From Micrococcus endophyticus (GTDB lineage Bacteria; Actinomycetota; Actinomycetes; Actinomycetales; Micrococcaceae): DNA of 64,000 nt. The notes below the pieces were generated by a model. It saw nothing but the letters and a program-made list of their open reading frames with translations. It had not been told where the DNA came from and searched no databases. Location of the stretch: positions 992,001-1,056,000 of the forward strand of contig NZ_JACHMW010000001.1 of NCBI RefSeq assembly GCF_014205115.1, in the 5' to 3' direction. The position numbers and the translations under genes were made by a program. Shown here piece by piece: positions 1 to 64,000 of this stretch. Within the stretch, counting starts at the first letter, position 1, and the number at the start of each line of letters is the position of its first letter.

Positions 1-16
1 GGGCCGTTCGGGCCGC

Positions 17-625
17 TCAGGCGGCGCCGGCCGCCGCCGGCTCGCGGACGCCGCGGGCGTCGTCGTCCGCCTCGTCTCCCTCCTCCGACGACGGCGGCGG
101 CGTGGCCGGCGCGTCGCCCCCGCGCAGCGCCGGGGGCAGCTCGGTGACGTACCCGTCCCCGGTGCCGGCGGCGGTCCCGTCGGCCTCCGCGGCGCCTGCC
201 GAGGCGACGGCCCCGGCCTGACCCTGCCCGTCCTGCTCGTCGGCGCCGTCCGGGCGCGCGGCCGCGGCGCGCTGGCTGCGCTGGAAGGCCGCCGAGCCGA
301 AGGCCAGGTCGAGCCCCACGGCGTCAGCCACCACGTCCACGGACGTGCCGGAGCGGTCCTCTGTGGACCAGTCCCGCACGCGCAGCCGCCCGGTGACGAT
401 CACGGGGTTGCCCTTGCGCACCGACTGGGCGGTGTTGGAGCCGAGCTGGCCGAAGGCGGACACGCTGTACCAGTTGGTGTGGGCGTCCACCCAGGCGCCG
501 GCCTCCCGGTCGAAGCGGCGCTCGGTGGTGGCCAGGCGGAAGCCGGCCACGGTGGCACCGGATGCGGTGGTCCGGGTGACGGGATCCGTGGCCACGAAGC
601 CGCGCACGGTGATGATGTCCTGCAT
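17..625 (-). CDS. ssb: Single-stranded DNA-binding protein, paralogue without the acidic tip
   Basis: A 202-aa protein whose first ~110 residues form an SSB OB-fold, with the motifs ITVRGFVATDP, TNWYSVSAFG and GNPVIVTGRLRVRDW. It should coat single-stranded DNA in recombination, repair or uptake. The rest is a low-complexity Ala/Gly/Asp/Glu tail ending in EPAAAGAA. The DDDIPF-like tip with which the main replicative SSB recruits partner proteins is absent, and the gene is not next to rpsF or rpsR. Both points suggest a second, SsbB-type paralogue, which in other Gram-positives acts in natural transformation. The start is set by AGGAGG eight bases before ATG. Family confident; paralogue role inferred. 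Confidence 0.9.
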   Translation of the reverse strand: MQDIITVRGFVATDPVTRTTASGATVAGFRLATTERRFDREAGAWVDAHTNWYSVSAFGQLGSNTAQSVRKGNPVIVTGRLRVRDWSTEDRSGTSVDVVADAVGLDLAFGSAAFQRSQRAAAARPDGADEQDGQGQAGAVASAGAAEADGTAAGTGDGYVTELPPALRGGDAPATPPPSSEEGDEADDDARGVREPAAAGAA

Positions 626-809
626 GGTGTGCCTCCTGGGCTGCGCCCCGGGCCGTGCCGGGGTGATGGTCGGCGCATCGGCTGATCCGCCACCGCCAGG
701 GAACCCCGGGACGGGGCGGGGCCAGCGGGCCGGGACGGGATCTGGGGACGGCGGGGCATGCCCGGCGCCCTGTGCAGGAGCGGCCGCCGGTCGCGACCAC
801 CGCGACGGC

Positions 810-815
810 TAGACT
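810..815 (+). promoter_or_regulatory. -10 box TAGACT for tRNA-Arg
   Basis: TAGACT matches the TAnnnT -10 pattern seen before many genes here and ends 11 bases before the mature tRNA 5' end. No clear TTGACA-like -35 element is visible. Confidence 0.5.
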
Positions 816-826
816 GGCACGGCCCA

Positions 827-900
827 GCCCCAGTAGCTCAGCTGGACAGAGCAGCGGCCTTCTAATCCGCCGGTCGGGGGTTCGAATCCCTCCTGGGGCA
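827..900 (+). tRNA. tRNA-Arg (anticodon TCT)
   Basis: Cloverleaf with acceptor arms GCCCCAG/CTGGGGC, D-stem GCTC/GAGC, anticodon loop CTTCTAA and T-loop TTCGAAT; discriminator A. CCA is not encoded (CCG follows). The base pair closing the anticodon loop is a C-T mismatch (GCGGC/TCCGC), which is unusual for this tRNA. Reads AGA, a rare codon in such GC-rich DNA. Confidence 0.95.
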
Positions 901-961
901 CCGAGAAGGGGCGGAGCCCTCCGAGCACGCCCGACGTCCGCCGCGCCCGAAGGAGACCGCT

Positions 962-2518
962 TTGGACCGCCTGCGTTCCTGGCTCCACGCCCCGCGACCC
1001 GCCGTCCCCGAGGTCCGCGTGACCCGCCGCGAGGGCCTCCACCTGGGGATCCTCCTCGCGCTCGCCTCCACCCTGGCCATCGTCCACTCGTTCCTCCGGT
1101 ACGGGATCTACGAGGCCAAGGGCTACGACCTGGGCATCTTCGACCAGGTGGTGCGCCAGTACGCGCTGTTCAACGCGCCGCTGAGTTCCGTCAAGGGCGT
1201 GGACTTCCACATTCTCGGGGACCACTTCCACCCGATCCTGGCCCTGCTGGCGCCCTTCTACTGGATCTGGCCGGACCCGCGCATGCTCGGCATCGTGATG
1301 GCCCTCGCCCTCGCGGCGGCCGCCGTGCCCGTCTACCGCTTCGCCCGACGCCGCACCGGCCACGCCGTCTCCCTCGTCGCCGTGGCGGCGCTGATGATCT
1401 CCTGGCCGTTCCAGGCGATGGTGAACTGGGACTTCCACGAGGTCACGCTGGGCGTGCCGCTCATGGCGTGGCTCGTCTGGGCCCTGGACGGACAGCGGCC
1501 CTGGCTCGCCACGGTCCTGGCCGCCGCGCTGCTCACCGTCCGCGAGGACATGGGCGTCACCCTGATCGCCGTCGCGCTGGTCATGGCCCTGCGGCGCTTC
1601 TGGCCGCAGGCCGCCCTCGTCGCCGTCCTCGGCGTGCTCGGCTACTGGTTCGCCACCTCCGTGGTGATCCCCCACTACTCCCCCACGGGCGACTTCGGCT
1701 ACTGGCAGTTCCAGGCCCTCGGCCCGGACATGGGCTCCTCCATCCTGACCATCCTCACGCGGCCGTGGGAGGCCGCCGCGGCACTGGTCGACCACCCGCT
1801 CAAGGCGGCGCTGTGGCTGCTGCACCTCGTGCCGCTGCTGTTCCTGCCCCTGCTCAGCCCGCTCACCCTGATGGCGCTGCCCATCCTGCTCTCCCGGCTC
1901 TGGAATGACCGCCTCAACGTGTGGGCGCCCGTGTACCAGTACGACGCGATCCTCGCCCCCCTCCTCCTCATGGCCGCGCTCGAGGGCGCCGTGCGCCTCT
2001 CGGACCTCCTCGCCCGACGACGGCGGCCCCGTCCCGCCGGGACCGGTGCCGGCTCCCACGCCTCGCCGCCGATGCGCCGGCTGCCGGCCGTCGTCGCCTC
2101 GACGGCGCTGGCGACGGGGCTGGTCGGGACCGCGTTCTTCCCGCAGGTGTTCCCGTACCACCGCACCCTCACCGGGGACATGACCATGACCCAGCACGCC
2201 CGGGACCTGGACCACGCGGTCTCCCTCATCCCGGACGGGGTGTGCGTGGAGGCCGCGGACAACGCGGTGCCGCACCTGACCGCCCGCACCCACGTGGGCC
2301 TGCACGGGGACATCGGGGACGAGCTGGCCACCTGGATGATCGTGGACACCTCGGTCGCCGAGCTCGGCGGCTGGGATCCGCTCACCCCAGACCAGGCCCT
2401 GGACCGCGCCGAGCGGCTCGGCTTCGAGACGGTGTGGGAGCGCGGCGACGTCGTCGTGCTGCGCCACCCGGACCGCGCCGTCTCCCCCACCTGCACGCAG
2501 TACCTCCAGCACCGCTGA
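962..2518 (+). CDS. DUF2079 polytopic membrane protein
   Basis: A 518-aa integral membrane protein of the DUF2079 family. The N-terminal part carries the family hallmarks YDLGIFDQ (about residue 55) and DFHILGDHFHPI (about residue 80), then about eight hydrophobic segments and a soluble C-terminal part. The fold and acidic N-terminal loop resemble GT-C glycosyltransferases, but no donor or acceptor is established. The start is TTG, supported by GGAG seven bases upstream. It lies just downstream of tRNA-Arg and converges with a cluster of mannosyltransferase-like genes, which fits an envelope-glycan role (inference). Confidence 0.8.
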   Translation: MDRLRSWLHAPRPAVPEVRVTRREGLHLGILLALASTLAIVHSFLRYGIYEAKGYDLGIFDQVVRQYALFNAPLSSVKGVDFHILGDHFHPILALLAPFYWIWPDPRMLGIVMALALAAAAVPVYRFARRRTGHAVSLVAVAALMISWPFQAMVNWDFHEVTLGVPLMAWLVWALDGQRPWLATVLAAALLTVREDMGVTLIAVALVMALRRFWPQAALVAVLGVLGYWFATSVVIPHYSPTGDFGYWQFQALGPDMGSSILTILTRPWEAAAALVDHPLKAALWLLHLVPLLFLPLLSPLTLMALPILLSRLWNDRLNVWAPVYQYDAILAPLLLMAALEGAVRLSDLLARRRRPRPAGTGAGSHASPPMRRLPAVVASTALATGLVGTAFFPQVFPYHRTLTGDMTMTQHARDLDHAVSLIPDGVCVEAADNAVPHLTARTHVGLHGDIGDELATWMIVDTSVAELGGWDPLTPDQALDRAERLGFETVWERGDVVVLRHPDRAVSPTCTQYLQHR

Positions 2519-2528
2519 CGCGGGCGGC

Positions 2529-3959
2529 TCACGAGCCCGACGTCGACCCCTCCGCCGGCTGCAGGCCGCGGCCGGCCGGGGGCAGCAGCAGCCGGTCCGG
2601 GGCGCCCGCGTAGACGCCGGCGTGCGGGTCCTCGGCCACGCCCGGGGCGATCGTCGGGGCGCCCTGGGCGAGCGCCGTGCGGCGCACCGGGTCGCGCGCG
2701 GGGTCGAGGATGTCCTTGACCACGGTGACCATGAGCCACACGAGCGCCACGATGTGCGCGACGATCCCCGAGGCGTACCAGGCGGTGATCCACCAGGCCC
2801 CGTCCGCGAACGCGCCGCCCGAGGTGATGCGCGCGGACTCCATCCACACGCCGCCCCAGTGGTACACCTCCACGGCCTGCCAGATCCAGAACGCGCGCCA
2901 CCGCGGGGTCGCCAGGACCACCAGCGGGATCAGCCACATCACGAACTGCGGGGAGTACACCTTCCCCCAGAGCAGGAACGAGGCCACGATCAGGAAGCAC
3001 AGCTGGGCCATGCGCGGCCGGTGCCGGGCGGAGAGCCCCAGCCAGGCGATGCCCGCGCAGCACAGGGCGAACATGCCGTTCTGCAGGGTGGAGAACGTCT
3101 CCCCGGACCAGCCGGTCCAGGCCAGGGAGAGCCAGGTCGAGGAGAACGAGACGGCCCGGTCCCCGGAGAACGTGTAGAAGCGGAACCACTGGTCGAAGGC
3201 CGTCAGCATGAACGGCACATTCACCGCGAGCCACGCGGCCACGCCGGCCGCCAGGGACGTGATCAGCCCGCGCCAGCGGCCCGTGCGCAGCGCCAGCACC
3301 AGGATCGCGCCGAAGAAGAACAGCGGGTAGAGCTTCAGGGCGGTGCCCAGCCCGATCAGCAGGCCCGCGAGCGTGGGACGGTGCGCCGTCCACGCCCACA
3401 GGGCCAGCGCCGCCAGCATGACCGCCCACAGGTCCCAGTTGAGCATCGAGGTGAGGATGATCCCCGGCGCCAGGGCCACCAGCAGCGCGTCCCGGGAGCG
3501 GCCGCGGGCGGTGTAGGCGGTGGCGATCACGAGGACCACCCAGCACAGCACCACGCCGACGGCGTTGACGTCGAAGTACGTCACGGTGCGCTCGTGCAGG
3601 TCCCCGGAGTCCGGCACCAGCCACATGGTCACGCCGGCGACGACGGCCAGCAGCGCCGGGTACTCCATCCATTGCTCGGGCGGCAGGGGCGTGTAGAAGG
3701 GGAAGTGGCCGTCCGAGAGCCCGCGCGTGGGGAACAGCTGCGCGAAGTCCGAGTAGCACATGTGCACGTGCACGCCCGGGGCGGCCCACCCGTTCACGCG
3801 GCACCACTGCTTGGTCAGCAGGCCGACGACGGCGGCCACGGCGGTGAGCCCCACGAGGATCCCGATCCAGCGGGGCCCGGGGCGCAGGGCGGCGGGGCTC
3901 GGCGGCGCGGCGGCGGAGCCGGTCCGGGTGTCGGCGGGGCGGCGGGGCTGCGAGGTCAC
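2529..3959 (-). CDS. GT87-type (DUF2029) polyprenol-phosphate-mannose mannosyltransferase
   Basis: A 476-aa GT-C membrane enzyme of the DUF2029/GT87 family. Such proteins use polyprenyl-phosphate-mannose to extend mannan chains outside the membrane. About ten hydrophobic segments are seen, with typical motifs such as PPEQWMEYP in the first long loop, ALKLYPLFFF, and KVYSPQFVMWLIPL. The GTG start has AGGAGA five bases upstream and overlaps the stop of the preceding gene by four bases (GTGA), so the two are probably translationally coupled. It is the last of three consecutive mannosyltransferases, suggesting lipomannan or mannan assembly. The exact linkage cannot be read from sequence. Confidence 0.82.
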   Translation of the reverse strand: MTSQPRRPADTRTGSAAAPPSPAALRPGPRWIGILVGLTAVAAVVGLLTKQWCRVNGWAAPGVHVHMCYSDFAQLFPTRGLSDGHFPFYTPLPPEQWMEYPALLAVVAGVTMWLVPDSGDLHERTVTYFDVNAVGVVLCWVVLVIATAYTARGRSRDALLVALAPGIILTSMLNWDLWAVMLAALALWAWTAHRPTLAGLLIGLGTALKLYPLFFFGAILVLALRTGRWRGLITSLAAGVAAWLAVNVPFMLTAFDQWFRFYTFSGDRAVSFSSTWLSLAWTGWSGETFSTLQNGMFALCCAGIAWLGLSARHRPRMAQLCFLIVASFLLWGKVYSPQFVMWLIPLVVLATPRWRAFWIWQAVEVYHWGGVWMESARITSGGAFADGAWWITAWYASGIVAHIVALVWLMVTVVKDILDPARDPVRRTALAQGAPTIAPGVAEDPHAGVYAGAPDRLLLPPAGRGLQPAEGSTSGS

Positions 3960-5713
3960 GGTCTCTCCTGGGCGAGCGGGGCGGCGGCGGTCGGGGGCTG
4001 GGCGGCGGCGTCGGTCGGGGTCGGCGCCGGCGCGTCGGGCGGGGTCTCGGCGTCCGGGGCGGCGGCCGGCGGCCCCGGCGGCGCGCCGGGCTCCCGCGGC
4101 CCGACCGCCTCCCGGGGCTCGACGACCTCGCGCGGCGGGCGGCGCCGGCCGGGGAACAGCGGCGCGGTGGCCGGGTCGCGGACCACGATCCACGCGATCC
4201 CGGCGAGCACGACGACGGCGGTGAGGGCCCGGACGGCGGCCACCGGCAGCCACTGGGCCACCGAGATCTGGTCCACCACGCCCACGCCGGTCAGCAGGAG
4301 CACGGCCAGGGCGGTGACCCAGCCGAGCCAGCGCGGATGGTCCGCGCCCCACGGCAGCGGGCGCAGGGCGCACGCCAGCAGCGGCAGCACCCAGAGCAGG
4401 TACCAGGGCTGCACGATCGGGGCGGTCACCACCGCCACGAAGAGCACCGCGGCGGCGGCGGACACGGGCTCCGGGGCGCGCCGGCGCAGCGCCAGCCACG
4501 CGCCAAAGCCCAGGGCCGCGAGCGTCATGAGCGTGTAGAAGCCGCCGGCCACCGCCCGCGCGGGCAGGCCGGCGAGGCCGTCGGCGGCCGCGCCGAGCAG
4601 CAGCCCGAGGACCCCGACGGGGGCGTACGGGAAGGCGGCGTCGCCGCTGGTGAGCATGGCCGGCACCCAGCCGAACCAGAGCCTCGAGCCCGCGCCGAGG
4701 ATCGTGAGCACGGCCAGGGCGATCGCCGCCGTCGTGATCCACGGGCCGAGCCGGTCCCGGCGGCGCAGGCCGGGATCGGCGCGGCGGAACCGGTCCCAGC
4801 CGGTGGGCAGCAGCAGCGCCACGAAGGGCAGCACGAGCGCGGTGAGCGGCTTGATGGCCACCGAGAGCGCGATCAGCACGATCCCCCACAGGGCGTGCAG
4901 GCGGCGGCGCGGCACGCGCACCATGAGCACGATGCCCGCCAGCATCAGCCCGGTCATCAGGGCGTCGTTGTGCACGCCGGCGATCATGTAGAGCAGGAAG
5001 AGGGGGTTGGCCACGCACACCCAGGCCGCCCACGCCCCGCACCGTCCGGATGCCTCGGCCAGCCGGGGCACCGCCCACAGGCACAGGGCCAGGCCCGCGA
5101 GCGCCAGCAGCCGGAACGCGGTGACGGAGAGCTCGATCTGTCCGCCGGTGACCCGCCAGATCGCCTCGGCGCAGAGCAGGAACAGCGGCCCGTACGGGGA
5201 CGGGGACTCGGCCCAGATGGAGTCGGCGCCCTGCATGAACCAGCCCGGCAGCGCGGAGACGCCCTGCGTGTAGGGGTCCAGGCCGAGGGCGAGCAGGCGC
5301 CCCTGCTGCAGGTAGGAGAACACGTCCCGGGAGAAGATCGGCAGGGCGAGCATCAGCGGGGCGGACCACTGCCACGCGGCCCGGGAGACGAGCCGGCCGT
5401 GGCCCTCCCACCGTCCGCGCAGGGAGCGGCCGAGCACGAGCCACGCGCGCACCAGCAGCAGCGACCCGGAGGCCAGCAGCAGGGTGCTGGCGAGCACGCC
5501 GGGCAGGTTCACGCGCAGCGGGTTCAGGAGGGTGCTGCCGGAGAAGACCGATTCCGGGGTCATGGGCAGCCAGCCCACGCCCCAGGAGCCCACCATGATC
5601 AGCACGGCCGCCCACGTGCCCTGCCGCACGGCGACGGCGGGCTCGGGGGGCGCCGTCTCGCGCTCCGGCCGTCCGGGCGGGGCCGGCGTCGGCGCGAGGC
5701 CGGCGCGCCTCAC
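3956..5713 (-). CDS. MptA/MptB-like alpha-1,6-mannosyltransferase
   Basis: A 585-aa GT-C membrane protein clearly homologous to its upstream neighbour. Shared motifs are PIFSRDVFSYLQQGRL, SPYGPLFL, GVHNDALMTGLMLAG, IKPLTALVLPF and QPWYLLWVLPL. This is the pattern of polyprenol-phosphomannose-dependent alpha-1,6-mannosyltransferases that build the lipomannan backbone in actinobacteria. The C-terminal ~65 residues are a Pro/Ala/Glu-rich cytoplasmic tail absent from the neighbour. The GTG start overlaps the upstream stop by four bases (GTGA) and its own stop overlaps the next start the same way. The two copies may have arisen by tandem duplication. Confidence 0.83.
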   Translation of the reverse strand: MRRAGLAPTPAPPGRPERETAPPEPAVAVRQGTWAAVLIMVGSWGVGWLPMTPESVFSGSTLLNPLRVNLPGVLASTLLLASGSLLLVRAWLVLGRSLRGRWEGHGRLVSRAAWQWSAPLMLALPIFSRDVFSYLQQGRLLALGLDPYTQGVSALPGWFMQGADSIWAESPSPYGPLFLLCAEAIWRVTGGQIELSVTAFRLLALAGLALCLWAVPRLAEASGRCGAWAAWVCVANPLFLLYMIAGVHNDALMTGLMLAGIVLMVRVPRRRLHALWGIVLIALSVAIKPLTALVLPFVALLLPTGWDRFRRADPGLRRRDRLGPWITTAAIALAVLTILGAGSRLWFGWVPAMLTSGDAAFPYAPVGVLGLLLGAAADGLAGLPARAVAGGFYTLMTLAALGFGAWLALRRRAPEPVSAAAAVLFVAVVTAPIVQPWYLLWVLPLLACALRPLPWGADHPRWLGWVTALAVLLLTGVGVVDQISVAQWLPVAAVRALTAVVVLAGIAWIVVRDPATAPLFPGRRRPPREVVEPREAVGPREPGAPPGPPAAAPDAETPPDAPAPTPTDAAAQPPTAAAPLAQERP

Positions 5714-7365
5714 TCCCCCGGCTCCGGGGTCCGCGGGGCGCGGCGCAGGCGGGCCAGCCCGGCGCGGACGGCGGGGCGGACGTGCCAGTGGTCCTTCACG
5801 AACCGGCTGGTGCGCCGGTCCACCACGAGGATCCAGGCCAGGCAGACGGCCGAGACGATCAGCGAGATCGCCTTGACCTGGTCCGCGATGGCCAGGAACT
5901 GCCACGTGAAGAGCTGGTCCGAGGCGCCGAAGGCGAGGAAGTAGCCCACGGTGAAGACGACCCACTTGATCTGCCAGTCGTCCCGGATGCCGATCACGGC
6001 GAAGAAGGGCAGCAGCCACAGCAGGTACCAGGGCTGGATGATGGGCGAGAGGATCACCAGCGCGGTGAACGCCCAGGTCATGCGCGTCATCACGCGGTCC
6101 TGGCGACCGAGGAACATCAGGGCCAGCACGATGAGCACGGAGAGCACGCGACCGGCCGTCTTGTAGACGCCCTCCACGGCCTGCTGGTCCGCGCCCTGGC
6201 CGACGAGCTCGCTGATCCCCACGGTGAGCAGGGAGAGCATGCCGATGGGGCCCCACGGGACCGTGCCGGTGCCGGTGCCCACCATGACGGCCACCCAGCC
6301 GAAGCCGAACCCGTTGAGGGCGCCGACCACGGACATGATCCCGAACGAGATGCCCGCGGTGAGGAACCAGAAGACGAAGCGCCGGATCCAGCCGGCGGTC
6401 GGGCCGGCCCAGAGCAGGCCGATGAACGGCAGCAGCACCAGGGTGATGGGCTTGATGCCCAGGGACAGGGTCACCAGCACGACGCCGGCCACGCCCCACG
6501 CGGCGGAGCGCGCGGGCGACTGGGGACGCAGCGGATGCCCGGCGCGCAGGGCGCACCACGTGCCGGCCAGGGCCAGGCCCACCATGAGGGCGTCGTTGTG
6601 GCCGGAGGCCACGAAGCTGATGGTGAAGAGCGGGTTGGCGGCGCTGACCCACTGCGCCCACGCCCCGTTGACGCGCAGGCGGCGGGCCAGCAGGGGGACG
6701 AAGACCATGATGAGCACCACGCCGGCCACGGCGACGAGGCGGAACAGGAAGATGGCCAGGTCCGGGTTCATGTCCCCGGACACGGCGACGACGGCCTGCT
6801 CGATCCACAGGAAGATCGGCCCGTAGGGGGTCTCCGAGTCCGCCCACGTGGCGTCCGCGCCGAGCTGGAACCAGTTGGACAGGGAGGAGATCGTGTCCTC
6901 GTACGGGTCCTGCCCGGCCACCATGAGCCGGCCCTGGCCCACGTACGCGAAGATGTCCCGGCTGAAGATCGGCAGGGCGAACACCTGCGGCAGGCACCAC
7001 AGGGCGGTCGCCAGGTTCACGGTGCGCAGGGAGCCGCGGCCGAAGGGGCGCACGGTCTGGCCGAGCCGCAGCCACGCCCAGAACATCACCCAGCAGCCGA
7101 GCGTGAGCAGGATGGTCCCGACGATCACGCCGGTCTCCTGGGTGCGCCACGGGATCAGCCACTGCCACCGGTTGATGGGCGAGGCCGAGGCCAGCCAGCC
7201 GACGGAGAACGAGCCCGCCACCAGCAGGAGCGAGCCCAGGGTGCCGACGAGGATGGGCCACGTGTTCCCGCCCGCCACCTTGGGGTCGGCGCGCAGGCCG
7301 CCGACGCCGATGTGGGCCGGCCGGCCGGCCGTGGACCCGGACGGCCGCGGGGTCGTCACGCTCAT
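5710..7365 (-). CDS. mptB: MptB-like alpha-1,6-mannosyltransferase
   Basis: A 551-aa polytopic GT-C enzyme and first gene of the three-gene mannosyltransferase operon. It has ~12 hydrophobic segments and the family motifs LPIFSRDIFAYVGQGRL, ETPYGPIFLWIE, SGHNDALMVGLALAG, GIKPITLVLLP and IIQPWYLLWLLP. It is expected to add alpha-1,6-mannose from polyprenyl-phosphate-mannose to a lipid-anchored acceptor at the outer membrane face. The ATG follows GGAAGGA at good spacing; a longer frame upstream lacks a ribosome site. The gene is divergent from orn across ~90 bases. The mptB symbol is by family resemblance; whether it acts as MptA or MptB is not decidable here. Confidence 0.83.
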   Translation of the reverse strand: MSVTTPRPSGSTAGRPAHIGVGGLRADPKVAGGNTWPILVGTLGSLLLVAGSFSVGWLASASPINRWQWLIPWRTQETGVIVGTILLTLGCWVMFWAWLRLGQTVRPFGRGSLRTVNLATALWCLPQVFALPIFSRDIFAYVGQGRLMVAGQDPYEDTISSLSNWFQLGADATWADSETPYGPIFLWIEQAVVAVSGDMNPDLAIFLFRLVAVAGVVLIMVFVPLLARRLRVNGAWAQWVSAANPLFTISFVASGHNDALMVGLALAGTWCALRAGHPLRPQSPARSAAWGVAGVVLVTLSLGIKPITLVLLPFIGLLWAGPTAGWIRRFVFWFLTAGISFGIMSVVGALNGFGFGWVAVMVGTGTGTVPWGPIGMLSLLTVGISELVGQGADQQAVEGVYKTAGRVLSVLIVLALMFLGRQDRVMTRMTWAFTALVILSPIIQPWYLLWLLPFFAVIGIRDDWQIKWVVFTVGYFLAFGASDQLFTWQFLAIADQVKAISLIVSAVCLAWILVVDRRTSRFVKDHWHVRPAVRAGLARLRRAPRTPEPGE

Positions 7366-7442
7366 GCGGCGGGGTCCTTCCGTGCTCTCAGGCGGGGCGC
7401 GCGCGGGCGCGGTGCGCACGAATCTACCACCGCCGCCCCGAG

Positions 7443-7448
7443 TAGCCT
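7443..7448 (+). promoter_or_regulatory. -10 box TAGCCT, leaderless orn start
   Basis: TAGCCT lies six bases before the orn ATG, so transcription should begin at or next to the start codon. No Shine-Dalgarno sequence is present, consistent with a leaderless mRNA. Confidence 0.6.
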
Positions 7449-7454
7449 GGGGCC

Positions 7455-8081
7455 ATGAGCGAGACGAGCACCCCCGCGCAGGAGAGCGCCCCCCTGGTCT
7501 GGATCGACTGCGAGATGACCGGCCTGCACCCCCACGTGGACGAGCTCGTGGAGGTGGCGGTGCTCATCACGGACGCCGAGCTGAACATCCTGGACGAGGG
7601 CATCGACCTGGTGATCCGCCCCTCCGAGGCCGCCCTCGCGCAGATGGACCCGTTCGTGCGGGACATGCACACCACCTCCGGCCTGCTGCCCGAGCTGGAG
7701 CACGGCCTCACCCTCGAGGACGCGACCGCACGGGTCATGGAGTACCTCACGGCGCGCGTGCCCGCAGGCAGGGCCCTGCTGGCCGGCAACACGGTGGGCC
7801 AGGACAAGCTCTTCTTGTCCGCGTACATGCCCGCCGTCGTCGAGCACCTCCACTACCGGATCGTGGACGTGTCCACCGTGAAGGAGCTGGCCCGCCGCTG
7901 GTACCCGCGGGCCTACTACCAGGCGCCCGCCAAGACCGGCGGCCACCGCGCCCTGGGCGACATCAAGGACTCCATCACCGAGCTGCGCTACTACCGCGCC
8001 GCCGTCATGGCCCCCTCCCCCGGCCCCACCTCCGAGGAGGCCCAGGCTATCGCCCGCGTGGTGGCCGAGGCGCAGGCCTGA
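7455..8081 (+). CDS. orn: Oligoribonuclease
   Basis: A 208-aa DEDDh 3'-5' exonuclease that degrades 2-5-nt RNA oligonucleotides, including pGpG, to mononucleotides. The motifs are WIDCEMTGL (exo I, D and E), NTVGQDKLFL (exo II), and GGHRALGDIKDSI (exo III, catalytic H and D). The length is typical for the family (~180-210 aa) with a short Ser/Glu-rich tail. It appears leaderless: the -10 box TAGCCT is six bases before ATG. It is followed by tRNA-His. Confidence 0.97.
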   Translation: MSETSTPAQESAPLVWIDCEMTGLHPHVDELVEVAVLITDAELNILDEGIDLVIRPSEAALAQMDPFVRDMHTTSGLLPELEHGLTLEDATARVMEYLTARVPAGRALLAGNTVGQDKLFLSAYMPAVVEHLHYRIVDVSTVKELARRWYPRAYYQAPAKTGGHRALGDIKDSITELRYYRAAVMAPSPGPTSEEAQAIARVVAEAQA

Positions 8082-8133
8082 CCTCCCTCCCGAGGGGTCG
8101 GGGGCCGGATTCGGCGCCCCGGCCGAACTCGTG

Positions 8134-8139
8134 TACAGT
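8134..8139 (+). promoter_or_regulatory. -10 box TACAGT for tRNA-His
   Basis: TACAGT fits the TAnnnT consensus and lies about 44 bases before the mature tRNA-His, implying a short 5' leader to be removed by RNase P. Confidence 0.4.
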
Positions 8140-8183
8140 GGAGCCCGCTGCGTCGCGCGGGGAGCCCCCGCAGGACGCGCATG

Positions 8184-8256
8184 GTGGGTGTAGCTCAGTC
8201 GGCAGAGCGTCTGGTTGTGGTCCAGAAGGTCGCGGGTTCAATCCCCGTCACTCACC
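8184..8256 (+). tRNA. tRNA-His (anticodon GTG)
   Basis: Acceptor arms GTGGGTG/CACTCAC, D-stem GCTC/GAGC, anticodon arm TCTGG-TTGTGGT-CCAGA, T-arm GCGGG-TTCAATC-CCCGT. The base before the acceptor stem is G and the discriminator is C, the G-1:C73 pair diagnostic of tRNA-His. CCA is not encoded. Confidence 0.97.
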
Positions 8257-8263
8257 CCGAAGG

Positions 8264-8297
8264 AAGGCCCGGAACCATGCGAATGGTTCCGGGCCTT
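8264..8297 (+). terminator. Hairpin terminator after tRNA-His
   Basis: A perfect 15-bp inverted repeat (AAGGCCCGGAACCAT and its complement) with loop GCGA starts eight bases past the tRNA. There is no U-tract, as is common for terminators here. Confidence 0.8.
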
Positions 8298-8366
8298 CGC
8301 GCATCCCGGACACGCTCGCGGCGAGGGACGCCGGCGGCCGGGGTCGTCGCGGCCCTTCCCCGGGCG

Positions 8367-8372
8367 TAGCCT
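8367..8372 (+). promoter_or_regulatory. -10 box TAGCCT for the MhuD-like gene
   Basis: TAGCCT lies ~52 bases before the GTG start at 8425, leaving a ~45-nt leader that includes the ribosome site GAAGGAGAG. Confidence 0.45.
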
Positions 8373-8424
8373 GGCGGGACGGTGTCGTCCAGGCGCCGCC
8401 CCCTCAGCGAAGGAGAGCCCCGCC

Positions 8425-8730
8425 GTGTCCGTCGTGAAGATCAACGCCATCACGGTCCCCGAGGGCGCCGGCCCCGAGCTGGAGAAGCGCTTCGCCGCCC
8501 GCAAGCACGCCGTGGACGCCGAGCCCGGCTTCGAGGGCTTCCAGCTGCTGCGCCCCACCGCGGGCGAGGACCGCTACTTCGTGGTGACCACGTGGGCCAC
8601 CGAGGAGGACTTCCAGAACTGGAAGGGCGGGCGCATGCCCGCCGCTCACGCCGCCGAGTCCGAGGGGCGCCCGGCGCCCGTGGCCACGGGCGCGGAGCTG
8701 CTCGAGTTCGAGGTCGTCGACCTGGACTGA
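8425..8730 (+). CDS. mhuD: MhuD/IsdG-type heme-degrading monooxygenase
   Basis: A 101-aa antibiotic-biosynthesis-monooxygenase-fold protein closely resembling mycobacterial MhuD. Residues known in MhuD for heme binding and catalysis, Asn7, Trp66 and His75, fall at exactly the same numbers (KINAI, FQNWKGG, PAAHA) when the GTG start is used. It probably opens heme to release iron as an unusual biliverdin. The GTG is chosen for the GGAG ~9 bases upstream and because it restores MhuD numbering. Its 3' end overlaps the convergent metal ATPase gene by 85 bases. Confidence 0.88.
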   Translation: MSVVKINAITVPEGAGPELEKRFAARKHAVDAEPGFEGFQLLRPTAGEDRYFVVTTWATEEDFQNWKGGRMPAAHAAESEGRPAPVATGAELLEFEVVDLD

Positions 8731-10682
8731 GCCGTCCGGGAGCCGCCTCGGCCGGACCCGGCGGCCGGCCGCAGCAGCCGCATCGCGTTGGCGATGACGA
8801 GCAGCACGGACGCCTCGTGGACGAGCATGCCGATCGACATCGTCACGCCGCCCGCGAAGACGCCGGCCAGCAGCGCCGCCACGGTCACGAGCGAGACGGC
8901 GATGTTCTGCCGCATCACGCCCACCGTCCGCCGGGCCAGGCCCAGGGCCTGCGGCAGCCGCTCGAGGCGGTCGCCCATCAGCGCGATGTCGGCCGTCTCG
9001 ATCGCCACCCCGGAGCCGGCGGCGCCCATGGCCACGCCGATGTCCGCCGTCGCGAGCGCGGGGGCGTCGTTGATGCCGTCGCCGACCATGGCCACCACCC
9101 GGCCGCGGGCCTGCATGGCGGCGATCGCCTCGAGCTTGTCCTCGGGCAGCAGGGCCGCGCGCACCTCGTCCACGCCCACCTGACGGGCCACGGCGTGGGC
9201 CACGCCCGGCTGGTCGCCGGTGAGCATCACGACCTCCTCCACGCCGATCCGGTGCAGCCCGCGGATCATGTCCGCGGCCTCGGGCCGGACCGTGTCCGCC
9301 ACGGCGAGCACACCGATCGGCATCCCGTCCACGGCGACGGCCATGGGCGTGCGGCCGGCCTCGGCCAGCCCGGCGGCGACCTGCTCGGCGCGGTCCGTGA
9401 GGGCCGCGTCCGCCTCGAGCCCGCGCAGCAGGGCGATCGTGCCCACGGCGATGCCGCGGCCGGCCACGCGGCCGGTCAGCCCGCGGCCGAGCACCACCTC
9501 CACCTCCGTGGCGAGGCCGGATTCGCCCAAGCCCCGCTCGCGGGCGGCCGCCACGACGGGCTCGGCGAGCGGGTGGTCCGAGGCCGCCTCGAGCCGCGCG
9601 GCCCAGCGCAGCACCTCGTCCTCGTCCTCGTCGGCCAGCACGACGACGTCGGTCAGCTCGGGGGTGCCCCAGGTGAGGGTGCCGGTCTTGTCCACGGCCA
9701 CGGCGTCCACCTTCGCCGAGCGCTCGAGGAACTCCCCTCCCTTGATGAGCACGCCGTCCTTGGCGCCGCGGCCGATCCCCGCCACGATCGCCACGGGGAT
9801 GGAGATCACGAGGGCGCCCGGGCAGCCGATGACCAGCAGGGTCAGGGCCAGGGGCACGTCCCGGGTGACCAGCCCCGTCACGAGCGCGAGCACCATGATC
9901 CCGGGGGTGTACCAGCGCGAGAACCGGTCCATGAACTGCTGGGTCCGCGCCCGTGCCTCCTGCGCCTCCTCGACGCGGTGGATGATGCGGGCGAGCGTGG
10001 TGTCCGCTCCCACGCCGCGGGCCTCGACGTGCAGCAGGCCGGCGGTGGCCACCGTGCCGGCGTAGACGGCGTCGCCGTCGGCCTTCTCCGCGGGCAGCGA
10101 CTCTCCCGTGATGGCGGCCTCGTTCACGGCGCCCGTGCCCGCGAGCACCAGGCCGTCCACGGGGACGCGGGCGCCGGCCTTGACCAGCACCGTGGCCCCG
10201 GCGGGCACCTCGTGGGCGGCCACGGTGCGCTGGGAGCCGTCCGCCTCGAGCAGCACCGCGGTCTCGGGGGCCGTGGCGACGAGGTCGGAGAGGGCCGCGC
10301 GGGTCTTGGACAGGGTGGCGTCCTCGAGGGCGTGGCCGAGGGAGAAGAGGAGGGTGACCGCCGCGGACTCCCAGAAGTTGCCCAGCAGCGCGGCGCCGAT
10401 CGCCGCGACGGCCACGAGCAGGTCGATGCCCACCGTCCGCACGCGCAGCGCCTGGACGGCGCCGACCACGATCGGCAGGCCCGCCACGACGGCGGCGGCG
10501 AGCATGAGCAGCGCCGCTGGCAGATGCCCCGTCCCGTGGGCGATCTGCTCCGGGGCGAGGACCAGCGACACCGCGATCAGCGCGGCGGCGGCCAGCGGCC
10601 GGCGCCACCGGGGGTGCAGCGGACGGTGCAGCCGGAGCCGCGCCGGGCGGGGGCCGGGGCGGGTCTGGCGTGAGGGGGACAT
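8646..10682 (-). CDS. Heavy-metal P1B-type ATPase with CPG metal motif
   Basis: A 678-aa metal-transporting ATPase. It shows the actuator TGES (192-195), phosphorylation site DKTGT (331-335), the HP motif in SDHPLAEP and the hinge MVGDGINDAP. The transmembrane metal motif is CPG (287-289), not CPC or SPC, so the transported ion cannot be assigned; zinc/cadmium/lead- or copper-type are possible. There is no N-terminal HMA domain, but a free-standing HMA protein is encoded immediately upstream. The ATG has GGAG six bases upstream. The last ~36 residues (Ser/Thr/Arg-rich) are encoded antisense to the MhuD-like gene and are probably non-conserved. Confidence 0.92.
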   Translation of the reverse strand: MSPSRQTRPGPRPARLRLHRPLHPRWRRPLAAAALIAVSLVLAPEQIAHGTGHLPAALLMLAAAVVAGLPIVVGAVQALRVRTVGIDLLVAVAAIGAALLGNFWESAAVTLLFSLGHALEDATLSKTRAALSDLVATAPETAVLLEADGSQRTVAAHEVPAGATVLVKAGARVPVDGLVLAGTGAVNEAAITGESLPAEKADGDAVYAGTVATAGLLHVEARGVGADTTLARIIHRVEEAQEARARTQQFMDRFSRWYTPGIMVLALVTGLVTRDVPLALTLLVIGCPGALVISIPVAIVAGIGRGAKDGVLIKGGEFLERSAKVDAVAVDKTGTLTWGTPELTDVVVLADEDEDEVLRWAARLEAASDHPLAEPVVAAARERGLGESGLATEVEVVLGRGLTGRVAGRGIAVGTIALLRGLEADAALTDRAEQVAAGLAEAGRTPMAVAVDGMPIGVLAVADTVRPEAADMIRGLHRIGVEEVVMLTGDQPGVAHAVARQVGVDEVRAALLPEDKLEAIAAMQARGRVVAMVGDGINDAPALATADIGVAMGAAGSGVAIETADIALMGDRLERLPQALGLARRTVGVMRQNIAVSLVTVAALLAGVFAGGVTMSIGMLVHEASVLLVIANAMRLLRPAAGSGRGGSRTAQSRSTTSNSSSSAPVATGAGRPSDSAA

Positions 10683-10726
10683 GGGGTGCTCCGTTCTCGG
10701 GTCCGGGCGGGCGTGCGGGGGCGGGG

Positions 10727-10957
10727 TCAGAAGGCCGCGGGGCGGGCGGTGTAGCCGACCTTCGCGACGGCGTCCACGAGGTCCTGCACGCTGGTGCGCT
10801 CGGCGTCGTGGTCCACCTCGATGCGCTGGGTCTCGAAGGCGACCTTCGAGGCGCTCACGCCGGGCAGGCGGTCCAGGGACTTCTCGATCTTCTTCACGCA
10901 GGAGGGGCAGCTGAAGCCCTCGGCGCGGAGCAGGGTGTGGGTGGTGGCGGTGGTCAT
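10727..10957 (-). CDS. HMA-domain metallochaperone (CopZ-like)
   Basis: A 76-aa single heavy-metal-associated domain. The metal site is FSCPSC (CxxC at about residues 17-20), followed by VKKIEKSLDRLPGV, which is typical of CopZ/Atx1 chaperones. It should bind a soft metal, most simply Cu(I), and pass it to the ATPase encoded 44 bases downstream. AGGAGA precedes the ATG by seven bases. It is the first gene of the pair; the predicted promoter lies ~100 bases upstream and carries a Crp/Fnr-type palindrome. Confidence 0.9.
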   Translation of the reverse strand: MTTATTHTLLRAEGFSCPSCVKKIEKSLDRLPGVSASKVAFETQRIEVDHDAERTSVQDLVDAVAKVGYTARPAAF

Positions 10958-11055
10958 CGTCGTCTCCTCGTGCCTGGCGGGCGGCGGGGCCGCCCGCTCC
11001 GTGGGGCGGACCGCGGCTGCGGTCCGCCCGTCTCCCCGTCGAGGGGGACACCCTG

Positions 11056-11061
11056 AACGTA
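11056..11061 (-). promoter_or_regulatory. -10 box TACGTT for the chaperone-ATPase operon
   Basis: On the minus strand TACGTT fits TAnnnT. A transcript starting ~7 bases downstream (near 11049) would put the centre of the palindrome at 11084-11097 at -41.5, the classic class II activator position. This leaves a ~90-nt leader. Confidence 0.45.
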
Positions 11062-11083
11062 CGAGGGACGGGGTCCACCCGCC

Positions 11084-11097
11084 TTGACCTGCGTCAA
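11084..11097. promoter_or_regulatory. Fnr-type operator TTGAC-N4-GTCAA
   Basis: TTGACCTGCGTCAA is a perfect 5-bp-arm palindrome (6 bp with flanking C/G) matching the TTGA-N6-TCAA core bound by Fnr/FixK-class regulators. It lies between the divergent Crp/Fnr gene (24 bases before its GTG) and the chaperone-ATPase operon. The adjacent regulator's recognition helix has the ExxSR pattern that in FNR reads TTGA half-sites. Confidence 0.7.
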
Positions 11098-11120
11098 GCC
11101 GGATGTGGGACGCTGGCCGC

Positions 11121-11828
11121 GTGCGACGTCGAGAGCTGACCCTGACCCCCGTGGGGGGCGCGGCGGAGCCGTGCGCGGCGCGCGTGAGGCTGTTCGCCGG
11201 GCTGGACCGCGCCCAGCTGGAGCGCATCTCGGCGCTGGCCCGTCCCCGCGAGCTCGAGCCCGGCGAGCTGCTGCACGTGGCCGGGGCCCGCACGGGTCGG
11301 CTGAGCGTGGTCCACTCGGGCGGGCTCGCCCTGAGCACCGCCTCGCCCACCGGCCAGGAACGGGTGGTGCGGATGGCCGAGGCCGGCAACTCCCTCGGGG
11401 AGCAGGAGCTGCTCACCGGAGCGCCCAGCCCGTACGCGGCCCGCGCGGTGGCCCCGACCCGCCTGTGCACGTTCTCCCACGACGAGGTCCAGGAGCTGTT
11501 CGCCCGGCACCCGGGGATCGCGCGGCGGGTGATGCGCACCCTTGCCGTCCGGCTGGCCGAGGCGGAGCGCCGGCTGGCTCAGGAGCGACTGTCGGTGCCC
11601 GCCCGGCTCGCCGGCCACCTGCTCGAGCTGCCCGCCGTCCACGGCGAGGCGGGGCCGGCGGTGGCCCTCACCGCCCCGAAGAAGGACGTCGCCTCCCTGC
11701 TCGGCACCACGCCCGAGGCGTTCAGCCGCGCGCTGCGGCGCCTGGCGGACGACGGCGTGATCGCCGTGGACGGCCCGCGCGTCGAGCTGAGGGACCCCGA
11801 GGCCCTGGAGCGGCTGGCCGGCGGGTGA
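11121..11828 (+). CDS. Crp/Fnr-family transcription regulator
   Basis: A 235-aa regulator with an N-terminal cyclic-nucleotide-binding-like beta-barrel (FAGLDRAQLERIS, GEQELLTGAP) and a C-terminal winged helix. The recognition helix TPEAFSRALRRL keeps the ExxSR residues FNR uses to contact TTGA. Only two Cys are present, so a FNR-type 4Fe-4S sensor is not possible; the signal is unknown. The GTG at 11121 is chosen because GACGCT, a -10-like box, is exactly six bases upstream (leaderless); an in-frame ATG lies 18 bases earlier. The shared operator suggests it activates the metal chaperone-ATPase operon and may repress itself. Confidence 0.88.
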   Translation: MRRRELTLTPVGGAAEPCAARVRLFAGLDRAQLERISALARPRELEPGELLHVAGARTGRLSVVHSGGLALSTASPTGQERVVRMAEAGNSLGEQELLTGAPSPYAARAVAPTRLCTFSHDEVQELFARHPGIARRVMRTLAVRLAEAERRLAQERLSVPARLAGHLLELPAVHGEAGPAVALTAPKKDVASLLGTTPEAFSRALRRLADDGVIAVDGPRVELRDPEALERLAGG

Positions 11829-11917
11829 CGCGCCGGGCCCGGCTCGGACGCGACCGGGCGGCCGGTCGACGGGTGTCGGTCGGCCGCCCGGACGGGTGCC
11901 GTGGGCGCGTCGCGGGT

Positions 11918-12328
11918 CGTGGCGGTCATGATCGCGGAGAGCCCCACGGGGCCGGCGCCGACCACGAGGAGCGTGTCCCCCTCGGCCACCTGGCCGAAGA
12001 TCCAGCCGATGCCGCCCACGGTCTGGCAGTGCGAGGTCAGGCCGCGGCGGCAGTAGTCGCAGTCCATGCACGTGGTGACGCAGGAGACGATCACGCGGTC
12101 GCCGACCTTCACCTCCGTGCGCTCCGGGCCGACCTCCGTGACCACGCCGACGCCCTCGTGCCCGAGGATCCGGCCCTCGGTCACGGCCCGCACGTCGCCC
12201 TTGAGGATGTGCAGGTCCGTGCCGCAGATCGTGGTGGTCTCGATCGTCACGATCGCGTCCGTGGGGTCCTGGATCTGCGGGTCCGGGACCTCCTCCCAGC
12301 GCGCGTCGCCGGGACCGGGCCCTTCTGC
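11918..12328 (-). pseudogene. Remnant of a zinc-dependent alcohol dehydrogenase
   Basis: The minus strand encodes recognisable pieces of a medium-chain Zn-alcohol dehydrogenase: RWEEVPDPQIQDPTDAI, TTTICGTDLHILKGD with the zinc Cys, GRILGHEGVG, and the structural-zinc cysteines in CVTTCMDCDYCRRG. After GGIGWIFG the sequence jumps to GDTLLVVGAGPVGLSAI, so about 60-70 residues are deleted. Homology stops after SAIMTA, leaving the coenzyme domain missing, and no initiator is seen before the first homologous residues. It lies between the Crp/Fnr gene and the Csp-like gene and may mark deletion of the segment between them. Confidence 0.85.
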
Positions 12329-12420
12329 CCGCCGCGCCCGAGGCGTACCGTGGCCGGCAGGGCGGCCCCGGACCGACCAGGGCGGCCCGATCGATCCGAT
12401 CGAGGAGAGACGAGGACGCC

Positions 12421-12831
12421 ATGACCAACCACGTGAGCGCGATGCTCGAGACCCACCCGAAGGACCTCGGCGGCGTCGACCGCCGGACGCTGGCCGAGTG
12501 CATCGAGGCCTGCCTCGCTTGTGCCCAGACGTGCACGGCGTGCGCGGACGCGTGCCTGTCCGAGGACATGGTGGCCGAGATGCGCCGGTGCATCCGGCTG
12601 AACCTGGACTGCGCCGACGTCTGCGGGGCCACCGCTGCGGTGCTGACCCGCCAGACGGGCGAGGACGCGTCCACCGTCCGGACCCTGCTCGAGGCCTGTC
12701 GGACCGCGTGCCGGGCCTGCGGCGACGAGTGCGCCTCTCACGCCGAGATGCACGAGCACTGCGCGGTGTGCGCGGAGTCCTGCCGGCGCTGCGAGCAGGC
12801 CTGCGCCGACCTGCTGGCCTCGCTCGGCTGA
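12421..12831 (+). CDS. Csp-like four-helix-bundle Cys-rich copper protein (DUF326)
   Basis: A 136-aa protein with 18 Cys, mostly in CxxxC or CxxC steps along predicted helices (CIEACLACAQTCTACADAC; CRTACRACGDEC; CAVCAESCRRCEQAC). This is the pattern of the DUF326 four-helix-bundle proteins that include the copper-storage protein Csp, which lines a helical core with thiolates holding many Cu(I) ions. No export signal is present, as for cytosolic Csp3. GAGGAGAG precedes the ATG. Its closeness to the metal ATPase, HMA chaperone and Crp/Fnr gene suggests a copper-handling block, though separated by a pseudogene. Confidence 0.88.
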   Translation: MTNHVSAMLETHPKDLGGVDRRTLAECIEACLACAQTCTACADACLSEDMVAEMRRCIRLNLDCADVCGATAAVLTRQTGEDASTVRTLLEACRTACRACGDECASHAEMHEHCAVCAESCRRCEQACADLLASLG

Positions 12832-12856
12832 CCGGCGGCGGCGCGGCGCGCGGCGG

Positions 12857-12862
12857 TAGGCT
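12857..12862 (+). promoter_or_regulatory. -10 box TAGGCT upstream of def
   Basis: TAGGCT fits the local -10 pattern; the def ATG is 58 bases downstream. Confidence 0.4.
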
Positions 12863-12920
12863 GGAGGCTCCCCCTCATCCCTCCACGCAGGCCCTCCCCC
12901 GGGCCGGGAAGCGCAGCGCC

Positions 12921-13562
12921 ATGGCCTCCATCCGTCCCATCACCGTCTACGGCGAGCCCGTCCTGCACACGCGGGCGGCCGAGGTGGAGGTGATCGACGA
13001 CGAGATCCGCGAGCTGATCGAGGACATGTACGTCACTCAGGAGGCCGCACACGGCGTGGGCCTGGCCGCCCCGCAGGTCGGGGTCGGGCTGCGGATCTTC
13101 ACGTGGACGTTCCCGGACTCCGGCGACGCGCCGAACGTCGGCCACGTGATCAACCCCGTGCTGACCCACCTGGATAAGGCGCCGCGGGAGGACCCGCACG
13201 AGGGCGAGCACACCGAGGGCTGCCTCTCGGTGCCCGGGCTCGGCTTCCCCCTGCAGCGCCCGACCCGCGTGCGCCTGTCCGGCCAGCGCGTGGACGGGGA
13301 GATGTTCGAGTTCGAGGCCGAGGGCTGGTTCGCGCGCATCATGCAGCACGAGTACGACCACCTCAACGGCACCCTCTACGTGAACCGGCTCGAGGGCAAG
13401 TGGCAGCGGCGCTGGAAGCGCGCGCAGCGGGCCGAGCGACTGAACGTGCCCGGTGTGACGTGGCTGCCCGGTACCGACGAGGACCCCTTCGGCCACGACG
13501 CCGACGACCACGCGGACCACGAGCACGGCCGGGACTGCGACCACGGGCCTGAGGAGGCCTGA
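12921..13562 (+). CDS. def: Peptide deformylase with His/Asp-rich tail
   Basis: A 213-aa metalloenzyme that removes the formyl group from nascent proteins. All three signature motifs are present: GVGLAAPQVG, EGCLSVPG (metal Cys) and QHEYDHLNG (HExxH metal site and catalytic Glu). The catalytic domain ends near residue 170. A further ~40 residues carry the Asp/His-rich stretch HDADDHADHEHGRDCDHG, which could bind divalent metal. ATG at 12921; no strong ribosome site (GGGAAGCG). It converges with a DapA-family gene 12 bases away. Confidence 0.95.
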   Translation: MASIRPITVYGEPVLHTRAAEVEVIDDEIRELIEDMYVTQEAAHGVGLAAPQVGVGLRIFTWTFPDSGDAPNVGHVINPVLTHLDKAPREDPHEGEHTEGCLSVPGLGFPLQRPTRVRLSGQRVDGEMFEFEAEGWFARIMQHEYDHLNGTLYVNRLEGKWQRRWKRAQRAERLNVPGVTWLPGTDEDPFGHDADDHADHEHGRDCDHGPEEA

Positions 13563-13574
13563 CCGCCAGCCGGC

Positions 13575-14480
13575 TCAGTCCAGGCCCAGCTCCGTCACGA
13601 TCGCGGCGCACCGGCCACGCTCACCCGCCGCCAGCGGCCGCAGCGGACGCGGCAGGCAGTCCACGTCCGCGAGGCCGAGGTGGGCGGCGACGGCGGCCAT
13701 CACCCGCAGGGACCCGTGCGCGCGCATCATCGCCCACAGCGGCTCGAGGCGGGCCGTCGCGTCGCGGGCCCGGTCGCGCAGCGCCTCGTCCGCGGCCGCC
13801 GCGTCACGGGTCAGGGAGGCGGCGGTGCGGGGCAGGGTCCCGCCGAGGACGGAGTGCCAGGCGTCGCACCCGGCGAGCAGGCCAGCCGTCGCGACCGCGT
13901 CCCCGGAGATGCCCACGCCCGTCCCCGGCGGCAGCGCGGCCCGGATCCGGCCGACGCGCGCCCGGGTCGCGGCCTCGTCGTCCTCGGACCGGCCGGGGAT
14001 CTTCACGTCGCGCACGGGCGCGGCGGCGGCCACGCGGGTGTACATGCGCTCGGTCATGGCCACGTGCGTCGTGGTCGGGTTGTCGTAGAGGACGACGGGC
14101 AGGCCGGTGGCCGCCCCGACGTCGGCGAACAGACCGACGACCTCGTCCTCCGTGAGCGGCTGGTAGGTCATCGCGGACAGCAGCAGCCCTGCGGCGCCCG
14201 CCGCGGCGGCGTCCTCGGCGTGCCGGACGGCGTCCTCGGTCCGCAGAGCAGAGACGCCCGCCAGCACCGGTACGGGGCCGGCCGCGGCGACGGCCCGCCG
14301 GACGGTCTCCGCCCGGTCCGCCCGGCCCAGGTACGCCCCGACTCCGGTTGAGCCCAGCACGGCGACGGCGTCGACGCCTGCGTGGACGGCCCGGCCGGCC
14401 AGCCGTTCGAGGGCGCCCGGATCGGGCCGCCCGTCCCGCAGCGGGGTCAGCAGGTACGCGTTCAGTCCGGGGAACTCCAT
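13575..14480 (-). CDS. DapA/NanA-family (dihydrodipicolinate synthase-like) aldolase
   Basis: A 301-aa TIM-barrel class I aldolase of the DHDPS/N-acetylneuraminate lyase family. It has the active-site Tyr in VVLYDNPTTT and the Schiff-base Lys in VRDVKIPGRSEDD, plus an N-terminal phosphate/pyruvate loop GSTGVGAYLGRADR. In true DapA the corresponding loop reads GTTGE(S/A), so this is probably a paralogue acting on another pyruvate-derived substrate. No lysine or sugar-catabolic genes are nearby to suggest one. The ATG lacks a strong ribosome site. Family confident, substrate unknown. Confidence 0.83.
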   Translation of the reverse strand: MEFPGLNAYLLTPLRDGRPDPGALERLAGRAVHAGVDAVAVLGSTGVGAYLGRADRAETVRRAVAAAGPVPVLAGVSALRTEDAVRHAEDAAAAGAAGLLLSAMTYQPLTEDEVVGLFADVGAATGLPVVLYDNPTTTHVAMTERMYTRVAAAAPVRDVKIPGRSEDDEAATRARVGRIRAALPPGTGVGISGDAVATAGLLAGCDAWHSVLGGTLPRTAASLTRDAAAADEALRDRARDATARLEPLWAMMRAHGSLRVMAAVAAHLGLADVDCLPRPLRPLAAGERGRCAAIVTELGLD

Positions 14481-14518
14481 GGGACAGGACTACCACGCCG
14501 GACCGGGTCGGCACACGA

Positions 14519-14553
14519 CGACGGCCCGTCCCCTCTGCGGGGACGGGCCGTCG
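14519..14553 (-). terminator. Terminator downstream of gap
   Basis: A 15-bp perfect stem (CGACGGCCCGTCCCC and its complement) with loop TCTGC sits 12 bases past the gap stop, between gap and the downstream DapA-family gene. Confidence 0.8.
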
Positions 14554-14565
14554 GTCATCGGCGGG

Positions 14566-16011
14566 TCAGGCCTTCGGGAAGGTGGGGACCTGCTGGCCCG
14601 CCATCTTCTCCACCACGCGCACCACCTGGTGCGAGTAGCCGTACTCGTTGTCGTACCAGACGTAGAGGATGGCGTTCTTGCCGTCGTTGTTCACGAGGGT
14701 GGCGAGGCCGTCCACCACGCCGGCGCGGTCCGAGCCGACGAAGTCGGTGGACACGACCTCCGGGGAGTCCACGTAGCCGACCTGGCCGCGCAGCACACCG
14801 GTAAGGGACTCCTGCTTGAGGCGGGCGTTGAGCTCCTCCACCGAGGTGGCCTTGTTCAGCTCGAGGTTCAGGATCGCCATGGACACGTCCGGGGTGGGGA
14901 CGCGGATGGCGTTGCCGGAGAGCTTGCCCTTGAGCTCGGGCAGGGCCTTGGCCACGGCCTTGGCGGCGCCGGTCTCGGTGAGCACCATGTTCAGGCCGGC
15001 GGAGCGGCCGCGACGGGAGCCCTTGTGGAAGTTGTCCGTCAGGTTCTGGTCGTTGGTGTAGGCGTGCACGGTCTCCACGTGGCCGTGGTCGATCCCGTAG
15101 TCGTCCTGGATGACCTTGAGCACCGGGGTGATGCCGTTGGTGGTGCAGGAGGCGGCGGAGACGATGGTGTCCTCGGGGGTGATGTCGTCCGAGTTCACAC
15201 CGAACACGATGTTCTTCATCTCGCCCTTGCCCGGGGCGGTGAGCAGGACCTTCTTGACACCCTTCGCCTGCAGGTGCTGGGAGAGGCCCTCGTCGTCGCG
15301 CCAGCGGCCCGTGTTGTCGATGACCAGGGCGTCCTTGATGCCGTGGGCGGTGTAGTCCACGGTGGTGGGGTCGTTCGAGTAGATGACCTGGATCTCGGTG
15401 CCGTTGGCGGTGATGACGTTGCGGTCCTCGTCCACCACGATGGTGCCGTCGAACGGGCCGTGGATGGAGTCGCGGCGCAGCAGGGAGGCGCGCTTGACGA
15501 GGTCGTCCTCGGAGTTCTTGCGCACGACGACGGCGCGCAGGCGCAGCTTGGAGCCGCCGCCGGCGTGGTCGAGCAGGATGCGGGCCAGCAGGCGGCCGAT
15601 GCGGCCGAAGCCGTAGAGGACGACGTCCTGGGGCTCGCCCAGGCCCTCGCCGCCCTTGCCCTTGACCTCGGCCAGCTCGGCGTCGAGGAAGGCCTGCACG
15701 TCCTGGCCGGACTCCTTATGGCGCGCGGCCAGCTCGGCGAGGTCCACGTTCGCGGCGCCCAGGTCCATGGCGGCCATGGCCTCGACCAGCGGGTAGGTGG
15801 CCGCCACGCTCAGCGGCGCGTCCTGGACGCGGCGGGCGTAGCGGTGGGCCTTGATGATGTCGATCACGCCGCGGTTCACGAGGGAGCGCCCGTAGATCGA
15901 GGTGACCACGTTGTTCTCCCGGTACAGGCTGCCCAGCAGGGGCACCATCCTCTCCGCGAGCTCCTGCTGCGTGTTCCACTCGGGGGTCTGGGTCGAGGCG
16001 GTGTCTGCCAC
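14566..16011 (-). CDS. gap: Glyceraldehyde-3-phosphate dehydrogenase, long actinobacterial type
   Basis: A 481-aa GAPDH, longer than the usual ~335 aa because of a ~125-residue N-terminal extension (STQTPEWNTQQELAERMVPL onward) typical of the second actinobacterial type. The NAD site is VVLYGFGRIGRLLAR; the catalytic Cys is in SAASCTTNGITP and the partner His in HAYTNDQNLTD. It interconverts glyceraldehyde-3-phosphate and 1,3-bisphosphoglycerate; long forms are often linked to gluconeogenesis or NADP use, which is inference here. GAAGGA precedes the ATG. The promoter lies ~75 bases upstream, divergent from rnpB. Confidence 0.96.
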   Translation of the reverse strand: MADTASTQTPEWNTQQELAERMVPLLGSLYRENNVVTSIYGRSLVNRGVIDIIKAHRYARRVQDAPLSVAATYPLVEAMAAMDLGAANVDLAELAARHKESGQDVQAFLDAELAEVKGKGGEGLGEPQDVVLYGFGRIGRLLARILLDHAGGGSKLRLRAVVVRKNSEDDLVKRASLLRRDSIHGPFDGTIVVDEDRNVITANGTEIQVIYSNDPTTVDYTAHGIKDALVIDNTGRWRDDEGLSQHLQAKGVKKVLLTAPGKGEMKNIVFGVNSDDITPEDTIVSAASCTTNGITPVLKVIQDDYGIDHGHVETVHAYTNDQNLTDNFHKGSRRGRSAGLNMVLTETGAAKAVAKALPELKGKLSGNAIRVPTPDVSMAILNLELNKATSVEELNARLKQESLTGVLRGQVGYVDSPEVVSTDFVGSDRAGVVDGLATLVNNDGKNAILYVWYDNEYGYSHQVVRVVEKMAGQQVPTFPKA

Positions 16012-16086
16012 GCGAGTCCTTCCTTGAGACCTGGGGCCCGTCCGGGCAGGCCCGTCCCCCGACCTCGTCGTCGGCGGACGGTGTCC

Positions 16087-16092
16087 ATCCTA
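16087..16092 (-). promoter_or_regulatory. -10 box TAGGAT for gap
   Basis: Minus-strand TAGGAT fits TAnnnT and would start a ~70-nt leader before the gap ATG at 16011. Confidence 0.45.
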
Positions 16093-16133
16093 TGCGAGCG
16101 GGGCGCTCCGCGGCCGTCGTGGGAGCCGGTGCG

Positions 16134-16139
16134 TAGAAT
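16134..16139 (+). promoter_or_regulatory. -10 box TAGAAT for rnpB
   Basis: TAGAAT is eight bases before the predicted 5' end of RNase P RNA, as expected for an RNA made directly from its promoter. Confidence 0.6.
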
Positions 16140-16147
16140 GGTCGGCC

Positions 16148-16529
16148 GGGACGGATCAGCGGACGGCCGCGTGCCCCCTTCACGGAGGGTGCGAGGAAAG
16201 TCCGGGCACCGCAGAGCAGGATGGTGGGCAACGCCCACCCGGGGCGACCCGCGGGCCAGTGCCACAGAGAGAAGACCGCCCCCGCGTCCGCGCGGGGGTG
16301 AGGGTGAAAGGGTGGTGTAAGAGACCACCAGCGGCCTCGGTGACGGGGCCGGCTAGGTAAACCCCATCCGGTGCAAGGCCGAACAGGACGCGTCACGAGG
16401 GCTGCTCGCCCCAGCGTCCGGGTTGGCCGCTCGAGCCCGTCAGCAATGGCGGGCCCAGATGGATGGCCGTCACCCCGCGCGGGGCAACGCGCGCGGGGCA
16501 CAGAACCCGGCTTACAGCTGATCCGTCCC
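16148..16529 (+). ncRNA. rnpB: RNase P RNA (class A)
   Basis: The catalytic RNA that trims tRNA 5' leaders. The ends pair with each other (GGGACGGATCAGC with GCTGATCCGTCCC, helix P1), defining a ~382-nt RNA. The conserved cores GAGGAAAGTCCGGGC (CR-I), CAGAGAGAAGACCGCC (CR-II/III region), GGTGAAAGGGTGG, and GTAAACCCCATCCGGTGCAAGGCC (CR-IV/V region) are all present in order. The boundaries rest on P1 pairing and may be off by a few bases. Confidence 0.96.
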
Positions 16530-16561
16530 ACCCCACGTCCCGCCCCCACCAGGAGTCCCCC

Positions 16562-17338
16562 ATGGCCGTCCCGATGCTCACCGGCCTCGAGCGGGCCCTG
16601 GCGGCCACCGGCCTGCCCGTGCGCACGGTCCCCGGCTGGCGCACCCGCTCGGGCTTCTCCGCCGGCTACCGGGAGATCGTGGGCACGGTCCTGCACACCA
16701 CCGAGTCCGACGACGAGGAGTTCGCCTCGCGCGCGGGACGGCCGGCGGACCTGGGCTCACTGGCGGCCCTCGACGGCGGCGAGGACGCCCCCACCCTGCG
16801 CCACGCCGCGGACGCGGACGGCACGCGGGGCGCCCACACCTACGCCGTGCTGATCGGACGCCGCGAGGCGCTCTACCTGATCGCGGCGGGGCCGGGCTGG
16901 CAGGCCGGCCACGGCGCCTGGCCGCGGCGGACGCTCGGGCGCAACCCCGGCGTCCCGGACGACATGGCCAACCTCCACACGATCGGCGTGGCCCTCGACG
17001 CCAACGAGCACGGCCACCCGCCCACGCAGTTCCAGCTCGACGCCCTCGTGCGGGTGCTCGTGGCCCTCGACGAGGAGTGGGGCGAGCGGCTGGCCGTCAT
17101 CATGCACGGCGAGTGGCAGCCGCCCGGGGCCCGCCACGGCGAGGGGCGCACGGACCCCACCGGCATCCCCGGCGGCTGGGAGGCCCTGCGCGCGGCCCGC
17201 GACCGCGGCGCCTGGACGCCGGCCTCGCCCGACGGCGGCCCGCAGACGGGCGCCGGTCAGAACCCCTCGTCGTCGCGGATGCGCTCGAAGTCCAGCTCGA
17301 TGACGTGGTCGCGCTCCCTCTTCTCCAGGAGGCGGTAG
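16562..17338 (+). CDS. N-acetylmuramoyl-L-alanine amidase (amidase_2/PGRP fold)
   Basis: A 258-aa zinc amidase that cuts between N-acetylmuramic acid and the stem peptide. Zinc ligands are seen in VLHTTES (first His), VIMHGEWQPPGARHGEGRTDPTG (second His and final Asp), with the core SHTYA-like stretch TRGAHTYAVLIG between. There is no signal peptide, as in phage endolysins, so the route to the wall is unclear. It may be a domesticated phage lysin or recycling enzyme. GGAG ten bases before ATG supports this start; an earlier in-frame start would lie inside rnpB. The last 82 bases overlap a convergent gene. Confidence 0.85.
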   Translation: MAVPMLTGLERALAATGLPVRTVPGWRTRSGFSAGYREIVGTVLHTTESDDEEFASRAGRPADLGSLAALDGGEDAPTLRHAADADGTRGAHTYAVLIGRREALYLIAAGPGWQAGHGAWPRRTLGRNPGVPDDMANLHTIGVALDANEHGHPPTQFQLDALVRVLVALDEEWGERLAVIMHGEWQPPGARHGEGRTDPTGIPGGWEALRAARDRGAWTPASPDGGPQTGAGQNPSSSRMRSKSSSMTWSRSLFSRRR

Positions 17339-17574
17339 CCGTAGGACTCGGCGATGGCCACGACCTTCGCCGGGGTGGGCCGGCGCCGGTCCCGCGGCCA
17401 CTCGAGGGTCACCCGGTCCTGCCCCGTGAAGGTGCGCTCGCGCAGGCGCAGCTCCACCTCCGAGGCCTGGGTGCGCTCCCGTCCGCTGGAGCGGATCCCC
17501 ACGATCATGGCGACCACGATCACCGCCAGCACGAAGGGGAACACGACGCCGAACACGTTCATGGTGGTGATCAC
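17257..17574 (-). CDS. Small membrane-anchored protein of unknown function
   Basis: A 105-aa protein with one N-terminal hydrophobic helix (VFGVVFPFVLAVIVVAMIVGI) followed by a charged ~75-residue domain containing RRRPTPAKVVAIAESYGYRLLEKRERDHVIELDFER. The latter reads like a small alpha/beta domain facing the cytoplasm. The GTG start is chosen because AGGAG lies seven bases upstream; the ATG four codons later is too far from it. No family recognised. The 3' end overlaps the amidase gene by 82 bases tail to tail. Confidence 0.7.
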   Translation of the reverse strand: MITTMNVFGVVFPFVLAVIVVAMIVGIRSSGRERTQASEVELRLRERTFTGQDRVTLEWPRDRRRPTPAKVVAIAESYGYRLLEKRERDHVIELDFERIRDDEGF

Positions 17575-17739
17575 GGGGCGGCTCCTGGTGTCGGGGACGG
17601 CGGATGGTCGGGAGGGCCGGTCCCGGGGGAATGCCCCGGGCGGCGCTGCGGCGCGGGCGCGGGGAGGGCCCGGGCCGACCCCACCACTGTGCCAGGTTCC
17701 GGGGGCCGAGGCGCGGCCCGTCCCCGTCCGTGCCCTGAC

Positions 17740-17745
17740 TAGGCT
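17740..17745 (+). promoter_or_regulatory. -10 box TAGGCT, leaderless yaaA start
   Basis: TAGGCT is six bases before the GTG of yaaA and no Shine-Dalgarno sequence is present. Confidence 0.6.
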
Positions 17746-17751
17746 GGTCCG

Positions 17752-18561
17752 GTGCTGATCCTGCTGCCACCCTCCGAGGGCAAGACCGCCCCCCGCTCCG
17801 GCGCCCCGCTGCGCCTGGAGGACCTCGCCCTCGCCGAGCACGACGCCGTCACCGCGGCCCGCCGCGACCTGCTCGCCCGCCTCGCCGAGGCATCCGCCGC
17901 ACCGGACGCCCTCGAGACGCTGGGGGTCGGGGCCTCCCTGGCCGGGGAGGTCGCCGCGAACACGTCCCTGGCCACGGCCCCGGCGGCCCCCGGGCACCGG
18001 GTCTTCACGGGCGTGCTCTTCGACGCCCTCGACCACGCCTCCCTCTCCCCCGGCGCCAAGCGCCGCGCCCGCGACGCGGTCCTGGTGTTCTCGGCCCTGT
18101 TCGGGGCCACCGCGCTGGCGGACCGGATCCCGGCGCACCGGCTCTCGGTGGGCGCCCGGCTGCCGGGGCTGCCCGGCCTGGCCGCGCACTGGCGGCCCGT
18201 GCTCGCCCCGGCGCTGGACGCGGTGGCGCAGGCCGACGGCGACCCGATCGTCGACTGCCGCTCCGGCGGCTACGCGGCCATGTGGAAGGCGCCGGCGGAG
18301 CGGACCGCCACGGTGGACGTGTTCCAGCTGCGCGGCGGGGAGCCCACCGTGGTCTCCCACTTCGCCAAGCACACGCGCGGCCTCGTGGCCCGGGCGCTGC
18401 TCGAGGCCGGGGCCCGGGCGACCGGCGCCCTGGACCGGGCCGCGGAGGTGGTGGCGGCGGCCGGCGCCGGCGACGTCGAGGGCCGCCGCTGGGACGTCGA
18501 GCTCGTCGCGCCGAGCGGCGCGAAGCCGGGCTCGCTGCGGGTCGTCCTGCCGGAGGCCTGA
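17752..18561 (+). CDS. yaaA: YaaA-family peroxide-stress protein (DUF328)
   Basis: A 269-aa DUF328/UPF0246 protein. It begins with the family hallmark LILLPPSEGK and has FTGVLFDALDH, FSALFGATALADRIPAHRLSV, and near the C-terminus FQLRGGEPTVVSHFAKHTRGLVAR. In E. coli YaaA lowers free iron and limits Fenton damage during peroxide stress; its fold binds DNA. The GTG start is read as leaderless. It converges with an RNase HI gene only five bases away. Confidence 0.9.
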   Translation: MLILLPPSEGKTAPRSGAPLRLEDLALAEHDAVTAARRDLLARLAEASAAPDALETLGVGASLAGEVAANTSLATAPAAPGHRVFTGVLFDALDHASLSPGAKRRARDAVLVFSALFGATALADRIPAHRLSVGARLPGLPGLAAHWRPVLAPALDAVAQADGDPIVDCRSGGYAAMWKAPAERTATVDVFQLRGGEPTVVSHFAKHTRGLVARALLEAGARATGALDRAAEVVAAAGAGDVEGRRWDVELVAPSGAKPGSLRVVLPEA

Positions 18562-18566
18562 GCCAC

Positions 18567-19571
18567 TCAGTCCTCGACCGCGACGAGCTCCACCTCGAAG
18601 CCGTCCGGAGCCTCGAGGTACGCGGCGTAGTGGTCCGCGCCCCCGGCGTGCGGGTGGCGGTCGGCGAAGAGCAGCCGGAAGCCGCGCTCCCGGGCGGCGG
18701 CGGTGAGCTCGTCGACGCGGGCCCGGGTGCCGGCGCGGAACGCCAGGTGGTTCAGGCCGGGGCGGGTGCGCTCGTGCGCGCCGCCGACGACGTCGGGGCC
18801 CGACTCCAGCACGATGTACTCTCCCGCGCCCTGGTAGGTGCGGCCCTCGGCCCAGCCCTCGCCGGGCACGTAGCCGAGCTCGCCGAGCAGCCAGCCCAGG
18901 CCCGCCTCGGCGGCGGTCAGGTCGGCCACCCACACCTCCACGTGGTGCAGCCGGCCCGTAGGCGTCGGCGCCTGCGGCGCGGCGGCGTCCTGCCCGTCGG
19001 CGTCGGGGGCCTCCGCCTCGACCGCGCGGGCGTCCGCGTCGGCCTCCAGCACCGGCTCGTCCGAGGACTCCTCGGCCCGGCCGGCCGCCGCCGAGCGGGC
19101 CGGTGCGGCGGGCGCGCTCACGGGAACCTCGGAGGCCCCGGCGTCCCACTGCCCGCCGCGGGCACCGGCGTCCATGGCCTCGTTGGAGAGCCGGTCGGCG
19201 TCCTTGTTGCGGTTGCGCGGGATCCACTCGTAGGTGACGCGGTCGGCGGGCAGCACGGCCCGGGCCTCGGCGGCGAGCCGGCGCATGTCCTCGTGCTTGA
19301 TCTTCCAGCGCCCGGACATCTGCTCCACCACGAGCTTGGAGTCCATGAGCACGTGCACGCGGGCCTCGGGGTCCAGGTCGCGGGCCATCCGCAGCCCGGC
19401 CACGAGGCCGGAGTACTCGGCCACGTTGTTGGACGCCCTGCCCAGCGGGGCGGCGTCGGTCATCAGGATCTCGCCGGTGTCCGGGTCGCGCACGAGCGCC
19501 CCGTACCCGGCCACCCCGGGGTTGCCGCGCGAGCCGCCGTCGGCCTCCACCTGTAGGACTCGTCCGCTCAC
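18567..19571 (-). CDS. RNase HI fused to a VOC/glyoxalase domain
   Basis: A 334-aa two-domain protein. Residues 1-135 are an RNase HI of the actinobacterial type with catalytic D11 (EADGGSRGN), E52 (NVAEYSG), D77 (LMDSKLV) and D124/D126 (RNKDAD). A ~70-residue Ala/Glu/Asp linker follows. Residues 208-334 are a vicinal-oxygen-chelate domain with plausible metal ligands H210, H275 (LNHLAF) and E328 (FEVELV). In mycobacteria the same gene position holds RNase HI fused to a phosphatase (Rv2228c), followed as here by the coiled-coil and Nif3 genes. The GTG has GAGGAGG eight bases upstream. The role of the VOC part is unknown. Confidence 0.9.
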   Translation of the reverse strand: MSGRVLQVEADGGSRGNPGVAGYGALVRDPDTGEILMTDAAPLGRASNNVAEYSGLVAGLRMARDLDPEARVHVLMDSKLVVEQMSGRWKIKHEDMRRLAAEARAVLPADRVTYEWIPRNRNKDADRLSNEAMDAGARGGQWDAGASEVPVSAPAAPARSAAAGRAEESSDEPVLEADADARAVEAEAPDADGQDAAAPQAPTPTGRLHHVEVWVADLTAAEAGLGWLLGELGYVPGEGWAEGRTYQGAGEYIVLESGPDVVGGAHERTRPGLNHLAFRAGTRARVDELTAAARERGFRLLFADRHPHAGGADHYAAYLEAPDGFEVELVAVED

Positions 19572-19729
19572 CGTGGGCCTCCTCGTGGGTCGTGGGCCGG
19601 GGGTGCGCTCCGGCGTCCGTGGTCCGCGCCCGGGCGGCGCGGCCCACCACTCTACCGACCGCTCAGGGGGCCTTCCGGCAGCTCCGCGGGGCCGGCCGGC
19701 CGCGGCCCCCGCGGTGCCCGGCGGCGGTC

Positions 19730-20464
19730 TCAGCCGCGGACGAGGATGGCCCCGGACTCCGGGCAGCGCGCGACGGCGGCCGGCGGCAGGGCCTCGATGC
19801 GGGCGACGTCCGCCGGGGACAGCTCGGTGCCGGAGGCCTGCGAGCGTCGGCCCACGAGGCGGGCGGCGCCGATGCCGCCGTTGCGCTCCCGCGCCTTCTC
19901 GTAGAGGGCCAGGAGCGGGGCGGGGAAGACGGCCGCGAGCGCGGTGCGGCGCTGGGTGAGGTCGCGGCCCCGCTGGGTCACCACCTGGCCCTCGCGCCGC
20001 ACCTCGGCGGCCCGGGCGTCGACCTCGGCCCGCGCCTGCTCGAGGGTCTGGCGGGCGGCGGCGAGGCGGGACTCGGCCTCGTCCGCGGCCTCCATGGCCT
20101 CGAGGGCGGCCCCCTCGTGCTCGTCGAGCAGGGCGGTGAGCGTGTCGTCCTCGTGCTGCATGGCCTGCAGCTCCTTGGACCCGCCCTGCCCCGCCTCGAG
20201 GCGCTCCCGGGTGCGGTCGCGTCGGGCCCGCGTGGCGGCGGCCTTCTCGGAGGCCTCGGCCCCGGCCCGGTCCGCGGTGCGCGCCGCGTCCTCGAGCTCC
20301 GGCAGCGCGTCCTCGAGCTCCTGTGCCCGGGCACGCAGGCGGGCGTGCTCCGGGTCGGCCTTGAGGCGGCGGATCTGCGTCCGGGCCTGGTCCAGGGCGG
20401 TGTCCAGCTCCTGTAGCTCCAGCAGTCGGGCCTGGACGGCCGGCTGTGCGGTGACCTCGCTCAC
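19730..20464 (-). CDS. Coiled-coil protein of the zinc-ribbon (Rv2229c-like) family, ribbon degenerate
   Basis: A 244-aa protein with ~170 residues of heptad-rich coiled coil (LLELQELDTALDQARTQIRRLKADPEH onward), then LLALYEKARER and a C-terminal remnant of the family's zinc ribbon. Family members carry two CxxC knuckles; here the first reads GRRSQASG and the second RCPESG, so three of four Cys are gone and zinc binding is unlikely. The gene sits between Nif3 and RNase HI genes as in mycobacteria. The GTG start overlaps the Nif3 stop by four bases (GTGA). Function is unknown across the family. Confidence 0.82.
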   Translation of the reverse strand: MSEVTAQPAVQARLLELQELDTALDQARTQIRRLKADPEHARLRARAQELEDALPELEDAARTADRAGAEASEKAAATRARRDRTRERLEAGQGGSKELQAMQHEDDTLTALLDEHEGAALEAMEAADEAESRLAAARQTLEQARAEVDARAAEVRREGQVVTQRGRDLTQRRTALAAVFPAPLLALYEKARERNGGIGAARLVGRRSQASGTELSPADVARIEALPPAAVARCPESGAILVRG

Positions 20465-21396
20465 GGGCGGCTCCTCTCGTCGTCGGGCGCGCCCCCCACG
20501 AGGAAGTCCCAGGGGTCGCTGCGGTGGTCGGAGAACAGGGAGTCGGCGTGCAGCCCGCGCGCCCGCAGGGCGTCGCCGAGCGCCCGGGCGCCGTGCTCGA
20601 GCCACAGCGACTCGCTCGCCCAGTGGGACACGTCCACGAGGGCGGGCCGCCCGTCCGTCAGGGCCGCGGTCTCGCGGGCCTCCGAGGCCGGGTGGTGGCG
20701 CAGGTCGGCGGTGACGTACACGTCGGCGTCGGCCGCGCGGACGGCGTCGAACAGGCTGTCGCCGGCGCCCCCGCAGACGGCCACCCGGCGCACCCGCTGG
20801 GCCGGGTCCCCGGCCACGCGGACGCCGCCGGCCGTGGCGGGCAGGGCGGCGTGCACGGTGCGGGCGAAGGCGGCCAGGGTGGTCTCCTCGGTGAGCTCGC
20901 CGACGCGCCCGATGCCCTCCGCGCCGTCCGCGCCGGCGGCCGGGACCAGCGGCGCGAGCTCGACGCTCACGCCGACCGCGCGGGCGAGCACGTCGGAGAC
21001 GCCGCCGACGGCCGAGTCGGCGTTCGTGTGTGCGGCCACGAGGCCCACGCGGTGCTCGATCAGCGTGTGGAGCAGGCGCCCCTTGGCGGCGGCCCCGTGG
21101 CCGAGCGCGGCCACCGAGCTGGCCCCGCGCAGGAGCAGCGGATGATGGGTGACGACCAGGTCCACGCCGCGTGCGACCGCCTCGTCCGCCACCGTCTGCA
21201 CCGGGTCCACCGCCCACAGGATGCTGCGCACGCTCGCCTCGCCCCGCCCGGCCACCGGGCCGACGGCGTCCCAGGACTCCGCCAGCTCCCGCGGCCACAG
21301 CTCCTGGACGACCTCGAGCACCTGCGCCAGCGTGGGCGGGGCGAGGTCGGCGTCCGGAGGGGAGGAGGCGGCGGGCGGCGTGGTCATACCGGCCAT
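20461..21396 (-). CDS. Nif3-like dinuclear metal-centre protein
   Basis: A ~311-aa Nif3/YqfO-family protein, often annotated GTP cyclohydrolase 1 type 2 though that activity is not general. Metal-ligand motifs include VVTHHPLLLRG near residue 80 and, at the C-terminus, DVSHWASE with His and Glu. A central HTNADSAVGGVSD is typical. Three in-frame ATGs lie within 36 bases; the one chosen (MAGM) best fits a GGAGGGG ~12 bases upstream, with 21387 also possible. Its stop overlaps the next gene's GTG. Confidence 0.88.
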   Translation of the reverse strand: MAGMTTPPAASSPPDADLAPPTLAQVLEVVQELWPRELAESWDAVGPVAGRGEASVRSILWAVDPVQTVADEAVARGVDLVVTHHPLLLRGASSVAALGHGAAAKGRLLHTLIEHRVGLVAAHTNADSAVGGVSDVLARAVGVSVELAPLVPAAGADGAEGIGRVGELTEETTLAAFARTVHAALPATAGGVRVAGDPAQRVRRVAVCGGAGDSLFDAVRAADADVYVTADLRHHPASEARETAALTDGRPALVDVSHWASESLWLEHGARALGDALRARGLHADSLFSDHRSDPWDFLVGGAPDDERSRP

Positions 21397-21500
21397 GATG
21401 GACCACCCCTCCCCTGCGCGCACGACCCGGCCGACCTCGCCCGCGGGGCCGCCCGCCGTCGTCGGGAATGAAATCCGCCGGGCCGGTTGCTGTGCCTGCC

Positions 21501-22073
21501 ATGACCGACTCCCCCCGCACCGAGCCCACCGGCGCGCCCGCCGACGTCCGCGAGCTGACGCTCGCCGGCGGCTGCTTCTGGTGCCTCGACGCCGTCTACC
21601 GTCGCGTGCGGGGCGTGCTCGCCGTCGAGTCCGGCTACACCGGAGGCGACGACCCCGCCCCGAGCTACGAGTCCGTGTGCACCGGGACCACCGGCCATGC
21701 CGAAGCGGTCCGAGTGCGCTTCGACGCCGCCGTCGTGCCGCCCGAGGTGATCATGGACCTGTTCTTCACCGGCCACGACCCCACGTCGTTGAACCGCCAG
21801 GGGGCCGACGTCGGCACCCAGTACCGCTCGGCCGTCTTCGCCCACGACGAGGCCGAGGCCCGGTTCTTCGCGGACGAGATCGCCCGGGCACAGGCGAACT
21901 ATGACAGCCCCATCGTCACACGCGTCGAGCCGGCGTCCGCGTGGCACCCGGCTGAGGATATTCACCAGGACTTCTACGCGCGGCGTCGTTCCAACGGATA
22001 CTGCCGTGTGGTCATCGATCCGAAGCTCGCGAAGGTGCGCCGGAACTACTCCGCGTGGCTCGTGGACGCCTGA
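21501..22073 (+). CDS. msrA: Peptide-methionine (S)-S-oxide reductase
   Basis: A 190-aa MsrA that repairs methionine sulfoxide in proteins. The active site is GGCFWC (Cys25 and Cys28), followed by SGYTGG, HAEAVRVRFD and TQYRSAVF, with a further Cys in SNGYCRVVIDPK. An in-frame ATG 33 bases upstream would add MKSAGPVAVPA, which is not family sequence. Neither ATG has a good ribosome site. Confidence 0.93.
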   Translation: MTDSPRTEPTGAPADVRELTLAGGCFWCLDAVYRRVRGVLAVESGYTGGDDPAPSYESVCTGTTGHAEAVRVRFDAAVVPPEVIMDLFFTGHDPTSLNRQGADVGTQYRSAVFAHDEAEARFFADEIARAQANYDSPIVTRVEPASAWHPAEDIHQDFYARRRSNGYCRVVIDPKLAKVRRNYSAWLVDA

Positions 22074-22090
22074 GCGGCGCCGCGGCTCGA

Positions 22091-22096
22091 TAGCCT
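22091..22096 (+). promoter_or_regulatory. -10 box TAGCCT for cysK
   Basis: TAGCCT lies 18 bases after the msrA stop and gives a ~55-nt leader ending in GGAGG before the cysK ATG. Confidence 0.45.
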
Positions 22097-22158
22097 GAAA
22101 CAGGAACACCCACCCGATCGCCCGCGCCCCGAGGCGCCCCACCCCCGGAGGTAACACC

Positions 22159-23094
22159 ATGGCCCGCATCCTCGACGACATCACCCAGGCCATCGGCGGC
22201 ACGCCGCTGGTCCGCCTGAACCGCCTCGCCAAGGACCTGCCCGGCGACGTCGCCGTCAAGGTGGAGTTCTACAACCCCGCCAACTCCGTGAAGGACCGCA
22301 TCGGCACCGCGATCGTGGACGCCGCCGAGGCCTCCGGCGAGCTGACCCCCGGCGGCACCATTGTGGAGGGCACCTCCGGCAACACCGGCATCGCCCTGGC
22401 CATGGTCGGCGCCGCCCGCGGCTACCGGGTCATCCTGACCATGCCGGAGACCATGTCCACCGAGCGCCGCGTGATGCTCAAGGCCTTCGGCGCCGAGATC
22501 GTCCTCACCCCCGGCGCGGACGGCATGCGCGGCGCCCTCGAGCGCGCGCAGCAGATCGTGGCCGGCACCCCCAACTCGATCTGGGCGCGGCAGTTCGCCA
22601 ACCAGGCCAACGTGCAGGCGCACTACACCGGCACCGGCCCCGAGATCTGGGACGCCACCGAGGGCGCCGTGGACGTGTTCGTGGCGGGCGTGGGCACCGG
22701 CGGCACCATCACCGGCGTCGGCCGCTACCTGCGCGAGCAGAAGCCGGACGTCCGCCTCGTCGCCGTCGAGCCCGCCGACTCCCCCATCCTCTCCGGCGGC
22801 CAGGCCGGCCCCCACAAGATCCAGGGCATCGGCGCGAACTTCGTCCCCGAGATCCTCGACACCGAGCTCTACGACGACGTCTACGCCGCCTCCCTCGAGG
22901 AGTCCATCGAGACGTCGCGCACCCTGGCCACCCAGGAGGGCATCCTCGGCGGCATCTCCACCGGCGCCATCGTCTCCGCCGCCCTGAAGGAGGCCGCCAA
23001 GCCGGAGTCCGAGGGCAAGCTGATCGTCGCCGTCGTCTGCGACTTCGGCGAGCGCTACATCTCCACCGCCCTCTTCGAGGACATCCGCGGCTGA
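22159..23094 (+). CDS. cysK: Cysteine synthase A (O-acetylserine sulfhydrylase)
   Basis: A 311-aa PLP enzyme making cysteine from O-acetylserine and sulfide. The PLP Lys is K45 in [11 protein letters not shown]; the phosphate-binding loop is GTGGTITG and the substrate loop [10 protein letters not shown]. Length and start (GGAGG seven bases before ATG) are standard. It is followed 47 bases later by cysE, whose product makes the substrate, so the two form a cysteine-synthesis operon ended by two hairpins. Confidence 0.97.
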
Positions 23095-23141
23095 GCGCCG
23101 CGCCCGACCGCACCGAACGCTTCGACCCGAAGGGGCCGCCC

Positions 23142-23729
23142 GTGGGACTGCTCGCCCGCATCAAGGAAGACCTGGACAACGTCCGCAGCCACGACCCGGC
23201 CGCGCGCGGGGACCTCGAGGTCGCCCTCGTCTACTCGGGCCTGCACGCCGTGTGGACGCACCGGATCGCCCACCGGATGTGGCGGCACGAGCGCCTGCGG
23301 ATGCCCGCGCGCATCCTCTCCCAGGCCACCCGCGCCGCCACGGGCATCGAGATCCACCCAGGCGCCACGATCGGCCGCCGGTTCTTCATCGACCACGGCA
23401 TGGGCGTGGTGATCGGCGAGACCGCCGAGATCGGCGACGACGTCATGCTCTACCACGGCGTGACGCTCGGCGGCCGCTCCCTGGCCAAGGTCAAGCGGCA
23501 CCCCACCCTGCGCGACGGCGTCGTGGTGGGGGCCGGCGCCAAGATCCTCGGCCCCGTGGAGATCGGCGCGGGCTCGGCGGTGGGCGCGAACGCGGTGGTG
23601 GTCAAGGACACCCCCGCGAACGCCATCGCCACCGGCATCCCGGCGACCTACCGGCTGCGCAGCTCCCCCGCGGAGGACAAGCCCCTGGTGGACCCCGCCG
23701 AATACGTGGACCCGGCCATGTGGATCTGA
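23142..23729 (+). CDS. cysE: Serine O-acetyltransferase
   Basis: A 195-aa left-handed-beta-helix acyltransferase that acetylates serine for CysK. Hexapeptide repeats run from about residue 65 ([32 protein letters not shown]) with the catalytic His in FIDHGMG and a second in YHGVTLGG. It lacks the long N-terminal domain of E. coli CysE and matches the short Gram-positive form. The C-terminus ends in DPAMWI; a C-terminal Ile is the feature that docks into CysK to form the cysteine synthase complex. GTG start. Confidence 0.95.
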
Positions 23730-23731
23730 GC

Positions 23732-23760
23732 CGGCGGGGCGCGTGAGACGCGCCCCGCCG
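23732..23760 (+). terminator. Hairpin 1 after cysE
   Basis: A perfect 13-bp stem (CGGCGGGGCGCGT and its complement) with loop GAG, starting three bases past the cysE stop. Confidence 0.7.
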
Positions 23761-23766
23761 ACGGAC

Positions 23767-23810
23767 GGCGGCCCTCCGCGGAGTCGAAGGACTCTGCGGA
23801 GGGCCGCCTT
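23767..23810. terminator. Hairpin 2, bidirectional terminator
   Basis: A 19-bp stem starting GGCGGCCCTCCGCGGAGTC with loop GAAG and one G-T pair, ending in TT. It sits between convergent cysE and the carboxypeptidase gene and can serve both. Confidence 0.8.
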
Positions 23811-23842
23811 CTGCGTGGCCGGAGAGCCGGGCGCGGTCCGGC

Positions 23843-25006
23843 TCAGGCCGGGATGAGACCGGCGTAGTCGGTGGAGTAGTACTTCACCGGGGTGTGCGGG
23901 ATCCGGTCCCACACCGCCGGGTCCACCTGCTGCACGGCGCCGGTGGCCATGCCGTCCAAGGCCGCCGTCACCGCCAGCACGTTCTGCTGGACGAGCTTGC
24001 CGCGGGCCTTGTGGCCGAGGCTGTTCGTGTTTCCCGACGTCTCGAAGAAGATCGCGACGTTCGAGTGCCCCGTGGGGTTCAGCCCGTTCCAGTCCAGGCC
24101 CATCATCATCGCGGAGACGACGCCGCCGTGGATGTCGATCACCGTGTTCTCGCCGACGTCGTAGCGGTCCGTGCTGATGTGCCCGCGGTGCAGGGTCTCC
24201 AGCCAGACGTGGCCGGCGAGCTGACGTGCCAGGCGGTCGTACTCGCCGCCGCGGATGCTCGGCAGGGTCGGTCCGCCGGGGGCGAGGGAGACGCCGAGGG
24301 ACAGCGTGACGTCCTCGCCCGTGACCCAGTCCTGCTTGAGCCACTGGTGGTGGATGTCCAGGGCGAACTCGGGCTTGACCATGGTCCAGTACTCGTACCA
24401 GGCGCGGGACTCCCGCGCCTGGAAGCGGCCGACGCCCCAGTCGCGGTTGAGGTCCACGGTGCGCGGGCGCCCGCGGCCGTCGAGCAGCGGCGCGTCCGCC
24501 TCGCGGTCCCAGAGGGTGGTGCCTCGGGTGTTCGCCTCGGAGCCGTCCGGGTTGTACATGGGGATCACGTGGACGGTGAACTCCTCGCGCATCCGGCGGT
24601 AGGCCGGGGAGCCGTTGCCGCCCAGCGAGGCGAGGACGTCGAGGGTCGCGTCCAGGCCGTAGGGCTCGTTGCCGTGGATCCGGCCCTGCAGCCAGACGTG
24701 GCGCGGGCCGTGGCCGACGAGCGCCACGTAGAGGTCCCGACCCTGCTCGGAGTGCGCCTCGGCCGTGCCGACCTCCGCCAGGGTGGCCACGCGGATCGCG
24801 CCGCGGGAGGTCCGCTCGAGCTTGCGCAGCTCGCGGAGCATGTCCGCCAGGTCGCGGATGGCGGCCAGCGGCGGGGTGTCGGACGGGGTGGGCATCGAGC
24901 CGGCCGCCTGCGCGGCGGGCGCGGCCACGAGCGGCAGGGCGACGGCGGAGGCGAGGACGCCCAGGGCGCCGCGGCGGGACAGGGACGGGGAGGTGAGAGG
25001 GCTCAT
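23843..25006 (-). CDS. Tat-exported M14-family zinc carboxypeptidase
   Basis: A 387-aa secreted metallopeptidase. The N-terminus SLSRRGALGVLASAVALPLV ending AAQAA is a twin-arginine signal with a likely cut near residue 34. The M14 zinc site is HGNEPYG (His and Glu) plus DIHHQW (third His), and the general-base Glu lies in FFETSGN. Substrate residues include NPDGSEANTRG and DLNRDWG. It trims C-terminal residues from peptides outside the cell, possibly wall peptides. The ATG looks leaderless: TACCCT is seven bases upstream. A CRP-like palindrome lies just above the promoter. Confidence 0.88.
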   Translation of the reverse strand: MSPLTSPSLSRRGALGVLASAVALPLVAAPAAQAAGSMPTPSDTPPLAAIRDLADMLRELRKLERTSRGAIRVATLAEVGTAEAHSEQGRDLYVALVGHGPRHVWLQGRIHGNEPYGLDATLDVLASLGGNGSPAYRRMREEFTVHVIPMYNPDGSEANTRGTTLWDREADAPLLDGRGRPRTVDLNRDWGVGRFQARESRAWYEYWTMVKPEFALDIHHQWLKQDWVTGEDVTLSLGVSLAPGGPTLPSIRGGEYDRLARQLAGHVWLETLHRGHISTDRYDVGENTVIDIHGGVVSAMMMGLDWNGLNPTGHSNVAIFFETSGNTNSLGHKARGKLVQQNVLAVTAALDGMATGAVQQVDPAVWDRIPHTPVKYYSTDYAGLIPA

Positions 25007-25013
25007 GCGCCAG

Positions 25014-25019
25014 AGGGTA
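25014..25019 (-). promoter_or_regulatory. -10 box TACCCT, leaderless carboxypeptidase start
   Basis: Minus-strand TACCCT ends seven bases before the ATG at 25006; no Shine-Dalgarno sequence is present. Confidence 0.5.
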
Positions 25020-25027
25020 ACAGGGGG

Positions 25028-25043
25028 CGTGACGCAGATCACG
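25028..25043. promoter_or_regulatory. CRP/GlxR-like palindrome CGTGA-N6-TCACG
   Basis: CGTGACGCAGATCACG has perfect 5-bp arms around six bases, matching the GTGA-N6-TCAC core of cAMP-CRP/GlxR sites. It lies 22-37 bases before the carboxypeptidase ATG, over the -35 region, a position that would favour repression. Confidence 0.5.
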
Positions 25044-25065
25044 CGGGGCCCGTGAGGGCCCCGCG
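25042..25065 (-). terminator. Terminator upstream of the carboxypeptidase gene, past gnd
   Basis: CGCGGGGCCC and its complement form a perfect 10-bp stem with loop GTGA, starting ten bases past the gnd stop. Confidence 0.75.
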
Positions 25066-25074
25066 CGGTCCGGC

Positions 25075-26637
25075 TCAGTCCTGCGTGGGGTCGCCCTCGG
25101 CCGGCTGCGGCATGACCACGGGCACGCCCTCGCCGTCCACCTCGGTGCGGTCGCCGGACCACAGCGTGTGGAACGAGCCCTCGCGGTCCACGCGCAGGTA
25201 GGTGTGCGCGCCGAAGTAGTCGCGCTGGCCCTGCACGAGAGCGGCGGGCAGGCGGTCGGCGCGCAGGCCGTCGTAGTAGGCCAGGGCGGAGGAGAACACG
25301 GGCACGGGGACGCCGGCGGCGACGGCGGCGCCCACCACGCGGCGCCAGGCCGGCAGGGCCTCGGCGATCGCCTGGGCGAACTCGGGGGCGAACAGCAGGT
25401 TCAGCGGCTGGCCCTCGGCGCGCGTGCCCGGCTCCGGGTGGCGGGCGGTGTCCCGGCCGCCGAAGGCCTGCATGATCACGTCGAGCAGGTCGGCGCGGAT
25501 GATGCAGCCGTCCCGCCACAGCGAGGCGATGGTGCCCAGGTCCAGCGACCAGCCGTACTCCTCGGCGGCGGCGGCGAGCATGTCCATGCCCTGCGCGTAG
25601 GCCACGAGCTTGGAGGCGAACAGCGCCTGGCGCACATCCTCCACGAATGCGTCCGTGTCCGTCACCGCGGGGACCGCGGCCTCGTCCACGCCGGCCTGCA
25701 GAACCTCGCGCGCCGCGGCGCGCACCTCGCGCTGGGAGGACAGGGAGCGGGCGAAGACGGACTCGGCGATCGCTGCCACCGGGGAGCCGACGTCGAGCCC
25801 CGAGATGGCGGTCCACCGGCCGGTGCCCTTCTGCCCGGCCTCGTCCACGATCACGTCCACGAGCGGGCGGCCCGTGGCCGCGTCCACCTGGGCGAGCACC
25901 TCGGCCGTGATCTCGATGAGGTAGGAGGCAAGGTCGGTCTGGTTCCACGCCGTGAACACCTCGGCCTGCTCGGCGGGCTCGAGGCCGCCCACGCGGCGCA
26001 GCAGGTCGTAGGCCTCGCCGATGACCTGCATGTCCGCGTACTCGATGCCGTTGTGGACCATCTTCACGTAGTGGCCGGCGCCGTCCGTGCCGACCCAGGC
26101 GCAGCACGGCTCCCCCTCGAACTGAGCGGAGATCTTCTCGAGCATCGGGCCGAGAGCCTCGTAGGACTTCTCCGGACCGCCGGGCATGATCGCCGGACCG
26201 TGCAGGGCACCCTCCTCGCCGCCGGAGACGCCGACGCCCACGAAGTGCAGGCCCTTCTCGGCGAGGGCCGCCTCGCGGCGGCGGGTGTCCTCGTAGTGGG
26301 AGTTGCCGGCATCGATGACGATGTCGCCCTCGTCCAGCAGGGGGACGAGCTGGTCGATGACGGCGTCCACGGGGGCGCCCGCCTTGACCATGATGAGCAC
26401 CCGGCGCGGCACGGCGAGGGACTGCACGAGCTCGGCGAGCGTCTCCGTCGCCACGAACGCGCCCTCGTCGCCGTGCTCGGCCACAAGCTGGTCCGTGCGG
26501 GCCCGACTGCGGTTGTGCAGGGCCACCGTGTAGCCGTGGCGGGCGAAGTTGCGGGCGAGGTTGGCGCCCATCACCGCCAGGCCCGTGACGCCGATGTCGG
26601 CCGTGCCGACGGGGACGGTGGTGGTCTGCTCGGTCAT
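25075..26637 (-). CDS. gnd: 6-Phosphogluconate dehydrogenase (decarboxylating)
   Basis: A 520-aa enzyme of the oxidative pentose phosphate pathway, converting 6-phosphogluconate to ribulose-5-phosphate with NADPH formation. The Rossmann start is IGVTGLAVMGANLARNFARHGY; the substrate site is VGVGVSGGEEGALHGP and the catalytic Lys is in HYVKMVHNGIEY. DEAGQKGTGRWTAI is present. It is the long (~480-500 aa) dimeric form with a C-terminal extension ending MPQPAEGDPTQD. AGGAGG precedes ATG by nine bases. The ppk2 stop lies ~80 bases upstream. Confidence 0.97.
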   Translation of the reverse strand: MTEQTTTVPVGTADIGVTGLAVMGANLARNFARHGYTVALHNRSRARTDQLVAEHGDEGAFVATETLAELVQSLAVPRRVLIMVKAGAPVDAVIDQLVPLLDEGDIVIDAGNSHYEDTRRREAALAEKGLHFVGVGVSGGEEGALHGPAIMPGGPEKSYEALGPMLEKISAQFEGEPCCAWVGTDGAGHYVKMVHNGIEYADMQVIGEAYDLLRRVGGLEPAEQAEVFTAWNQTDLASYLIEITAEVLAQVDAATGRPLVDVIVDEAGQKGTGRWTAISGLDVGSPVAAIAESVFARSLSSQREVRAAAREVLQAGVDEAAVPAVTDTDAFVEDVRQALFASKLVAYAQGMDMLAAAAEEYGWSLDLGTIASLWRDGCIIRADLLDVIMQAFGGRDTARHPEPGTRAEGQPLNLLFAPEFAQAIAEALPAWRRVVGAAVAAGVPVPVFSSALAYYDGLRADRLPAALVQGQRDYFGAHTYLRVDREGSFHTLWSGDRTEVDGEGVPVVMPQPAEGDPTQD

Positions 26638-26717
26638 CGCGGGTGGCCTCCTGTGGCTCGGACGGTGGGACGGGCCGTGCCGGACACGGACCCGCCCCCA
26701 GCCTACGTCGACCGCGG

Positions 26718-27632
26718 TCAGTCTCCCACGGCGTCGCGGCCGCGGCGCACGATCAGCGGGTCTGGGGTGCCGACGACCTCGTGGTCCTTGCCCTCGTACT
26801 CGAACTGGGACAGGAAGTAGCGCATCGCGTTGAGGCGGGCCCGCTTCTTGTCGTTGGAGCGGATGGAGATCCACGGGGCGTGGTCCGTGTCCGTGTGGAG
26901 GAACATGGCCTCCTTGGCCTCCGTGTACGCCTCCCAGCGGTCCAGGGACTCGAGGTCCATGGGCGAGAGCTTCCACTGGCGGACCGGGTCGATCTGACGG
27001 ATCGCGAAGCGCGTGCGCTGCTCGGTCTGGGTGACGGAGAACCAGAACTTGGTGAGGTGGATGCCGTCGTCCGCGAGCATCTTCTCGAACAGCGGCACCT
27101 GGTTCATGAAGCGGCGGTACTGCTCGTCCGTGGAGAAGCCCATCACCCGTTCGACGCCGGAGCGGTTGTACCACGAGCGGTCGAACAGCACGATCTCGCC
27201 CGCCGTGGGGAAGTGCTGGATGTAGCGCTGGAAGTACCACTGGCCGAGCTCGCGGTCCGAAGGCTTGTTGAGGGCCACGACGCGGGCGGTGCGGGGGTTC
27301 AGGTGCTCGGTGAAGCGCTTGATGGTGCCGCCCTTGCCGGCGGCGTCGCGGCCCTCGAACACGATGATGTGGCGCTGGCCGGTGTCCTCGCCCCAGTACT
27401 GCAGCTTGAGCAGTTCGATCTGCAGGCGGTACTTCTCCAGCTCGTACTCCTCGCGCGTCATGCGCGTCTCGTACGGGTAGTCCTCCTTCCACGTCTCCAC
27501 GGCGCGGCCCTGCGGATCGATCAGGTCGGGATCGTTGGTGTGACCGTCCGAGACGGTGTAGCCGCCGTCGCGCAGCTTGTCGATGAACTCGCGGAGGTTC
27601 TCGCGGGGGGCGTCGGGCTGCAGCAGCTCCAT
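26718..27632 (-). CDS. ppk2: Polyphosphate kinase 2 (class I)
   Basis: A 304-aa PPK2 that transfers phosphate between polyphosphate and nucleotides; class I enzymes favour ADP or GDP to ATP or GTP. Walker A is EGRDAAGKGGTIKR, the lid and Walker B are in IVLFDRSWYNRSGVERVMGF, and WKLSPMDLES is conserved. Length matches single-domain PPK2. GAAGGAGA lies upstream of the ATG. It precedes gnd on the same strand with an 80-base gap, so joint transcription is possible. Confidence 0.95.
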   Translation of the reverse strand: MELLQPDAPRENLREFIDKLRDGGYTVSDGHTNDPDLIDPQGRAVETWKEDYPYETRMTREEYELEKYRLQIELLKLQYWGEDTGQRHIIVFEGRDAAGKGGTIKRFTEHLNPRTARVVALNKPSDRELGQWYFQRYIQHFPTAGEIVLFDRSWYNRSGVERVMGFSTDEQYRRFMNQVPLFEKMLADDGIHLTKFWFSVTQTEQRTRFAIRQIDPVRQWKLSPMDLESLDRWEAYTEAKEAMFLHTDTDHAPWISIRSNDKKRARLNAMRYFLSQFEYEGKDHEVVGTPDPLIVRRGRDAVGD

Positions 27633-27837
27633 GGTCCGTCTCCTTCACTGGGTGCGTCACCGTGCCCGTCCGTCCCCCTCCTCGGTACGACGGCGGCGGG
27701 CCGCGGCCTGTGCTCTTCCCACCATTATGGGCGCGCGGCGGATGAGGAAGCCTGGCCCGGCAGCGCAGCCGGGTGAACAGCAGGTGAACCCTGGGAGGCG
27801 AACGGTCACGACCCCGGGCCGGCGAGGGCCGGCCGGC

Positions 27838-28338
27838 TCAGCCGCGCGGGCCGACGCCCAGGAGCTCGTCGATCGCCGCGACGGCGGCATGCGCCGCGTC
27901 GACGTCGGCGAACTGGGCGACGGCGTCGTCGTACCGGCGGTGGCCGGGCAGCTTCAGGCCCACCGTGGCGCCGTCGGTGACGGGCAGAATCCAGATCCGG
28001 CCGCGCGGCTCCACGTCGCGGGACTCGGCGACGTCGGCCTCCTCGAACTCGCGGTCGTAGCCGGCCCACTCGACGCCGGGGCGCGGGGTGTCGGCGCCGT
28101 CGAGGACGTCGCGTCCGCCCATGCGCAGGCAGGTGACGGACTGGAGCAGGGCGTCGAGCGTGCGGGCCGCCGCCTTGCCCGCCAGCTCGTCCTGGAAGAG
28201 GCCGAGGATGGACCACTGCCCGTCCTGCAGGAACAGCATGGTCTGCCTGGCCTCGCCGCCGGTGATGACGGCGAGGTGACGGGCGGCGCCGTCGGGGCGG
28301 GCGGGGAGCTTCCAGAAGCCGAGGGGGGTGGCGGACAT
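27838..28338 (-). CDS. Uncharacterised 166-aa protein
   Basis: A soluble protein with no family I can name with confidence. It starts SATPLGFWKLPARPDGAARHLAVITGGEARQTMLF, has an acidic middle (YDREFEEADVAESRD) and ends near AAIDELLGVGPRG; two Trp-rich stretches (GQWSILGLF, GRIWILPV) suggest beta strands. The ATG is chosen because the -10 box TAGGGT lies seven bases upstream (leaderless); an in-frame GTG nine bases earlier would overlap that box. It is followed on this strand by ppk2 after ~200 bases. Confidence 0.7.
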   Translation of the reverse strand: MSATPLGFWKLPARPDGAARHLAVITGGEARQTMLFLQDGQWSILGLFQDELAGKAAARTLDALLQSVTCLRMGGRDVLDGADTPRPGVEWAGYDREFEEADVAESRDVEPRGRIWILPVTDGATVGLKLPGHRRYDDAVAQFADVDAAHAAVAAIDELLGVGPRG

Positions 28339-28345
28339 GCGCTCC

Positions 28346-28351
28346 ACCCTA
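28346..28351 (-). promoter_or_regulatory. -10 box TAGGGT, leaderless start
   Basis: Minus-strand TAGGGT followed by GGAGCGC and ATG. The fasR promoter has the same order (TAGGAT, GGAGCGC, ATG). Confidence 0.55.
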
Positions 28352-28371
28352 CTGCTCGGTCCGCGACCCGT

Positions 28372-28989
28372 TCAGTGGGCGGGGGCGTCCTGCGGGGTGG
28401 ACGCACCGTGCCGGGCGCCGAACGTGGGGTCGTGCGTGCCGACCTTGCGGGCGGCGGCGAGGTGGCCGCCCAGGTAGGCCGCCGCGCCCGCAACGCCCAT
28501 GCCGCCCAGCCCGAGGGCAACGCCCAGACGGTGCCGGCCGGCCACCCGCGCGGCGAGTGAGGCGGCCTGCAGCGTCATGCCCGCCGCGTTGCCGGCCGCG
28601 TGCACCACGCCGACGCGCCGTTCGGGGCGGCCCGCCGAGGCGTACTCCGCCCACCCGGTGACGGCGGCCGGGACGGCGGAGGCGAGCCCGATGCCGGTCA
28701 GCAGGGTGGCGCCGCCGCGGGCGTCCTCGCCGCCGAGCAGGTCCAGGGCGGTGGCGCTCATCCAGGTGCCCATCGGCACCTCGATCAGCAACGGATGCAG
28801 GGCGTGCCCCAGCCAGGCGCCCTGCAGGGCTGCGCGCCGGACCGGGCCCGCCACGAGGGTCGAGGAGAGGGCGTCGCCCGCGGCGACGGCCGGATCCAGG
28901 GCACGGGCCTGCTCGAGGTGGTGCAGCGCGGGGCTGAGCGGGCCGGTGGGGCGGGGTGCGGGGCGGCGGGTGCGGCGCGACTCGGTCAT
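28372..28989 (-). CDS. DUF2231-like membrane protein
   Basis: A 205-aa protein with about four hydrophobic segments (LLIEVPMGTWMSATALDLLGG, LLTGIGLASAVPAAVTGWAEY, AAGNAAGMTLQAASLAAR, LGVALGLGGMGVAGAAAYLGGHL). GHALHPLLIEVPMGTW and GYLGGHL-type ends are typical of DUF2231. His residues in the membrane region recall heme-binding or redox membrane proteins, but no role is established. Two ATGs are adjacent (28992, 28989); AGGAC is better spaced for the second. It is divergent from the lysozyme-like gene. Confidence 0.78.
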   Translation of the reverse strand: MTESRRTRRPAPRPTGPLSPALHHLEQARALDPAVAAGDALSSTLVAGPVRRAALQGAWLGHALHPLLIEVPMGTWMSATALDLLGGEDARGGATLLTGIGLASAVPAAVTGWAEYASAGRPERRVGVVHAAGNAAGMTLQAASLAARVAGRHRLGVALGLGGMGVAGAAAYLGGHLAAARKVGTHDPTFGARHGASTPQDAPAH

Positions 28990-29147
28990 CATTTGTCCTG
29001 GTCAGGGCCCGAGGAAGCCGGGCGGGGGCGGTGCGCTCACGCTAGCGCCGGGCGGTCGCCCACGCCCAGGACCGAGACCCGGCAGGACGAGGACCGCAGC
29101 GCCGCCGGGTCCTCACCCGCGCGGGCCCGATCTGCCAGGGTGGATTG

Positions 29148-29732
29148 ATGGGACTGCTGCGCGACCTGTTCTCCCGTTCCTCCTCCGGCGCCGTCGAGGT
29201 GCTCGCGGCCCGGCTGGAGAACGCTCCGGCCATCGTGGCGGCGGCCGGACGGGCCGACATGCCGGTGTCCGTGGCCGCGGCGCTGGCGGAGCTCGAGTCC
29301 GGCGGGCGCAACGTGTTCGGCCGCGACCGCGGCGGCGTGTTCGCGACCCCCGGCGCACCCCCGGTGGCGGTCACGCGCGAGCGGGTGGCCGAGCTGCGGC
29401 GCCGGGTCGCGGCCGGGGAGACCTCCAACGGGGTGGGTCCGGCGCAGATCACGTGGCCGCCGTTCTTCGACCGCGCGGACGCCGAGGGCCTCGACCTGGC
29501 CGAACCGGAGGACAACCTGACCCTCGGCCTGCGCATCCTGCACGAGCACGCGGCCGGGGACCTCTCCTCGGACGGGCTCGAGCGGGCGGGGACGCTGTAC
29601 AACGCGGGCACGCTCGCCGGCGGGGTCACCGGCTATGGCCGCCGCCTGGCCCGGGCCACGCGGCAGTTGGCCGGGCGGCTGGGCGAGCCTGCCTATCCGT
29701 CGTCGTCTGTCCACAAGGCAGGAGCCACTTAG
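29148..29732 (+). CDS. Lysozyme-like (lytic transglycosylase fold) protein
   Basis: A 194-aa protein with GH23-type landmarks in order: catalytic-Glu motif AALAELESGGRN (about residue 47), SNGVGPAQITWP (GLMQ-like, about residue 100) and the LYNAGTLAGGVTGYGRRLARA end motif. It should cleave the glycan strand of peptidoglycan. There is no signal peptide or binding domain, as in phage lysozymes. AGGGTGG lies before the ATG; a TTG sits directly in front. The last ~10 residues (SSSVHKAGAT) run into AT-rich DNA, so the native C-terminus may have been replaced. Its stop overlaps the convergent ORFan by three bases. Confidence 0.72.
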   Translation: MGLLRDLFSRSSSGAVEVLAARLENAPAIVAAAGRADMPVSVAAALAELESGGRNVFGRDRGGVFATPGAPPVAVTRERVAELRRRVAAGETSNGVGPAQITWPPFFDRADAEGLDLAEPEDNLTLGLRILHEHAAGDLSSDGLERAGTLYNAGTLAGGVTGYGRRLARATRQLAGRLGEPAYPSSSVHKAGAT

Positions 29733-30625
29733 ATCACATCGACGGCCGCTACTCTGGGGGGGTCGTAAGTTTCCCACATTGGATGCGGAATGACCGATCC
29801 CGGCCCGTATGCCGCACCCTTCTCCACGATATGGCGGTTCTCCCAGTATGCAATTTTTTCAGCAACCGGACCATAGCCCGTGATCGAATATCCAACTACC
29901 ACCATGTGACGCTGGAGACGAAAGAATATCTCCTCCTCGGACAACTCTCTTAAGGTCAGATGCGTATCAGCCACAAGTAGACCCAGTCGTGGAACCAGTT
30001 TCATGGGAAAGGTGCGCCGTCCATGAAAATCAGCCAGTACCGGATACATATGTATAACGGGTGAGACATAACCCGCATCCCCACGGTTAGGCCGGATTAT
30101 CTTGACGTGATGCACAGTTACCTCTCGATGGGTGCACCCGATGCCCAGGAAAAGCGCCAGGTCGTTTTGTGCAACTCGCTCCGAGCTTGGCTCCCCGGGC
30201 TCCACCCAAACAGAGGGGCGCACCCACTCGTCCACCCATGATCTACTGAGCACAAGTGCTCCGGCGGCGAACTCTATATCAACGTTCGCTATCTCAAGGC
30301 GCAACGCTTCGTTCGTAGCTTCTACAGAATGCCGAGACAATCTTGCGGACTCCACCGCCGACTCGGCCATCGACTTGCTGACTCCCACAGACTTCCACGT
30401 AATCACGAGAAGAACAAGGGTCGCGGCCAATGAAGCAACAGACGTCAGCGCACTCCAGTCCATAGGGCCAAGAAACTCGAATACTCCCCGGCCTCTCAGC
30501 AAGTCGCCCCAACCTTCATGCGCGACATCCCATCTAAGCGCTGCGGCACAGCACATTGTGGCAATCGTGAGCCAAAGCGCTAAAATAAGCGGGCATGAAA
30601 TGGGACTGCAAACACAAATACCCAT
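29729..30625 (-). CDS. AT-rich ORFan with two N-terminal membrane segments
   Basis: A 298-aa protein without a recognised family. Two hydrophobic segments occupy the first ~75 residues (CPLILALWLTIATMCCAAAL and LTSVASLAATLVLLVITW), then a helical stretch (SMAESAVESARLSRHSVEATNEALRLE) that may form a coiled coil, then ~170 residues of probably beta-rich domain with REVTVHHVKII and WENRHIVEKGAAYGPG. The ATG is chosen for GGAG five bases upstream; the frame stays open to a TTG seven codons earlier. Codon usage differs sharply from all neighbours. A defence or phage-related role is possible but unsupported. Confidence 0.7.
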   Translation of the reverse strand: MGICVCSPISCPLILALWLTIATMCCAAALRWDVAHEGWGDLLRGRGVFEFLGPMDWSALTSVASLAATLVLLVITWKSVGVSKSMAESAVESARLSRHSVEATNEALRLEIANVDIEFAAGALVLSRSWVDEWVRPSVWVEPGEPSSERVAQNDLALFLGIGCTHREVTVHHVKIIRPNRGDAGYVSPVIHMYPVLADFHGRRTFPMKLVPRLGLLVADTHLTLRELSEEEIFFRLQRHMVVVGYSITGYGPVAEKIAYWENRHIVEKGAAYGPGSVIPHPMWETYDPPRVAAVDVI

Positions 30626-30653
30626 AACCACTCCATTCAAATACAATCATTAG

Positions 30654-30659
30654 ATTCTA
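30654..30659 (-). promoter_or_regulatory. -10 box TAGAAT for the ORFan
   Basis: Minus-strand TAGAAT ~29 bases before the ORFan ATG, leaving a ~20-nt leader with GGAG. The gene therefore carries its own promoter within the AT-rich segment. Confidence 0.5.
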
Positions 30660-30661
30660 CA

Positions 30662-31006
30662 TTAAGGGGTATTAATCAGGAGGACGTAGGCCAACGTGCC
30701 GGCGGCGATCGAGAGCAGCGTGCGGCGCCCGGCCAGCAGGTGGACCGCCACGGTCACCGCGGCGGCGACGAGCGCGTGCAGCACACGGGTGCCGTCCACG
30801 GGCGCGCCGGGGGCGAGGGCGGCGGCGTCGAGCAGCATCACGAGCGCGAGGATCGTGAGCACGCCGGCGGGCATCCACACGGCCAGGCGCGCCACGAGGG
30901 CCGACTCACGCAGCGGCCGCAGCAGGGCGAAGGGCAGGGCACGCAGGGCGAAGGTGACCAGGCCCGCGACCACGGCCGCGGCCACGAGGTAGGCGGCGCC
31001 GCTCAT
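30662..31006 (-). CDS. azlD: AzlD-family branched-chain amino acid export subunit
   Basis: A 114-aa membrane protein with four hydrophobic segments, the small partner of AzlC. VAGLVTFALRALPFALL and VWMPAGVLTILALVMLL are typical. AzlCD/BrnFE-type pairs export leucine, isoleucine, valine or analogues. Its ATG overlaps the azlC stop (ATGA). The C-terminal residues LINTP are encoded by AT-rich DNA at the edge of the insert, so the original end may have been altered. Confidence 0.9.
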   Translation of the reverse strand: MSGAAYLVAAAVVAGLVTFALRALPFALLRPLRESALVARLAVWMPAGVLTILALVMLLDAAALAPGAPVDGTRVLHALVAAAVTVAVHLLAGRRTLLSIAAGTLAYVLLINTP

Positions 31007-31824
31007 CGGGCCTCCTCCCCCGCGGCCGGCACGGGCTCGCCGCGGCCGGGGACCACGGGCACGGGGCCGGTGACGGGCGTCGGCTCCGGCAGGGGCAGGG
31101 ACGCGCCGCGCGCGGCGAGCAGGTGGAGGGCGACGAGCGCCGCGGCGTCGAGGGCGAACGCCACCACGAGCAGACGCCCCGGGGCGATCAGCAGCGCCAC
31201 CCCGACGGCGAGCGTGGCCACCAGCACCAGCGGCACCTGGCGGCGGGTGCGGGCCGCGTCCAGGGCCAGGACGATGAACAGGGCGACGAGCGCGAACTCG
31301 AGCCCCTCCACCGGGCCCGGCAGCAGCCAGGCCACCGCGACGCCCGCGAGCCCGCCGAGCACCCAGTAGGCGTGCAGCGCGACCTGCAGGGCGATCAGCC
31401 GCGGCGCGGTCCAGCCGCGCGGGTGGGAGGCGGCGATCGCGTAGGCCTCGTCGATCAGCGCGCCCATCGAGTACAGCCGGGCCAGCGGATGCCGGACCAC
31501 GCGCAGCGGGAAGCTGAACGCGTAGAACACGTGCCGGAAGTTCACGAGGAACACCGTCACCGCGATCGTGAGCAGGGGCGTGGCGGCCACCGCGAGGGAG
31601 ACGAGCAGCAGCTCCACGGAGCCGGCGAACACCACCACGGAGAACAGCGGCGCCACCCACGCGGGCAGGCCGGCCTGGACCACGAGCATCCCGAAGGCCA
31701 CACCCAGCGGGAACAGGCCGAGCCCGGCGGCCAGGGACAGGCGGACGCCGGTGCGGACCTCCGCCCCGCGCGACGGCGGCGGGGCGGGGTGCGGCGAGGA
31801 GCGGGGCGCAGAGGGTGCGTTCAT
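31003..31824 (-). CDS. azlC: AzlC-family branched-chain amino acid permease
   Basis: A 273-aa membrane protein, the large subunit of an AzlC/BrnF exporter. Family motifs are LGLFPLGVAFGMLVVQAGL, FAGSVELLLVSLA, NFRHVFYAFSFPL and DEAYAIAAS. About seven hydrophobic segments are followed by a Pro-rich cytoplasmic tail of ~45 residues. Translationally coupled to azlD. No LrpA-type regulator, the usual controller, is adjacent. Confidence 0.92.
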   Translation of the reverse strand: MNAPSAPRSSPHPAPPPSRGAEVRTGVRLSLAAGLGLFPLGVAFGMLVVQAGLPAWVAPLFSVVVFAGSVELLLVSLAVAATPLLTIAVTVFLVNFRHVFYAFSFPLRVVRHPLARLYSMGALIDEAYAIAASHPRGWTAPRLIALQVALHAYWVLGGLAGVAVAWLLPGPVEGLEFALVALFIVLALDAARTRRQVPLVLVATLAVGVALLIAPGRLLVVAFALDAAALVALHLLAARGASLPLPEPTPVTGPVPVVPGRGEPVPAAGEEAR

Positions 31825-31839
31825 GACGGGGTCAGGGTC

Positions 31840-32475
31840 TCACACGGGCGAGTGGTCGGACGGTCGTCGCGGGGCGCGGGCGAGGACGGTGAACACGTGC
31901 CAGTGCTTCGGTCCGGAGAACGCGGGGCCGCGCTCGGACCGCTCGGTCAGCTCCACGACCTCCAGGCCTCGCAGGAGGTCCTCCACCTCGGGGCGGGTCA
32001 GGTAGGTCCCGGCGTCCGAGGACCAGTCGTCCTCCGCCCCGAAGAGGTCGACGGCGAGGACGCCGCCCGGCACCAGGGCGGCACGGATGCGGGACCACAC
32101 GGCGTCGAAGGCGTGCCGCGGGACGAAGGGCAGGGCGGCGTTGGCGAGCACCAGGTCCGCGGCGGGCAGGGGGTCCCAGTCCTCGATGCGCCCCGTGCGA
32201 TGGTCCAGGGCTCCCCCGGCGGCGAGGGCCGCCATGGCGGGGGCGATGCTCGGGTCTGCGTCGATGGTGCTCACGGTCAGGCCCAGGGCCAGCAGGTGGC
32301 GCGCCTCGACGCCGGCCCCGCACCCGAGCTCGACGGCGTGGCGGGCGCGGAGGTCGGCATCGGCGGCGAGGGCGTCGACGGCCCGGGCCGTGAGCGGCCG
32401 GATCCGGCCCCGGCCGGCCTGCGCGGCGTTGTACGCGGCCCAGTCGCTGCGGCTCGTCGGCGCGGGGGTCGTCAT
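31840..32475 (-). CDS. Class I SAM-dependent methyltransferase
   Basis: A 211-aa methyltransferase. The SAM site is HAVELGCGAGVEARHLL with the acidic ribose contact in STIDADPS; motif II/III are in ADLVLANAALPFVP and LVPGGVLAVDLFG. The C-terminal HWHVFTVLARA is typical of TehB/UbiE-like small-molecule methyltransferases. The ATG (ATGACGACC) has no good ribosome site. The substrate is unknown. It is preceded by a 330-base non-coding stretch and followed by azlC, 15 bases downstream on the same strand. Confidence 0.85.
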   Translation of the reverse strand: MTTPAPTSRSDWAAYNAAQAGRGRIRPLTARAVDALAADADLRARHAVELGCGAGVEARHLLALGLTVSTIDADPSIAPAMAALAAGGALDHRTGRIEDWDPLPAADLVLANAALPFVPRHAFDAVWSRIRAALVPGGVLAVDLFGAEDDWSSDAGTYLTRPEVEDLLRGLEVVELTERSERGPAFSGPKHWHVFTVLARAPRRPSDHSPV

Positions 32476-32586
32476 GTGCTGAGTCTGCCATCCGGGCTGG
32501 CCGGGAAGCCCCGCCCGTGACGAGCCGGCGACGCCGCCGCAGGGATGGGCGCTCGAGGGCCCGGGGACCGGTGCGGCTGCGCCGCT

Positions 32587-32658
32587 GTTTCCGGCGGATC
32601 GACGGAAACGGCCCGGATCGACGGCCGTTCCGTCGGTCTCGACCGATTCCGTCGATCC
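32587..32658. repeat. Nested inverted repeats built on GATCGACGGAA
   Basis: The 330-base gap between the methyltransferase and tRNA-Val contains GGATCGACGGAA at 32596-32607 and its exact complement at 32647-32658. Inside are a second GGATCGACGG (32615), ACGGCCGTTCCGTCGG, and the hairpin CGGTCTCGACCG; GTTTCCG (32587) also pairs with CGGAAAC (32603). It could be a complex tRNA terminator or a multi-site operator. The rest of the gap shows nothing else. Confidence 0.65.
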
Positions 32659-32805
32659 CACGGGTTCGAGGAGGGGGATCCGGCCGGGGTGGGGCCGGGG
32701 ACGGACCGGCGGCAGGAATGACAGCGGCGGGGGCGGAACGAGCCCACAGGAAGGCCGTGAGCCGGACCGCCGCTTTCTCAGCGACGGCCCGGCTCAGGGC
32801 GGGGG

Positions 32806-32879
32806 TGGACCCAGACGGACTCGAACCGCCGACACCCGCGGTGTAAACGCGGTGCTCTGACCAACTGAGCTATGGGTCC
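32806..32879 (-). tRNA. tRNA-Val (anticodon TAC)
   Basis: Read on the minus strand: acceptor arms GGACCCA/TGGGTCC, D-stem AGCTC, anticodon arm CCGCG-TTTACAC-CGCGG, T-loop TTCGAGT, discriminator A. CCA is not encoded (CCC follows). Confidence 0.95.
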
Positions 32880-32894
32880 CGGTGAGGGTCCAGG

Positions 32895-33380
32895 CTACCG
32901 GTCGCCGAGCAGGGCGCGCGTCGCCGCCTCGTGCTCCGTCCGCGAGCGCGGCCAGCCCGGGGCGGCCGTCACCCGAGCGGCCTCGACGCCGTCCGCGTCC
33001 AGCAGCACGGACACGCGGCGGGCGCGGCCGGACGCCGCGTCGAACGCGTCCAGCGCCGCGCAGGCCGCGCCGTGCGGCCAGAAGTCGGAGAGCAGGACCA
33101 GATCCTCGGGCAGTCCCAGCTCCTCGCGGACCCGACGCAGCACGGGGCCCGCGTCGCAGGCGAGGACCCGCACCGCCACGCCGTCGGCGGCGAGGTCCGT
33201 GGCCAGCTCCCCCAGCCAGCCCAGCTCGCCGGTGCACACCGGGGTGAACGCGCCGGGCAGGAGGACGAGCCACGTGGCCCACGGCGCGGCCGCGTCCTCG
33301 GGCCCGCGGGTCGGCGGCCAGGGCCAGTCCTGGCCACGGTCGTCCCGCAGGGCGGGGACGGCACCGGGCTCCTCGGCCAC
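32895..33380 (-). CDS. AhpE-like peroxiredoxin
   Basis: A ~161-aa thioredoxin-fold peroxidase. The peroxidatic Cys is in LPGAFTPVCTGEL (PxxxTxxC) and the conserved Arg is probably in the C-terminal GWPRSRTEHE. No second (resolving) Cys is placed as in 2-Cys types; the AC at CDAGP and AACAAL may serve. The frame stays open upstream through a 27-bp tandem array encoding RRSAVADDP repeats, so the true start is uncertain. The GTG at 33378-33380 begins a normal-length protein and lies at the edge of the array. It is coupled to the DUF3052 gene. Confidence 0.82.
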   Translation of the reverse strand: MAEEPGAVPALRDDRGQDWPWPPTRGPEDAAAPWATWLVLLPGAFTPVCTGELGWLGELATDLAADGVAVRVLACDAGPVLRRVREELGLPEDLVLLSDFWPHGAACAALDAFDAASGRARRVSVLLDADGVEAARVTAAPGWPRSRTEHEAATRALLGDR

Positions 33381-33529
33381 CGCGCTTCTGCGCGGGTCCT
33401 CAGCCACCGCGCTTCTGCGCGGGTCGTCAGCCACCGCGCTTCTGCGCGGGTCGTCAGCCACCGCGCTTCTGCGCGGGTCGTCAGCCACCGCGCTTCTGCA
33501 CGGGTCGTCAGCCACCGCGCTTCTGCACG
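33377..33529. repeat. Six-copy 27-bp tandem array at the DUF3052/peroxiredoxin junction
   Basis: CCACCGCGCTTCTGC recurs at 33377, 33404, 33431, 33458, 33485 and 33512, exactly 27 bases apart and nearly identical. On the coding (minus) strand each unit contains the DUF3052 ending QKRGG-stop and, in the peroxiredoxin frame, an AGAAG-GTG start-like signal and nine codons RRSAVADDP. It arose by duplication of the DUF3052 3' end. 27 is a multiple of three, so copy changes keep the peroxiredoxin frame. Confidence 0.92.
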
Positions 33530-33939
33530 AGCCGCTGGGCCGCCCAGTCCTCGGAGACGCCCGCGCCGGTCGTGGCATGCAGGCCCGCGGTGCCGGCGGC
33601 CTCCTGCACGTCCGCCGGGTTCACGTGCCCGGCCCGGCCCTTGCGCGGGGTCATCAACCACACGGGGCCGGAGTCCAGGGAGCGCTGGGCGTCCACGAGC
33701 GCGTCCGCGAGGTCCGTGACGTCGCCGTCCTCGGCGCGCCACCAGTACAGGACGGCGTCCGCCGGCTCCTGGTCCTCCTCGGTCAGCAGCTCCTCGCCGA
33801 GGGCGTCCTCCAGGCCGTCGCGGAAGCTGAAGTCGACGTCGTCGTCGTACCCCCACTCCTGCACGAGGTCGCCCTGCGCGAGGGCGAGCTCCGCCAGGAG
33901 CGCGCTGTCCGTCGAGGTCGGCGTCGACCCTGCCTCCAT
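33508..33939 (-). CDS. DUF3052 protein
   Basis: A 143-aa actinobacterial DUF3052 protein. The N-terminal half is acidic (QEWGYDDDVDFSFRDGLEDALGEELL), followed by DAVLYWWRAEDGDVTDLADALVDAQ, SGPVWLMTPRKGRAGHVNPADVQEAA, and a basic end LVQKRGG. Members are often next to aceE, as here (divergent), but the function is unknown. AAGGAGG lies 11 bases before the ATG. Its stop codon is the outermost unit of the 27-bp array. Confidence 0.9.
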   Translation of the reverse strand: MEAGSTPTSTDSALLAELALAQGDLVQEWGYDDDVDFSFRDGLEDALGEELLTEEDQEPADAVLYWWRAEDGDVTDLADALVDAQRSLDSGPVWLMTPRKGRAGHVNPADVQEAAGTAGLHATTGAGVSEDWAAQRLVQKRGG

Positions 33940-34068
33940 AGTGTCCGGTCCTCCTTGATGGTGGGCGGGCACTGCGGCCCGCGCCGTCGAGCGGGTGATG
34001 GCCCCACCATACGCCGTGGGCGCCCGCGACCCGGGACGTCGTCTCGCGCGCGAGAGGCCCGCCCCGAC

Positions 34069-34074
34069 TACTGT
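34069..34074 (+). promoter_or_regulatory. -10 box TACTGT for aceE
   Basis: TACTGT fits TAnnnT and gives a ~110-nt leader before the aceE GTG, ending in CAGGAGGCACC. Confidence 0.45.
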
Positions 34075-34193
34075 GGTCCCGAACAGACGCACTCCCCGGG
34101 CCACCGCCCGGCCCGGCGTCGCGGGGTCGGACCGGACCGTCTGCCCCGCAGCACACCGCGGAGCACCCCTCCGCACGACAGCCAGGAGGCACC

Positions 34194-36944
34194 GTGAGCG
34201 CAGCCGAAGAGAGTTCCCAGATCCTCAGCGGCCTGACCCATCAGTTCCCGGACAAGGATCCGCAGGAGACCGCCGAGTGGATCGAGTCGCTCGACGGGCT
34301 CATCGAAGAGCGGGGCACCGAGCGCGCGCAGTTCATCATGCGCTCGCTGCTCCAGCGCGCGGGGGCGAAGTCCGTGGGCGTGCCGATGGTCACCACCACG
34401 GACTACGTCAACACGATCCCCGCCGACCAGGAGCCCGAGTACCCCGGCGACGAGGAGCTCGAGCGCCGCTACCGCAACTACCTGCGCTGGAACGCCGCGG
34501 CCATCGTGCAGCGCGCCCAGAAGGAGGGCATCGGCGTCGGCGGCCACATCTCCTCGTACGCCGGCCAGGCGACCCTCTACGAGGTGGGCCTGAACCACTT
34601 CTTCCGCGGCCAGGACCACCCCGGCGGCGGCGACCACATCTTCTTCCAGGGCCACTCCTCCCCGGGCAACTACGCCCGCGCGTTCCTCGAGGGCCGCCTC
34701 ACCGAGGAGGACCTGGACGGCTTCCGCCAGGAGAAGTCCCGCCAGGGCCACGCCCTGTCCTCCTACCCGCACCCGCGGATGATGCCGGACTTCTGGCAGT
34801 TCCCCACCGTGTCCATGGGCCTGGGCCCGATGAACGCGATCTTCCAGGCGCAGACCAACCGGTACCTGCACAACCACGGGATCAAGGACACCTCCGACCA
34901 GCACGTCTGGGCGTTCCTCGGCGACGGCGAGATGGACGAGCCCGAGTCGCGCGGCCAGCTGCACGTGGCGGCCAACGACAAGCTCGACAACCTGACCTTC
35001 GTCATCAACTGCAACCTGCAGCGCCTCGACGGCCCGGTGCGTGGCAACGGCAAGATCGTCCAGGAGCTGGAGTCCTACTTCCGCGGCGCCGGCTGGAACG
35101 TCATCAAGGTCCTGTGGGGCCGCGAGTGGGATCCGCTGCTCGAGGCCGACGACGAGGGCGAGCTCGTGCGCATCATGAACGAGACGCTCGACGGCGACTA
35201 CCAGACCTACAAGGCCGAGTCCGGCGGCTTCGTCCGCGACCACTTCTTCGGCCGCTCCTCCGCCACCAAGGAGATGGTGGCGGACATGAGCGACGACGAG
35301 ATCTGGGGCCTGAAGCGCGGCGGCCACGACTACCGCAAGGTCTACGCCGCCTACAAGTCCGCCATGGAGCACAAGGGCCAGCCCACCGTGATCCTCGCGC
35401 ACACCATCAAGGGCTACGGCCTGGGCAAGTCCTTCGAGGGCCGCAACGCGACCCACCAGATGAAGAAGATGACGGTCGAGGACATCAAGGTGTTCCGCGA
35501 CCGCCACCGCATCCCCGTCACGGACGAGCAGATCGAGCGCGACCCCTACGACATCCCGTACTACCACCCGGGCCAGGACGCCCCGGAGATCAAGTACCTG
35601 ATGGAGCGGCGCAAGGAGCTCGGCGGCTTCGTCCCCGAGCGTCGGGCGAAGCACCACAGCATCCCGGTACCCCCGGAGGCCGCCTACAAGCAGGCGCGCA
35701 AGGGCTCGGGCAAGCAGCAGGCGGCCACCACCATGGCGTTCGTCCGGCTGCTCAAGGACCTGATGCGGGACAAGAACATGGGCTCGCGCATCGTGCCGAT
35801 CATCCCGGACGAGGCCCGCACCTTCGGCATGGACTCGTTCTTCCCGACGGCGAAGATCTACAACCCCAAGGGCCAGAACTACCTGTCCGTGGACCGCGAC
35901 CTCTTCCTGTCCTACAAGGAGTCGCCGCAGGGGAAGATCTACCACGTCGGCATCAACGAGGACGGCGCCACCGCCGCCTTCAACGCGGTGGGCACGGCGT
36001 ACTCCACCCACGGCGAGCCGATGATCCCCGTCTACATCTTCTACTCGATGTTCGGGTTCCAGCGGACGGCCGACAACGTCTGGGCCGCCGGCGACCAGCT
36101 CGCGCGCGGCTTCATGATCGGCGCGACGGCGGGCCGCACCACGCTCGCGGGCGAGGGCACCCAGCACATGGACGGCCACTCCCCCGTGATCGCGGGCACC
36201 AACCCGGCCGTGAAGCACTACGACCCGGCGTACTCCTACGAGATCGCGCACATCGTGCGTCAGGGCTTCGAGGACATGTACGGCGAGCACGACCGCGGCG
36301 AGGACGTCCGCAACGTCATCTACTACCTCACGGTCTACAACGAGCCGATCCACCACATCGACGAGCCCGAGGACCTGGACGTGGAGGGCCTGCTCAAGGG
36401 CATCTACCGCCTCTCCGAGGGGCAGGGCGACGGCCCGAAGGTCCAGCTGATGGGCTCCGGCGTCTCGCTGCCGTGGGCCGTGGAGGCGCAGGGCATCCTC
36501 GCCGAGGAGTGGGGCGTGAACGCGTCCGTGTGGTCGGTGACCTCGTACAACGAGCTGTACCGCGACGCCGTCGCGGCGGAGAAGGACGCCCTCAAGGACC
36601 CGTCGGCCGCCCCGCGCGTGCCGTACGTGACCCAGAAGCTCGAGGGCGCCGAGGGCCCCGTGGTGGCCACCTCGGACTTCGCCACCTCGTGGACGAACCA
36701 GATCCGCCCGTTCATCCCGAACCGGTTCGCGGCCCTGGGCGCCGACGAGTTCGGCTTCGCCGACACCCGTTCGGCGGCGCGCCGGTACTTCCTCATCGAC
36801 TCCCACTCGATGGTGGTCCGCGCCCTGCAGCTCCTCGAGGAGGAGGGCTCCGTGGAGAAGGGCACCGCCGCGAAGGCCCACGAGAAGTACCGCCTGGACG
36901 ACGTGAACGCCGGCACCACCGGCAACGCGGGCGGCGACGCCTGA
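34194..36944 (+). CDS. aceE: Pyruvate dehydrogenase E1, homodimeric type
   Basis: A 916-aa thiamine-diphosphate enzyme that decarboxylates pyruvate and loads the acetyl group on E2 lipoyl domains, feeding acetyl-CoA production. [22 protein letters not shown], the TPP motif [15 protein letters not shown]...[12 protein letters not shown], and [19 protein letters not shown] are as in E. coli AceE. Full length. GGAGG is seven bases before the GTG start. It stands alone: no E2 or E3 gene follows. It lies immediately upstream of the fatty-acid regulator and fab operon, a natural user of its product. Confidence 0.97.
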
Positions 36945-36987
36945 CCCGTCCGTCCCGGGGGCGCTGAGTCGCTCCCCGGCCCGGCAT

Positions 36988-37022
36988 CGGCCGGCCGCCT
37001 CCCCTGCGGAGGCGGCCGGCCG
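36988..37022 (+). terminator. Terminator after aceE
   Basis: A 15-bp stem (CGGCCGGCCGCCTCC and its complement) 43 bases past the aceE stop. Confidence 0.75.
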
Positions 37023-37088
37023 TCGTCGTCCCCGGGCCCCTCGCGGCCCCGCGGCAGGGCGCGCCGGGGGCCGGGCCCGACGGCGCCG

Positions 37089-37105
37089 CTGTAGGAACCC
37101 CACAA
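37089..37105. promoter_or_regulatory. Putative FasR operator, fasR copy
   Basis: CTGTAGGAACCCCACAA is an imperfect palindrome (TGTRGG-AAC-CCYACA type) sharing TGTAGGAACCC with the element in front of fabD. It covers the -35 region of fasR, nine bases above its -10 box. Confidence 0.55.
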
Positions 37106-37113
37106 CGCGGCCC

Positions 37114-37119
37114 TAGGAT
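37114..37119 (+). promoter_or_regulatory. -10 box TAGGAT, leaderless fasR start
   Basis: TAGGAT is seven bases before the ATG at 37127, suggesting a leaderless mRNA; this decides against the in-frame ATG at 37118, which overlaps the box. Confidence 0.6.
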
Positions 37120-37126
37120 GGAGCGC

Positions 37127-38329
37127 ATGCCCGAGCCCCGATCCGCCGCCCCGCGCCCCGTGAGCACCGAGGGGCGCGCCCGCCTGCGCAGCCACCTGGG
37201 CGCCCTCAACACGGCCGTGCTGCAGCGGCTCGACGCCACGCTGCCCTGGTACCGAGGGCTGACCCCGGACGAGCGCAGCGCCCTCGGTCTCGTGGCCCAG
37301 CGCGCCCTGCAGGGCTTCATCTCCTGGTTCGATCGCCCGACGACGGCAGGCCACGTCCTCCAGGACGTCTTCGGCCCGGCGCCGACCGACCTCACGCGCG
37401 CCATCTCCCTGAAGCGCGCGCTGCAGCTGATCCGCACGATGGTGGACGTCGTGGAGACCCGCGTGCCCGAGCTGCTGGCCGAGCGGGACCAGGCGCCCAT
37501 CCGCGAGCACGTCCTGCACTACTCCCGGGAGGTCGCCTTCGCCCTGGCAGACGTCTACGCGCGCGCCGCGGAGATGCGCGGGGCGATGGACTCCCGGCTC
37601 GAGGCGGTGCTCCTGGACGCCGTACTGCGCGGCCAGGACCCGGACGAGATCCGCCACCGCGCCACGGCGCTGGGCTGGCGCGGGGACCACCGCGTCATGG
37701 TGATGGCGGGCCTGGCGCCGGGCCAGGACCAGCCGGCCTTCATCCCGGGGCTGCGCCGGGCGGCCGCGAAGCTGGACTGCGACCTGCTCGTGGGCGTGCA
37801 GGCGGAGCGGCTCGTGCTCGTGATCGGCTCGGTCACGGACGCGCAGGTGGTGGGCGAGGCCCTCACGCCCTGGTTCGCCCCGGGCCCGGTGATCCTCGGC
37901 CCCGTGGTGGACTCCCTCGTGGAGGCGCACGTCTCGGCCCGGCACACGCTCGCCGGGCTCGGCGCCGCCCCCGCGCACCCGCGCGCCGTGCGGCCCACGC
38001 CGGCCGAGGACCTGCTGCCGGAGCGGGCGCTGCTGGGCGACCCCACGGCCTGCGAGGCCCTCGTGGACGGCGTGTACGCGCCGCTGACGGACGCCGGCAC
38101 CGCGCTGCTGGAGACGGTGGACGCGTACGGCGCGCTCGGCCACTCCCTCGAGGGCACGGCGCGGGAGCTCTTCGTCCACGCGAACACGGTGCGGTACCGC
38201 CTCAAGCGGGTGGCCGAGGTGACGGGCTGGGACCCCCTGGTCCCCCGGGACGCGTACGTGCTGCAGACGGCAGTGACCCTCGGGCGGCTCGCCGGGTCCC
38301 GGCCGGGCGTCGCCGAGGCCTCCGCCTGA
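37127..38329 (+). CDS. fasR: PucR/CdaR-type regulator of fatty-acid genes, FasR-like
   Basis: A 400-aa regulator ending in a PucR-type helix-turn-helix (LLETVDAYGALGHSLEGTARELFVHANTVRYRLKRVAEVTGWDP). The long N-terminal part (PWYRGLTPDERSALGLVAQRALQGFISWF) and the position directly before fabD-fabH-acpP-fabF match FasR of Streptomyces, an activator of that operon; it is unrelated to the TetR-type FasR of mycobacteria. The start is taken as leaderless ATG. A palindrome shared by its own and the fabD promoter suggests self-control plus control of the fab operon (inference). Confidence 0.88.
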   Translation: MPEPRSAAPRPVSTEGRARLRSHLGALNTAVLQRLDATLPWYRGLTPDERSALGLVAQRALQGFISWFDRPTTAGHVLQDVFGPAPTDLTRAISLKRALQLIRTMVDVVETRVPELLAERDQAPIREHVLHYSREVAFALADVYARAAEMRGAMDSRLEAVLLDAVLRGQDPDEIRHRATALGWRGDHRVMVMAGLAPGQDQPAFIPGLRRAAAKLDCDLLVGVQAERLVLVIGSVTDAQVVGEALTPWFAPGPVILGPVVDSLVEAHVSARHTLAGLGAAPAHPRAVRPTPAEDLLPERALLGDPTACEALVDGVYAPLTDAGTALLETVDAYGALGHSLEGTARELFVHANTVRYRLKRVAEVTGWDPLVPRDAYVLQTAVTLGRLAGSRPGVAEASA

Positions 38330-38353
38330 GGCGGCCTCGCCGAGCGCCCGAAA

Positions 38354-38370
38354 TTGTAGGAACCCTCCAA
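38354..38370. promoter_or_regulatory. Putative FasR operator, fabD copy
   Basis: TTGTAGGAACCCTCCAA has 7-bp arms TTGTAGG/CCTCCAA with one mismatch around AAC and matches the element before fasR at 11 consecutive bases. It lies ~68 bases before the fabD ATG, a usual activator distance. Confidence 0.6.
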
Positions 38371-38437
38371 AACGGCTCGCCGGGGTTCGTGGCCCCGTCT
38401 CCCCGACTCCGGGCGTGAACCCTGACACCATGGAGGA

Positions 38438-39361
38438 ATGCTTGCCATCGTGTGCCCCGGACAGGGCTCCCAGACGCCCGGCTTCCTCTCCCCCTGGCTG
38501 GAGCTGGACGGCACCCGCGCCCTGCTCGAGTCGCTCTCGGACGCCGCGGGCGTGGACCTCGTCCGCCACGGCACCGAGTCGGACGAGGAGACCATCAAGG
38601 ACACGGCGGTCGCCCAGCCGCTGATCGTGGCCGCCGGCCTGGTGGCCGCCGCCGCCCTCGAGGCCGACGCCGCCGCCCCGGCGTCAACGCTCGTCGCCGG
38701 CCACTCCGTCGGCGAGATCACCGCCGCCGCCGTCACCGGCGTGCTCTCCCCCGCCGACGCGCTCGCCCTCGTGCGGGTGCGCGCCACCGGGATGGCCCGG
38801 GCCGCCGCCGCCACGCCCACCGGCATGGCCGCCGTCGTGGGCGGGGACCAGGACGAGGTCCTGGCCGCGATCGAGGCCGCAGACCTCGCCCCCGCGAACG
38901 TCAACGGCGCCGGCCAGATCGTGGCCGCCGGCACCGCGGAGGCCCTCGCCGCCCTCGGCGAGTCCGCCCCCGCCCGTGCCCGCGTCATCCCCCTCAAGGT
39001 GGCCGGAGCGTTCCACACGGAGCACATGCGCCCCGCCGTCGAGGAGCTCGCCGCCCACGTGGCCGGGCTCTCCCCCGCGGACCCCCGCCTCACCCTGCTC
39101 TCCAACCGCGACGGCCAGGCGGTGGACGCGGGCGCCGAGGTGCTCTCCCGGATCGTGGACCAGGTGACCCGCCCCGTGCGCTGGGACCTCTGCATGGAGG
39201 CCATGGCCGAGCGGGAGGTCACGGGGGTCCTCGAGCTCCTGCCCGGTGGCACACTGACCGGACTGGCCAAGCGCGGGCTCAAGGGCACCGCTCAGCTCGC
39301 CGTGAAGACCCCCGAGGACCTGGACGCCGCGCGGGCGTTCCTGGCCGAGCACACGGCCTGA
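38438..39361 (+). CDS. fabD: Malonyl-CoA:ACP transacylase
   Basis: A 307-aa acyltransferase moving malonyl groups from CoA to ACP. The start IVCPGQGSQTPGFL and the nucleophile motif VAGHSVGEITAAAV (active Ser) with later VAGAFHTEHM (catalytic His) are canonical. ATG follows GGAGGA directly, so either a very short spacing or a leaderless message with CACCAT as -10 (GGAGGA is the six-base gap). First gene of the fab operon. Confidence 0.96.
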   Translation: MLAIVCPGQGSQTPGFLSPWLELDGTRALLESLSDAAGVDLVRHGTESDEETIKDTAVAQPLIVAAGLVAAAALEADAAAPASTLVAGHSVGEITAAAVTGVLSPADALALVRVRATGMARAAAATPTGMAAVVGGDQDEVLAAIEAADLAPANVNGAGQIVAAGTAEALAALGESAPARARVIPLKVAGAFHTEHMRPAVEELAAHVAGLSPADPRLTLLSNRDGQAVDAGAEVLSRIVDQVTRPVRWDLCMEAMAEREVTGVLELLPGGTLTGLAKRGLKGTAQLAVKTPEDLDAARAFLAEHTA

Positions 39362-39393
39362 ACCCCGCGCTCCGTCCCCCAGAGAGAAGCAGC

Positions 39394-40446
39394 ATGACCG
39401 TCACCCTGAAGCAGCACGAGCGCCCCGCGGCGAGCCGCATCGCCTCCGTCGGCGCCTACCGTCCGAAGAACCTCGTCCCCAACGAGGACCTCGTCGGCCC
39501 GATCGACTCCTCGGACGAGTGGATCCGCCAGCGCACCGGCATCGTCACCCGCCAGCGCGCGACCGCGGAGGAGACCGTCCCGGCCATGGCCGTCGCCGCC
39601 GGACGCGAGGCCCTCGAGCGGGCCGGCCTGACCGGCGCGGACCTCGACGCAGTGATCGTCTCCACCGTGACGTTCCCGCACGCCACCCCCTCCGCGGCCA
39701 CCCTCGTGGCCCACGAGCTCGGCGCCACCCCCGCCCCCGCCTTCGACGTCTCGGCCGCCTGCGCCGGCTACTGCTACGGCGTGGCCCAGGCCGACGCCCT
39801 GGTGCGCGCCGGCGCCGCCAAGCACGTGCTCGTCGTCGGCGTGGAGCGCCTGTCCGACCACGTGGACCCCACCGACCGCTCCATCTCCTTCCTGCTGGGC
39901 GACGGCGCGGGCGCCGTGATCGTCTCCGCCGCGGACGAGCCGGGCATCTCCCCCTCCGTGTGGGGCTCGGACGGCGAGCGCTGGGAGGCCATCTCCATGA
40001 CGCACTCCCAGCTCGAGCTGCGCGACGTCGTCGAGCAGGCCCGCACCAGCGGCGACGCCTCGGCGATCACCGGCTCCGAGGAGATGGTCTGGCCCACGCT
40101 GCGCCAGGACGGCCCCTCCGTGTTCCGCTGGGCCGTGTGGTCCATGGCAAAGGTGGCCCGCGAGGCCCTCGACGCCGCCGGCGTGGAGCCCGAGGACCTC
40201 GTGGCGTTCATCCCCCACCAGGCGAACATGCGGATCATCGACGAGTTCGCCAAGCAGCTGAAGCTGCCGGAGTCCGTGACCGTGGCCCGAGACATCGCGG
40301 ACGCCGGCAATACCTCCGCGGCCTCCATCCCGCTGGCCATGCACCGCCTCCTGGAGGAGGACCCGTCGCTCTCCGGCGGCCTGGCCCTGCAGATCGGCTT
40401 CGGCGCCGGGCTCGTGTACGGCGCCCAGGTGGTGCGCCTCCCCTGA
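39394..40446 (+). CDS. fabH: Beta-ketoacyl-ACP synthase III
   Basis: A 350-aa condensing enzyme that starts fatty-acid chains from acyl-CoA and malonyl-ACP; in this group branched-chain starters are expected. Catalytic Cys in FDVSAACAGYCYG, His in FIPHQANMRII, Asn in DAGNTSAAS. The entry SSDEWIRQRTGI is standard. AGAGAGAAG precedes ATG. Follows fabD by 32 bases. Confidence 0.97.
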   Translation: MTVTLKQHERPAASRIASVGAYRPKNLVPNEDLVGPIDSSDEWIRQRTGIVTRQRATAEETVPAMAVAAGREALERAGLTGADLDAVIVSTVTFPHATPSAATLVAHELGATPAPAFDVSAACAGYCYGVAQADALVRAGAAKHVLVVGVERLSDHVDPTDRSISFLLGDGAGAVIVSAADEPGISPSVWGSDGERWEAISMTHSQLELRDVVEQARTSGDASAITGSEEMVWPTLRQDGPSVFRWAVWSMAKVAREALDAAGVEPEDLVAFIPHQANMRIIDEFAKQLKLPESVTVARDIADAGNTSAASIPLAMHRLLEEDPSLSGGLALQIGFGAGLVYGAQVVRLP

Positions 40447-40511
40447 GGCCGCGCCGTCTGATTCACTGACCACGTACACCCGTACGACCCCCAACAAGAA
40501 GGAGACGCCCC

Positions 40512-40757
40512 ATGGCTTCCAAGGAAGAGATCCTCGCCGGCCTCGCCGAGATCGTGAACGAGGAGACCGGCCTCGACGCCGCCGACGTCCAGCCGGAGAA
40601 GTCCTTCACGGACGACCTGGACATCGACTCGATCTCGATGATGACCATCGTGGTCAACGCCGAGGACAAGTTCGGGGTGAAGATCCCGGACGAGGAGGTC
40701 AAGAACCTCAAGACCGTCCAGGACGCCGTCGACTTCATCGACAACGCCCAGGCCTAA
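40512..40757 (+). CDS. acpP: Acyl carrier protein
   Basis: An 81-aa acidic carrier protein. The phosphopantetheine Ser lies in DDLDIDSISMMTIV; EDKFGVKIPDEEVKNLKTVQDAVDFI is typical of helices III and IV. AAGGAGA is well placed before the ATG. A strong hairpin lies ~50 bases downstream, before fabF. Confidence 0.97.
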   Translation: MASKEEILAGLAEIVNEETGLDAADVQPEKSFTDDLDIDSISMMTIVVNAEDKFGVKIPDEEVKNLKTVQDAVDFIDNAQA

Positions 40758-40806
40758 TCGGCCCCCGACGGCGGCGGGCCCGGCCCGCCCCGTCCGCCCG
40801 TGCGGC

Positions 40807-40832
40807 GCCGGGGGCGCTCCAGCGCCCCCGGC
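40807..40832 (+). terminator. Intercistronic hairpin between acpP and fabF
   Basis: GCCGGGGGCGCT and its exact complement form a 12-bp stem with a two-base gap. In the 192-base gap inside the fab operon it may attenuate transcription into fabF or protect the abundant acpP message. Confidence 0.55.
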
Positions 40833-40949
40833 CCCCGCGGCCCCACGACTTCCCGGCACGCGCCGCCGCGCACCCTCCACCGAGGCCCTGCGCCCCGTGC
40901 CGATGACCCCTCCGCCCGCCCCACCCGAGACCCCAGAGGCAACAGACCC

Positions 40950-42194
40950 ATGACCCGCACCGCAGTGATCACCGGCCTCGGCGCCACCACGCCCATCGGC
41001 GGCGACGTGCCCACCTTCTGGTCCAACGCCCTCAAGGGCGTCTCCGGGGCGCGCACCATGGAGCACGAGTGGGTGGAGGAGCTGGGCCTGCCCGTCACCT
41101 TCGCCGCCGAGCTCGCGGTGCCCACCGCGGACGTGCTCTCCAAGGTGGAGCAGAAGCGCCAGGACCCCGGCACCCAGATGGCCACCGTGGCCGCCCGCGA
41201 GGCGTGGCGGGACGCGGGCCTCGAGGGCATGGAGCTCGACGGCGACCGCCTCGCCGTGGCCTTCGGCACCGGCATCGGCGGCGTGTGGACCCTCCTGGAC
41301 GGCTGGGACACCCTGCGCGAGCGCGGCCCCCGCCGCGTCCTGCCGATGACCGTGCCCATGCTCATGCCCAACGGCGCCGCCGGCGCCCTCTCCCTCGAGT
41401 TCGGCGCCCGTGCCGGCGCCCGCACCGTGGTGTCCGCGTGCGCCGCGGGCACCGAGGCCCTCGAGACCGCGCTGCTGCTGATCCGTTCCGGCCAGGCCGA
41501 CGTCGTGATCTGCGGCGCCTCCGAGGCCGCCGTGCACCCGTTGCCGATGGCCGCGTTCGCCGCCATGCAGGCGCTGTCCAAGCGCAACGACGACCCGCAG
41601 GCCGCCTCCCGCCCCTACGACGTGGACCGGGACGGCTTCGTGCTCGGCGAGGGCGCCGGGGTCATGGTGGTGGAGTCCGAGGAGCACGCCCGCGCCCGCG
41701 GCGCCCGCGTGTACGCCGAGCTCGCCGGCACCGGCGTCACCTCCGACTCGCACCACATCACCGCCCCGGAACCCGAGGGCCTGGGCGCCACCCGCGCGAT
41801 GCGCGCCGCCCTCAAGGCCGCCGACCTCACCCCCGAGGACGTGTGCCACGTGAACGCGCACGCCACCTCCACCCCCAAGGGCGACGCCCCCGAGTACCTG
41901 GCCATGAAGGCCGTGTTCGGGGACCACCTGGACCAGGTGCAGGTCTCCGCCACCAAGTCCCAGACCGGCCATCTGCTGGGCGCCTCGGGCGCGATCGAGT
42001 CGATCCTCTCCGTGCTCGCCGTGCACCACGGCCAGGCGCCCGTGACGATCAACCTGGACAACCAGGACCCGGAGATCCCGCTCAACGTGGTCACCGGGTC
42101 CCCCGCGCAGCTGCCCGAGGGCCCGCGCGTCGCCGTGAAGAACTCCTTCGGCTTCGGCGGGCACAACGCCGTGGCGGTCTTCCGCAGCGTCTGA
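40950..42194 (+). CDS. fabF: Beta-ketoacyl-ACP synthase II
   Basis: A 414-aa elongating condensing enzyme. Catalytic Cys in TVVSACAAGTEA, His in NAHATSTPKGD, second His in SFGFGGHNAV, and Lys in ATKSQTGHLLGAS. The start follows CCAGAGGC weakly; the coding frame from TRTAVITGLGATTPIG is unambiguous. Last gene of the fab operon, closed by a hairpin. Confidence 0.96.
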   Translation: MTRTAVITGLGATTPIGGDVPTFWSNALKGVSGARTMEHEWVEELGLPVTFAAELAVPTADVLSKVEQKRQDPGTQMATVAAREAWRDAGLEGMELDGDRLAVAFGTGIGGVWTLLDGWDTLRERGPRRVLPMTVPMLMPNGAAGALSLEFGARAGARTVVSACAAGTEALETALLLIRSGQADVVICGASEAAVHPLPMAAFAAMQALSKRNDDPQAASRPYDVDRDGFVLGEGAGVMVVESEEHARARGARVYAELAGTGVTSDSHHITAPEPEGLGATRAMRAALKAADLTPEDVCHVNAHATSTPKGDAPEYLAMKAVFGDHLDQVQVSATKSQTGHLLGASGAIESILSVLAVHHGQAPVTINLDNQDPEIPLNVVTGSPAQLPEGPRVAVKNSFGFGGHNAVAVFRSV

Positions 42195-42231
42195 GGTCGC
42201 CCGCTCGGCGCCGACGCGCCGGGAGACGACA

Positions 42232-42261
42232 GGAGGCCGGTCCCGTGCGGGGCCGGCCTCC
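42232..42261 (+). terminator. Terminator after fabF
   Basis: GGAGGCCGGTCCC pairs with GGGGCCGGCCTCC (one T-G pair) around GTGC, 38 bases past fabF, in the gap before convergent DUF3145. Confidence 0.75.
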
Positions 42262-42314
42262 TGCGTCGTCGGCGGGGCCGGCGGGATGCCGGCCGCCGAC
42301 GAGGGCGTCGTCGG

Positions 42315-42818
42315 TCAGCCGACCCGGTGCAGCCAGCGCACGTTGGCGTCCGCGGCCGCGAGGCGGAACGGCTCGAGCTCCTCGTCCCAGGCCTCGCCCA
42401 GGGCGAGGGAGAGCTCGTGGAGCAGGACGGCGGGGTCCCCCGCGCCGGCCTCGTAGGCGTAGCGGATCCGGTCCTCGGAGACCATGGTGTTCCCGGAGAC
42501 GTCCGTGGTGGCGTGGAAGATGCCCAGGTCCGGGGTGTGGGACCAGCGCGAGCCGTCGACGCCGGCCGAGGGCTCCTCGGTGATCTCGAAGCGCAGGTGC
42601 GGCCAGCCGCGCAGCGCGGAGGCGAGCCGGGCGCCGGTGCCGGCGGGCGCGGTCCAGCGCAGCTCGGTGCGGTGCTGGCCGGGCGCGACCGGCTGGCCCT
42701 GCCACTCGACGGGGGTCTCGGGGCCGAGCACGGAGCTCAGCGCCCATTCCACGTGCGGGCACAGGGCGGTCGGCGCGGAGAGGATGTGGACCACGCCGCG
42801 GGTGGTGGTGCTGGTCAT
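42315..42818 (-). CDS. DUF3145 protein
   Basis: A 167-aa protein of the actinobacterial family DUF3145. It starts TRGVVHILSAPTALCPHVEWALSSVLG and has WQGQPVAPGQHRTELRW, EDRIRYAYEAGAGDPAVLLHELSLALGEAWDEELEPFRLA. Members are often beside the fab operon, as here (convergent), but the function is unknown. GGAGGAA six bases before ATG fixes the start. The ~240 bases upstream, before xerC, hold two copies of GACGACGGCGC but nothing else I can name. Confidence 0.9.
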   Translation of the reverse strand: MTSTTTRGVVHILSAPTALCPHVEWALSSVLGPETPVEWQGQPVAPGQHRTELRWTAPAGTGARLASALRGWPHLRFEITEEPSAGVDGSRWSHTPDLGIFHATTDVSGNTMVSEDRIRYAYEAGAGDPAVLLHELSLALGEAWDEELEPFRLAAADANVRWLHRVG

Positions 42819-43061
42819 GGATTCCTCCGTCGGGGTGCGAGGCGGTGCGTCTTCCCCTACGACCACATGACGCCGGCGGCGGAACCTCTCGTCATTGTGC
42901 ATCAGGGTCCCGGGCCCGGCAACGATGCCGGGCGAGGCGTCGGCGTGTCGCGCCCGTGACGCCGGCGGGAGCACGGGGGACGACGACGGCGCGGGGGACG
43001 ACGACGGCGCCGGGTCTGTACCCCGACGTGGGCCGAGGGTCCTCGGGGGGGCGTGGGCCGC

Positions 43062-44108
43062 TCAGGCGCGGGGGTGGGCCTGCCGGTAGCCCTCGCGGAG
43101 CCGGTCGATGGACACGTGCGTGTAGACCTGGGTGGTGCGCAGGGATGAGTGCCCGAGCACCTCCTGGACGCTGCGCAGGTCCGCGCCGCCGTCGAGCAGG
43201 TGGGTGGCGGCGGTGTGCCGCAGGGCGTGCGGGCCGCGGGCGGCGGTGTCCCCCAGCCCCTCGAGGGCCCGGTCGACGACGGCGCGCACCTGCCGGACGC
43301 CGAGGCGGCCGCCGCGCACGCCGAGGAACAGGGCGGGCCCGGAGCCGTCCCGGGCCAGACGCGGCCGGCCGAGGCGCAGCCACGCCTCGAGGGCGCGGGC
43401 CGCGGGCGCGCCGTACGGGACGGTGCGCTGGCGGTCGCCCTTGCCCGTGAGCCGGGCGACGGCCCGGCCGGGCTCGAGGTCGTCCACGTCCAGGGCGGAC
43501 AGCTCGGCCACGCGGGCGCCGGTGGCGTAGAGCAGCTCGAGCAGGGCGGCGTCCCGCAGGGCCAGCGCGTGGGCGGCGGGGTCGTCGCCGACCGCCGCCT
43601 CCTCGACGCGGGCCTGGGCGCCGCCGAGAAGCCGCTCGGCCTGCTGCTCCTGGAGCACGTGGGGCAGGGTGGCGGCGGGCCGCGGCGAGCGCAGCCGCAG
43701 CGCCGGGTCGTCCTCGCGCAGCCCCTCGCGGCGCAGCCAGCCGGTGAACGTGCGGACGGCGGCCACGCGGCGGGCGAGCGTGGTGCGGGCCAGGCCGGCG
43801 TCCGTCATCGCGGCCAGCCAGCCGCGCAGGTCCTCGACGTCGACCTCGGCGAAGACGTCGGGCGCCACGGCATCGGCCTCGACGGCGGCATCCGAGGCCG
43901 CGGTTCCGGGGTGGCCGCCCCTCGTCCCCGACGCCACGTGGGCGACGAGGTCGCGCAGGTCCGTGGCGTAGGCCCGCACGGTCTGGGGGCTGCGGTTGCG
44001 CTCGTGCCGCAGGTGCTCCTCGAAGGCCTCGAGCCACGCGGCGTCCCGGGGCGAGGGCGCGAACGCCCGCGCGGCGGCGGGACGGGCGGAGGAGGACGAC
44101 GAGGCCAT
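43062..44108 (-). CDS. xerC: Tyrosine recombinase XerC
   Basis: A 348-aa site-specific recombinase that with XerD resolves chromosome dimers at dif. Catalytic residues: Arg in [14 protein letters not shown], Lys in [26 protein letters not shown] (H-x-x-R), [16 protein letters not shown] (His and the nucleophile Tyr). N-terminal SAM-like domain from [13 protein letters not shown]. An internal ~25-residue insertion ([21 protein letters not shown]) widens that domain. The ATG is preceded by GGGGGG rather than a strong ribosome site. Position after dprA is the usual actinobacterial order. Confidence 0.94.
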
Positions 44109-44193
44109 CCCCCCACTCTGCCACCCCGCGACCTCCGCCCTCGGCGCCGCTCCCCGGTAGACCCCGCTCCCCCGCACGCCCGACGTCGGCCGC

Positions 44194-45537
44194 TCAGGCC
44201 CGGCGCCACCGGTCCTCCACGCGCCGGGCCAGGCCCGCCCGCTGCAGACGGGACAGGGACGCCAGGACGGTCGGCAGGGCGAGGCCCGCGCTCACGGTGA
44301 TCCGGTCCACGGGCACGGCCTGCCGCAGCGGCAGCGCCTCGTGGACGAGCGCCTCCTCCACGCTCAGCCCGTCCGTGACCCGCACGGGCGAGGCGGCGGA
44401 GGCGGGCGAGGAGGACGCCGTGTTCCCGGCCCCGCCCCCGGTGCCGCCCGGCCGCGGGGCGGGCGCGCCGCCGTCGAGCAGGGCCAGGGCCTCGGCCTCC
44501 GAGGTCACGAGACGCGCCGGGGTCTCCTGGAGCAGGCGGTGGCAGCCGGCCGAGCTCGGCGAGGTGACGGGTCCGGGCACCGCGCCGACCTCCCGGCCCA
44601 GGCCGAACGCGTGCCCGGCGGTGTTCTGCGCGCCCGAGCGCCAGCGGGCCTCCACGACCAGCACGGCACCCGCCAGCGCCGCGATCACACGGTTGCGCTG
44701 GAGGAACCGGTACCGCGTGGGGCTGGCCCCCGGCGGCATCTCCGAGACGAGGAGCCCGGCGGCCATGACCTCCCGGAGCAGGTCCTCGTGGCCCGCCGGA
44801 TAGAACCGGTCCAGGCCGCCGGCCAGCACGGCCACCGTCGGCGGCACGCGGCCCGACGCCCCGTCGTGGGCGTCCGCGGCGTCCGGCCCGACGGGCGCCG
44901 CCAGGGCAGCCCGGTGCGCGACGCCGTCGATCCCGTAGGCCCCGCCGGAGACCACGCACACGCCCTGCTGGACGGCGTGCGCGGCCAGGCGCGTGGTGAC
45001 GGCGCGCCCGTAGGCGGTGGCCTCCCGGCTCCCGACCACGGCGAGCGCCCGTGACGCCGGCGGCAGCGTCCCCGGTCCGCGGAACCAGAGGCCGAGCGGG
45101 GCGGCCTCCCCGAGGTCGTCCAGGGCGGCGGGCCAGGCCTCGTCCTCGGGGACGAGCAGGCCGCCGCCGAGGCGGTGCAGCGCGACGAGGTCCCGCACCG
45201 GGTCCAGGCGGGCGGCGCGGGGCGCCCAGCGGTCCAGCCCGGCGGACCAGCGGCGTGCCAAGGTGTCCGGCGCGCCGGCGTGCTCGGCGAGCAGGTCCCG
45301 CTCGGCGGGCTGGATGGCCTCCCGGCCGGTGAGCAGGACGAGGGCCCGCTCGGGGCCGAGCGCGGCCACCGCGTGGACCGCGAGCGCGTCCCCGGGCTCG
45401 ACGAGGCGGGTGAGCGCGGCGCGGGCGATCCGGGCGGCGTCGGGCCGCTGCGTGTCAGGTCGGTGCGCGTCCGGCCGCTGTGTGTCCGGCCGCTGCGCGG
45501 CGGCCGCGGGATGGTCGTGGGCGGCGGTGGCGGTCAT
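44194..45537 (-). CDS. dprA: DNA-processing protein DprA
   Basis: A 447-aa protein that loads RecA on incoming single-stranded DNA during transformation. The Rossmann-like core has [84 protein letters not shown] and [12 protein letters not shown]-terminal winged-helix-like domain follows ([23 protein letters not shown]). The first ~35 residues are a low-complexity repeat. ATG overlaps the comM stop by four bases. M. luteus is naturally transformable, which fits. Confidence 0.95.
45436..45495 (-). repeat. 15-bp coding repeats in the dprA N-terminus
   Basis: Four five-residue units, [20 protein letters not shown] (residues 15-34), come from near-identical 15-base units. Likely a disordered, length-variable segment. 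Confidence 0.8.
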
Positions 45538-47150
45538 GTCTCGTCCTCCTCCTGGTGGCGCAGGGTCAGCGCGACGTCGGTGTCCTCGGGGGCGGGCGTC
45601 TCGGCGCCGCGCAGGTCGGCCAGGGTCCAGGCGAGCCGGAGCACGCGGGCGTGGCCGCGGGCGCTGAGCAGGCCATGGTCCACGGCCTCGTCCGCGGCCC
45701 GCCGGGCCGCCCGGGGCACGGCGTAGGGGCCGTGGCGCAGCACGCCGGCCGGGGCGTGGGCGTTGCGGCGCAGCCCGGGCGCCACGAGCCCCTCCTCGGC
45801 GGCGCGCGCCCACCGCTCGGCCTGGCGGCGGGCGGCCTCGGCCACCCGGGCGGCGACCTGCGCGGAGGTCTCCGCGGCGGGGGCGCCGGCGAGCTGGCGG
45901 GCCTGCACGGGGCGCACGGTCACCTGCAGGTCCACCCGGTCCAGCAGGGGGCCGGAGAGGCGCTGGCCGTAGCGGCGGCGCTCGGTCACGCTGCACCGGC
46001 ACTCCACGCCGTTGCCGCCGCCCTTGCCGCACGGGCAGGGGTTGGCGGCGAGCACGAGCTGGAACCGGGCCGGGTAGGCCACGGTGCCGCGCGCCCGGTG
46101 CAGCAAGACCTCCCCGGACTCCAGGGGCTGGCGCAGGGACTCCAGTGCGCGCCGTTCGAACTCGGGGGCCTCGTCCAGGAAGAGGACGCCGCCGTGGGCG
46201 AGGGAGACGGCACCGGGGCGGGCCAGGTTGGCGCCGCCGCCCACCAGCGCGGCCATGGACGCCGAATGGTGGGGCGCCTCGAACGGCGGCGTGCGGTCCA
46301 GGTCGCCCGCCGCGCGGGTGCCCGCCGAGCCCTGCCCGACGCCGCGCCGGGCGAGGGCGTCCGCGCCGCGCAGGGAGCGCAGGGCCGCGCACTCGAGCGC
46401 GGTGCGCCGGTCCAGCGGCGGGAGGATCCCGGGCAGGCGCTCCGCGAGCATGGTCTTGCCCGCCCCGGGCGCCCCGCGCAGCAGCAGGTGGTGGGCGCCG
46501 GCGGCGGCCACCTCGAGGGCGAACCGGGCCTCGGCCTGGCCCGCGACCTCCGCCAGGTCCGGCGCGCCCGGCCCCGCACCGGGGGCGCCGTCGTCGTCGG
46601 CGGGACGGACGGGGCGCCGCTGCGGCGCCTCCCCCTCCGGCTCCCCGCCGAAGGCGAGGATGACGTCGTGCAGGTGGGCGAAGCCGCGGACCTCCGCCCC
46701 CGGCACCAGCCGGGCCTCGGCCTCCGCGTCCTCGGCGACCACCACCTCGGAGCACCCGGCGTCCACGGCCGCCATCACCATGGCCACGGTCTCGGGCGAT
46801 CGGTGCAGGGCCCCGTCCAGGCCGAGCTCGGCCAGGAACACCGGCCCCTCGACGCCGCGGACGCGCCCGTCCGCGGCGTACGCCGCGAGGACGATCGCCA
46901 GATCATGCCCGGCGCCCCGCTTGTGCACCCCTGCCGGGAGCAGGTTGACGGTGAGGTGCCGCCGGGTCAGCGGCAGCCCGGCGTTGCGGGCGGCGGAGCG
47001 GATGCGGTCCCGGCTCTCCTGCAGCGCCTGGTCCGGCAGGCCCAGCAGGGTGAAGCCGGGCAGGGACTGGGCGATGTCCGCCTCCACGTGGACGACCTCG
47101 CCGCGCAGCCCAGAGAGGCTGATGGAGCGCGTGCGGCCGATCCCGCTCAT
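45534..47150 (-). CDS. comM: ComM/YifB Mg-chelatase-like AAA+ ATPase
   Basis: A 538-aa AAA+ protein of the ComM/YifB family; in Vibrio ComM is a helicase aiding branch migration during transformation. N-terminal Lon-like fold (GLPDQALQESRDRIRSAARNAG), Walker A RGAPGAGKTMLAERLPGILP, Walker B GGVLFLDEAPEF, and the zinc-finger-like NPCPCGKGG...CRCS before ERRRYGQRLSGPLLDRVDL. It overlaps yraN and dprA by four bases at either end (ATGA), so the three are co-translated. Confidence 0.95.
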   Translation of the reverse strand: MSGIGRTRSISLSGLRGEVVHVEADIAQSLPGFTLLGLPDQALQESRDRIRSAARNAGLPLTRRHLTVNLLPAGVHKRGAGHDLAIVLAAYAADGRVRGVEGPVFLAELGLDGALHRSPETVAMVMAAVDAGCSEVVVAEDAEAEARLVPGAEVRGFAHLHDVILAFGGEPEGEAPQRRPVRPADDDGAPGAGPGAPDLAEVAGQAEARFALEVAAAGAHHLLLRGAPGAGKTMLAERLPGILPPLDRRTALECAALRSLRGADALARRGVGQGSAGTRAAGDLDRTPPFEAPHHSASMAALVGGGANLARPGAVSLAHGGVLFLDEAPEFERRALESLRQPLESGEVLLHRARGTVAYPARFQLVLAANPCPCGKGGGNGVECRCSVTERRRYGQRLSGPLLDRVDLQVTVRPVQARQLAGAPAAETSAQVAARVAEAARRQAERWARAAEEGLVAPGLRRNAHAPAGVLRHGPYAVPRAARRAADEAVDHGLLSARGHARVLRLAWTLADLRGAETPAPEDTDVALTLRHQEEDET

Positions 47151-47566
47151 GGCCGCACGTCCTGGAGCAGGTCGAAGCGGATCCCGCCCGTGCGCGGCAC
47201 CAGGACGGCGACGGCGTCCACCCGCCATCGCTCCGCCCGGCGGCCCTCGCCGTGGGCCCGCACCCAGGCGGCGGTGAGGCGGTGCAGGCGCAGCAGCTTG
47301 CGCCGGTCGATCGACTCCAGCGGGTCCCCGAACGCCAGGCCGGAGCGGGTCTTCACCTCGACCCCCACCCACCAGCCGGCGTGGTGGGCCACCAGGTCCA
47401 GCTCGCCGGCCTCGCCCCGCCAGTTGCGGTCCGCGATCACGTAGCCGCGGTCGGCGAGCCAGCGCGCCGCCGCGTCCTCCCCAAACCGGCCCAGCGCCGT
47501 GTGCGCGCGGCTGCCCCGCCCTCCTCCGGGCGAGTCCGCCCCGACCTTCTCCGCGGTCCCCGTCAT
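47147..47566 (-). CDS. yraN: YraN-family endonuclease-like protein (UPF0102)
   Basis: A 139-aa protein with the restriction-endonuclease-like core: GRFGEDAAARWLADRGYVIADRNWRGEAGELDLVA followed by VGVEVKTRSGLAFGDP (E-V-K). Members may cut branched or damaged DNA; the role is not settled. AGGAGGTGG nine bases before ATG fixes the start. First gene of yraN-comM-dprA. Confidence 0.92.
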   Translation of the reverse strand: MTGTAEKVGADSPGGGRGSRAHTALGRFGEDAAARWLADRGYVIADRNWRGEAGELDLVAHHAGWWVGVEVKTRSGLAFGDPLESIDRRKLLRLHRLTAAWVRAHGEGRRAERWRVDAVAVLVPRTGGIRFDLLQDVRP

Positions 47567-47688
47567 CTCGACCACCTCCTGGGCTCCAGGGTGGCCGGAG
47601 GGCTCCCGGCGGCGGGGCGGACGGGCCCGGATGTGAGGAGGCGGGCGCCTGTGCAGGAGTCGTCGTCGCACGGGCGGCGGCCCCCGCT

Positions 47689-47735
47689 TCAGGCGCCCGC
47701 ATCAGGCCCCCGCCTCAGGCCCCCGCCTCAGGCGG
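47689..47735. repeat. 13-bp tandem repeats before the DUF2469 3' end
   Basis: TCAGGC(C/G)CCCGC(C/A) recurs at 47689, 47702, 47715 and (partly) 47728. Non-coding, between yraN and DUF2469. Confidence 0.75.
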
Positions 47736-47738
47736 CGC

Positions 47739-48062
47739 TCAGCCCGGCAGCTGCCCGTCCGGCGGGACCTGCAGCTCGTCCCGGGGCAGCTCCTCGATGT
47801 TCACGTCCTTGAAGGTGAGCACCTTGACGCGCTTGATGAAGCGCTGCGTGCGGTAGACGTCCCATACCCAGGCGTCCTCGAGGAGGATCTCGAAGAACAC
47901 GTCCCCGTCCGACTGGCGGGGCGTCAGGCGCACGTCGTTGGCCAGGTAGAAGCGCCGCTCGGTCTCCACCACGTAGCGGAACAGGCCCACCACGTCCCGG
48001 TACTCCCGGTACAGCAGCAGCTCGGCCTCGGCCTCGAAGTCCTCGACGTCGTCCGCGCTCAT
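47739..48062 (-). CDS. DUF2469 protein
   Basis: A 107-aa acidic protein, DUF2469, conserved in actinobacteria between rnhB and yraN. It begins SADDVEDFEAEAELLLYREYRDVV and includes VVETERRFYLANDVRL, DAWVWDVYRTQRFIKRVKVLTFKDVNIEEL. GAGGAGGCAAGCC precedes ATG. Function unknown. Confidence 0.92.
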   Translation of the reverse strand: MSADDVEDFEAEAELLLYREYRDVVGLFRYVVETERRFYLANDVRLTPRQSDGDVFFEILLEDAWVWDVYRTQRFIKRVKVLTFKDVNIEELPRDELQVPPDGQLPG

Positions 48063-48201
48063 GGCTTGCCTCCTCGGTGCTCGGGGCGCGCCGGCGAGGG
48101 GCCGGCACGCGCGCCCTCCATCCTCTCCCGTCCGGGGCCCGCGCGTCGAACGCGCGCCCCGCGCGTCCTCTCCCGGGCCACCCGGCGAGGCCCCGCCGGC
48201 C

Positions 48202-48966
48202 TCAGTCGAACAGCGTCGGCGGCTCGTCCGCGGGCGCGGCGGGCAGGCCCAGGCTCCAGCTGCGGCGGTGGTGCTCCCCCGCCCCGTGGTCGAGGATCGC
48301 GGCCCGGTGGGCGGCAGCCCCGTACCCCTTGTTCCCGGCCCAGCCGTAGGCCGGGTGGTCCGCGTGGAGGGCGATCATGGTGTCGTCCCGGGCCACCTTC
48401 GCGGCGATCGACGCCGCGGCCACGGTGGCGCACCGGTCCTCGGCCTTCACCAGCATGGTGGGCACGGGCGGCACCGGTCGTGGGGTCGGCGCCGGTCCGG
48501 CGTCCGGGTCGGAGCGGGTCAGCCAGTCGTCCCTGCCGTCCAGCACGAGGGCCACCGGCTCCTGGCCGGCCGCGGCGCACACCGCGGCCCACGCGCGTCG
48601 CCCGGCCAGTCCCAGGGCGGCCGAGATGCCCAGCGCGTCGATCTCGGCGGGGCTCGCCTCGCCCAGGGCCACGGCGGCCGCCCACGCCCGGATCTCGGGC
48701 ACGAGCGCCCGGCGGCGGCGGTCCGTGAGCGCCTTGGAGTCGCGCACGGCGGGGATCTCGCCCTCGGCGGGCAGCCAGGCCGCGCAGACGCCGACGACGA
48801 CGGGCCCGGCCAGCGCGCCGCGGCCCACCTCGTCCATGCCGGCCACCAGGACGCGGTCCGTCCCGCCCGCGGCCAGGAACGGCGCGGCGAGCCCGGCCTC
48901 GACGTCGAGGCCGGCGCGCACGGCGGTCTGCGCCCCGGCCCGGGGCGCGCGTTCCGCCCCGGTCAC
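48202..48966 (-). CDS. rnhB: Ribonuclease HII
   Basis: A 254-aa type 2 RNase H removing RNA from RNA-DNA hybrids and single ribonucleotides. Catalytic acidic residues lie in VAGMDEVGRGALAGPVVV (D, E) and LVLDGRDDW; DSKALTDRRRRAL and SIAAKVARDDTM are conserved. A ~20-residue Pro-rich insertion (PDAGPAPTPRPVPPVPTM) interrupts the core. GTG start overlaps the upstream signal-peptidase stop (GTGA). Confidence 0.95.
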   Translation of the reverse strand: MTGAERAPRAGAQTAVRAGLDVEAGLAAPFLAAGGTDRVLVAGMDEVGRGALAGPVVVGVCAAWLPAEGEIPAVRDSKALTDRRRRALVPEIRAWAAAVALGEASPAEIDALGISAALGLAGRRAWAAVCAAAGQEPVALVLDGRDDWLTRSDPDAGPAPTPRPVPPVPTMLVKAEDRCATVAAASIAAKVARDDTMIALHADHPAYGWAGNKGYGAAAHRAAILDHGAGEHHRRSWSLGLPAAPADEPPTLFD

Positions 48967-49724
48967 GAGCCCGCCCCCCGCGCGTCGGGCACGGCCTCGA
49001 ACGCCTCCGGGGCGGCGCCGGCGCCGCCGATCCGGTCCAGCGGCCACACCACGAACCGGGCGCGGCCGACGACGTCGTCGAGGGACACGAAGCCGCCGCC
49101 GGGGCCGTCGCGGTGGGCCCGGGAGTCGGCGGAGGCGGAGCGGTGGTCGCCCAGCACCCACAGCCGTCCGGCGGGCACGGTCGCCTCGAAGGCGTCCTGC
49201 GCGGGCGCGTCCCCGGGGGCCAGGTAGGGCTCGGCGACGGGGACGCCGTTCACGCGCAGCGCCGCCTCGCCCGGCGTGAAGGAGACGGTGTCCCCCGGCA
49301 GCCCGACGACGCGCTTGATCACGTGCCCGCCGTCGGCGAGCCACCCCTTGGTGTCGTCGAAGACGACGACGTCCCCGCGGCGCACCGGGTACGGCTCCGG
49401 GGTCAGCAGCGTGGCCACCACGCGGTCCCCCGCGCGCAGGCCCGGCTCCATGGAGGACGACGGGATGGCGTACATGCGCGCCAGGAAGGCCCACGCCAGC
49501 ACGCACGCCAGCACCGTCAGCACGACGACGGCCAGCACCGCCCGCAGCGGGCCGCGGCCGGGCTTGGCGGGCAGGGCGTGCGAGCCGGCTCCCGAGGGGA
49601 CCGCGTGGCCGAGCAGGGCGCCGGTCGGCCCGGCCCGGCGAGCGGCGTCGTCGGCGGGAGCGGCGCCGGAGTCGTGGGCATGGCCCGCGGCGGGCGGCAC
49701 CAGGCGGTGGTCCGGGCGGCTCAC
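48963..49724 (-). CDS. lepB: Signal peptidase I, second of a tandem pair
   Basis: A 253-aa membrane protease removing signal peptides. The membrane anchor is RAVLAVVVLTVLACVLAWAFLA; the catalytic Ser is in AIPSSSMEPGL and Lys in HVIKRVVGLPGDTVSF; VLGDHRSASADSRAHRDGPGGGF is the conserved box. An N-terminal ~60-residue disordered cytoplasmic part precedes the anchor. GTG start overlaps the upstream paralogue's stop by four bases. Confidence 0.93.
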   Translation of the reverse strand: MSRPDHRLVPPAAGHAHDSGAAPADDAARRAGPTGALLGHAVPSGAGSHALPAKPGRGPLRAVLAVVVLTVLACVLAWAFLARMYAIPSSSMEPGLRAGDRVVATLLTPEPYPVRRGDVVVFDDTKGWLADGGHVIKRVVGLPGDTVSFTPGEAALRVNGVPVAEPYLAPGDAPAQDAFEATVPAGRLWVLGDHRSASADSRAHRDGPGGGFVSLDDVVGRARFVVWPLDRIGGAGAAPEAFEAVPDARGAGS

Positions 49725-50488
49725 GGGGCGGCTCCGGGCGCCGCCTCCGGGGCGGAGGCGTCCACCGGGCCGCGCCGGTCCAGGGGCCACACGACCTCCG
49801 CGGCCCGGCCCTCGACGCGCTCGAGCGGGATGAGACCGCCGCCGGCGCCGCCGAGCAGGGCGCGCGAGTCCCGCGAGGCGGACCGGTTGTCCCCGAGGAC
49901 CACCATGCGCCCCTCGGGCACCTCGAAGGTCCAGGAGCCGTCCGCGGCCGGGTCCTGCGCGGTCACGGGGCGGCCCAGGTAGGGCTCGTCCACCGGCGCG
50001 CCGTCGCGCAGCAGCCGCCCGTCGGGCGCGCAGCACTCCAGGCGGTCGCCGGGCAGGGCGAGCACCCGCTTGACGAACGCGTCCCCGGAGGCGCCGAGGC
50101 CCCACGACCGGGCCACGTCCTCGAGGCCGCGCTCGAGGGAGCCGGCTGAGCGGTACGGGGCCAGGCTGCCGGCGCCGTCGAACACCACCACGTCGCCGCG
50201 CCGCACCCCCTCCCCGCCGGCCGCCGACGCGTCCACGCGCACGCGATCCCCGGGGTGCAGGGTGGGCTCCATCGAGCCGGAGGGGATGAGGTACACGGGC
50301 CCGGTCAGGGCCCGCAACACCGCGGCCGCCACCACGGCGGCCGCGACGGTCAGGCCGATCCACGCCCACCAGGCCGTCCCGCCGGACCCGCGGGCCGGCG
50401 TCGCGCCCCGCCCGGTCCCGGATCCGCCGGATCCGGGCACGACGGAGCCCCGCGACCGACGGGGGTCACGGGGCTCCGGGTGCGACAT
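49721..50488 (-). CDS. lepB: Signal peptidase I, first of a tandem pair
   Basis: A 255-aa paralogue of the next gene. Anchor WWAWIGLTVAAAVVAAAVLRAL, Ser in LIPSGSMEPTLHPGDRV, Lys in FVKRVLALPGDRLECC, and VLGDNRSASRDSRALLGG. It differs by an insertion in the substrate loop (SAGSLERGLEDVARSWGLG). Having two copies right after rplS suggests duplication followed by specialisation. A long hairpin lies within the first 15 codons. Confidence 0.93.
   Translation of the reverse strand: MSHPEPRDPRRSRGSVVPGSGGSGTGRGATPARGSGGTAWWAWIGLTVAAAVVAAAVLRALTGPVYLIPSGSMEPTLHPGDRVRVDASAAGGEGVRRGDVVVFDGAGSLAPYRSAGSLERGLEDVARSWGLGASGDAFVKRVLALPGDRLECCAPDGRLLRDGAPVDEPYLGRPVTAQDPAADGSWTFEVPEGRMVVLGDNRSASRDSRALLGGAGGGLIPLERVEGRAAEVVWPLDRRGPVDASAPEAAPGAAP
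50443..50478 (-). terminator. Hairpin inside the lepB 5' coding region
   Basis: GGAGCCCCG and CGGGGCTCC pair (10 bp with flanking C-G) around a GC-rich loop, 48 bases past the rplS stop. It could terminate rplS transcripts or limit lepB translation. Confidence 0.4.
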
Positions 50489-50525
50489 GGCGATGCTCAG
50501 GCGGTGGGGACACCGCCCGTGCGGA

Positions 50526-50879
50526 TCACTTGGCGTCGACGCGCTTCTCGCGGATGCGGGCGGCCTTGCCGTGGCGGTCGCGCATGTAGTAGAGCTTCGC
50601 GCGGCGCACGTCGCCCTTGGTGACGACCTCGATCTTGTCGATGACCGGGGAGTGCACCGGGAACACGCGCTCCACGCCCACGCCGAAGGACACCTTGCGG
50701 ACGCGGAAGGTCTCGCGCACGCCGTAGCCGTTGCGGCCCATGACGTAGCCCTGGAAGACCTGCACGCGGGCGGTCTTGCCCTCGATGATGTTGACGTGCA
50801 CCTTGACGGTGTCGCCGGGGGCGAACTCCGGGATGTCGGAGCGCAGCGTCTTGCTGTCGAGGGAGTCGAGAATGTGCAT
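50526..50879 (-). CDS. rplS: 50S ribosomal protein L19
   Basis: A 117-aa ribosomal protein at the 30S-50S interface. [33 protein letters not shown] and [16 protein letters not shown]...[20 protein letters not shown] are canonical. The second of two in-frame ATGs (MHILD) is chosen: AGGAGAG is nine bases before it but only two before the first. The ~290 bases before it, up to trmD, hold a promoter and a long leader. Confidence 0.97.
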
Positions 50880-51074
50880 GTTCATCTCTCCTGACGGACG
50901 CCACAGGTCATCCGCGTGGTAGGCGGGCGCACGGTCCGCCCTCGTGGGGACGAGAGGTCGGGGCCGTGTCCCGAGCGTGGGGCCGGGCCGGCACGTGGGG
51001 TGCGGTCCCGGGGGTCCGATCCGTTGACGCGCGCCCCCTGTGGCAGGTCGGGCGTCCGGCGGACACGAGAGTCC

Positions 51075-51080
51075 ATTATG
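51075..51080 (-). promoter_or_regulatory. -10 box CATAAT for rplS
   Basis: Minus-strand CATAAT in an otherwise GC-rich gap, ~195 bases before rplS, implying a long 5' leader that may fold for autoregulation. Confidence 0.45.
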
Positions 51081-51168
51081 CCACACCCGACGCCGGGCCT
51101 CGGCATCGGCGGCGGCCCGCGGCGGGGACTCCTTCGGCTGCCGCGAGGGCCCCGGTCCCGGCCGCGAC

Positions 51169-51885
51169 TCAGCCGTCCCGGCCGAGCGCCTCCCACAGGT
51201 CCGGGCGCCGCGCCCGCGTGCGCTCCTCCTGCTGGGCCCGACGCCACGCCGCCACCTTGCCGTGGTCACCGGAGAGGAGCACGGGGGGCACCTCGCGGCC
51301 GCGCCAGTCCGCGGGCTTGGTGTAGACGGGGTACTCGAGGAGCCCGTCCTCGTGGGACTCCTCCACGAGGGAGGCGGGGTTGCCCACCACGCCGGGCACG
51401 AGGCGCCCCACGGCCTCGATCATGGCCAGCGCGGCCACCTCGCCGCCGTTGAGGACGTAGTCGCCGAGCGAGACGAGGCGCACCTCGAAGAGCTCCTCGG
51501 CCCAGCCGAACACGCGCTCGTCGATGCCCTCGTAGCGGCCGCACGCGATGGCCACGTGCTCGCGCTGCGCCAGCTCGCGGGCCAGCCCCTGGCTGAACCG
51601 CTCGCCGGAGGGCGTGGGCACGAGCAGCACCGGCCGCTCCCCCGCGTCCGCCGGCGCCTGCGCGAACACGTGCTCCAGGGCCAGGGCCCACGGCTCGGGC
51701 TTCATCACCATGCCGGCGCCGCCGCCGTACGGGGTGTCGTCCACGGTGCGGTGGCGGTCAAAGGTGAAGTCGCGCAGGTCGTGGACGTGCACGTCCACGA
51801 GGCCCTCGCGCCGGGCCCGGCCCAGCAAGGACACGTCGAGCACCGCGAGGTACTCGGGGAAGATCGTGACGACGTCGAAGCGCAC
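51169..51885 (-). CDS. trmD: tRNA (guanine37-N1)-methyltransferase
   Basis: A 238-aa trefoil-knot SPOUT enzyme that methylates G37 and prevents frameshifting. [35 protein letters not shown] and [32 protein letters not shown] are signature blocks. The GTG start gives the usual N-terminus; the rimM stop is only six bases upstream. Confidence 0.97.
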
Positions 51886-51890
51886 GGCCC

Positions 51891-52499
51891 TCAGCCCTCC
51901 CGGCGCGCGTCGGCGTCCGCCTCGGCGTCGGAGGCCGCGGCGTCGTCGTCCTGGTCCGCCTCGCCGGAGGCTAGCTCGAGCAGGCCGGGCGGCGGGGTCA
52001 GCACGAGCACGCCGGCCTCGGGGTCGATCTCCGGGACGATCTCCTCGACGAAGGGCACGAGCGCCTCCTCGTCCACGCCGTCCAGGGCCACGTGCAGCAG
52101 ATCCTGGACCGCGCCGGTCGTCAGGGCGGTCACGACGCCCACGCGGCGGCCGTCGACGCGCACCTCGAGGTCCACGAGGTCGTCCTCGTACCACTCGTCG
52201 GACTCCTCCGGCGCGGCCGGGGCGGCGAACAGCTGGGCGCCGCGCAGGGTCTCGGCGGTGTTGCGGTCCGGGGACTGCTCGAAGCCGACCACTAGGATCT
52301 GCTTGTTCCAGCGGGCCCGGGTCACCGTGAGCTCGGCGGGCAGCGACGGGCCGCCGTCCCGGACGGTCAGGGTCGCGCCGGGGGCGAAGCGGGCGTCGGG
52401 GTCGTCGGTGAAGACCTGCACGGTCACCTCGCCGCGGATGCCGTGCGGCTTGCCGATGCGGGCGACGCGGACGAGGCCGTCCTGGGGTGCGGGGCTCAT
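51891..52499 (-). CDS. rimM: 16S rRNA processing protein RimM
   Basis: A 202-aa 30S maturation factor: N-terminal RimM fold ([25 protein letters not shown]) and C-terminal PRC barrel ([36 protein letters not shown]). It binds ribosomal protein S19. An acidic ~25-residue tail ([16 protein letters not shown]) is added. AGGAGAGCCC precedes the ATG. Confidence 0.96.
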
Positions 52500-52613
52500 G
52501 GGCTCTCCTGGGGTGGGGCGGGCGGGGGCGGGCGGCGCAGGCGGCGCAGCCGCAGACGACGACGGCCCGCCCGGTCCCGGTGAGGGGGCGGGCGGGCCGT
52601 GCGTCACGGTCCG

Positions 52614-52859
52614 TCAGCGACGGCGGTCGGTCTCCACCACGTCCACGCGGACGGGGTGGCCGGCCAGGCCGTCCAGCACGGTGCGCAGCGCGGTCGCGGT
52701 GCGACCCTGGCGGCCGATCACGCGACCCAGGTCCTCGGGGGCCACGCGGACCTCCAGCATGTCGCCGCGCCGCTGGGAGCGGGCGTCCACGCGGACCGCC
52801 TCGGGCGTGTCCACGATGCCGCGCACCAGGTGCTCGAGGGCCTCGGTGAGCATGGTCAC
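52614..52859 (-). CDS. khpA: KH-domain RNA-binding protein KhpA
   Basis: An 81-aa single KH domain with the GxxG loop in [17 protein letters not shown]. KhpA with KhpB binds many RNAs and affects cell elongation in Gram-positives. The start GTG overlaps the rpsP stop (GTGA); an ATG two codons later is also possible. Confidence 0.94.
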
Positions 52860-53302
52860 TCGGACTTCTCGGCGGCCTCGGCCGGGGCCTCGGCGGCCTC
52901 CTCGGCCGGGGTCTCGGCCTCGGCGGACTCCTCAGCCTTGGGCTCCTCGGCCTTGGGCTCCTCCGGCAGGATGACCGAGCCCTTGTCGGGGGCCACGAAG
53001 GCCTCCTTCTCGGACTTGGACTTCAGGGTGCCCTCGGCGCCGGACTCGCCCTTGAACTTCTGCCAGTCGCCGGTGATCTTCAGCAGCGCGGCGACCTGCT
53101 CGGTGGGCTGGGCGCCCACGGAGAGCCAGTACTGCGCGCGCTCGGAGTCGACCTCGATGTACGAGGGCTCCTCGGTCGGGTGGTACTTGCCGATCTCCTC
53201 GATCGCACGGCCGTCACGGCGGGTGCGGGAGTCGGCGACGACGATGCGGTAGTACGGGGCGCGGATCTTGCCGAACCGCTTCAGGCGAATCTTGACAGCC
53301 AC
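52856..53302 (-). CDS. rpsP: 30S ribosomal protein S16 with long acidic tail
   Basis: A 148-aa S16: [41 protein letters not shown] is canonical and the S16 core ends near residue 85. The rest is an extension ending in repeats [33 protein letters not shown]. The GTG at VAVK gives the normal N-terminus and is 11 bases after GAGGAG; a GTG four codons earlier overlaps that site. Confidence 0.96.
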
Positions 53303-53480
53303 GGGTGTGGTCACTCCTCAGTAGAGATCAGGGGGGCCGGGGCACCGCCGCGTGGGGGCAGCTGGCGATGGGTCTCGGCCGAAACGGAACGGAGCGCGCG
53401 GAGGATAGAGGGTCGTCCGGGCTCACGCTCAGTACCGGGCCATTCTGCCAGATACCGGGCGCGGGCGCACACCCGGCGCG

Positions 53481-53507
53481 CCGGGCGGCGGCTCGGCCGC
53501 CGCCCGG
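53481..53507 (-). terminator. Terminator after ffh
   Basis: CCGGGCGGCGGC and its complement form a 12-bp stem with loop TCG, six bases past the ffh stop, in the 210-base gap before rpsP. Confidence 0.75.
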
Positions 53508-53513
53508 GCCGGC

Positions 53514-55097
53514 TCAGCGGTCCTTGAGGTACTTCTCGAAGCCGGCCGGCAGGTTGAGGCTGGAGGGGTCGAAGCCGTCCATGCCCGCGCCGCCGTCGCG
53601 GCCGAACACGGCCCCGGCCTGCGCCTGGGCGGCCCGCGCCTGGCGCTCCTCGAGGGCCTTGCGCTCGGCGGCCGCCTTGGCGGGGTTGCCGGACTTCACC
53701 TTGTTGCGCTTGGCGTTCTTGCCCTTGGCCTTGCGGGAGACGCCGCCGGGGGCGCCGGGCATGCCGGGCATGCCGCCGCCGGCGGCCATGCGCTTCATCA
53801 TCTTCTGGGCCTCCGCGAAGCGCTCCAGCAGGCCGTTGACCTCGGAGACGCTCACGCCGGAGCCCTTGGCGATGCGGGCGCGCCGCGAGCCGTTGATGAT
53901 CTTGGGGGCCACGCGCTCGTGCGGGGTCATCGAGTGGATGACGGCCTCCACGCGGCCGATCGAGGACTCGTCGAACTGCTCCAGCTGCTGCCTCATGCCC
54001 TGGGCGCCCGGCATCATCATGAGCATCTTCTTCAGCGAGCCCATCTTCTTGAGCTGCTGCATCTGGTTCAGGAAGTCGTCGAGGGTGAAGTCCTCCTGGT
54101 CCGCGAACTTCTTGGCCATCTTCTCGGCCTCGGAGCGGTCCCAGTTCTGCTCGGCCTGCTCGATCAGGGAGAGCACGTCGCCCATGTCGAGGATGCGCGA
54201 GGCCATGCGGTCCGGGTGGAAGACCTCGAAGTCCTTCAGGCCCTCGCCCGTCGAGGCGAACATGATCGGCTTGCCCGTGACGTGGCGGACGGACAGCGCG
54301 GCGCCGCCGCGCGCGTCGCCGTCGAGCTTGGTGAGCACGACGCCCGTGAAGCCGACGCCCTCGTTGAACGCCTGGGCGGTGGCCACGGCGTCCTGGCCGA
54401 TCATGGCGTCGATGACGAAGAGCACCTCGTCCGGCTCGACGGCGGCGCGCACGTCGGCGGCCTGCTGCATCAGCTCGGCGTCCACGCCGAGGCGGCCGGC
54501 GGTGTCGATGATGACCACGTCGTGGTACTTCGCGTTGGCCTCGGCGACGCCGTCGCGGGCCACCTGCACCGGGTCGCCCGTGGCGGCCTCGAACTCCGAG
54601 GAGACGCCGGGGTGCGGGGCGAACACCGGCACGCCGGCGCGTTCGCCGCCGACCTGGAGCTGCTTGACGGCGTTGGGGCGCTGCAGGTCGCAGGCCACGA
54701 GCAGCGGGGTGTGGCCCTGGGACTTGAGCAGGTGCGCGAGCTTGCCGGCGAGGGTCGTCTTGCCTGCGCCCTGCAGGCCCACGAGCATGATCACCGTGGT
54801 GCCGGTCTTGGCGTGGCGGATGCGCCGGGTCTCGCCGCCGAGGATCCCCACGAGCTCCTCGTTGACGATCTTCACGACCTGCTGGCCCGGGTTCAGGGCC
54901 TGGGCGACCTCCTCGCCGAGGGCGCGCTCCTTGATCTGGGCGATGAACTGACGGACCACGGGCACGGCCACGTCGGCGTCCAGGAGGGCGCGGCGGATCT
55001 CGCGTGCGGTGGCGTCGATGTCCGCCTCGGTCAGCCGTCCCTTGCCCTTGAGGCTGCGGAACGTGGCTGTGAGGCGGTCGGACAGGGAGTTGAACAC
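53514..55097 (-). CDS. ffh: Signal recognition particle protein Ffh
   Basis: A 527-aa GTPase binding signal peptides and SRP RNA. N domain, then G1 GLQGAGKTTLAGKLA, DLQRPNAVKQL, DTAGRLGVD, TKLDGDARGGAAL; then the Met-rich M domain (MGSLKKMLMMMPGAQGM, GSGVSVSEVNGLLERF, MMKRMAAGGGMPGMPG). GTG start with GAAGGATC upstream. Partner receptor ftsY lies two genes away on the same strand. Confidence 0.97.
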   Translation of the reverse strand: MFNSLSDRLTATFRSLKGKGRLTEADIDATAREIRRALLDADVAVPVVRQFIAQIKERALGEEVAQALNPGQQVVKIVNEELVGILGGETRRIRHAKTGTTVIMLVGLQGAGKTTLAGKLAHLLKSQGHTPLLVACDLQRPNAVKQLQVGGERAGVPVFAPHPGVSSEFEAATGDPVQVARDGVAEANAKYHDVVIIDTAGRLGVDAELMQQAADVRAAVEPDEVLFVIDAMIGQDAVATAQAFNEGVGFTGVVLTKLDGDARGGAALSVRHVTGKPIMFASTGEGLKDFEVFHPDRMASRILDMGDVLSLIEQAEQNWDRSEAEKMAKKFADQEDFTLDDFLNQMQQLKKMGSLKKMLMMMPGAQGMRQQLEQFDESSIGRVEAVIHSMTPHERVAPKIINGSRRARIAKGSGVSVSEVNGLLERFAEAQKMMKRMAAGGGMPGMPGAPGGVSRKAKGKNAKRNKVKSGNPAKAAAERKALEERQARAAQAQAGAVFGRDGGAGMDGFDPSSLNLPAGFEKYLKDR

Positions 55098-55148
55098 GGC
55101 GGGTGTGATCCTTCGAAGCGGGGTCGACTGATCCGGACGCGGACGGTC

Positions 55149-55180
55149 GCGGGCGCCGCGGCTTCCACCGCGGCGCCCGC
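55149..55180 (-). terminator. Terminator after amtB
   Basis: GCGGGCGCCGCGG and its complement form a perfect 13-bp stem with loop CTTCCA, between amtB and ffh. Confidence 0.75.
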
Positions 55181-55206
55181 CAAGCCTAGCAACCCGGCTG
55201 GAGGGG

Positions 55207-56496
55207 TCAGTCGGCGGCGACGCCCCGATGGGCCTGCGCGTCGGCCGGGACCGGGACGCCGCCGAAGCCGACGTCGTAGTGGTAGGCCGACTCGTCGTGC
55301 AGGGTGAGGTCCACGCCGCGCTCCTCGTCCTCCTCGCTCACGCGCAGGCCCAGGGTGGCCTTGAGCACGAGCGCGATGAGGAAGGTGAGCACCGCGGTGA
55401 ACACCACGGCCACGACGACGGCCACCGTCTGGGCCAGCAGCAGACGGCCGTCCCCGCCGTAGAACAGGCCCGCGGGGCCCTCGGAGGGCAGGGCGAAGAA
55501 GCCGATGAGCACGGTGCCCAGGATGCCGGCGGTCAGGTGCACGCCCACCACGTCGAGGGAGTCGTCGAAGCCGAGGCGGTACTTGAGGTTCACGGCCAGG
55601 GCGCTGGCCGCGCCGGAGACCACGCCGATCACCAGGGCGCCGAGCGGGCTGACGAAGGCGCACGCCGGGGTGATGCCGACGAGGCCGGCCACGATGCCGG
55701 AGGCGGTGCCGATCGAGGTCGGGCGGCCGCGGCGCACCCACTCCACCACGACCCAGCCGAGCATGCCGGCCGCGGCGGCGGCCAGGGTGTTGATCCAGAT
55801 CAGGCCGAGCTGGCCCGTGTCGCCGGCGGCGCCGCCGTTGAAGCCGAACCAGCCGAACCACAGCAGGGCGGCGCCCAGCATGGTGAAGGGCACGTTGTGC
55901 GGCTTGTGGCCGGGGTCCACGCCGAAGCCCTTGCGCTTGCCCATCATCAGGGCCAGGACGAGCGCCGCCACGCCGGCGCTGATGTGCACCACGAGGCCGC
56001 CGGCGAAGTCCAGGGCCTCGCCGAGGCGCGAGCCGATGGCGCCCTCCTCGGCGAGCAGGCCGCCGCCCCACACCATGTAGGCCAGCGGCGCGTAGACCAG
56101 GGTCACCCACACCGGCACGAACACGCACCAGGTGAGGAAGCGGGCGCGGTCCGCGACCGCGCCCGAGATCAGGGCCACCGTGATGATGGCGAAGGTGGCG
56201 CCGAAGCCGGCGGCGATCAGACCGCCCTCCTCCATCGCGGTGGTGAGGCCGGGGTCGGCCAGCGGGCTGCCGACGAGGCCGAGCCAGCCCTCGCCGCCGG
56301 TCATCCCGGAGACCCAGAGGATCCACACGACGCCGACCAGGCCCATCGAGACGAAGGACATCATCATCATGTTCAGCGCGGACTTCGAGCGGGTCATCCC
56401 GCCGTAGAACAGGGCGAGCCCCGGTGTCATCAAAAGGACGAGGCCTGCGCTCACCACCATCCACACGGTTCCGGCGTCCAGGGTCATCTCGTTCAT
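55207..56496 (-). CDS. amtB: Ammonium transporter
   Basis: A 429-aa Amt-family channel with eleven hydrophobic segments. The twin His of the pore are in GGLVVHISAGVAAL and DVVGVHLTAGILG; ALFYGGMTRSKSALNMMMMSF, FGWFGFNGG and GVDPGHKPHNVPFTMLG are conserved. GGAGACGCCC precedes the ATG. No glnK/glnD follow, unlike many actinobacteria; a terminator separates it from ffh. Sits between ffh and ftsY. Confidence 0.96.
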   Translation of the reverse strand: MNEMTLDAGTVWMVVSAGLVLLMTPGLALFYGGMTRSKSALNMMMMSFVSMGLVGVVWILWVSGMTGGEGWLGLVGSPLADPGLTTAMEEGGLIAAGFGATFAIITVALISGAVADRARFLTWCVFVPVWVTLVYAPLAYMVWGGGLLAEEGAIGSRLGEALDFAGGLVVHISAGVAALVLALMMGKRKGFGVDPGHKPHNVPFTMLGAALLWFGWFGFNGGAAGDTGQLGLIWINTLAAAAAGMLGWVVVEWVRRGRPTSIGTASGIVAGLVGITPACAFVSPLGALVIGVVSGAASALAVNLKYRLGFDDSLDVVGVHLTAGILGTVLIGFFALPSEGPAGLFYGGDGRLLLAQTVAVVVAVVFTAVLTFLIALVLKATLGLRVSEEDEERGVDLTLHDESAYHYDVGFGGVPVPADAQAHRGVAAD

Positions 56497-56680
56497 GGGC
56501 GTCTCCTCGGTCTGAGCCGGACGCCCGCCGCGTCGACGCCGTTCGTCCGGCGTCGTCGCCCGGTCCAGGATCGGACCGTTGCTCAAGGAGCGTAGCGGAG
56601 CGTGAGGCGCGGCACGGGGGCGCGCACGGAATCGGACGCAATGTGACGCGCGGCGCCGCCGGGGATGACCGGGGACGCAG

Positions 56681-56713
56681 CGGGCCCCTCCCGACGACGG
56701 CGGAAGGGGCCCG
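56681..56713 (-). terminator. Terminator after ftsY
   Basis: CGGGCCCCT and AGGGGCCCG form a stem enclosing a second short pairing (CCG/CGG), 18 bases past the ftsY stop. Confidence 0.65.
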
Positions 56714-56730
56714 GTGCGCGGCGCGGCGGG

Positions 56731-57933
56731 TCAGTCGGCCAGCAGCGCGTCCACGAAGCCCTCGGCGGTGAAGGGGGCGAGGTCGTCCGCGCCCTCGCCG
56801 AGGCCGATCAGCTTGACCGGCACGCCCAGCTGGCGCTGGATGGCGACGACGATGCCGCCCTTGGCGGTGCCGTCCAGCTTGGTGAGCACGATGCCGGTGA
56901 CGTCCACGACCTCGGCGAACACCTTGGCCTGGGTCAGGCCGTTCTGGCCCGTGGTGGCGTCGAGGACGAGCAGGACCTCGTCCACCTCCGCCTGCTTCTC
57001 GATGACGCGCTTGATCTTGCCGAGCTCGTCCATGAGGTTCGACTTGTTCTGCAGGCGGCCGGCGGTGTCCACGAGCACGACGTCGGCCTCGAGGCGGATG
57101 CCCTCGGCCACGGCCTCGTAGGCGACGGAGGCGGGGTCCGCGCCCTCCTTCTCGGAGCGGACGGTGGGCACGCCCACGCGGGCGCCCCAGGTGGCCAGCT
57201 GCTCGGCGGCGGCGGCGCGGAAGGTGTCCGCGGCGCCCAGGACCACGTCGCGGTCCTCGGCCACAAGCACGCGGGCGAGCTTGCCCACGGTGGTGGTCTT
57301 GCCGACGCCGTTGACGCCCACGACCAGGGTCACGGCCGGGCGGCCGTCCCGGCGGGAGGCGGCGAGGCGGCGGTCCATGGACGGGTCCACCATGGCCACG
57401 AGCTCCTCGCGCAGCAGCTCGCGGACCTGCTCCGGCTCGCGGGTGCCCTCCACGGTGACGCGGGACTTGAGGCGGTCGACCAGCTCCATGGTGGGCTCGG
57501 TGCCGAGGTCCGCCATGAGGAGCGTCTCCTCGATCTCGTCCCACGTGTCCTCGTCGATCCGGTCGCGCGAGAGCAGGGCCAGCAGGCCCTTGCCGAACAC
57601 GTTGTTGGACTTGAGCAGGCGGGCGCGCAGGCGGGCCAGCCGGGAGCCGGCGGCCTCCGGGCGCTCGAGCTCGGGCGCGGCGGGCTCGGCCTCGACCTCC
57701 TCGACGACCTCCGGCTCGACGAGGTCGACCGGCGCCTCCTCGGCCTCGGGGCGCTCGAGGACGGCGGTGGAGCCGCCGGGGGCGGCGTGCCGGGGCGCGG
57801 GACGGGGGTCGTCCGCGTCGCGCACCCCCTGGTAGGAGCCCTTCGGCGGGGCGGGTCGGCGGTCGAGCAGGCCGACGATGAGACCGCCCACCAGCAGGGC
57901 GAGGACGACTGAGATGATGAGCACGATTTCCAC
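56731..57933 (-). CDS. ftsY: Signal recognition particle receptor FtsY
   Basis: A 400-aa GTPase receiving SRP-ribosome complexes at the membrane. An N-terminal membrane helix (IVLIISVVLALLVGGLIVGLL) and a Pro/Glu-rich A region (to ~residue 100) precede the NG domain: GVNGVGKTTTVGKLA, DTFRAAAAEQL, DTAGRLQNKSNL, TKLDGTAKGG, GLGEGADDLAPF. GTG start, six bases after CAGACT, suggests a leaderless message. Confidence 0.96.
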   Translation of the reverse strand: MEIVLIISVVLALLVGGLIVGLLDRRPAPPKGSYQGVRDADDPRPAPRHAAPGGSTAVLERPEAEEAPVDLVEPEVVEEVEAEPAAPELERPEAAGSRLARLRARLLKSNNVFGKGLLALLSRDRIDEDTWDEIEETLLMADLGTEPTMELVDRLKSRVTVEGTREPEQVRELLREELVAMVDPSMDRRLAASRRDGRPAVTLVVGVNGVGKTTTVGKLARVLVAEDRDVVLGAADTFRAAAAEQLATWGARVGVPTVRSEKEGADPASVAYEAVAEGIRLEADVVLVDTAGRLQNKSNLMDELGKIKRVIEKQAEVDEVLLVLDATTGQNGLTQAKVFAEVVDVTGIVLTKLDGTAKGGIVVAIQRQLGVPVKLIGLGEGADDLAPFTAEGFVDALLAD

Positions 57934-58032
57934 GTGCCCAGTCTGGCACACGGGTCCCGGCCGGGCCCGGGGCGGGGAGCGGCCGGCGGGAGGCCCGCCC
58001 CGGGGCGGGTCCGACGTGGGAGGATGGCGGCC

Positions 58033-59337
58033 ATGCCGTCGTCCTCGTCCCGCACCGCGCGGGCCCCCCTGCCCCGTGAGATCAAGGTCCTCGTGGCCGC
58101 CGCGTTCATCATCGCGATCGGCTTCGGCATCATCGCGCCGCTGCTGCCCCAGTACGCGGCCTCGTTCAACGCCTCGGCGACCGCGGTGGCCGCCGTCGTC
58201 TCCGTCTTCGGCCTCACCCGCCTGCTCTTCGCGCCCCTCTCCGGCCGGCTGACCAACCGCCTCGGCGAGACGCCCGTGTACATGACGGGCGTGCTGATCG
58301 TGGCGGCGTCCATGTTCCTCATCGCTTTCGCGCAGACGTTCGCGCAGCTCCTGGCGTTCCGGGCGATCGGCGGCGTCGGCTCGACCCTGTTCACCGTCTC
58401 GGCGATGGCGTTCCTGGCCCGCAAGGCCCCGCCGTCCATGCGCGGCCGGGTCTCGGGCGCCTACGCGTCCGCCTTCCTCATCGGCAACATCGTGGGGCCC
58501 ATCGTCGGCTCCGCCCTCGCCGTGTTCGGCTACCGCGCCCCGTTCCTCATCTACGGCACCTCGCTGGTCATCGCCGCGGCACTCGTGTTCTTCATGCTCA
58601 AGGACACCCGCCTGGCGGACCGCGCGGCCCGGGACGCCCGCCCCGCCATGCCCGTGAAGGAGGCGCTCGAGAACCCGTCCTACCGCGCGGCGCTCGTGTC
58701 CTTCTTCGCCAACGGCTGGGCCACGTTCGGCGTGCGCAACTCCGTGATGCCGCTCTTCGCCGCGAGCGCGTTCGCCGGAAGCGGCCTGCTGGGCTGGCAG
58801 GTGGACGGGGCCCTGATGGCCGGCCTCGCCCTGTCCGTGTTCGCACTCGGCAACGTGGTGGCCGTGACCTTCAGCTCCCGACTCTCCGACATGCACGGCC
58901 GCAAGCCGCTGATCCTCACCGGCCTGCTCGTGATGGCCGTGACCACCGGCGTGCTCGGCTGGATGCAGTCCCCCCTGCTCTTCCTGCTCGCCTGCCTCGT
59001 CTCCGGCGCCGGCACGGGCGTGCTCAACGCCCCGCAGCAGGCAGCGATCGCCGACGTCGTGGGCCAGGGCCGGCGCTCCGGCGCGGTGATGTCCTCGGCC
59101 CAGATGTCCGCGGACCTCGGCGCGATCATCGGCCCGCTGCTGGCGGGCCTCGTGGTCGACGCCGCCGGCTACGGCTGGGCGTTCGTGCTCACCGGCGGCG
59201 TCATCCTCCTCGGCGCGCTCGCGTGGTGGCGGGCGCCGGAGACCAACCTGCCGGTGGTCCCGGGCGGGCCGCGCACCGGCGCCCTGCCGAAGATCGAGCC
59301 GGAGGACGTGCGCCCGCCGCACCGCGAGGACGGCTGA
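58033..59337 (+). CDS. MFS transporter, drug-efflux type
   Basis: A 434-aa major facilitator with 12 hydrophobic segments. Motif A-like loops LSGRLTNRLGETPVYMTG and SSRLSDMHGRKPLILTG, and motif-C-like GNIVGPIVGSAL in segment 5, which marks antiporters of the DHA family. Substrate unknown. ATG at 58033 has GGAGG ~9 bases upstream; 58024 is an alternative. Closed by a terminator shared with wecB. Confidence 0.88.
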   Translation: MPSSSSRTARAPLPREIKVLVAAAFIIAIGFGIIAPLLPQYAASFNASATAVAAVVSVFGLTRLLFAPLSGRLTNRLGETPVYMTGVLIVAASMFLIAFAQTFAQLLAFRAIGGVGSTLFTVSAMAFLARKAPPSMRGRVSGAYASAFLIGNIVGPIVGSALAVFGYRAPFLIYGTSLVIAAALVFFMLKDTRLADRAARDARPAMPVKEALENPSYRAALVSFFANGWATFGVRNSVMPLFAASAFAGSGLLGWQVDGALMAGLALSVFALGNVVAVTFSSRLSDMHGRKPLILTGLLVMAVTTGVLGWMQSPLLFLLACLVSGAGTGVLNAPQQAAIADVVGQGRRSGAVMSSAQMSADLGAIIGPLLAGLVVDAAGYGWAFVLTGGVILLGALAWWRAPETNLPVVPGGPRTGALPKIEPEDVRPPHREDG

Positions 59338-59355
59338 GCGGGCCCGTCCGCGGAA

Positions 59356-59397
59356 CGCACGAGGCCGCCCTCCCGACGGGGAGGGCGGCCTCGTGCG
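59356..59397. terminator. Bidirectional terminator between the MFS gene and wecB
   Basis: CGCACGAGGCCGCCCTCCC and its exact complement form a 19-bp stem with loop GACG between the two convergent genes. Confidence 0.85.
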
Positions 59398-59411
59398 TGC
59401 GGGGGCGTAAA

Positions 59412-60566
59412 TCAGCCGCGCGCCTCCGGGTCGAACTCGGGCAGACGCTCCCCCACGCCCAGCAGCTGGGCGATGCCCGAGACGGTGCGCTCGGCGGCCC
59501 GGCCGTCGCCGTAGGGGTTCACCGCGGCGGCCATCGCCTCGTAGGCCTCGGGCTCCTCGAGCAGGCGGGTCACCTCGGCGACGACGACCTCCTCGTCCGT
59601 GCCGATCAGGCGGACCGTGCCCGCGGTGACGGCCTCGGGACGCTCGGTGTTCTCGCGCATCACGAGCACGGGCTTGCCGAGGGACGGGGCCTCCTCCTGC
59701 ACGCCACCGGAGTCGGTGAGCACCACGGTGGCCACGGAGAGCAGGTGGGTGAACTCGCCGTAGGCCAGCGGCTCGGTGACCAGCACGTTCTCGCGGCCCT
59801 CGATCTCGGGCAGGATCGCCTCGCGCACCACCGGGTTGCGGTGGGCGGGCAGCACGAACGTGGCGTCCGGGTGGGCGGCGGCCAGGCGCGCCAGGGCCCG
59901 GCCCACGCCGCGCATGGCGTCGCCCTGGTTCTCGCGGCGGTGGGTGGTCACCAGCACCACGCGCCGGCCGGAGGCCTGCAGGGCGGCGAGCCGCTCGTCC
60001 TCGAAGGGCACCTGATGCTCGACGGCCTCCAGGAGGGCGTCGATCACGGTGTTGCCGGTGACGTACACGTCCTCGGCGGCCACGCCCTCGCGCAGCAGGT
60101 TGTCCCGGCTCACCGACGTCGGCGGCAGGTGCAGCGCCGCGATCTGGCTGGTGATCTTGCGGTTCGCCTCCTCCGGGAACGGGGAGTGGATGTCGAAGCT
60201 GCGCAGCCCCGCCTCGGCGTGGACCACGGCGATGCCACGGTTGAAGGCGGCGACGGCGGCCGCCGTCGAGGTGGTGGTGTCCCCCTGCACGACCACGGCG
60301 TCCGGGCGCTCCTGCTCGAGCACGGCGTCGAGCCCCTCGAGGGTGCGGGCGAAGACGCCGTTGAGGGTCTGCCGGGGACGGATGATGTTGAGGTCGTGGT
60401 CCGGGACGATCCCGAACAGCTCGTTCACCTGGTCCAGCATCTCGCGGTGCTGGCCCGTCACCGCGACCACGCACTCGAAGCGGTCGTCCGCCTGCAGCGC
60501 CTTCACGATCGGCGCGACCTTGATCGCCTCGGGACGGGTTCCGTAGACGGGCATGACCTTGGGCAC
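59412..60566 (-). CDS. wecB: UDP-N-acetylglucosamine 2-epimerase (non-hydrolysing)
   Basis: A 384-aa GT-B-fold enzyme interconverting UDP-GlcNAc and UDP-ManNAc. YGTRPEAIKVAPI, TGQHREMLDQV, VQGDTTTSTAAA, HAEAGLRSFDIHSPFPEE, VTTHRREN and LTDSGGVQEEAPSLGKPVLVMRENTERPEA are all conserved. UDP-ManNAc is the precursor of ManNAcA, a component of the teichuronic acid of M. luteus (established knowledge). GTG start with AAGGAG upstream. Divergent from the polysaccharide exporter genes. Confidence 0.96.
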   Translation of the reverse strand: MPKVMPVYGTRPEAIKVAPIVKALQADDRFECVVAVTGQHREMLDQVNELFGIVPDHDLNIIRPRQTLNGVFARTLEGLDAVLEQERPDAVVVQGDTTTSTAAAVAAFNRGIAVVHAEAGLRSFDIHSPFPEEANRKITSQIAALHLPPTSVSRDNLLREGVAAEDVYVTGNTVIDALLEAVEHQVPFEDERLAALQASGRRVVLVTTHRRENQGDAMRGVGRALARLAAAHPDATFVLPAHRNPVVREAILPEIEGRENVLVTEPLAYGEFTHLLSVATVVLTDSGGVQEEAPSLGKPVLVMRENTERPEAVTAGTVRLIGTDEEVVVAEVTRLLEEPEAYEAMAAAVNPYGDGRAAERTVSGIAQLLGVGERLPEFDPEARG

Positions 60567-60690
60567 GAGGGCTCCTTGAGTTGCGTGGACGCTGGGGGCG
60601 CGGACGGGGGCGGTCCGCGGCGGCGGGGCGCGGGGGCACGCCTCGCCCTGAGGCGCAGTCTACTGACCGGGACCGTCTGGGCGGGCTTGC

Positions 60691-60696
60691 TAGAGT
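60691..60696 (+). promoter_or_regulatory. -10 box TAGAGT for the polysaccharide exporter operon
   Basis: TAGAGT lies 66 bases before the permease ATG, in the ~195-base gap that also holds the wecB promoter. Confidence 0.45.
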
Positions 60697-60761
60697 GTCC
60701 AGTCGCGACGGACCGTCCCCGGCCCGTGGCTCCCACTGGCTCGAGAGAGGGTGCCCCCGGC

Positions 60762-61646
60762 ATGGCAGACACCGGCGAATCGCGTGCGGAGGCCGCCGCC
60801 GTGGTGACCGTGGACGGCGCACGGCTGCGCCGCGTGGGCGCCCGACCGGGCCTGGGGCAGTACATCCGCTCCCTGTGGGACTACCGCTCGTTCATCCTCT
60901 TCGACTCCCGCTCGCGCATCGCTGGGGCCAACTCGGTGAACGCGCTCGGCCGGGTCTGGATGGTGCTCAACCCCATCCTCGACGGCGCCGCGTACTTCCT
61001 CGTCTTCGGCCTGCTGCTCGGTACCGGCCGCGGCATCGAGAACTTCCTGGGCTACCTCGTCATCGGCGTGTTCCTGTTCCGGTACACCTCCGGCGCCATC
61101 ACCGCCGGCTCGCGGTCCATCTCCGGGAACCTCTCGATCGTGCGGGCGTTCCGCTTCCCCCGGGCCACACTCGTGATCGCCACGAACATGCGCGAGCTGC
61201 TGCTCTTCGTGCCCACGCTCATCACCATGGTCGTGCTCGTCCTCACCATTCCGCCGGCGGAGGACATCACGTGGCGCTGGCTGCTGCTGATCCCGCTGCT
61301 GGCGCTGCAGACCCTGTTCAACATCGGCGCCTCCCTGCTGCTCTCCCGGTTCGTGGCGCACTGGGCGGACCTGTCCAACCTCATCGCCTTCGGCACCCGC
61401 ATCTGGCTGTACCTCTCGGCGGTCTTCTTCAGCATCGAGCGGTTCGAGCACGTCCCGGCGCTCGTGACCGCCATGCACCTGAACCCGATGTACTGCGTGC
61501 TGGACATCGCCCGGCAGTCGCTGCTCTACGCGGAGGCCGCCGACCCGATGCGCTGGATCGTCCTCGGCGCCTGGACCGCCGTCCTGCTCGTGGTGGGCAT
61601 CCTGGTGTTCTGGAGCGCCGAGGAGACCTACGGGGAGGACCGATGA
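60762..61646 (+). CDS. ABC-2 polysaccharide export permease (Wzm/TagG-like)
   Basis: A 294-aa membrane subunit of an ABC-2 exporter for wall or capsular glycans. After a ~40-residue cytoplasmic start come YIRSLWDYRSFILFDSRSRI, GRVWMVLNPILDGAAYFLVFGLLLG and six hydrophobic segments including FLGYLVIGVFLFRYTSGAI. These match Wzm/TagG permeases. The stop overlaps the ATPase ATG (ATGA). Expected to export the lipid-linked polymer made with WecB's product (inference). Confidence 0.9.
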   Translation: MADTGESRAEAAAVVTVDGARLRRVGARPGLGQYIRSLWDYRSFILFDSRSRIAGANSVNALGRVWMVLNPILDGAAYFLVFGLLLGTGRGIENFLGYLVIGVFLFRYTSGAITAGSRSISGNLSIVRAFRFPRATLVIATNMRELLLFVPTLITMVVLVLTIPPAEDITWRWLLLIPLLALQTLFNIGASLLLSRFVAHWADLSNLIAFGTRIWLYLSAVFFSIERFEHVPALVTAMHLNPMYCVLDIARQSLLYAEAADPMRWIVLGAWTAVLLVVGILVFWSAEETYGEDR

Positions 61647-62539
61647 GCGAGCAGAACGAGACCGGCTCCGCGCAGGTCCACCGTCCCTCGGTGGTGGTGG
61701 ACCAGGCGTCGATGACCTATCGCGTCCGCTCGGCGGACGCGATGCACTCGAGCGGCGGGCTGCGCGGACGGCTCCGGGCCGCCCGCGGCGTGCGCACCAC
61801 CGAGGTCCAGGCGCTGCAACCCCTGTCCTTCATGGTGGAGCGCGGCGAGTCGGTGGGCGTGATCGGAACCAACGGCTCCGGCAAGTCCACCCTGATGAAG
61901 CTCATCACTGGCCAGATGCACCCCACCTCCGGCCGCGTCTACGCCACCACCACGCCGGTGATGCTCGGCGTCAACGCGGCGCTCGTGCGCCAGGTCTCCG
62001 GCGAGGACAATATCCGCCTGGGTTGCCTGGCCATGGGCATGACCACCGCGGAGGCGGAGGCCAAGCGCGACGCCGTCGTCGCCCTGTCCGGTCTCGACGA
62101 GCGCGCCCTGCAGCTGCCCCTGAAAGCCTACTCCTCCGGCATGGCCTCGCGCCTGCAGTTCGCGATCGCCACGTCCGTGGACCCGGACATCCTGGTCATC
62201 GACGAGGCGCTGAACACCGGTGACGCCCAGTTCCGCGAGCGCACCCGTCGCCGCCTGGACGAGCTGCGCGAGCAGGCGGGCTGTGTGTTCCTCGTCAGCC
62301 ACTCCCTGAGCACCATCCAGGAGATGTGCCAGCGCGTGATCTGGATCGAGCAGGGCGTGCTGACCATGGACGGCCGCCCCGAGACCGTCACCCGCGGCTA
62401 CAACCTCTACGTCCGCGCCATGTCCCACGGCCGCGAGGAGGAGGGGCGCGAGATCCTCGCCCGCAAGCAGGCGGAGATCGTGCCCCAGCGCATCGACTGG
62501 GCGGGCGGCGTCCCGCCCCAGGGCACCACGAACGGATGA
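61643..62539 (+). CDS. ABC polysaccharide export ATPase (Wzt/TagH-like)
   Basis: A 298-aa ATPase energising the upstream permease. Walker A GVIGTNGSGKSTLMKLITGQ, Q-loop region PVMLGVNAALVRQVSGEDNI, signature YSSGMASRLQFAIA, Walker B ILVIDEALNTGD, H-loop VSHSLSTIQ. The signature YSSGM is characteristic of Wzt/TagH. No C-terminal carbohydrate-binding domain. Overlaps the permease and glycosyltransferase genes by four bases each. Confidence 0.93.
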   Translation: MSEQNETGSAQVHRPSVVVDQASMTYRVRSADAMHSSGGLRGRLRAARGVRTTEVQALQPLSFMVERGESVGVIGTNGSGKSTLMKLITGQMHPTSGRVYATTTPVMLGVNAALVRQVSGEDNIRLGCLAMGMTTAEAEAKRDAVVALSGLDERALQLPLKAYSSGMASRLQFAIATSVDPDILVIDEALNTGDAQFRERTRRRLDELREQAGCVFLVSHSLSTIQEMCQRVIWIEQGVLTMDGRPETVTRGYNLYVRAMSHGREEEGREILARKQAEIVPQRIDWAGGVPPQGTTNG

Positions 62540-64000
62540 GCGGCGACGGCGGCGGGGCCCGGTCGGCGGCACGGCGCTGGGCCGCACGGGGCCGCACGGT
62601 CGGCGCCCGCGCCGCGGCCCGCGCCGGCGACGTCGGGGCGCGCACCGCGCGCACGCTGCGCGCAACTGCCGGGGTGCGCACGCTGCCCGAGCGCACCTGG
62701 CGCGCCGCGGACGTCGAGTGGACCGGGCCCGGGCCGATGCCCCTGCCGGCGGCCGCCTCCCTGACCCGGGCGCTCACCGGCGCCCGTGTCCCCTCGCTCG
62801 ACGCCTGGCGGCCCCTGGGGCCCCGCCCCGCCGACGCGCCGGCGGTGCTCTTGCTGCCGGTCGGCGGCCTCGACGCGGGGGCCTGGACCGTGGCCGAGGC
62901 CGCGGACCGCGCCGACGAGCACGGCCGTGCCGCCGGACCGGCCGGCGCGCCCGCCCTGCGCACGGTGCTGGTGTGCGACCCGGCCTCCCGGACCGCCCTG
63001 CTGGGGGCGCTCCGCTCTCGAGCGGGGCGGCGCCCCTGCGGCGCCCTCGTGGTCGCCTCCGCGGCGCCCGCCACACCGGCCGGCGCGGCCCGGCTCCTGG
63101 CCGCCCTCGGCCTCGTCGACGCCGTGCTCGCCCGCGAGCCGGCGGTCCTCTCCCCCGCGCTGACCCGGCTCGCCGCGCTGGCCGGCCGCGCGGTCGTGGA
63201 CGCCGAGGGCGCCGAGGAGGGCGGCGAGGCGCTCGCCGCCGCCGGTCGGGCCGCCCGCCTGGCCGCGCTCGCCGCCGCTCCCGCCGCGCCGGCCCCGGGC
63301 CCCGCGCCGCAGCCGGACCGGGTGCGCGTGGGCGTCGAGCCGCGCCGCGTCGTCGTCGCCGGACACGACCTGAAGTTCGCCGGCGCGCTCGTGGGGCACC
63401 TGCGCGAGCAGGGCCACGAGGTGCGCATCGACGAATGGCGCGGCCACGCCCGCCACGACGCCGAGCGCAGCCGCGCGCTGGCCGACTGGGCCGACGTCGT
63501 GCACTGCGAATGGAGCCTGGGCAACCTGGCCTGGTACTCCCGGCACCTCGACGCCCCGGACCGGACCGTCCGGCTGACGAGCCGGCTCCACCTGCAGGAG
63601 GCCGGCACGCCGTTCCCCCGCCGCGTGCGCCAGGACGCCCTGGACGCGTGGCTCTTCGTGGCCGAGCACGTGCGGGCCCAGGTGCTGCGGGACACCCGGT
63701 TCCCCGCCGAGCGCAGCCACTGGGTGCCCAACGCCGTCGCGGTGTCCGACGCCCTCCCCGAGGGCGGGGGCGACCGCCGCTTCGTGCTGGGCCTGGTCGG
63801 CGTGCTGCCTGAGCGCAAGGGCCTGCACCGGGCGCTGGACCTGCTCGCCGCGCTGCGCCGCGACGAGCCGCGGTTCACCCTGCGGATCCGCGGCCACCGC
63901 CCGGACGCGGTGGGCTGGATGGCCGACCGGCCCGCGGCCGCCGCGTACTACGGCGAGCAGCTGCGCCGGCTCCGTGAGGACCCGCTGCTGGCCGAGGCCG
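62536..64000 (+). CDS. Glycosyltransferase (GT4/GT-B type), cut by window end
   Basis: An open frame of 488 codons running off the end. The first ~270 residues are very Ala/Arg/Gly-rich with a possible inactive GT-like part (VLLLPVGGLDAGAWT); the recognisable GT-B glycosyltransferase then starts at VEPRRVVVAGHDLKFAGALVGHLREQGHEV, with ADVVHCEWSLGNLAWYS, VPNAVAV and the domain-joining FVLGLVGVLPERKGLHRALDLLAALR. It should add a sugar in the polymer exported by the adjacent Wzm/Wzt pair. ATG overlaps the ATPase stop (ATGA). Confidence 0.8.
   Translation, partial: MSGDGGGARSAARRWAARGRTVGARAAARAGDVGARTARTLRATAGVRTLPERTWRAADVEWTGPGPMPLPAAASLTRALTGARVPSLDAWRPLGPRPADAPAVLLLPVGGLDAGAWTVAEAADRADEHGRAAGPAGAPALRTVLVCDPASRTALLGALRSRAGRRPCGALVVASAAPATPAGAARLLAALGLVDAVLAREPAVLSPALTRLAALAGRAVVDAEGAEEGGEALAAAGRAARLAALAAAPAAPAPGPAPQPDRVRVGVEPRRVVVAGHDLKFAGALVGHLREQGHEVRIDEWRGHARHDAERSRALADWADVVHCEWSLGNLAWYSRHLDAPDRTVRLTSRLHLQEAGTPFPRRVRQDALDAWLFVAEHVRAQVLRDTRFPAERSHWVPNAVAVSDALPEGGGDRRFVLGLVGVLPERKGLHRALDLLAALRRDEPRFTLRIRGHRPDAVGWMADRPAAAAYYGEQLRRLREDPLLAEA

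What the first reader, a model, noticed from the sequence alone, without database searches (positions are those of the whole stretch)
33377..33529. A 27-bp six-copy array joins the DUF3052 and peroxiredoxin genes and carries a stop/start signal in every unit
The array is a multiplication of the 3' end of the DUF3052 gene. Each unit holds the DUF3052 stop (GGC TGA) and, in the overlapping peroxiredoxin frame, AGAAG followed by GTG, so each unit could restart translation. Because 27 is divisible by three, copy-number change alters only the peroxiredoxin N-terminus (RRSAVADDP units) or the distance between genes. This could tune peroxide defence by slippage.
Basis: partly seen in the sequence, partly recalled or inferred. 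Interest (0 to 1): 0.65.

Follow-up and report, generated by a model that had tools for sequence, protein, structure and literature searches.

The report
Duplicated stop/start junction before peroxiredoxin gene
In a Micrococcus genome the spot where one gene ends and the next (a peroxide-destroying enzyme) begins has been copied six times in a row, most likely giving the enzyme a floppy, length-variable front tail; whether the cell uses this to tune the enzyme is unknown.

Summary
The array is real: on the minus strand, six copies of a 27-bp unit (5.6 by TRF, 98% match), with no other copy of its 17-base core at 0-1 mismatches in the 2.71-Mb genome. It multiplies the DUF3052/peroxiredoxin junction GTGGCTGA, a "-8 nt" start/stop overlap. 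Five of six units carry the TGA. The peroxiredoxin is AhpE-like.

An array of a different, 24-bp unit sits at the same junction in two other Micrococcus genomes, with 3 and 2 copies. Over 3.4 kb those two loci differ by 24 substitutions and exactly one unit, so copy number does change. In the 3-copy genome the last unit's GTG is GGG, so peroxiredoxin probably starts further upstream there.

All six starts have weak Shine-Dalgarno pairing and are predicted to be base-paired. Best reading: ribosomes ending DUF3052 restart at the first unit's GTG, and the array becomes a disordered N-terminal tail, 9 residues per unit. Each unit also adds one AGA codon, the rarest arginine codon in the sampled frames (0.54 per thousand). 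Tuning of peroxide defence is untested; neutral slippage is the simpler view.

The parts
33376..33528 (-). 27-bp tandem array, six copies of the core CAGAAGCGCGGTGGC (5.6 units by TRF)
33508..33939 (-). DUF3052 gene (143 aa); its stop TGA is in the first array unit
   Evidence: (PF11253, E 8.5e-45)
32895..33515 (-). AhpE-like peroxiredoxin read from the first-unit GTG (206 aa; about residues 1-50 array-encoded)
   Evidence: the start is inferred
33508..33515 (-). GTGGCTGA, -8 nt start/stop overlap of unit 1, the ancestral coupling site
   Evidence: present as GTGNNTGA in 9 of 11 Micrococcus genomes
33378..33380 (-). last in-frame GTG (unit 6), the rival start; the other in-frame GTGs begin at 33488, 33461, 33434 and 33407
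33495..33497 (-). AGA codon in the peroxiredoxin frame; further ones begin at 33470, 33443, 33416 and 33389
32804..32879 (-). tRNA-Val just downstream of peroxiredoxin
34194..36944 (+). pyruvate dehydrogenase E1 (aceE-type), divergent from DUF3052
827..902 (+). tRNA-Arg anticodon UCU, expected to read AGA

Best explanation
The array arose by tandem duplication (slippage) of the DUF3052/peroxiredoxin coupling junction. Ribosomes that finish DUF3052 at the unit-1 TGA restart at the overlapping unit-1 GTG, as expected in single-copy relatives. They then read all further units in the peroxiredoxin frame, so the AhpE-like peroxiredoxin carries a disordered N-terminal tail of five 9-residue repeats. 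Copy-number change lengthens or shortens that tail in 9-residue steps and adds or removes one AGA codon each time. Shown: the array, its sister array, the copy-number change in the sister array, unit lengths divisible by three, weak and structured starts (by prediction), and the AGA content. Inferred: use of the unit-1 start, disorder in the cell, and that the net effect on enzyme amount is small or mildly negative rather than adaptive.
For: GTGNNTGA is at the orthologous junction in 9 of 11 Micrococcus genomes, single-copy in six, so the unit-1 site is ancestral. In G007 the last unit's GTG is GGG, and the next GTG in frame (codon 42) would cut off the conserved PALRD segment, so an upstream unit probably supplies the start. 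The losses of a stop or start signal seen (TGA to CGA in G000, TGA to TGC in G008, GTG to GGG in G007) are all in the last unit and leave the peroxiredoxin frame open. Both unit lengths, 27 and 24, are multiples of three. All six GTGs have an anti-Shine-Dalgarno pairing of only -1.9 kcal/mol, and the start codon plus one base has under 1% chance of being unpaired, which favours restart by a ribosome already there. G007 and G008 differ over 3.4 kb by 24 substitutions and one 24-bp unit. The model gives block means of pLDDT 45-56 and no secondary structure for residues 1-50, against 74-96 for the blocks after residue 50.
Against: No protein or RNA data. The lost last start rests on one draft genome, and a CTG start there is not excluded. 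Multiples of three are common among repeats of this genome (28 of 36 TRF rows of score 80 or more), so two such lengths are weak evidence. The open frame through the array follows from the first unit; the third frame is open too. The unit-1 start is predicted to be the second least accessible of the six over 16 bases. The review reports that more negative spacing lowers coupling more than added distance does (PMC12548453, passages), so -8 is not the best arrangement. Five AGA codons behind the start would be an odd price if the tail were selected. Folding of the whole junction is not stronger than shuffles (z -0.53).
Confidence: 0.58

Rival explanations
1. Peroxiredoxin starts at the last GTG (unit 6); the other units are untranslated spacer that moves the restart site about 130 nt away from the DUF3052 stop and so lowers coupling with each added copy.
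For: A start at 33380 gives MAEEPGAVPALRD, nearest the short N-terminus of single-copy relatives, and avoids all five AGA codons.
Against: That GTG has the same weak Shine-Dalgarno pairing and is predicted to be the least accessible of the six. In G007 the matching GTG is lost. Unit lengths need not be multiples of three under this reading.
Confidence: 0.2
2. Mixed starts: several units initiate, giving a ladder of peroxiredoxin isoforms whose sum depends on copy number.
For: Six in-frame GTGs with near-identical local context. Coupling is reported to persist at 3- to 10-fold reduced efficiency at spacings up to about +40 nt (PMC12548453, passages).
Against: Weak Shine-Dalgarno pairing and hairpins at every unit. 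Ribosomes that restarted at unit 1 reach units 2-6 already in the peroxiredoxin frame.
Confidence: 0.18
3. A mobile interspersed repeat of the MIRU kind that inserted at the start codon.
For: MIRUs also sit at coupled start sites and some vary in copy number (PMC12548453 and PMC2734929, passages).
Against: The unit is at one locus only at 0-1 mismatches and is made of the gene's own 3' end; the sister array has another unit made from the same local sequence.
Confidence: 0.02

Closest known systems
Translational coupling with -8 nt (NTGNNTGA) start/stop overlap (review PMC12548453, passages read)
   Same: GTGGCTGA between DUF3052 and peroxiredoxin has this form.
   Different: Here the whole junction is tandemly repeated, with one stop in use and up to six in-frame starts.
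Mycobacterial interspersed repetitive units (MIRU)
   Same: Short repeats at coupled gene junctions in a high-GC actinobacterium; tandem copies vary.
   Different: Single locus, 27- or 24-bp units derived from the local gene, -8 rather than -4 spacing, no sign of mobility.
In-frame coding tandem repeats, some making disordered protein segments (tolA of E. coli, PMC3477136, start of abstract in a search listing; Borg elements, PMC9879509, passages)
   Same: Unit length a multiple of three, copy-number change, predicted disordered repeat peptide.
   Different: The repeat spans a gene boundary and carries the stop of one gene and the start of the next.
Mycobacterium tuberculosis AhpE (Rv2238c), 1-Cys peroxiredoxin
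   Same: Best sequence and fold match of the peroxiredoxin domain.
   Different: About 30% identity. The solved chains are 153-164 residues long, against 206 with the tail here. The DUF3052 and aceE neighbourhood in M. tuberculosis is recalled, not checked.

Membership tests
AhpE-type peroxiredoxin | Nearest solved structures are AhpE | tested here: met
   The 7 matches are Rv2238c/MT2298 chains or 4xih, which names AhpE R116A; the top 12 Foldseek matches are AhpE.
AhpE-type peroxiredoxin | Peroxidatic motif PxxxTxxC (motif recalled) | tested here: met
   PGAFTPVC in the window protein and in L020-L022, by eye.
AhpE-type peroxiredoxin | One-cysteine peroxidase activity | not testable with these tools
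   Needs biochemistry.
Translationally coupled gene pair | Overlapping stop and start, same strand | tested here: met
   GTGGCTGA at 33515-33508; GTGNNTGA in 9 of 11 Micrococcus genomes.
Translationally coupled gene pair | Downstream translation depends on upstream translation | not testable with these tools
   Only indirect: weak Shine-Dalgarno pairing and hairpin by prediction.
MIRU | Dispersed copies at many loci | tested here: not met
   Six hits with 0-1 mismatch, all in the array; three scattered hits at 2 mismatches.
MIRU | 40-100 bp unit coupled with -4 nt spacing | tested here: not met
   27-bp unit, -8 spacing.
Variable-number in-frame tandem repeat | Copy number differs between close relatives | tested here: inconclusive
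   Met for the 24-bp sister array: 3 versus 2 copies in G007 and G008. For the 27-bp array of the window only one genome was available.
Variable-number in-frame tandem repeat | Unit length a multiple of three, frame kept open | tested here: met
   27 and 24 bp.
Contingency locus (adaptive switch) | Copy number changes expression with a fitness effect | not testable with these tools
   No expression data.

The most novel reading that the evidence does not exclude
The array is a heritable translational rheostat: each duplicated junction puts one more AGA codon, a codon once reported as unassigned or nonsense in M. luteus, between the coupled start and the AhpE domain. Slippage would then set peroxiredoxin output step by step and create cell-to-cell differences in peroxide tolerance.
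Probability: 0.12. Interest if true: 0.75.

Novelty: new variant of a known kind. Interest (0 to 1): 0.42.

Why it matters
Tandem repeats in genes and between genes are well known. A tandem repeat of the stop/start coupling signal itself, seen with two different unit lengths at the same junction in one genus, gives a natural copy-number series (1, 2, 3 and 6 units) for asking where a terminating ribosome restarts when several identical starts are on offer. It also gives a natural ladder of 0, 1, 2 and 5 AGA codons for testing how Micrococcus decodes a codon once called unassigned.

Tried and rejected
MIRU-like mobile repeat: rejected, since the unit is at one locus at 0-1 mismatches.

A special RNA fold of the whole junction: no, z -0.53 with 58 of 200 shuffles at least as stable. 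Single units (five strings tested) do form hairpins of -10.0 to -15.1 kcal/mol.

Arrays at this junction elsewhere in the family: none seen, but the test is coarse. TRF rows of score 80 or more among the 75 loci L009-L083 were at L009, L011 and L020 only, and L011 and L020 are the same genome. The two-copy array of G008 falls below that threshold and was seen by eye, so other two-copy arrays could be missed by TRF. One search found DUF3052 in 377 of 395 family genomes; I looked at the junction in 70 of them (11 Micrococcus, 59 others) and in two loci of other families.

More strains from viral contigs: one pattern search found nothing. No strain-level collection of this genus was on hand.

Papers: the searches showed none on this locus in their listings. 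DUF3052 is named in three held papers (listing only).

One search was run in a wrong frame and is void; one search replaces it. In one search the L022 row began one codon before its GTG.

Full report
Observation. On the minus strand between DUF3052 and a peroxiredoxin gene the window holds a tandem array of a 27-bp unit: TRF 33376-33526, 5.6 copies, 98% matches, score 288; the second best of 28 rows in the window scores 93. The core CAGAAGCGCGGTGGC is present six times at exact 27-base spacing. In the genome (2,710,986 bases, one contig) the 17-base core has six matches at 0-1 mismatches, all in the array, and three elsewhere at 2 mismatches. In 464 kb of this genome, the window plus 20 sampled stretches, the array ranks second of 189 TRF rows. 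Five units carry TGA; the unit nearest peroxiredoxin reads CGA.

Genes. The upstream gene is DUF3052 (PF11253, E 8.5e-45), the downstream one is AhpC-TSA (PF00578, E 1.3e-7), and a divergent pyruvate dehydrogenase E1 gene lies beyond DUF3052. The peroxiredoxin is AhpE-like: the seven PDB sequence matches are M. tuberculosis AhpE chains (best E 3.2e-10), and the top 12 Foldseek matches are AhpE. NCBIfam gave no match for either protein. tRNA-Val follows.

Ancestral state. DUF3052 was found in 11 of 11 genomes of the genus. In 9 of 11 the peroxiredoxin GTG overlaps the DUF3052 stop as GTGNNTGA, in the +1 frame: six single-copy and three with arrays. G001 and G010 have an ATG after or across the stop. 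This has the form of the enriched -8 nt spacing named in a review (PMC12548453, passages). By my reading, 12 of 19 loci from other genera of the family have -4 (five) or -1 (seven) overlaps, and the nearer ones share a PALRD or PRLRD segment close to the start. So the coupled junction is old and the array is new.

A second array. Over about 3.4 kb these loci differ by 24 substitutions and by a net length change of 24 bases inside the array, which the aligner splits into 2 and 22. This is direct evidence of copy-number change. The tree from DUF3052 and peroxiredoxin (13 rows) joins G000 with G004 (82/85) and these with G007 and G008 (90/94), neither at the tool's 95/80 mark. G004 has no array, so two births of arrays, or one birth with loss and change of unit, are both possible. 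In 40 further junctions fetched from other genera (three without a peroxiredoxin match) and 19 earlier ones (one without) no array was seen; TRF rows of score 80 or more in L009-L083 are limited to L009, L011 and L020, a threshold that a two-copy array can miss.

Which start? In G007 the last unit's GTG is GGG; the only GTGs before the conserved PALRD segment are in units 1 and 2. I saw no ATG or TTG there, but CTG codons exist and are not excluded. The losses of TGA (G000 unit 6, G008 unit 2) and of GTG (G007 unit 3) are all in the last unit and leave the peroxiredoxin frame open. The accessibility values do not single out unit 1: over 16 bases it is the second least accessible, after unit 6. 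A weak, structured start depends on a ribosome that is already there, and only unit 1 is crossed by DUF3052 ribosomes. Hence the unit-1 start is the best reading; it is inferred, not shown. Against it, the review says that more overlap lowers coupling more than added distance does, and that coupling persists at reduced efficiency to about +40 nt, so unit 2 may contribute.

Product. From unit 1 the protein has 206 residues. AlphaFold2 with a five-row alignment gives block means of pLDDT 45-56 and no secondary structure for residues 1-50, and 74-96 for later blocks. The shallow alignment limits what low confidence means.

AGA. The DUF3052 ending QKR (CAG AAG CGC) read one base on gives AGA. Duplicated junctions therefore carry AGA into the peroxiredoxin frame: 0, 1, 2 and 5 codons in G004, G008, G007 and G000. 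In 227 gene-like open frames of the sampled 464 kb (chosen by my own length and third-position GC filter), AGA is the rarest arginine codon (50 of 91,827 codons, 0.54 per thousand, the array's six included). The peroxiredoxin frame has six when counted from the upstream ATG; the next highest gene has three. A review says that AGA and AUA disappeared in M. luteus (PMC4695839, passage), and a reference list names Kano et al. [quoted passage not shown] the paper itself was not read). A tRNA-Arg with anticodon UCU lies at 827-902 of the window and has a 97-100% match in all 11 genomes (anticodons were not re-read in the others), so AGA should be readable, perhaps slowly.

Function. Nothing here shows an effect on peroxide defence. 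Slippage at a GC-rich, hairpin-forming junction, tolerated because it stays in frame and adds only a tail, accounts for what was seen. The bolder reading, a copy-number rheostat through AGA codons, is not excluded. It is weakened by the lack of any conserved copy number and by the rarity of arrays in the genus (3 of 11 genomes).

Novelty. Coupled junctions, in-frame tandem repeats and MIRUs at coupled junctions are known. A tandem repeat made of the coupling junction itself did not show in the listings of the eight paper searches named under Tried and rejected, which cover open-licence papers only.

Noticed in passing
L093:6999-7174 (G000:C1:1386999-1387174): A 45-bp array of 3.9 copies, the top TRF score in the sample; its units hold a perfect palindrome CCCGACA-GAT/GGT-TGTCGGG, which looks like an operator or iteron.
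   Followed up: partly
window 827-902: tRNA-Arg(UCU), with 97-100% matches across all 11 Micrococcus genomes, although AGA has been reported as unassigned in M. luteus; this bears on that old claim.
   Followed up: partly
G007 and G008 (L011, L012): Two genomes held as different species are about 99.3% identical over 3.4 kb at this locus.
   Followed up: no
window 33481-33501: Unit 2 keeps CCC GTG CAG in the DUF3052 frame, a possible 6-codon mini-ORF (VQKRGG) after the stop; units 3-6 have GCG instead of GTG.
   Followed up: no
window 47679-47733 and 52868-52963: Other smaller tandem arrays (13 bp x 4.2; overlapping rows with periods of 12 to 30 bp).
   Followed up: no
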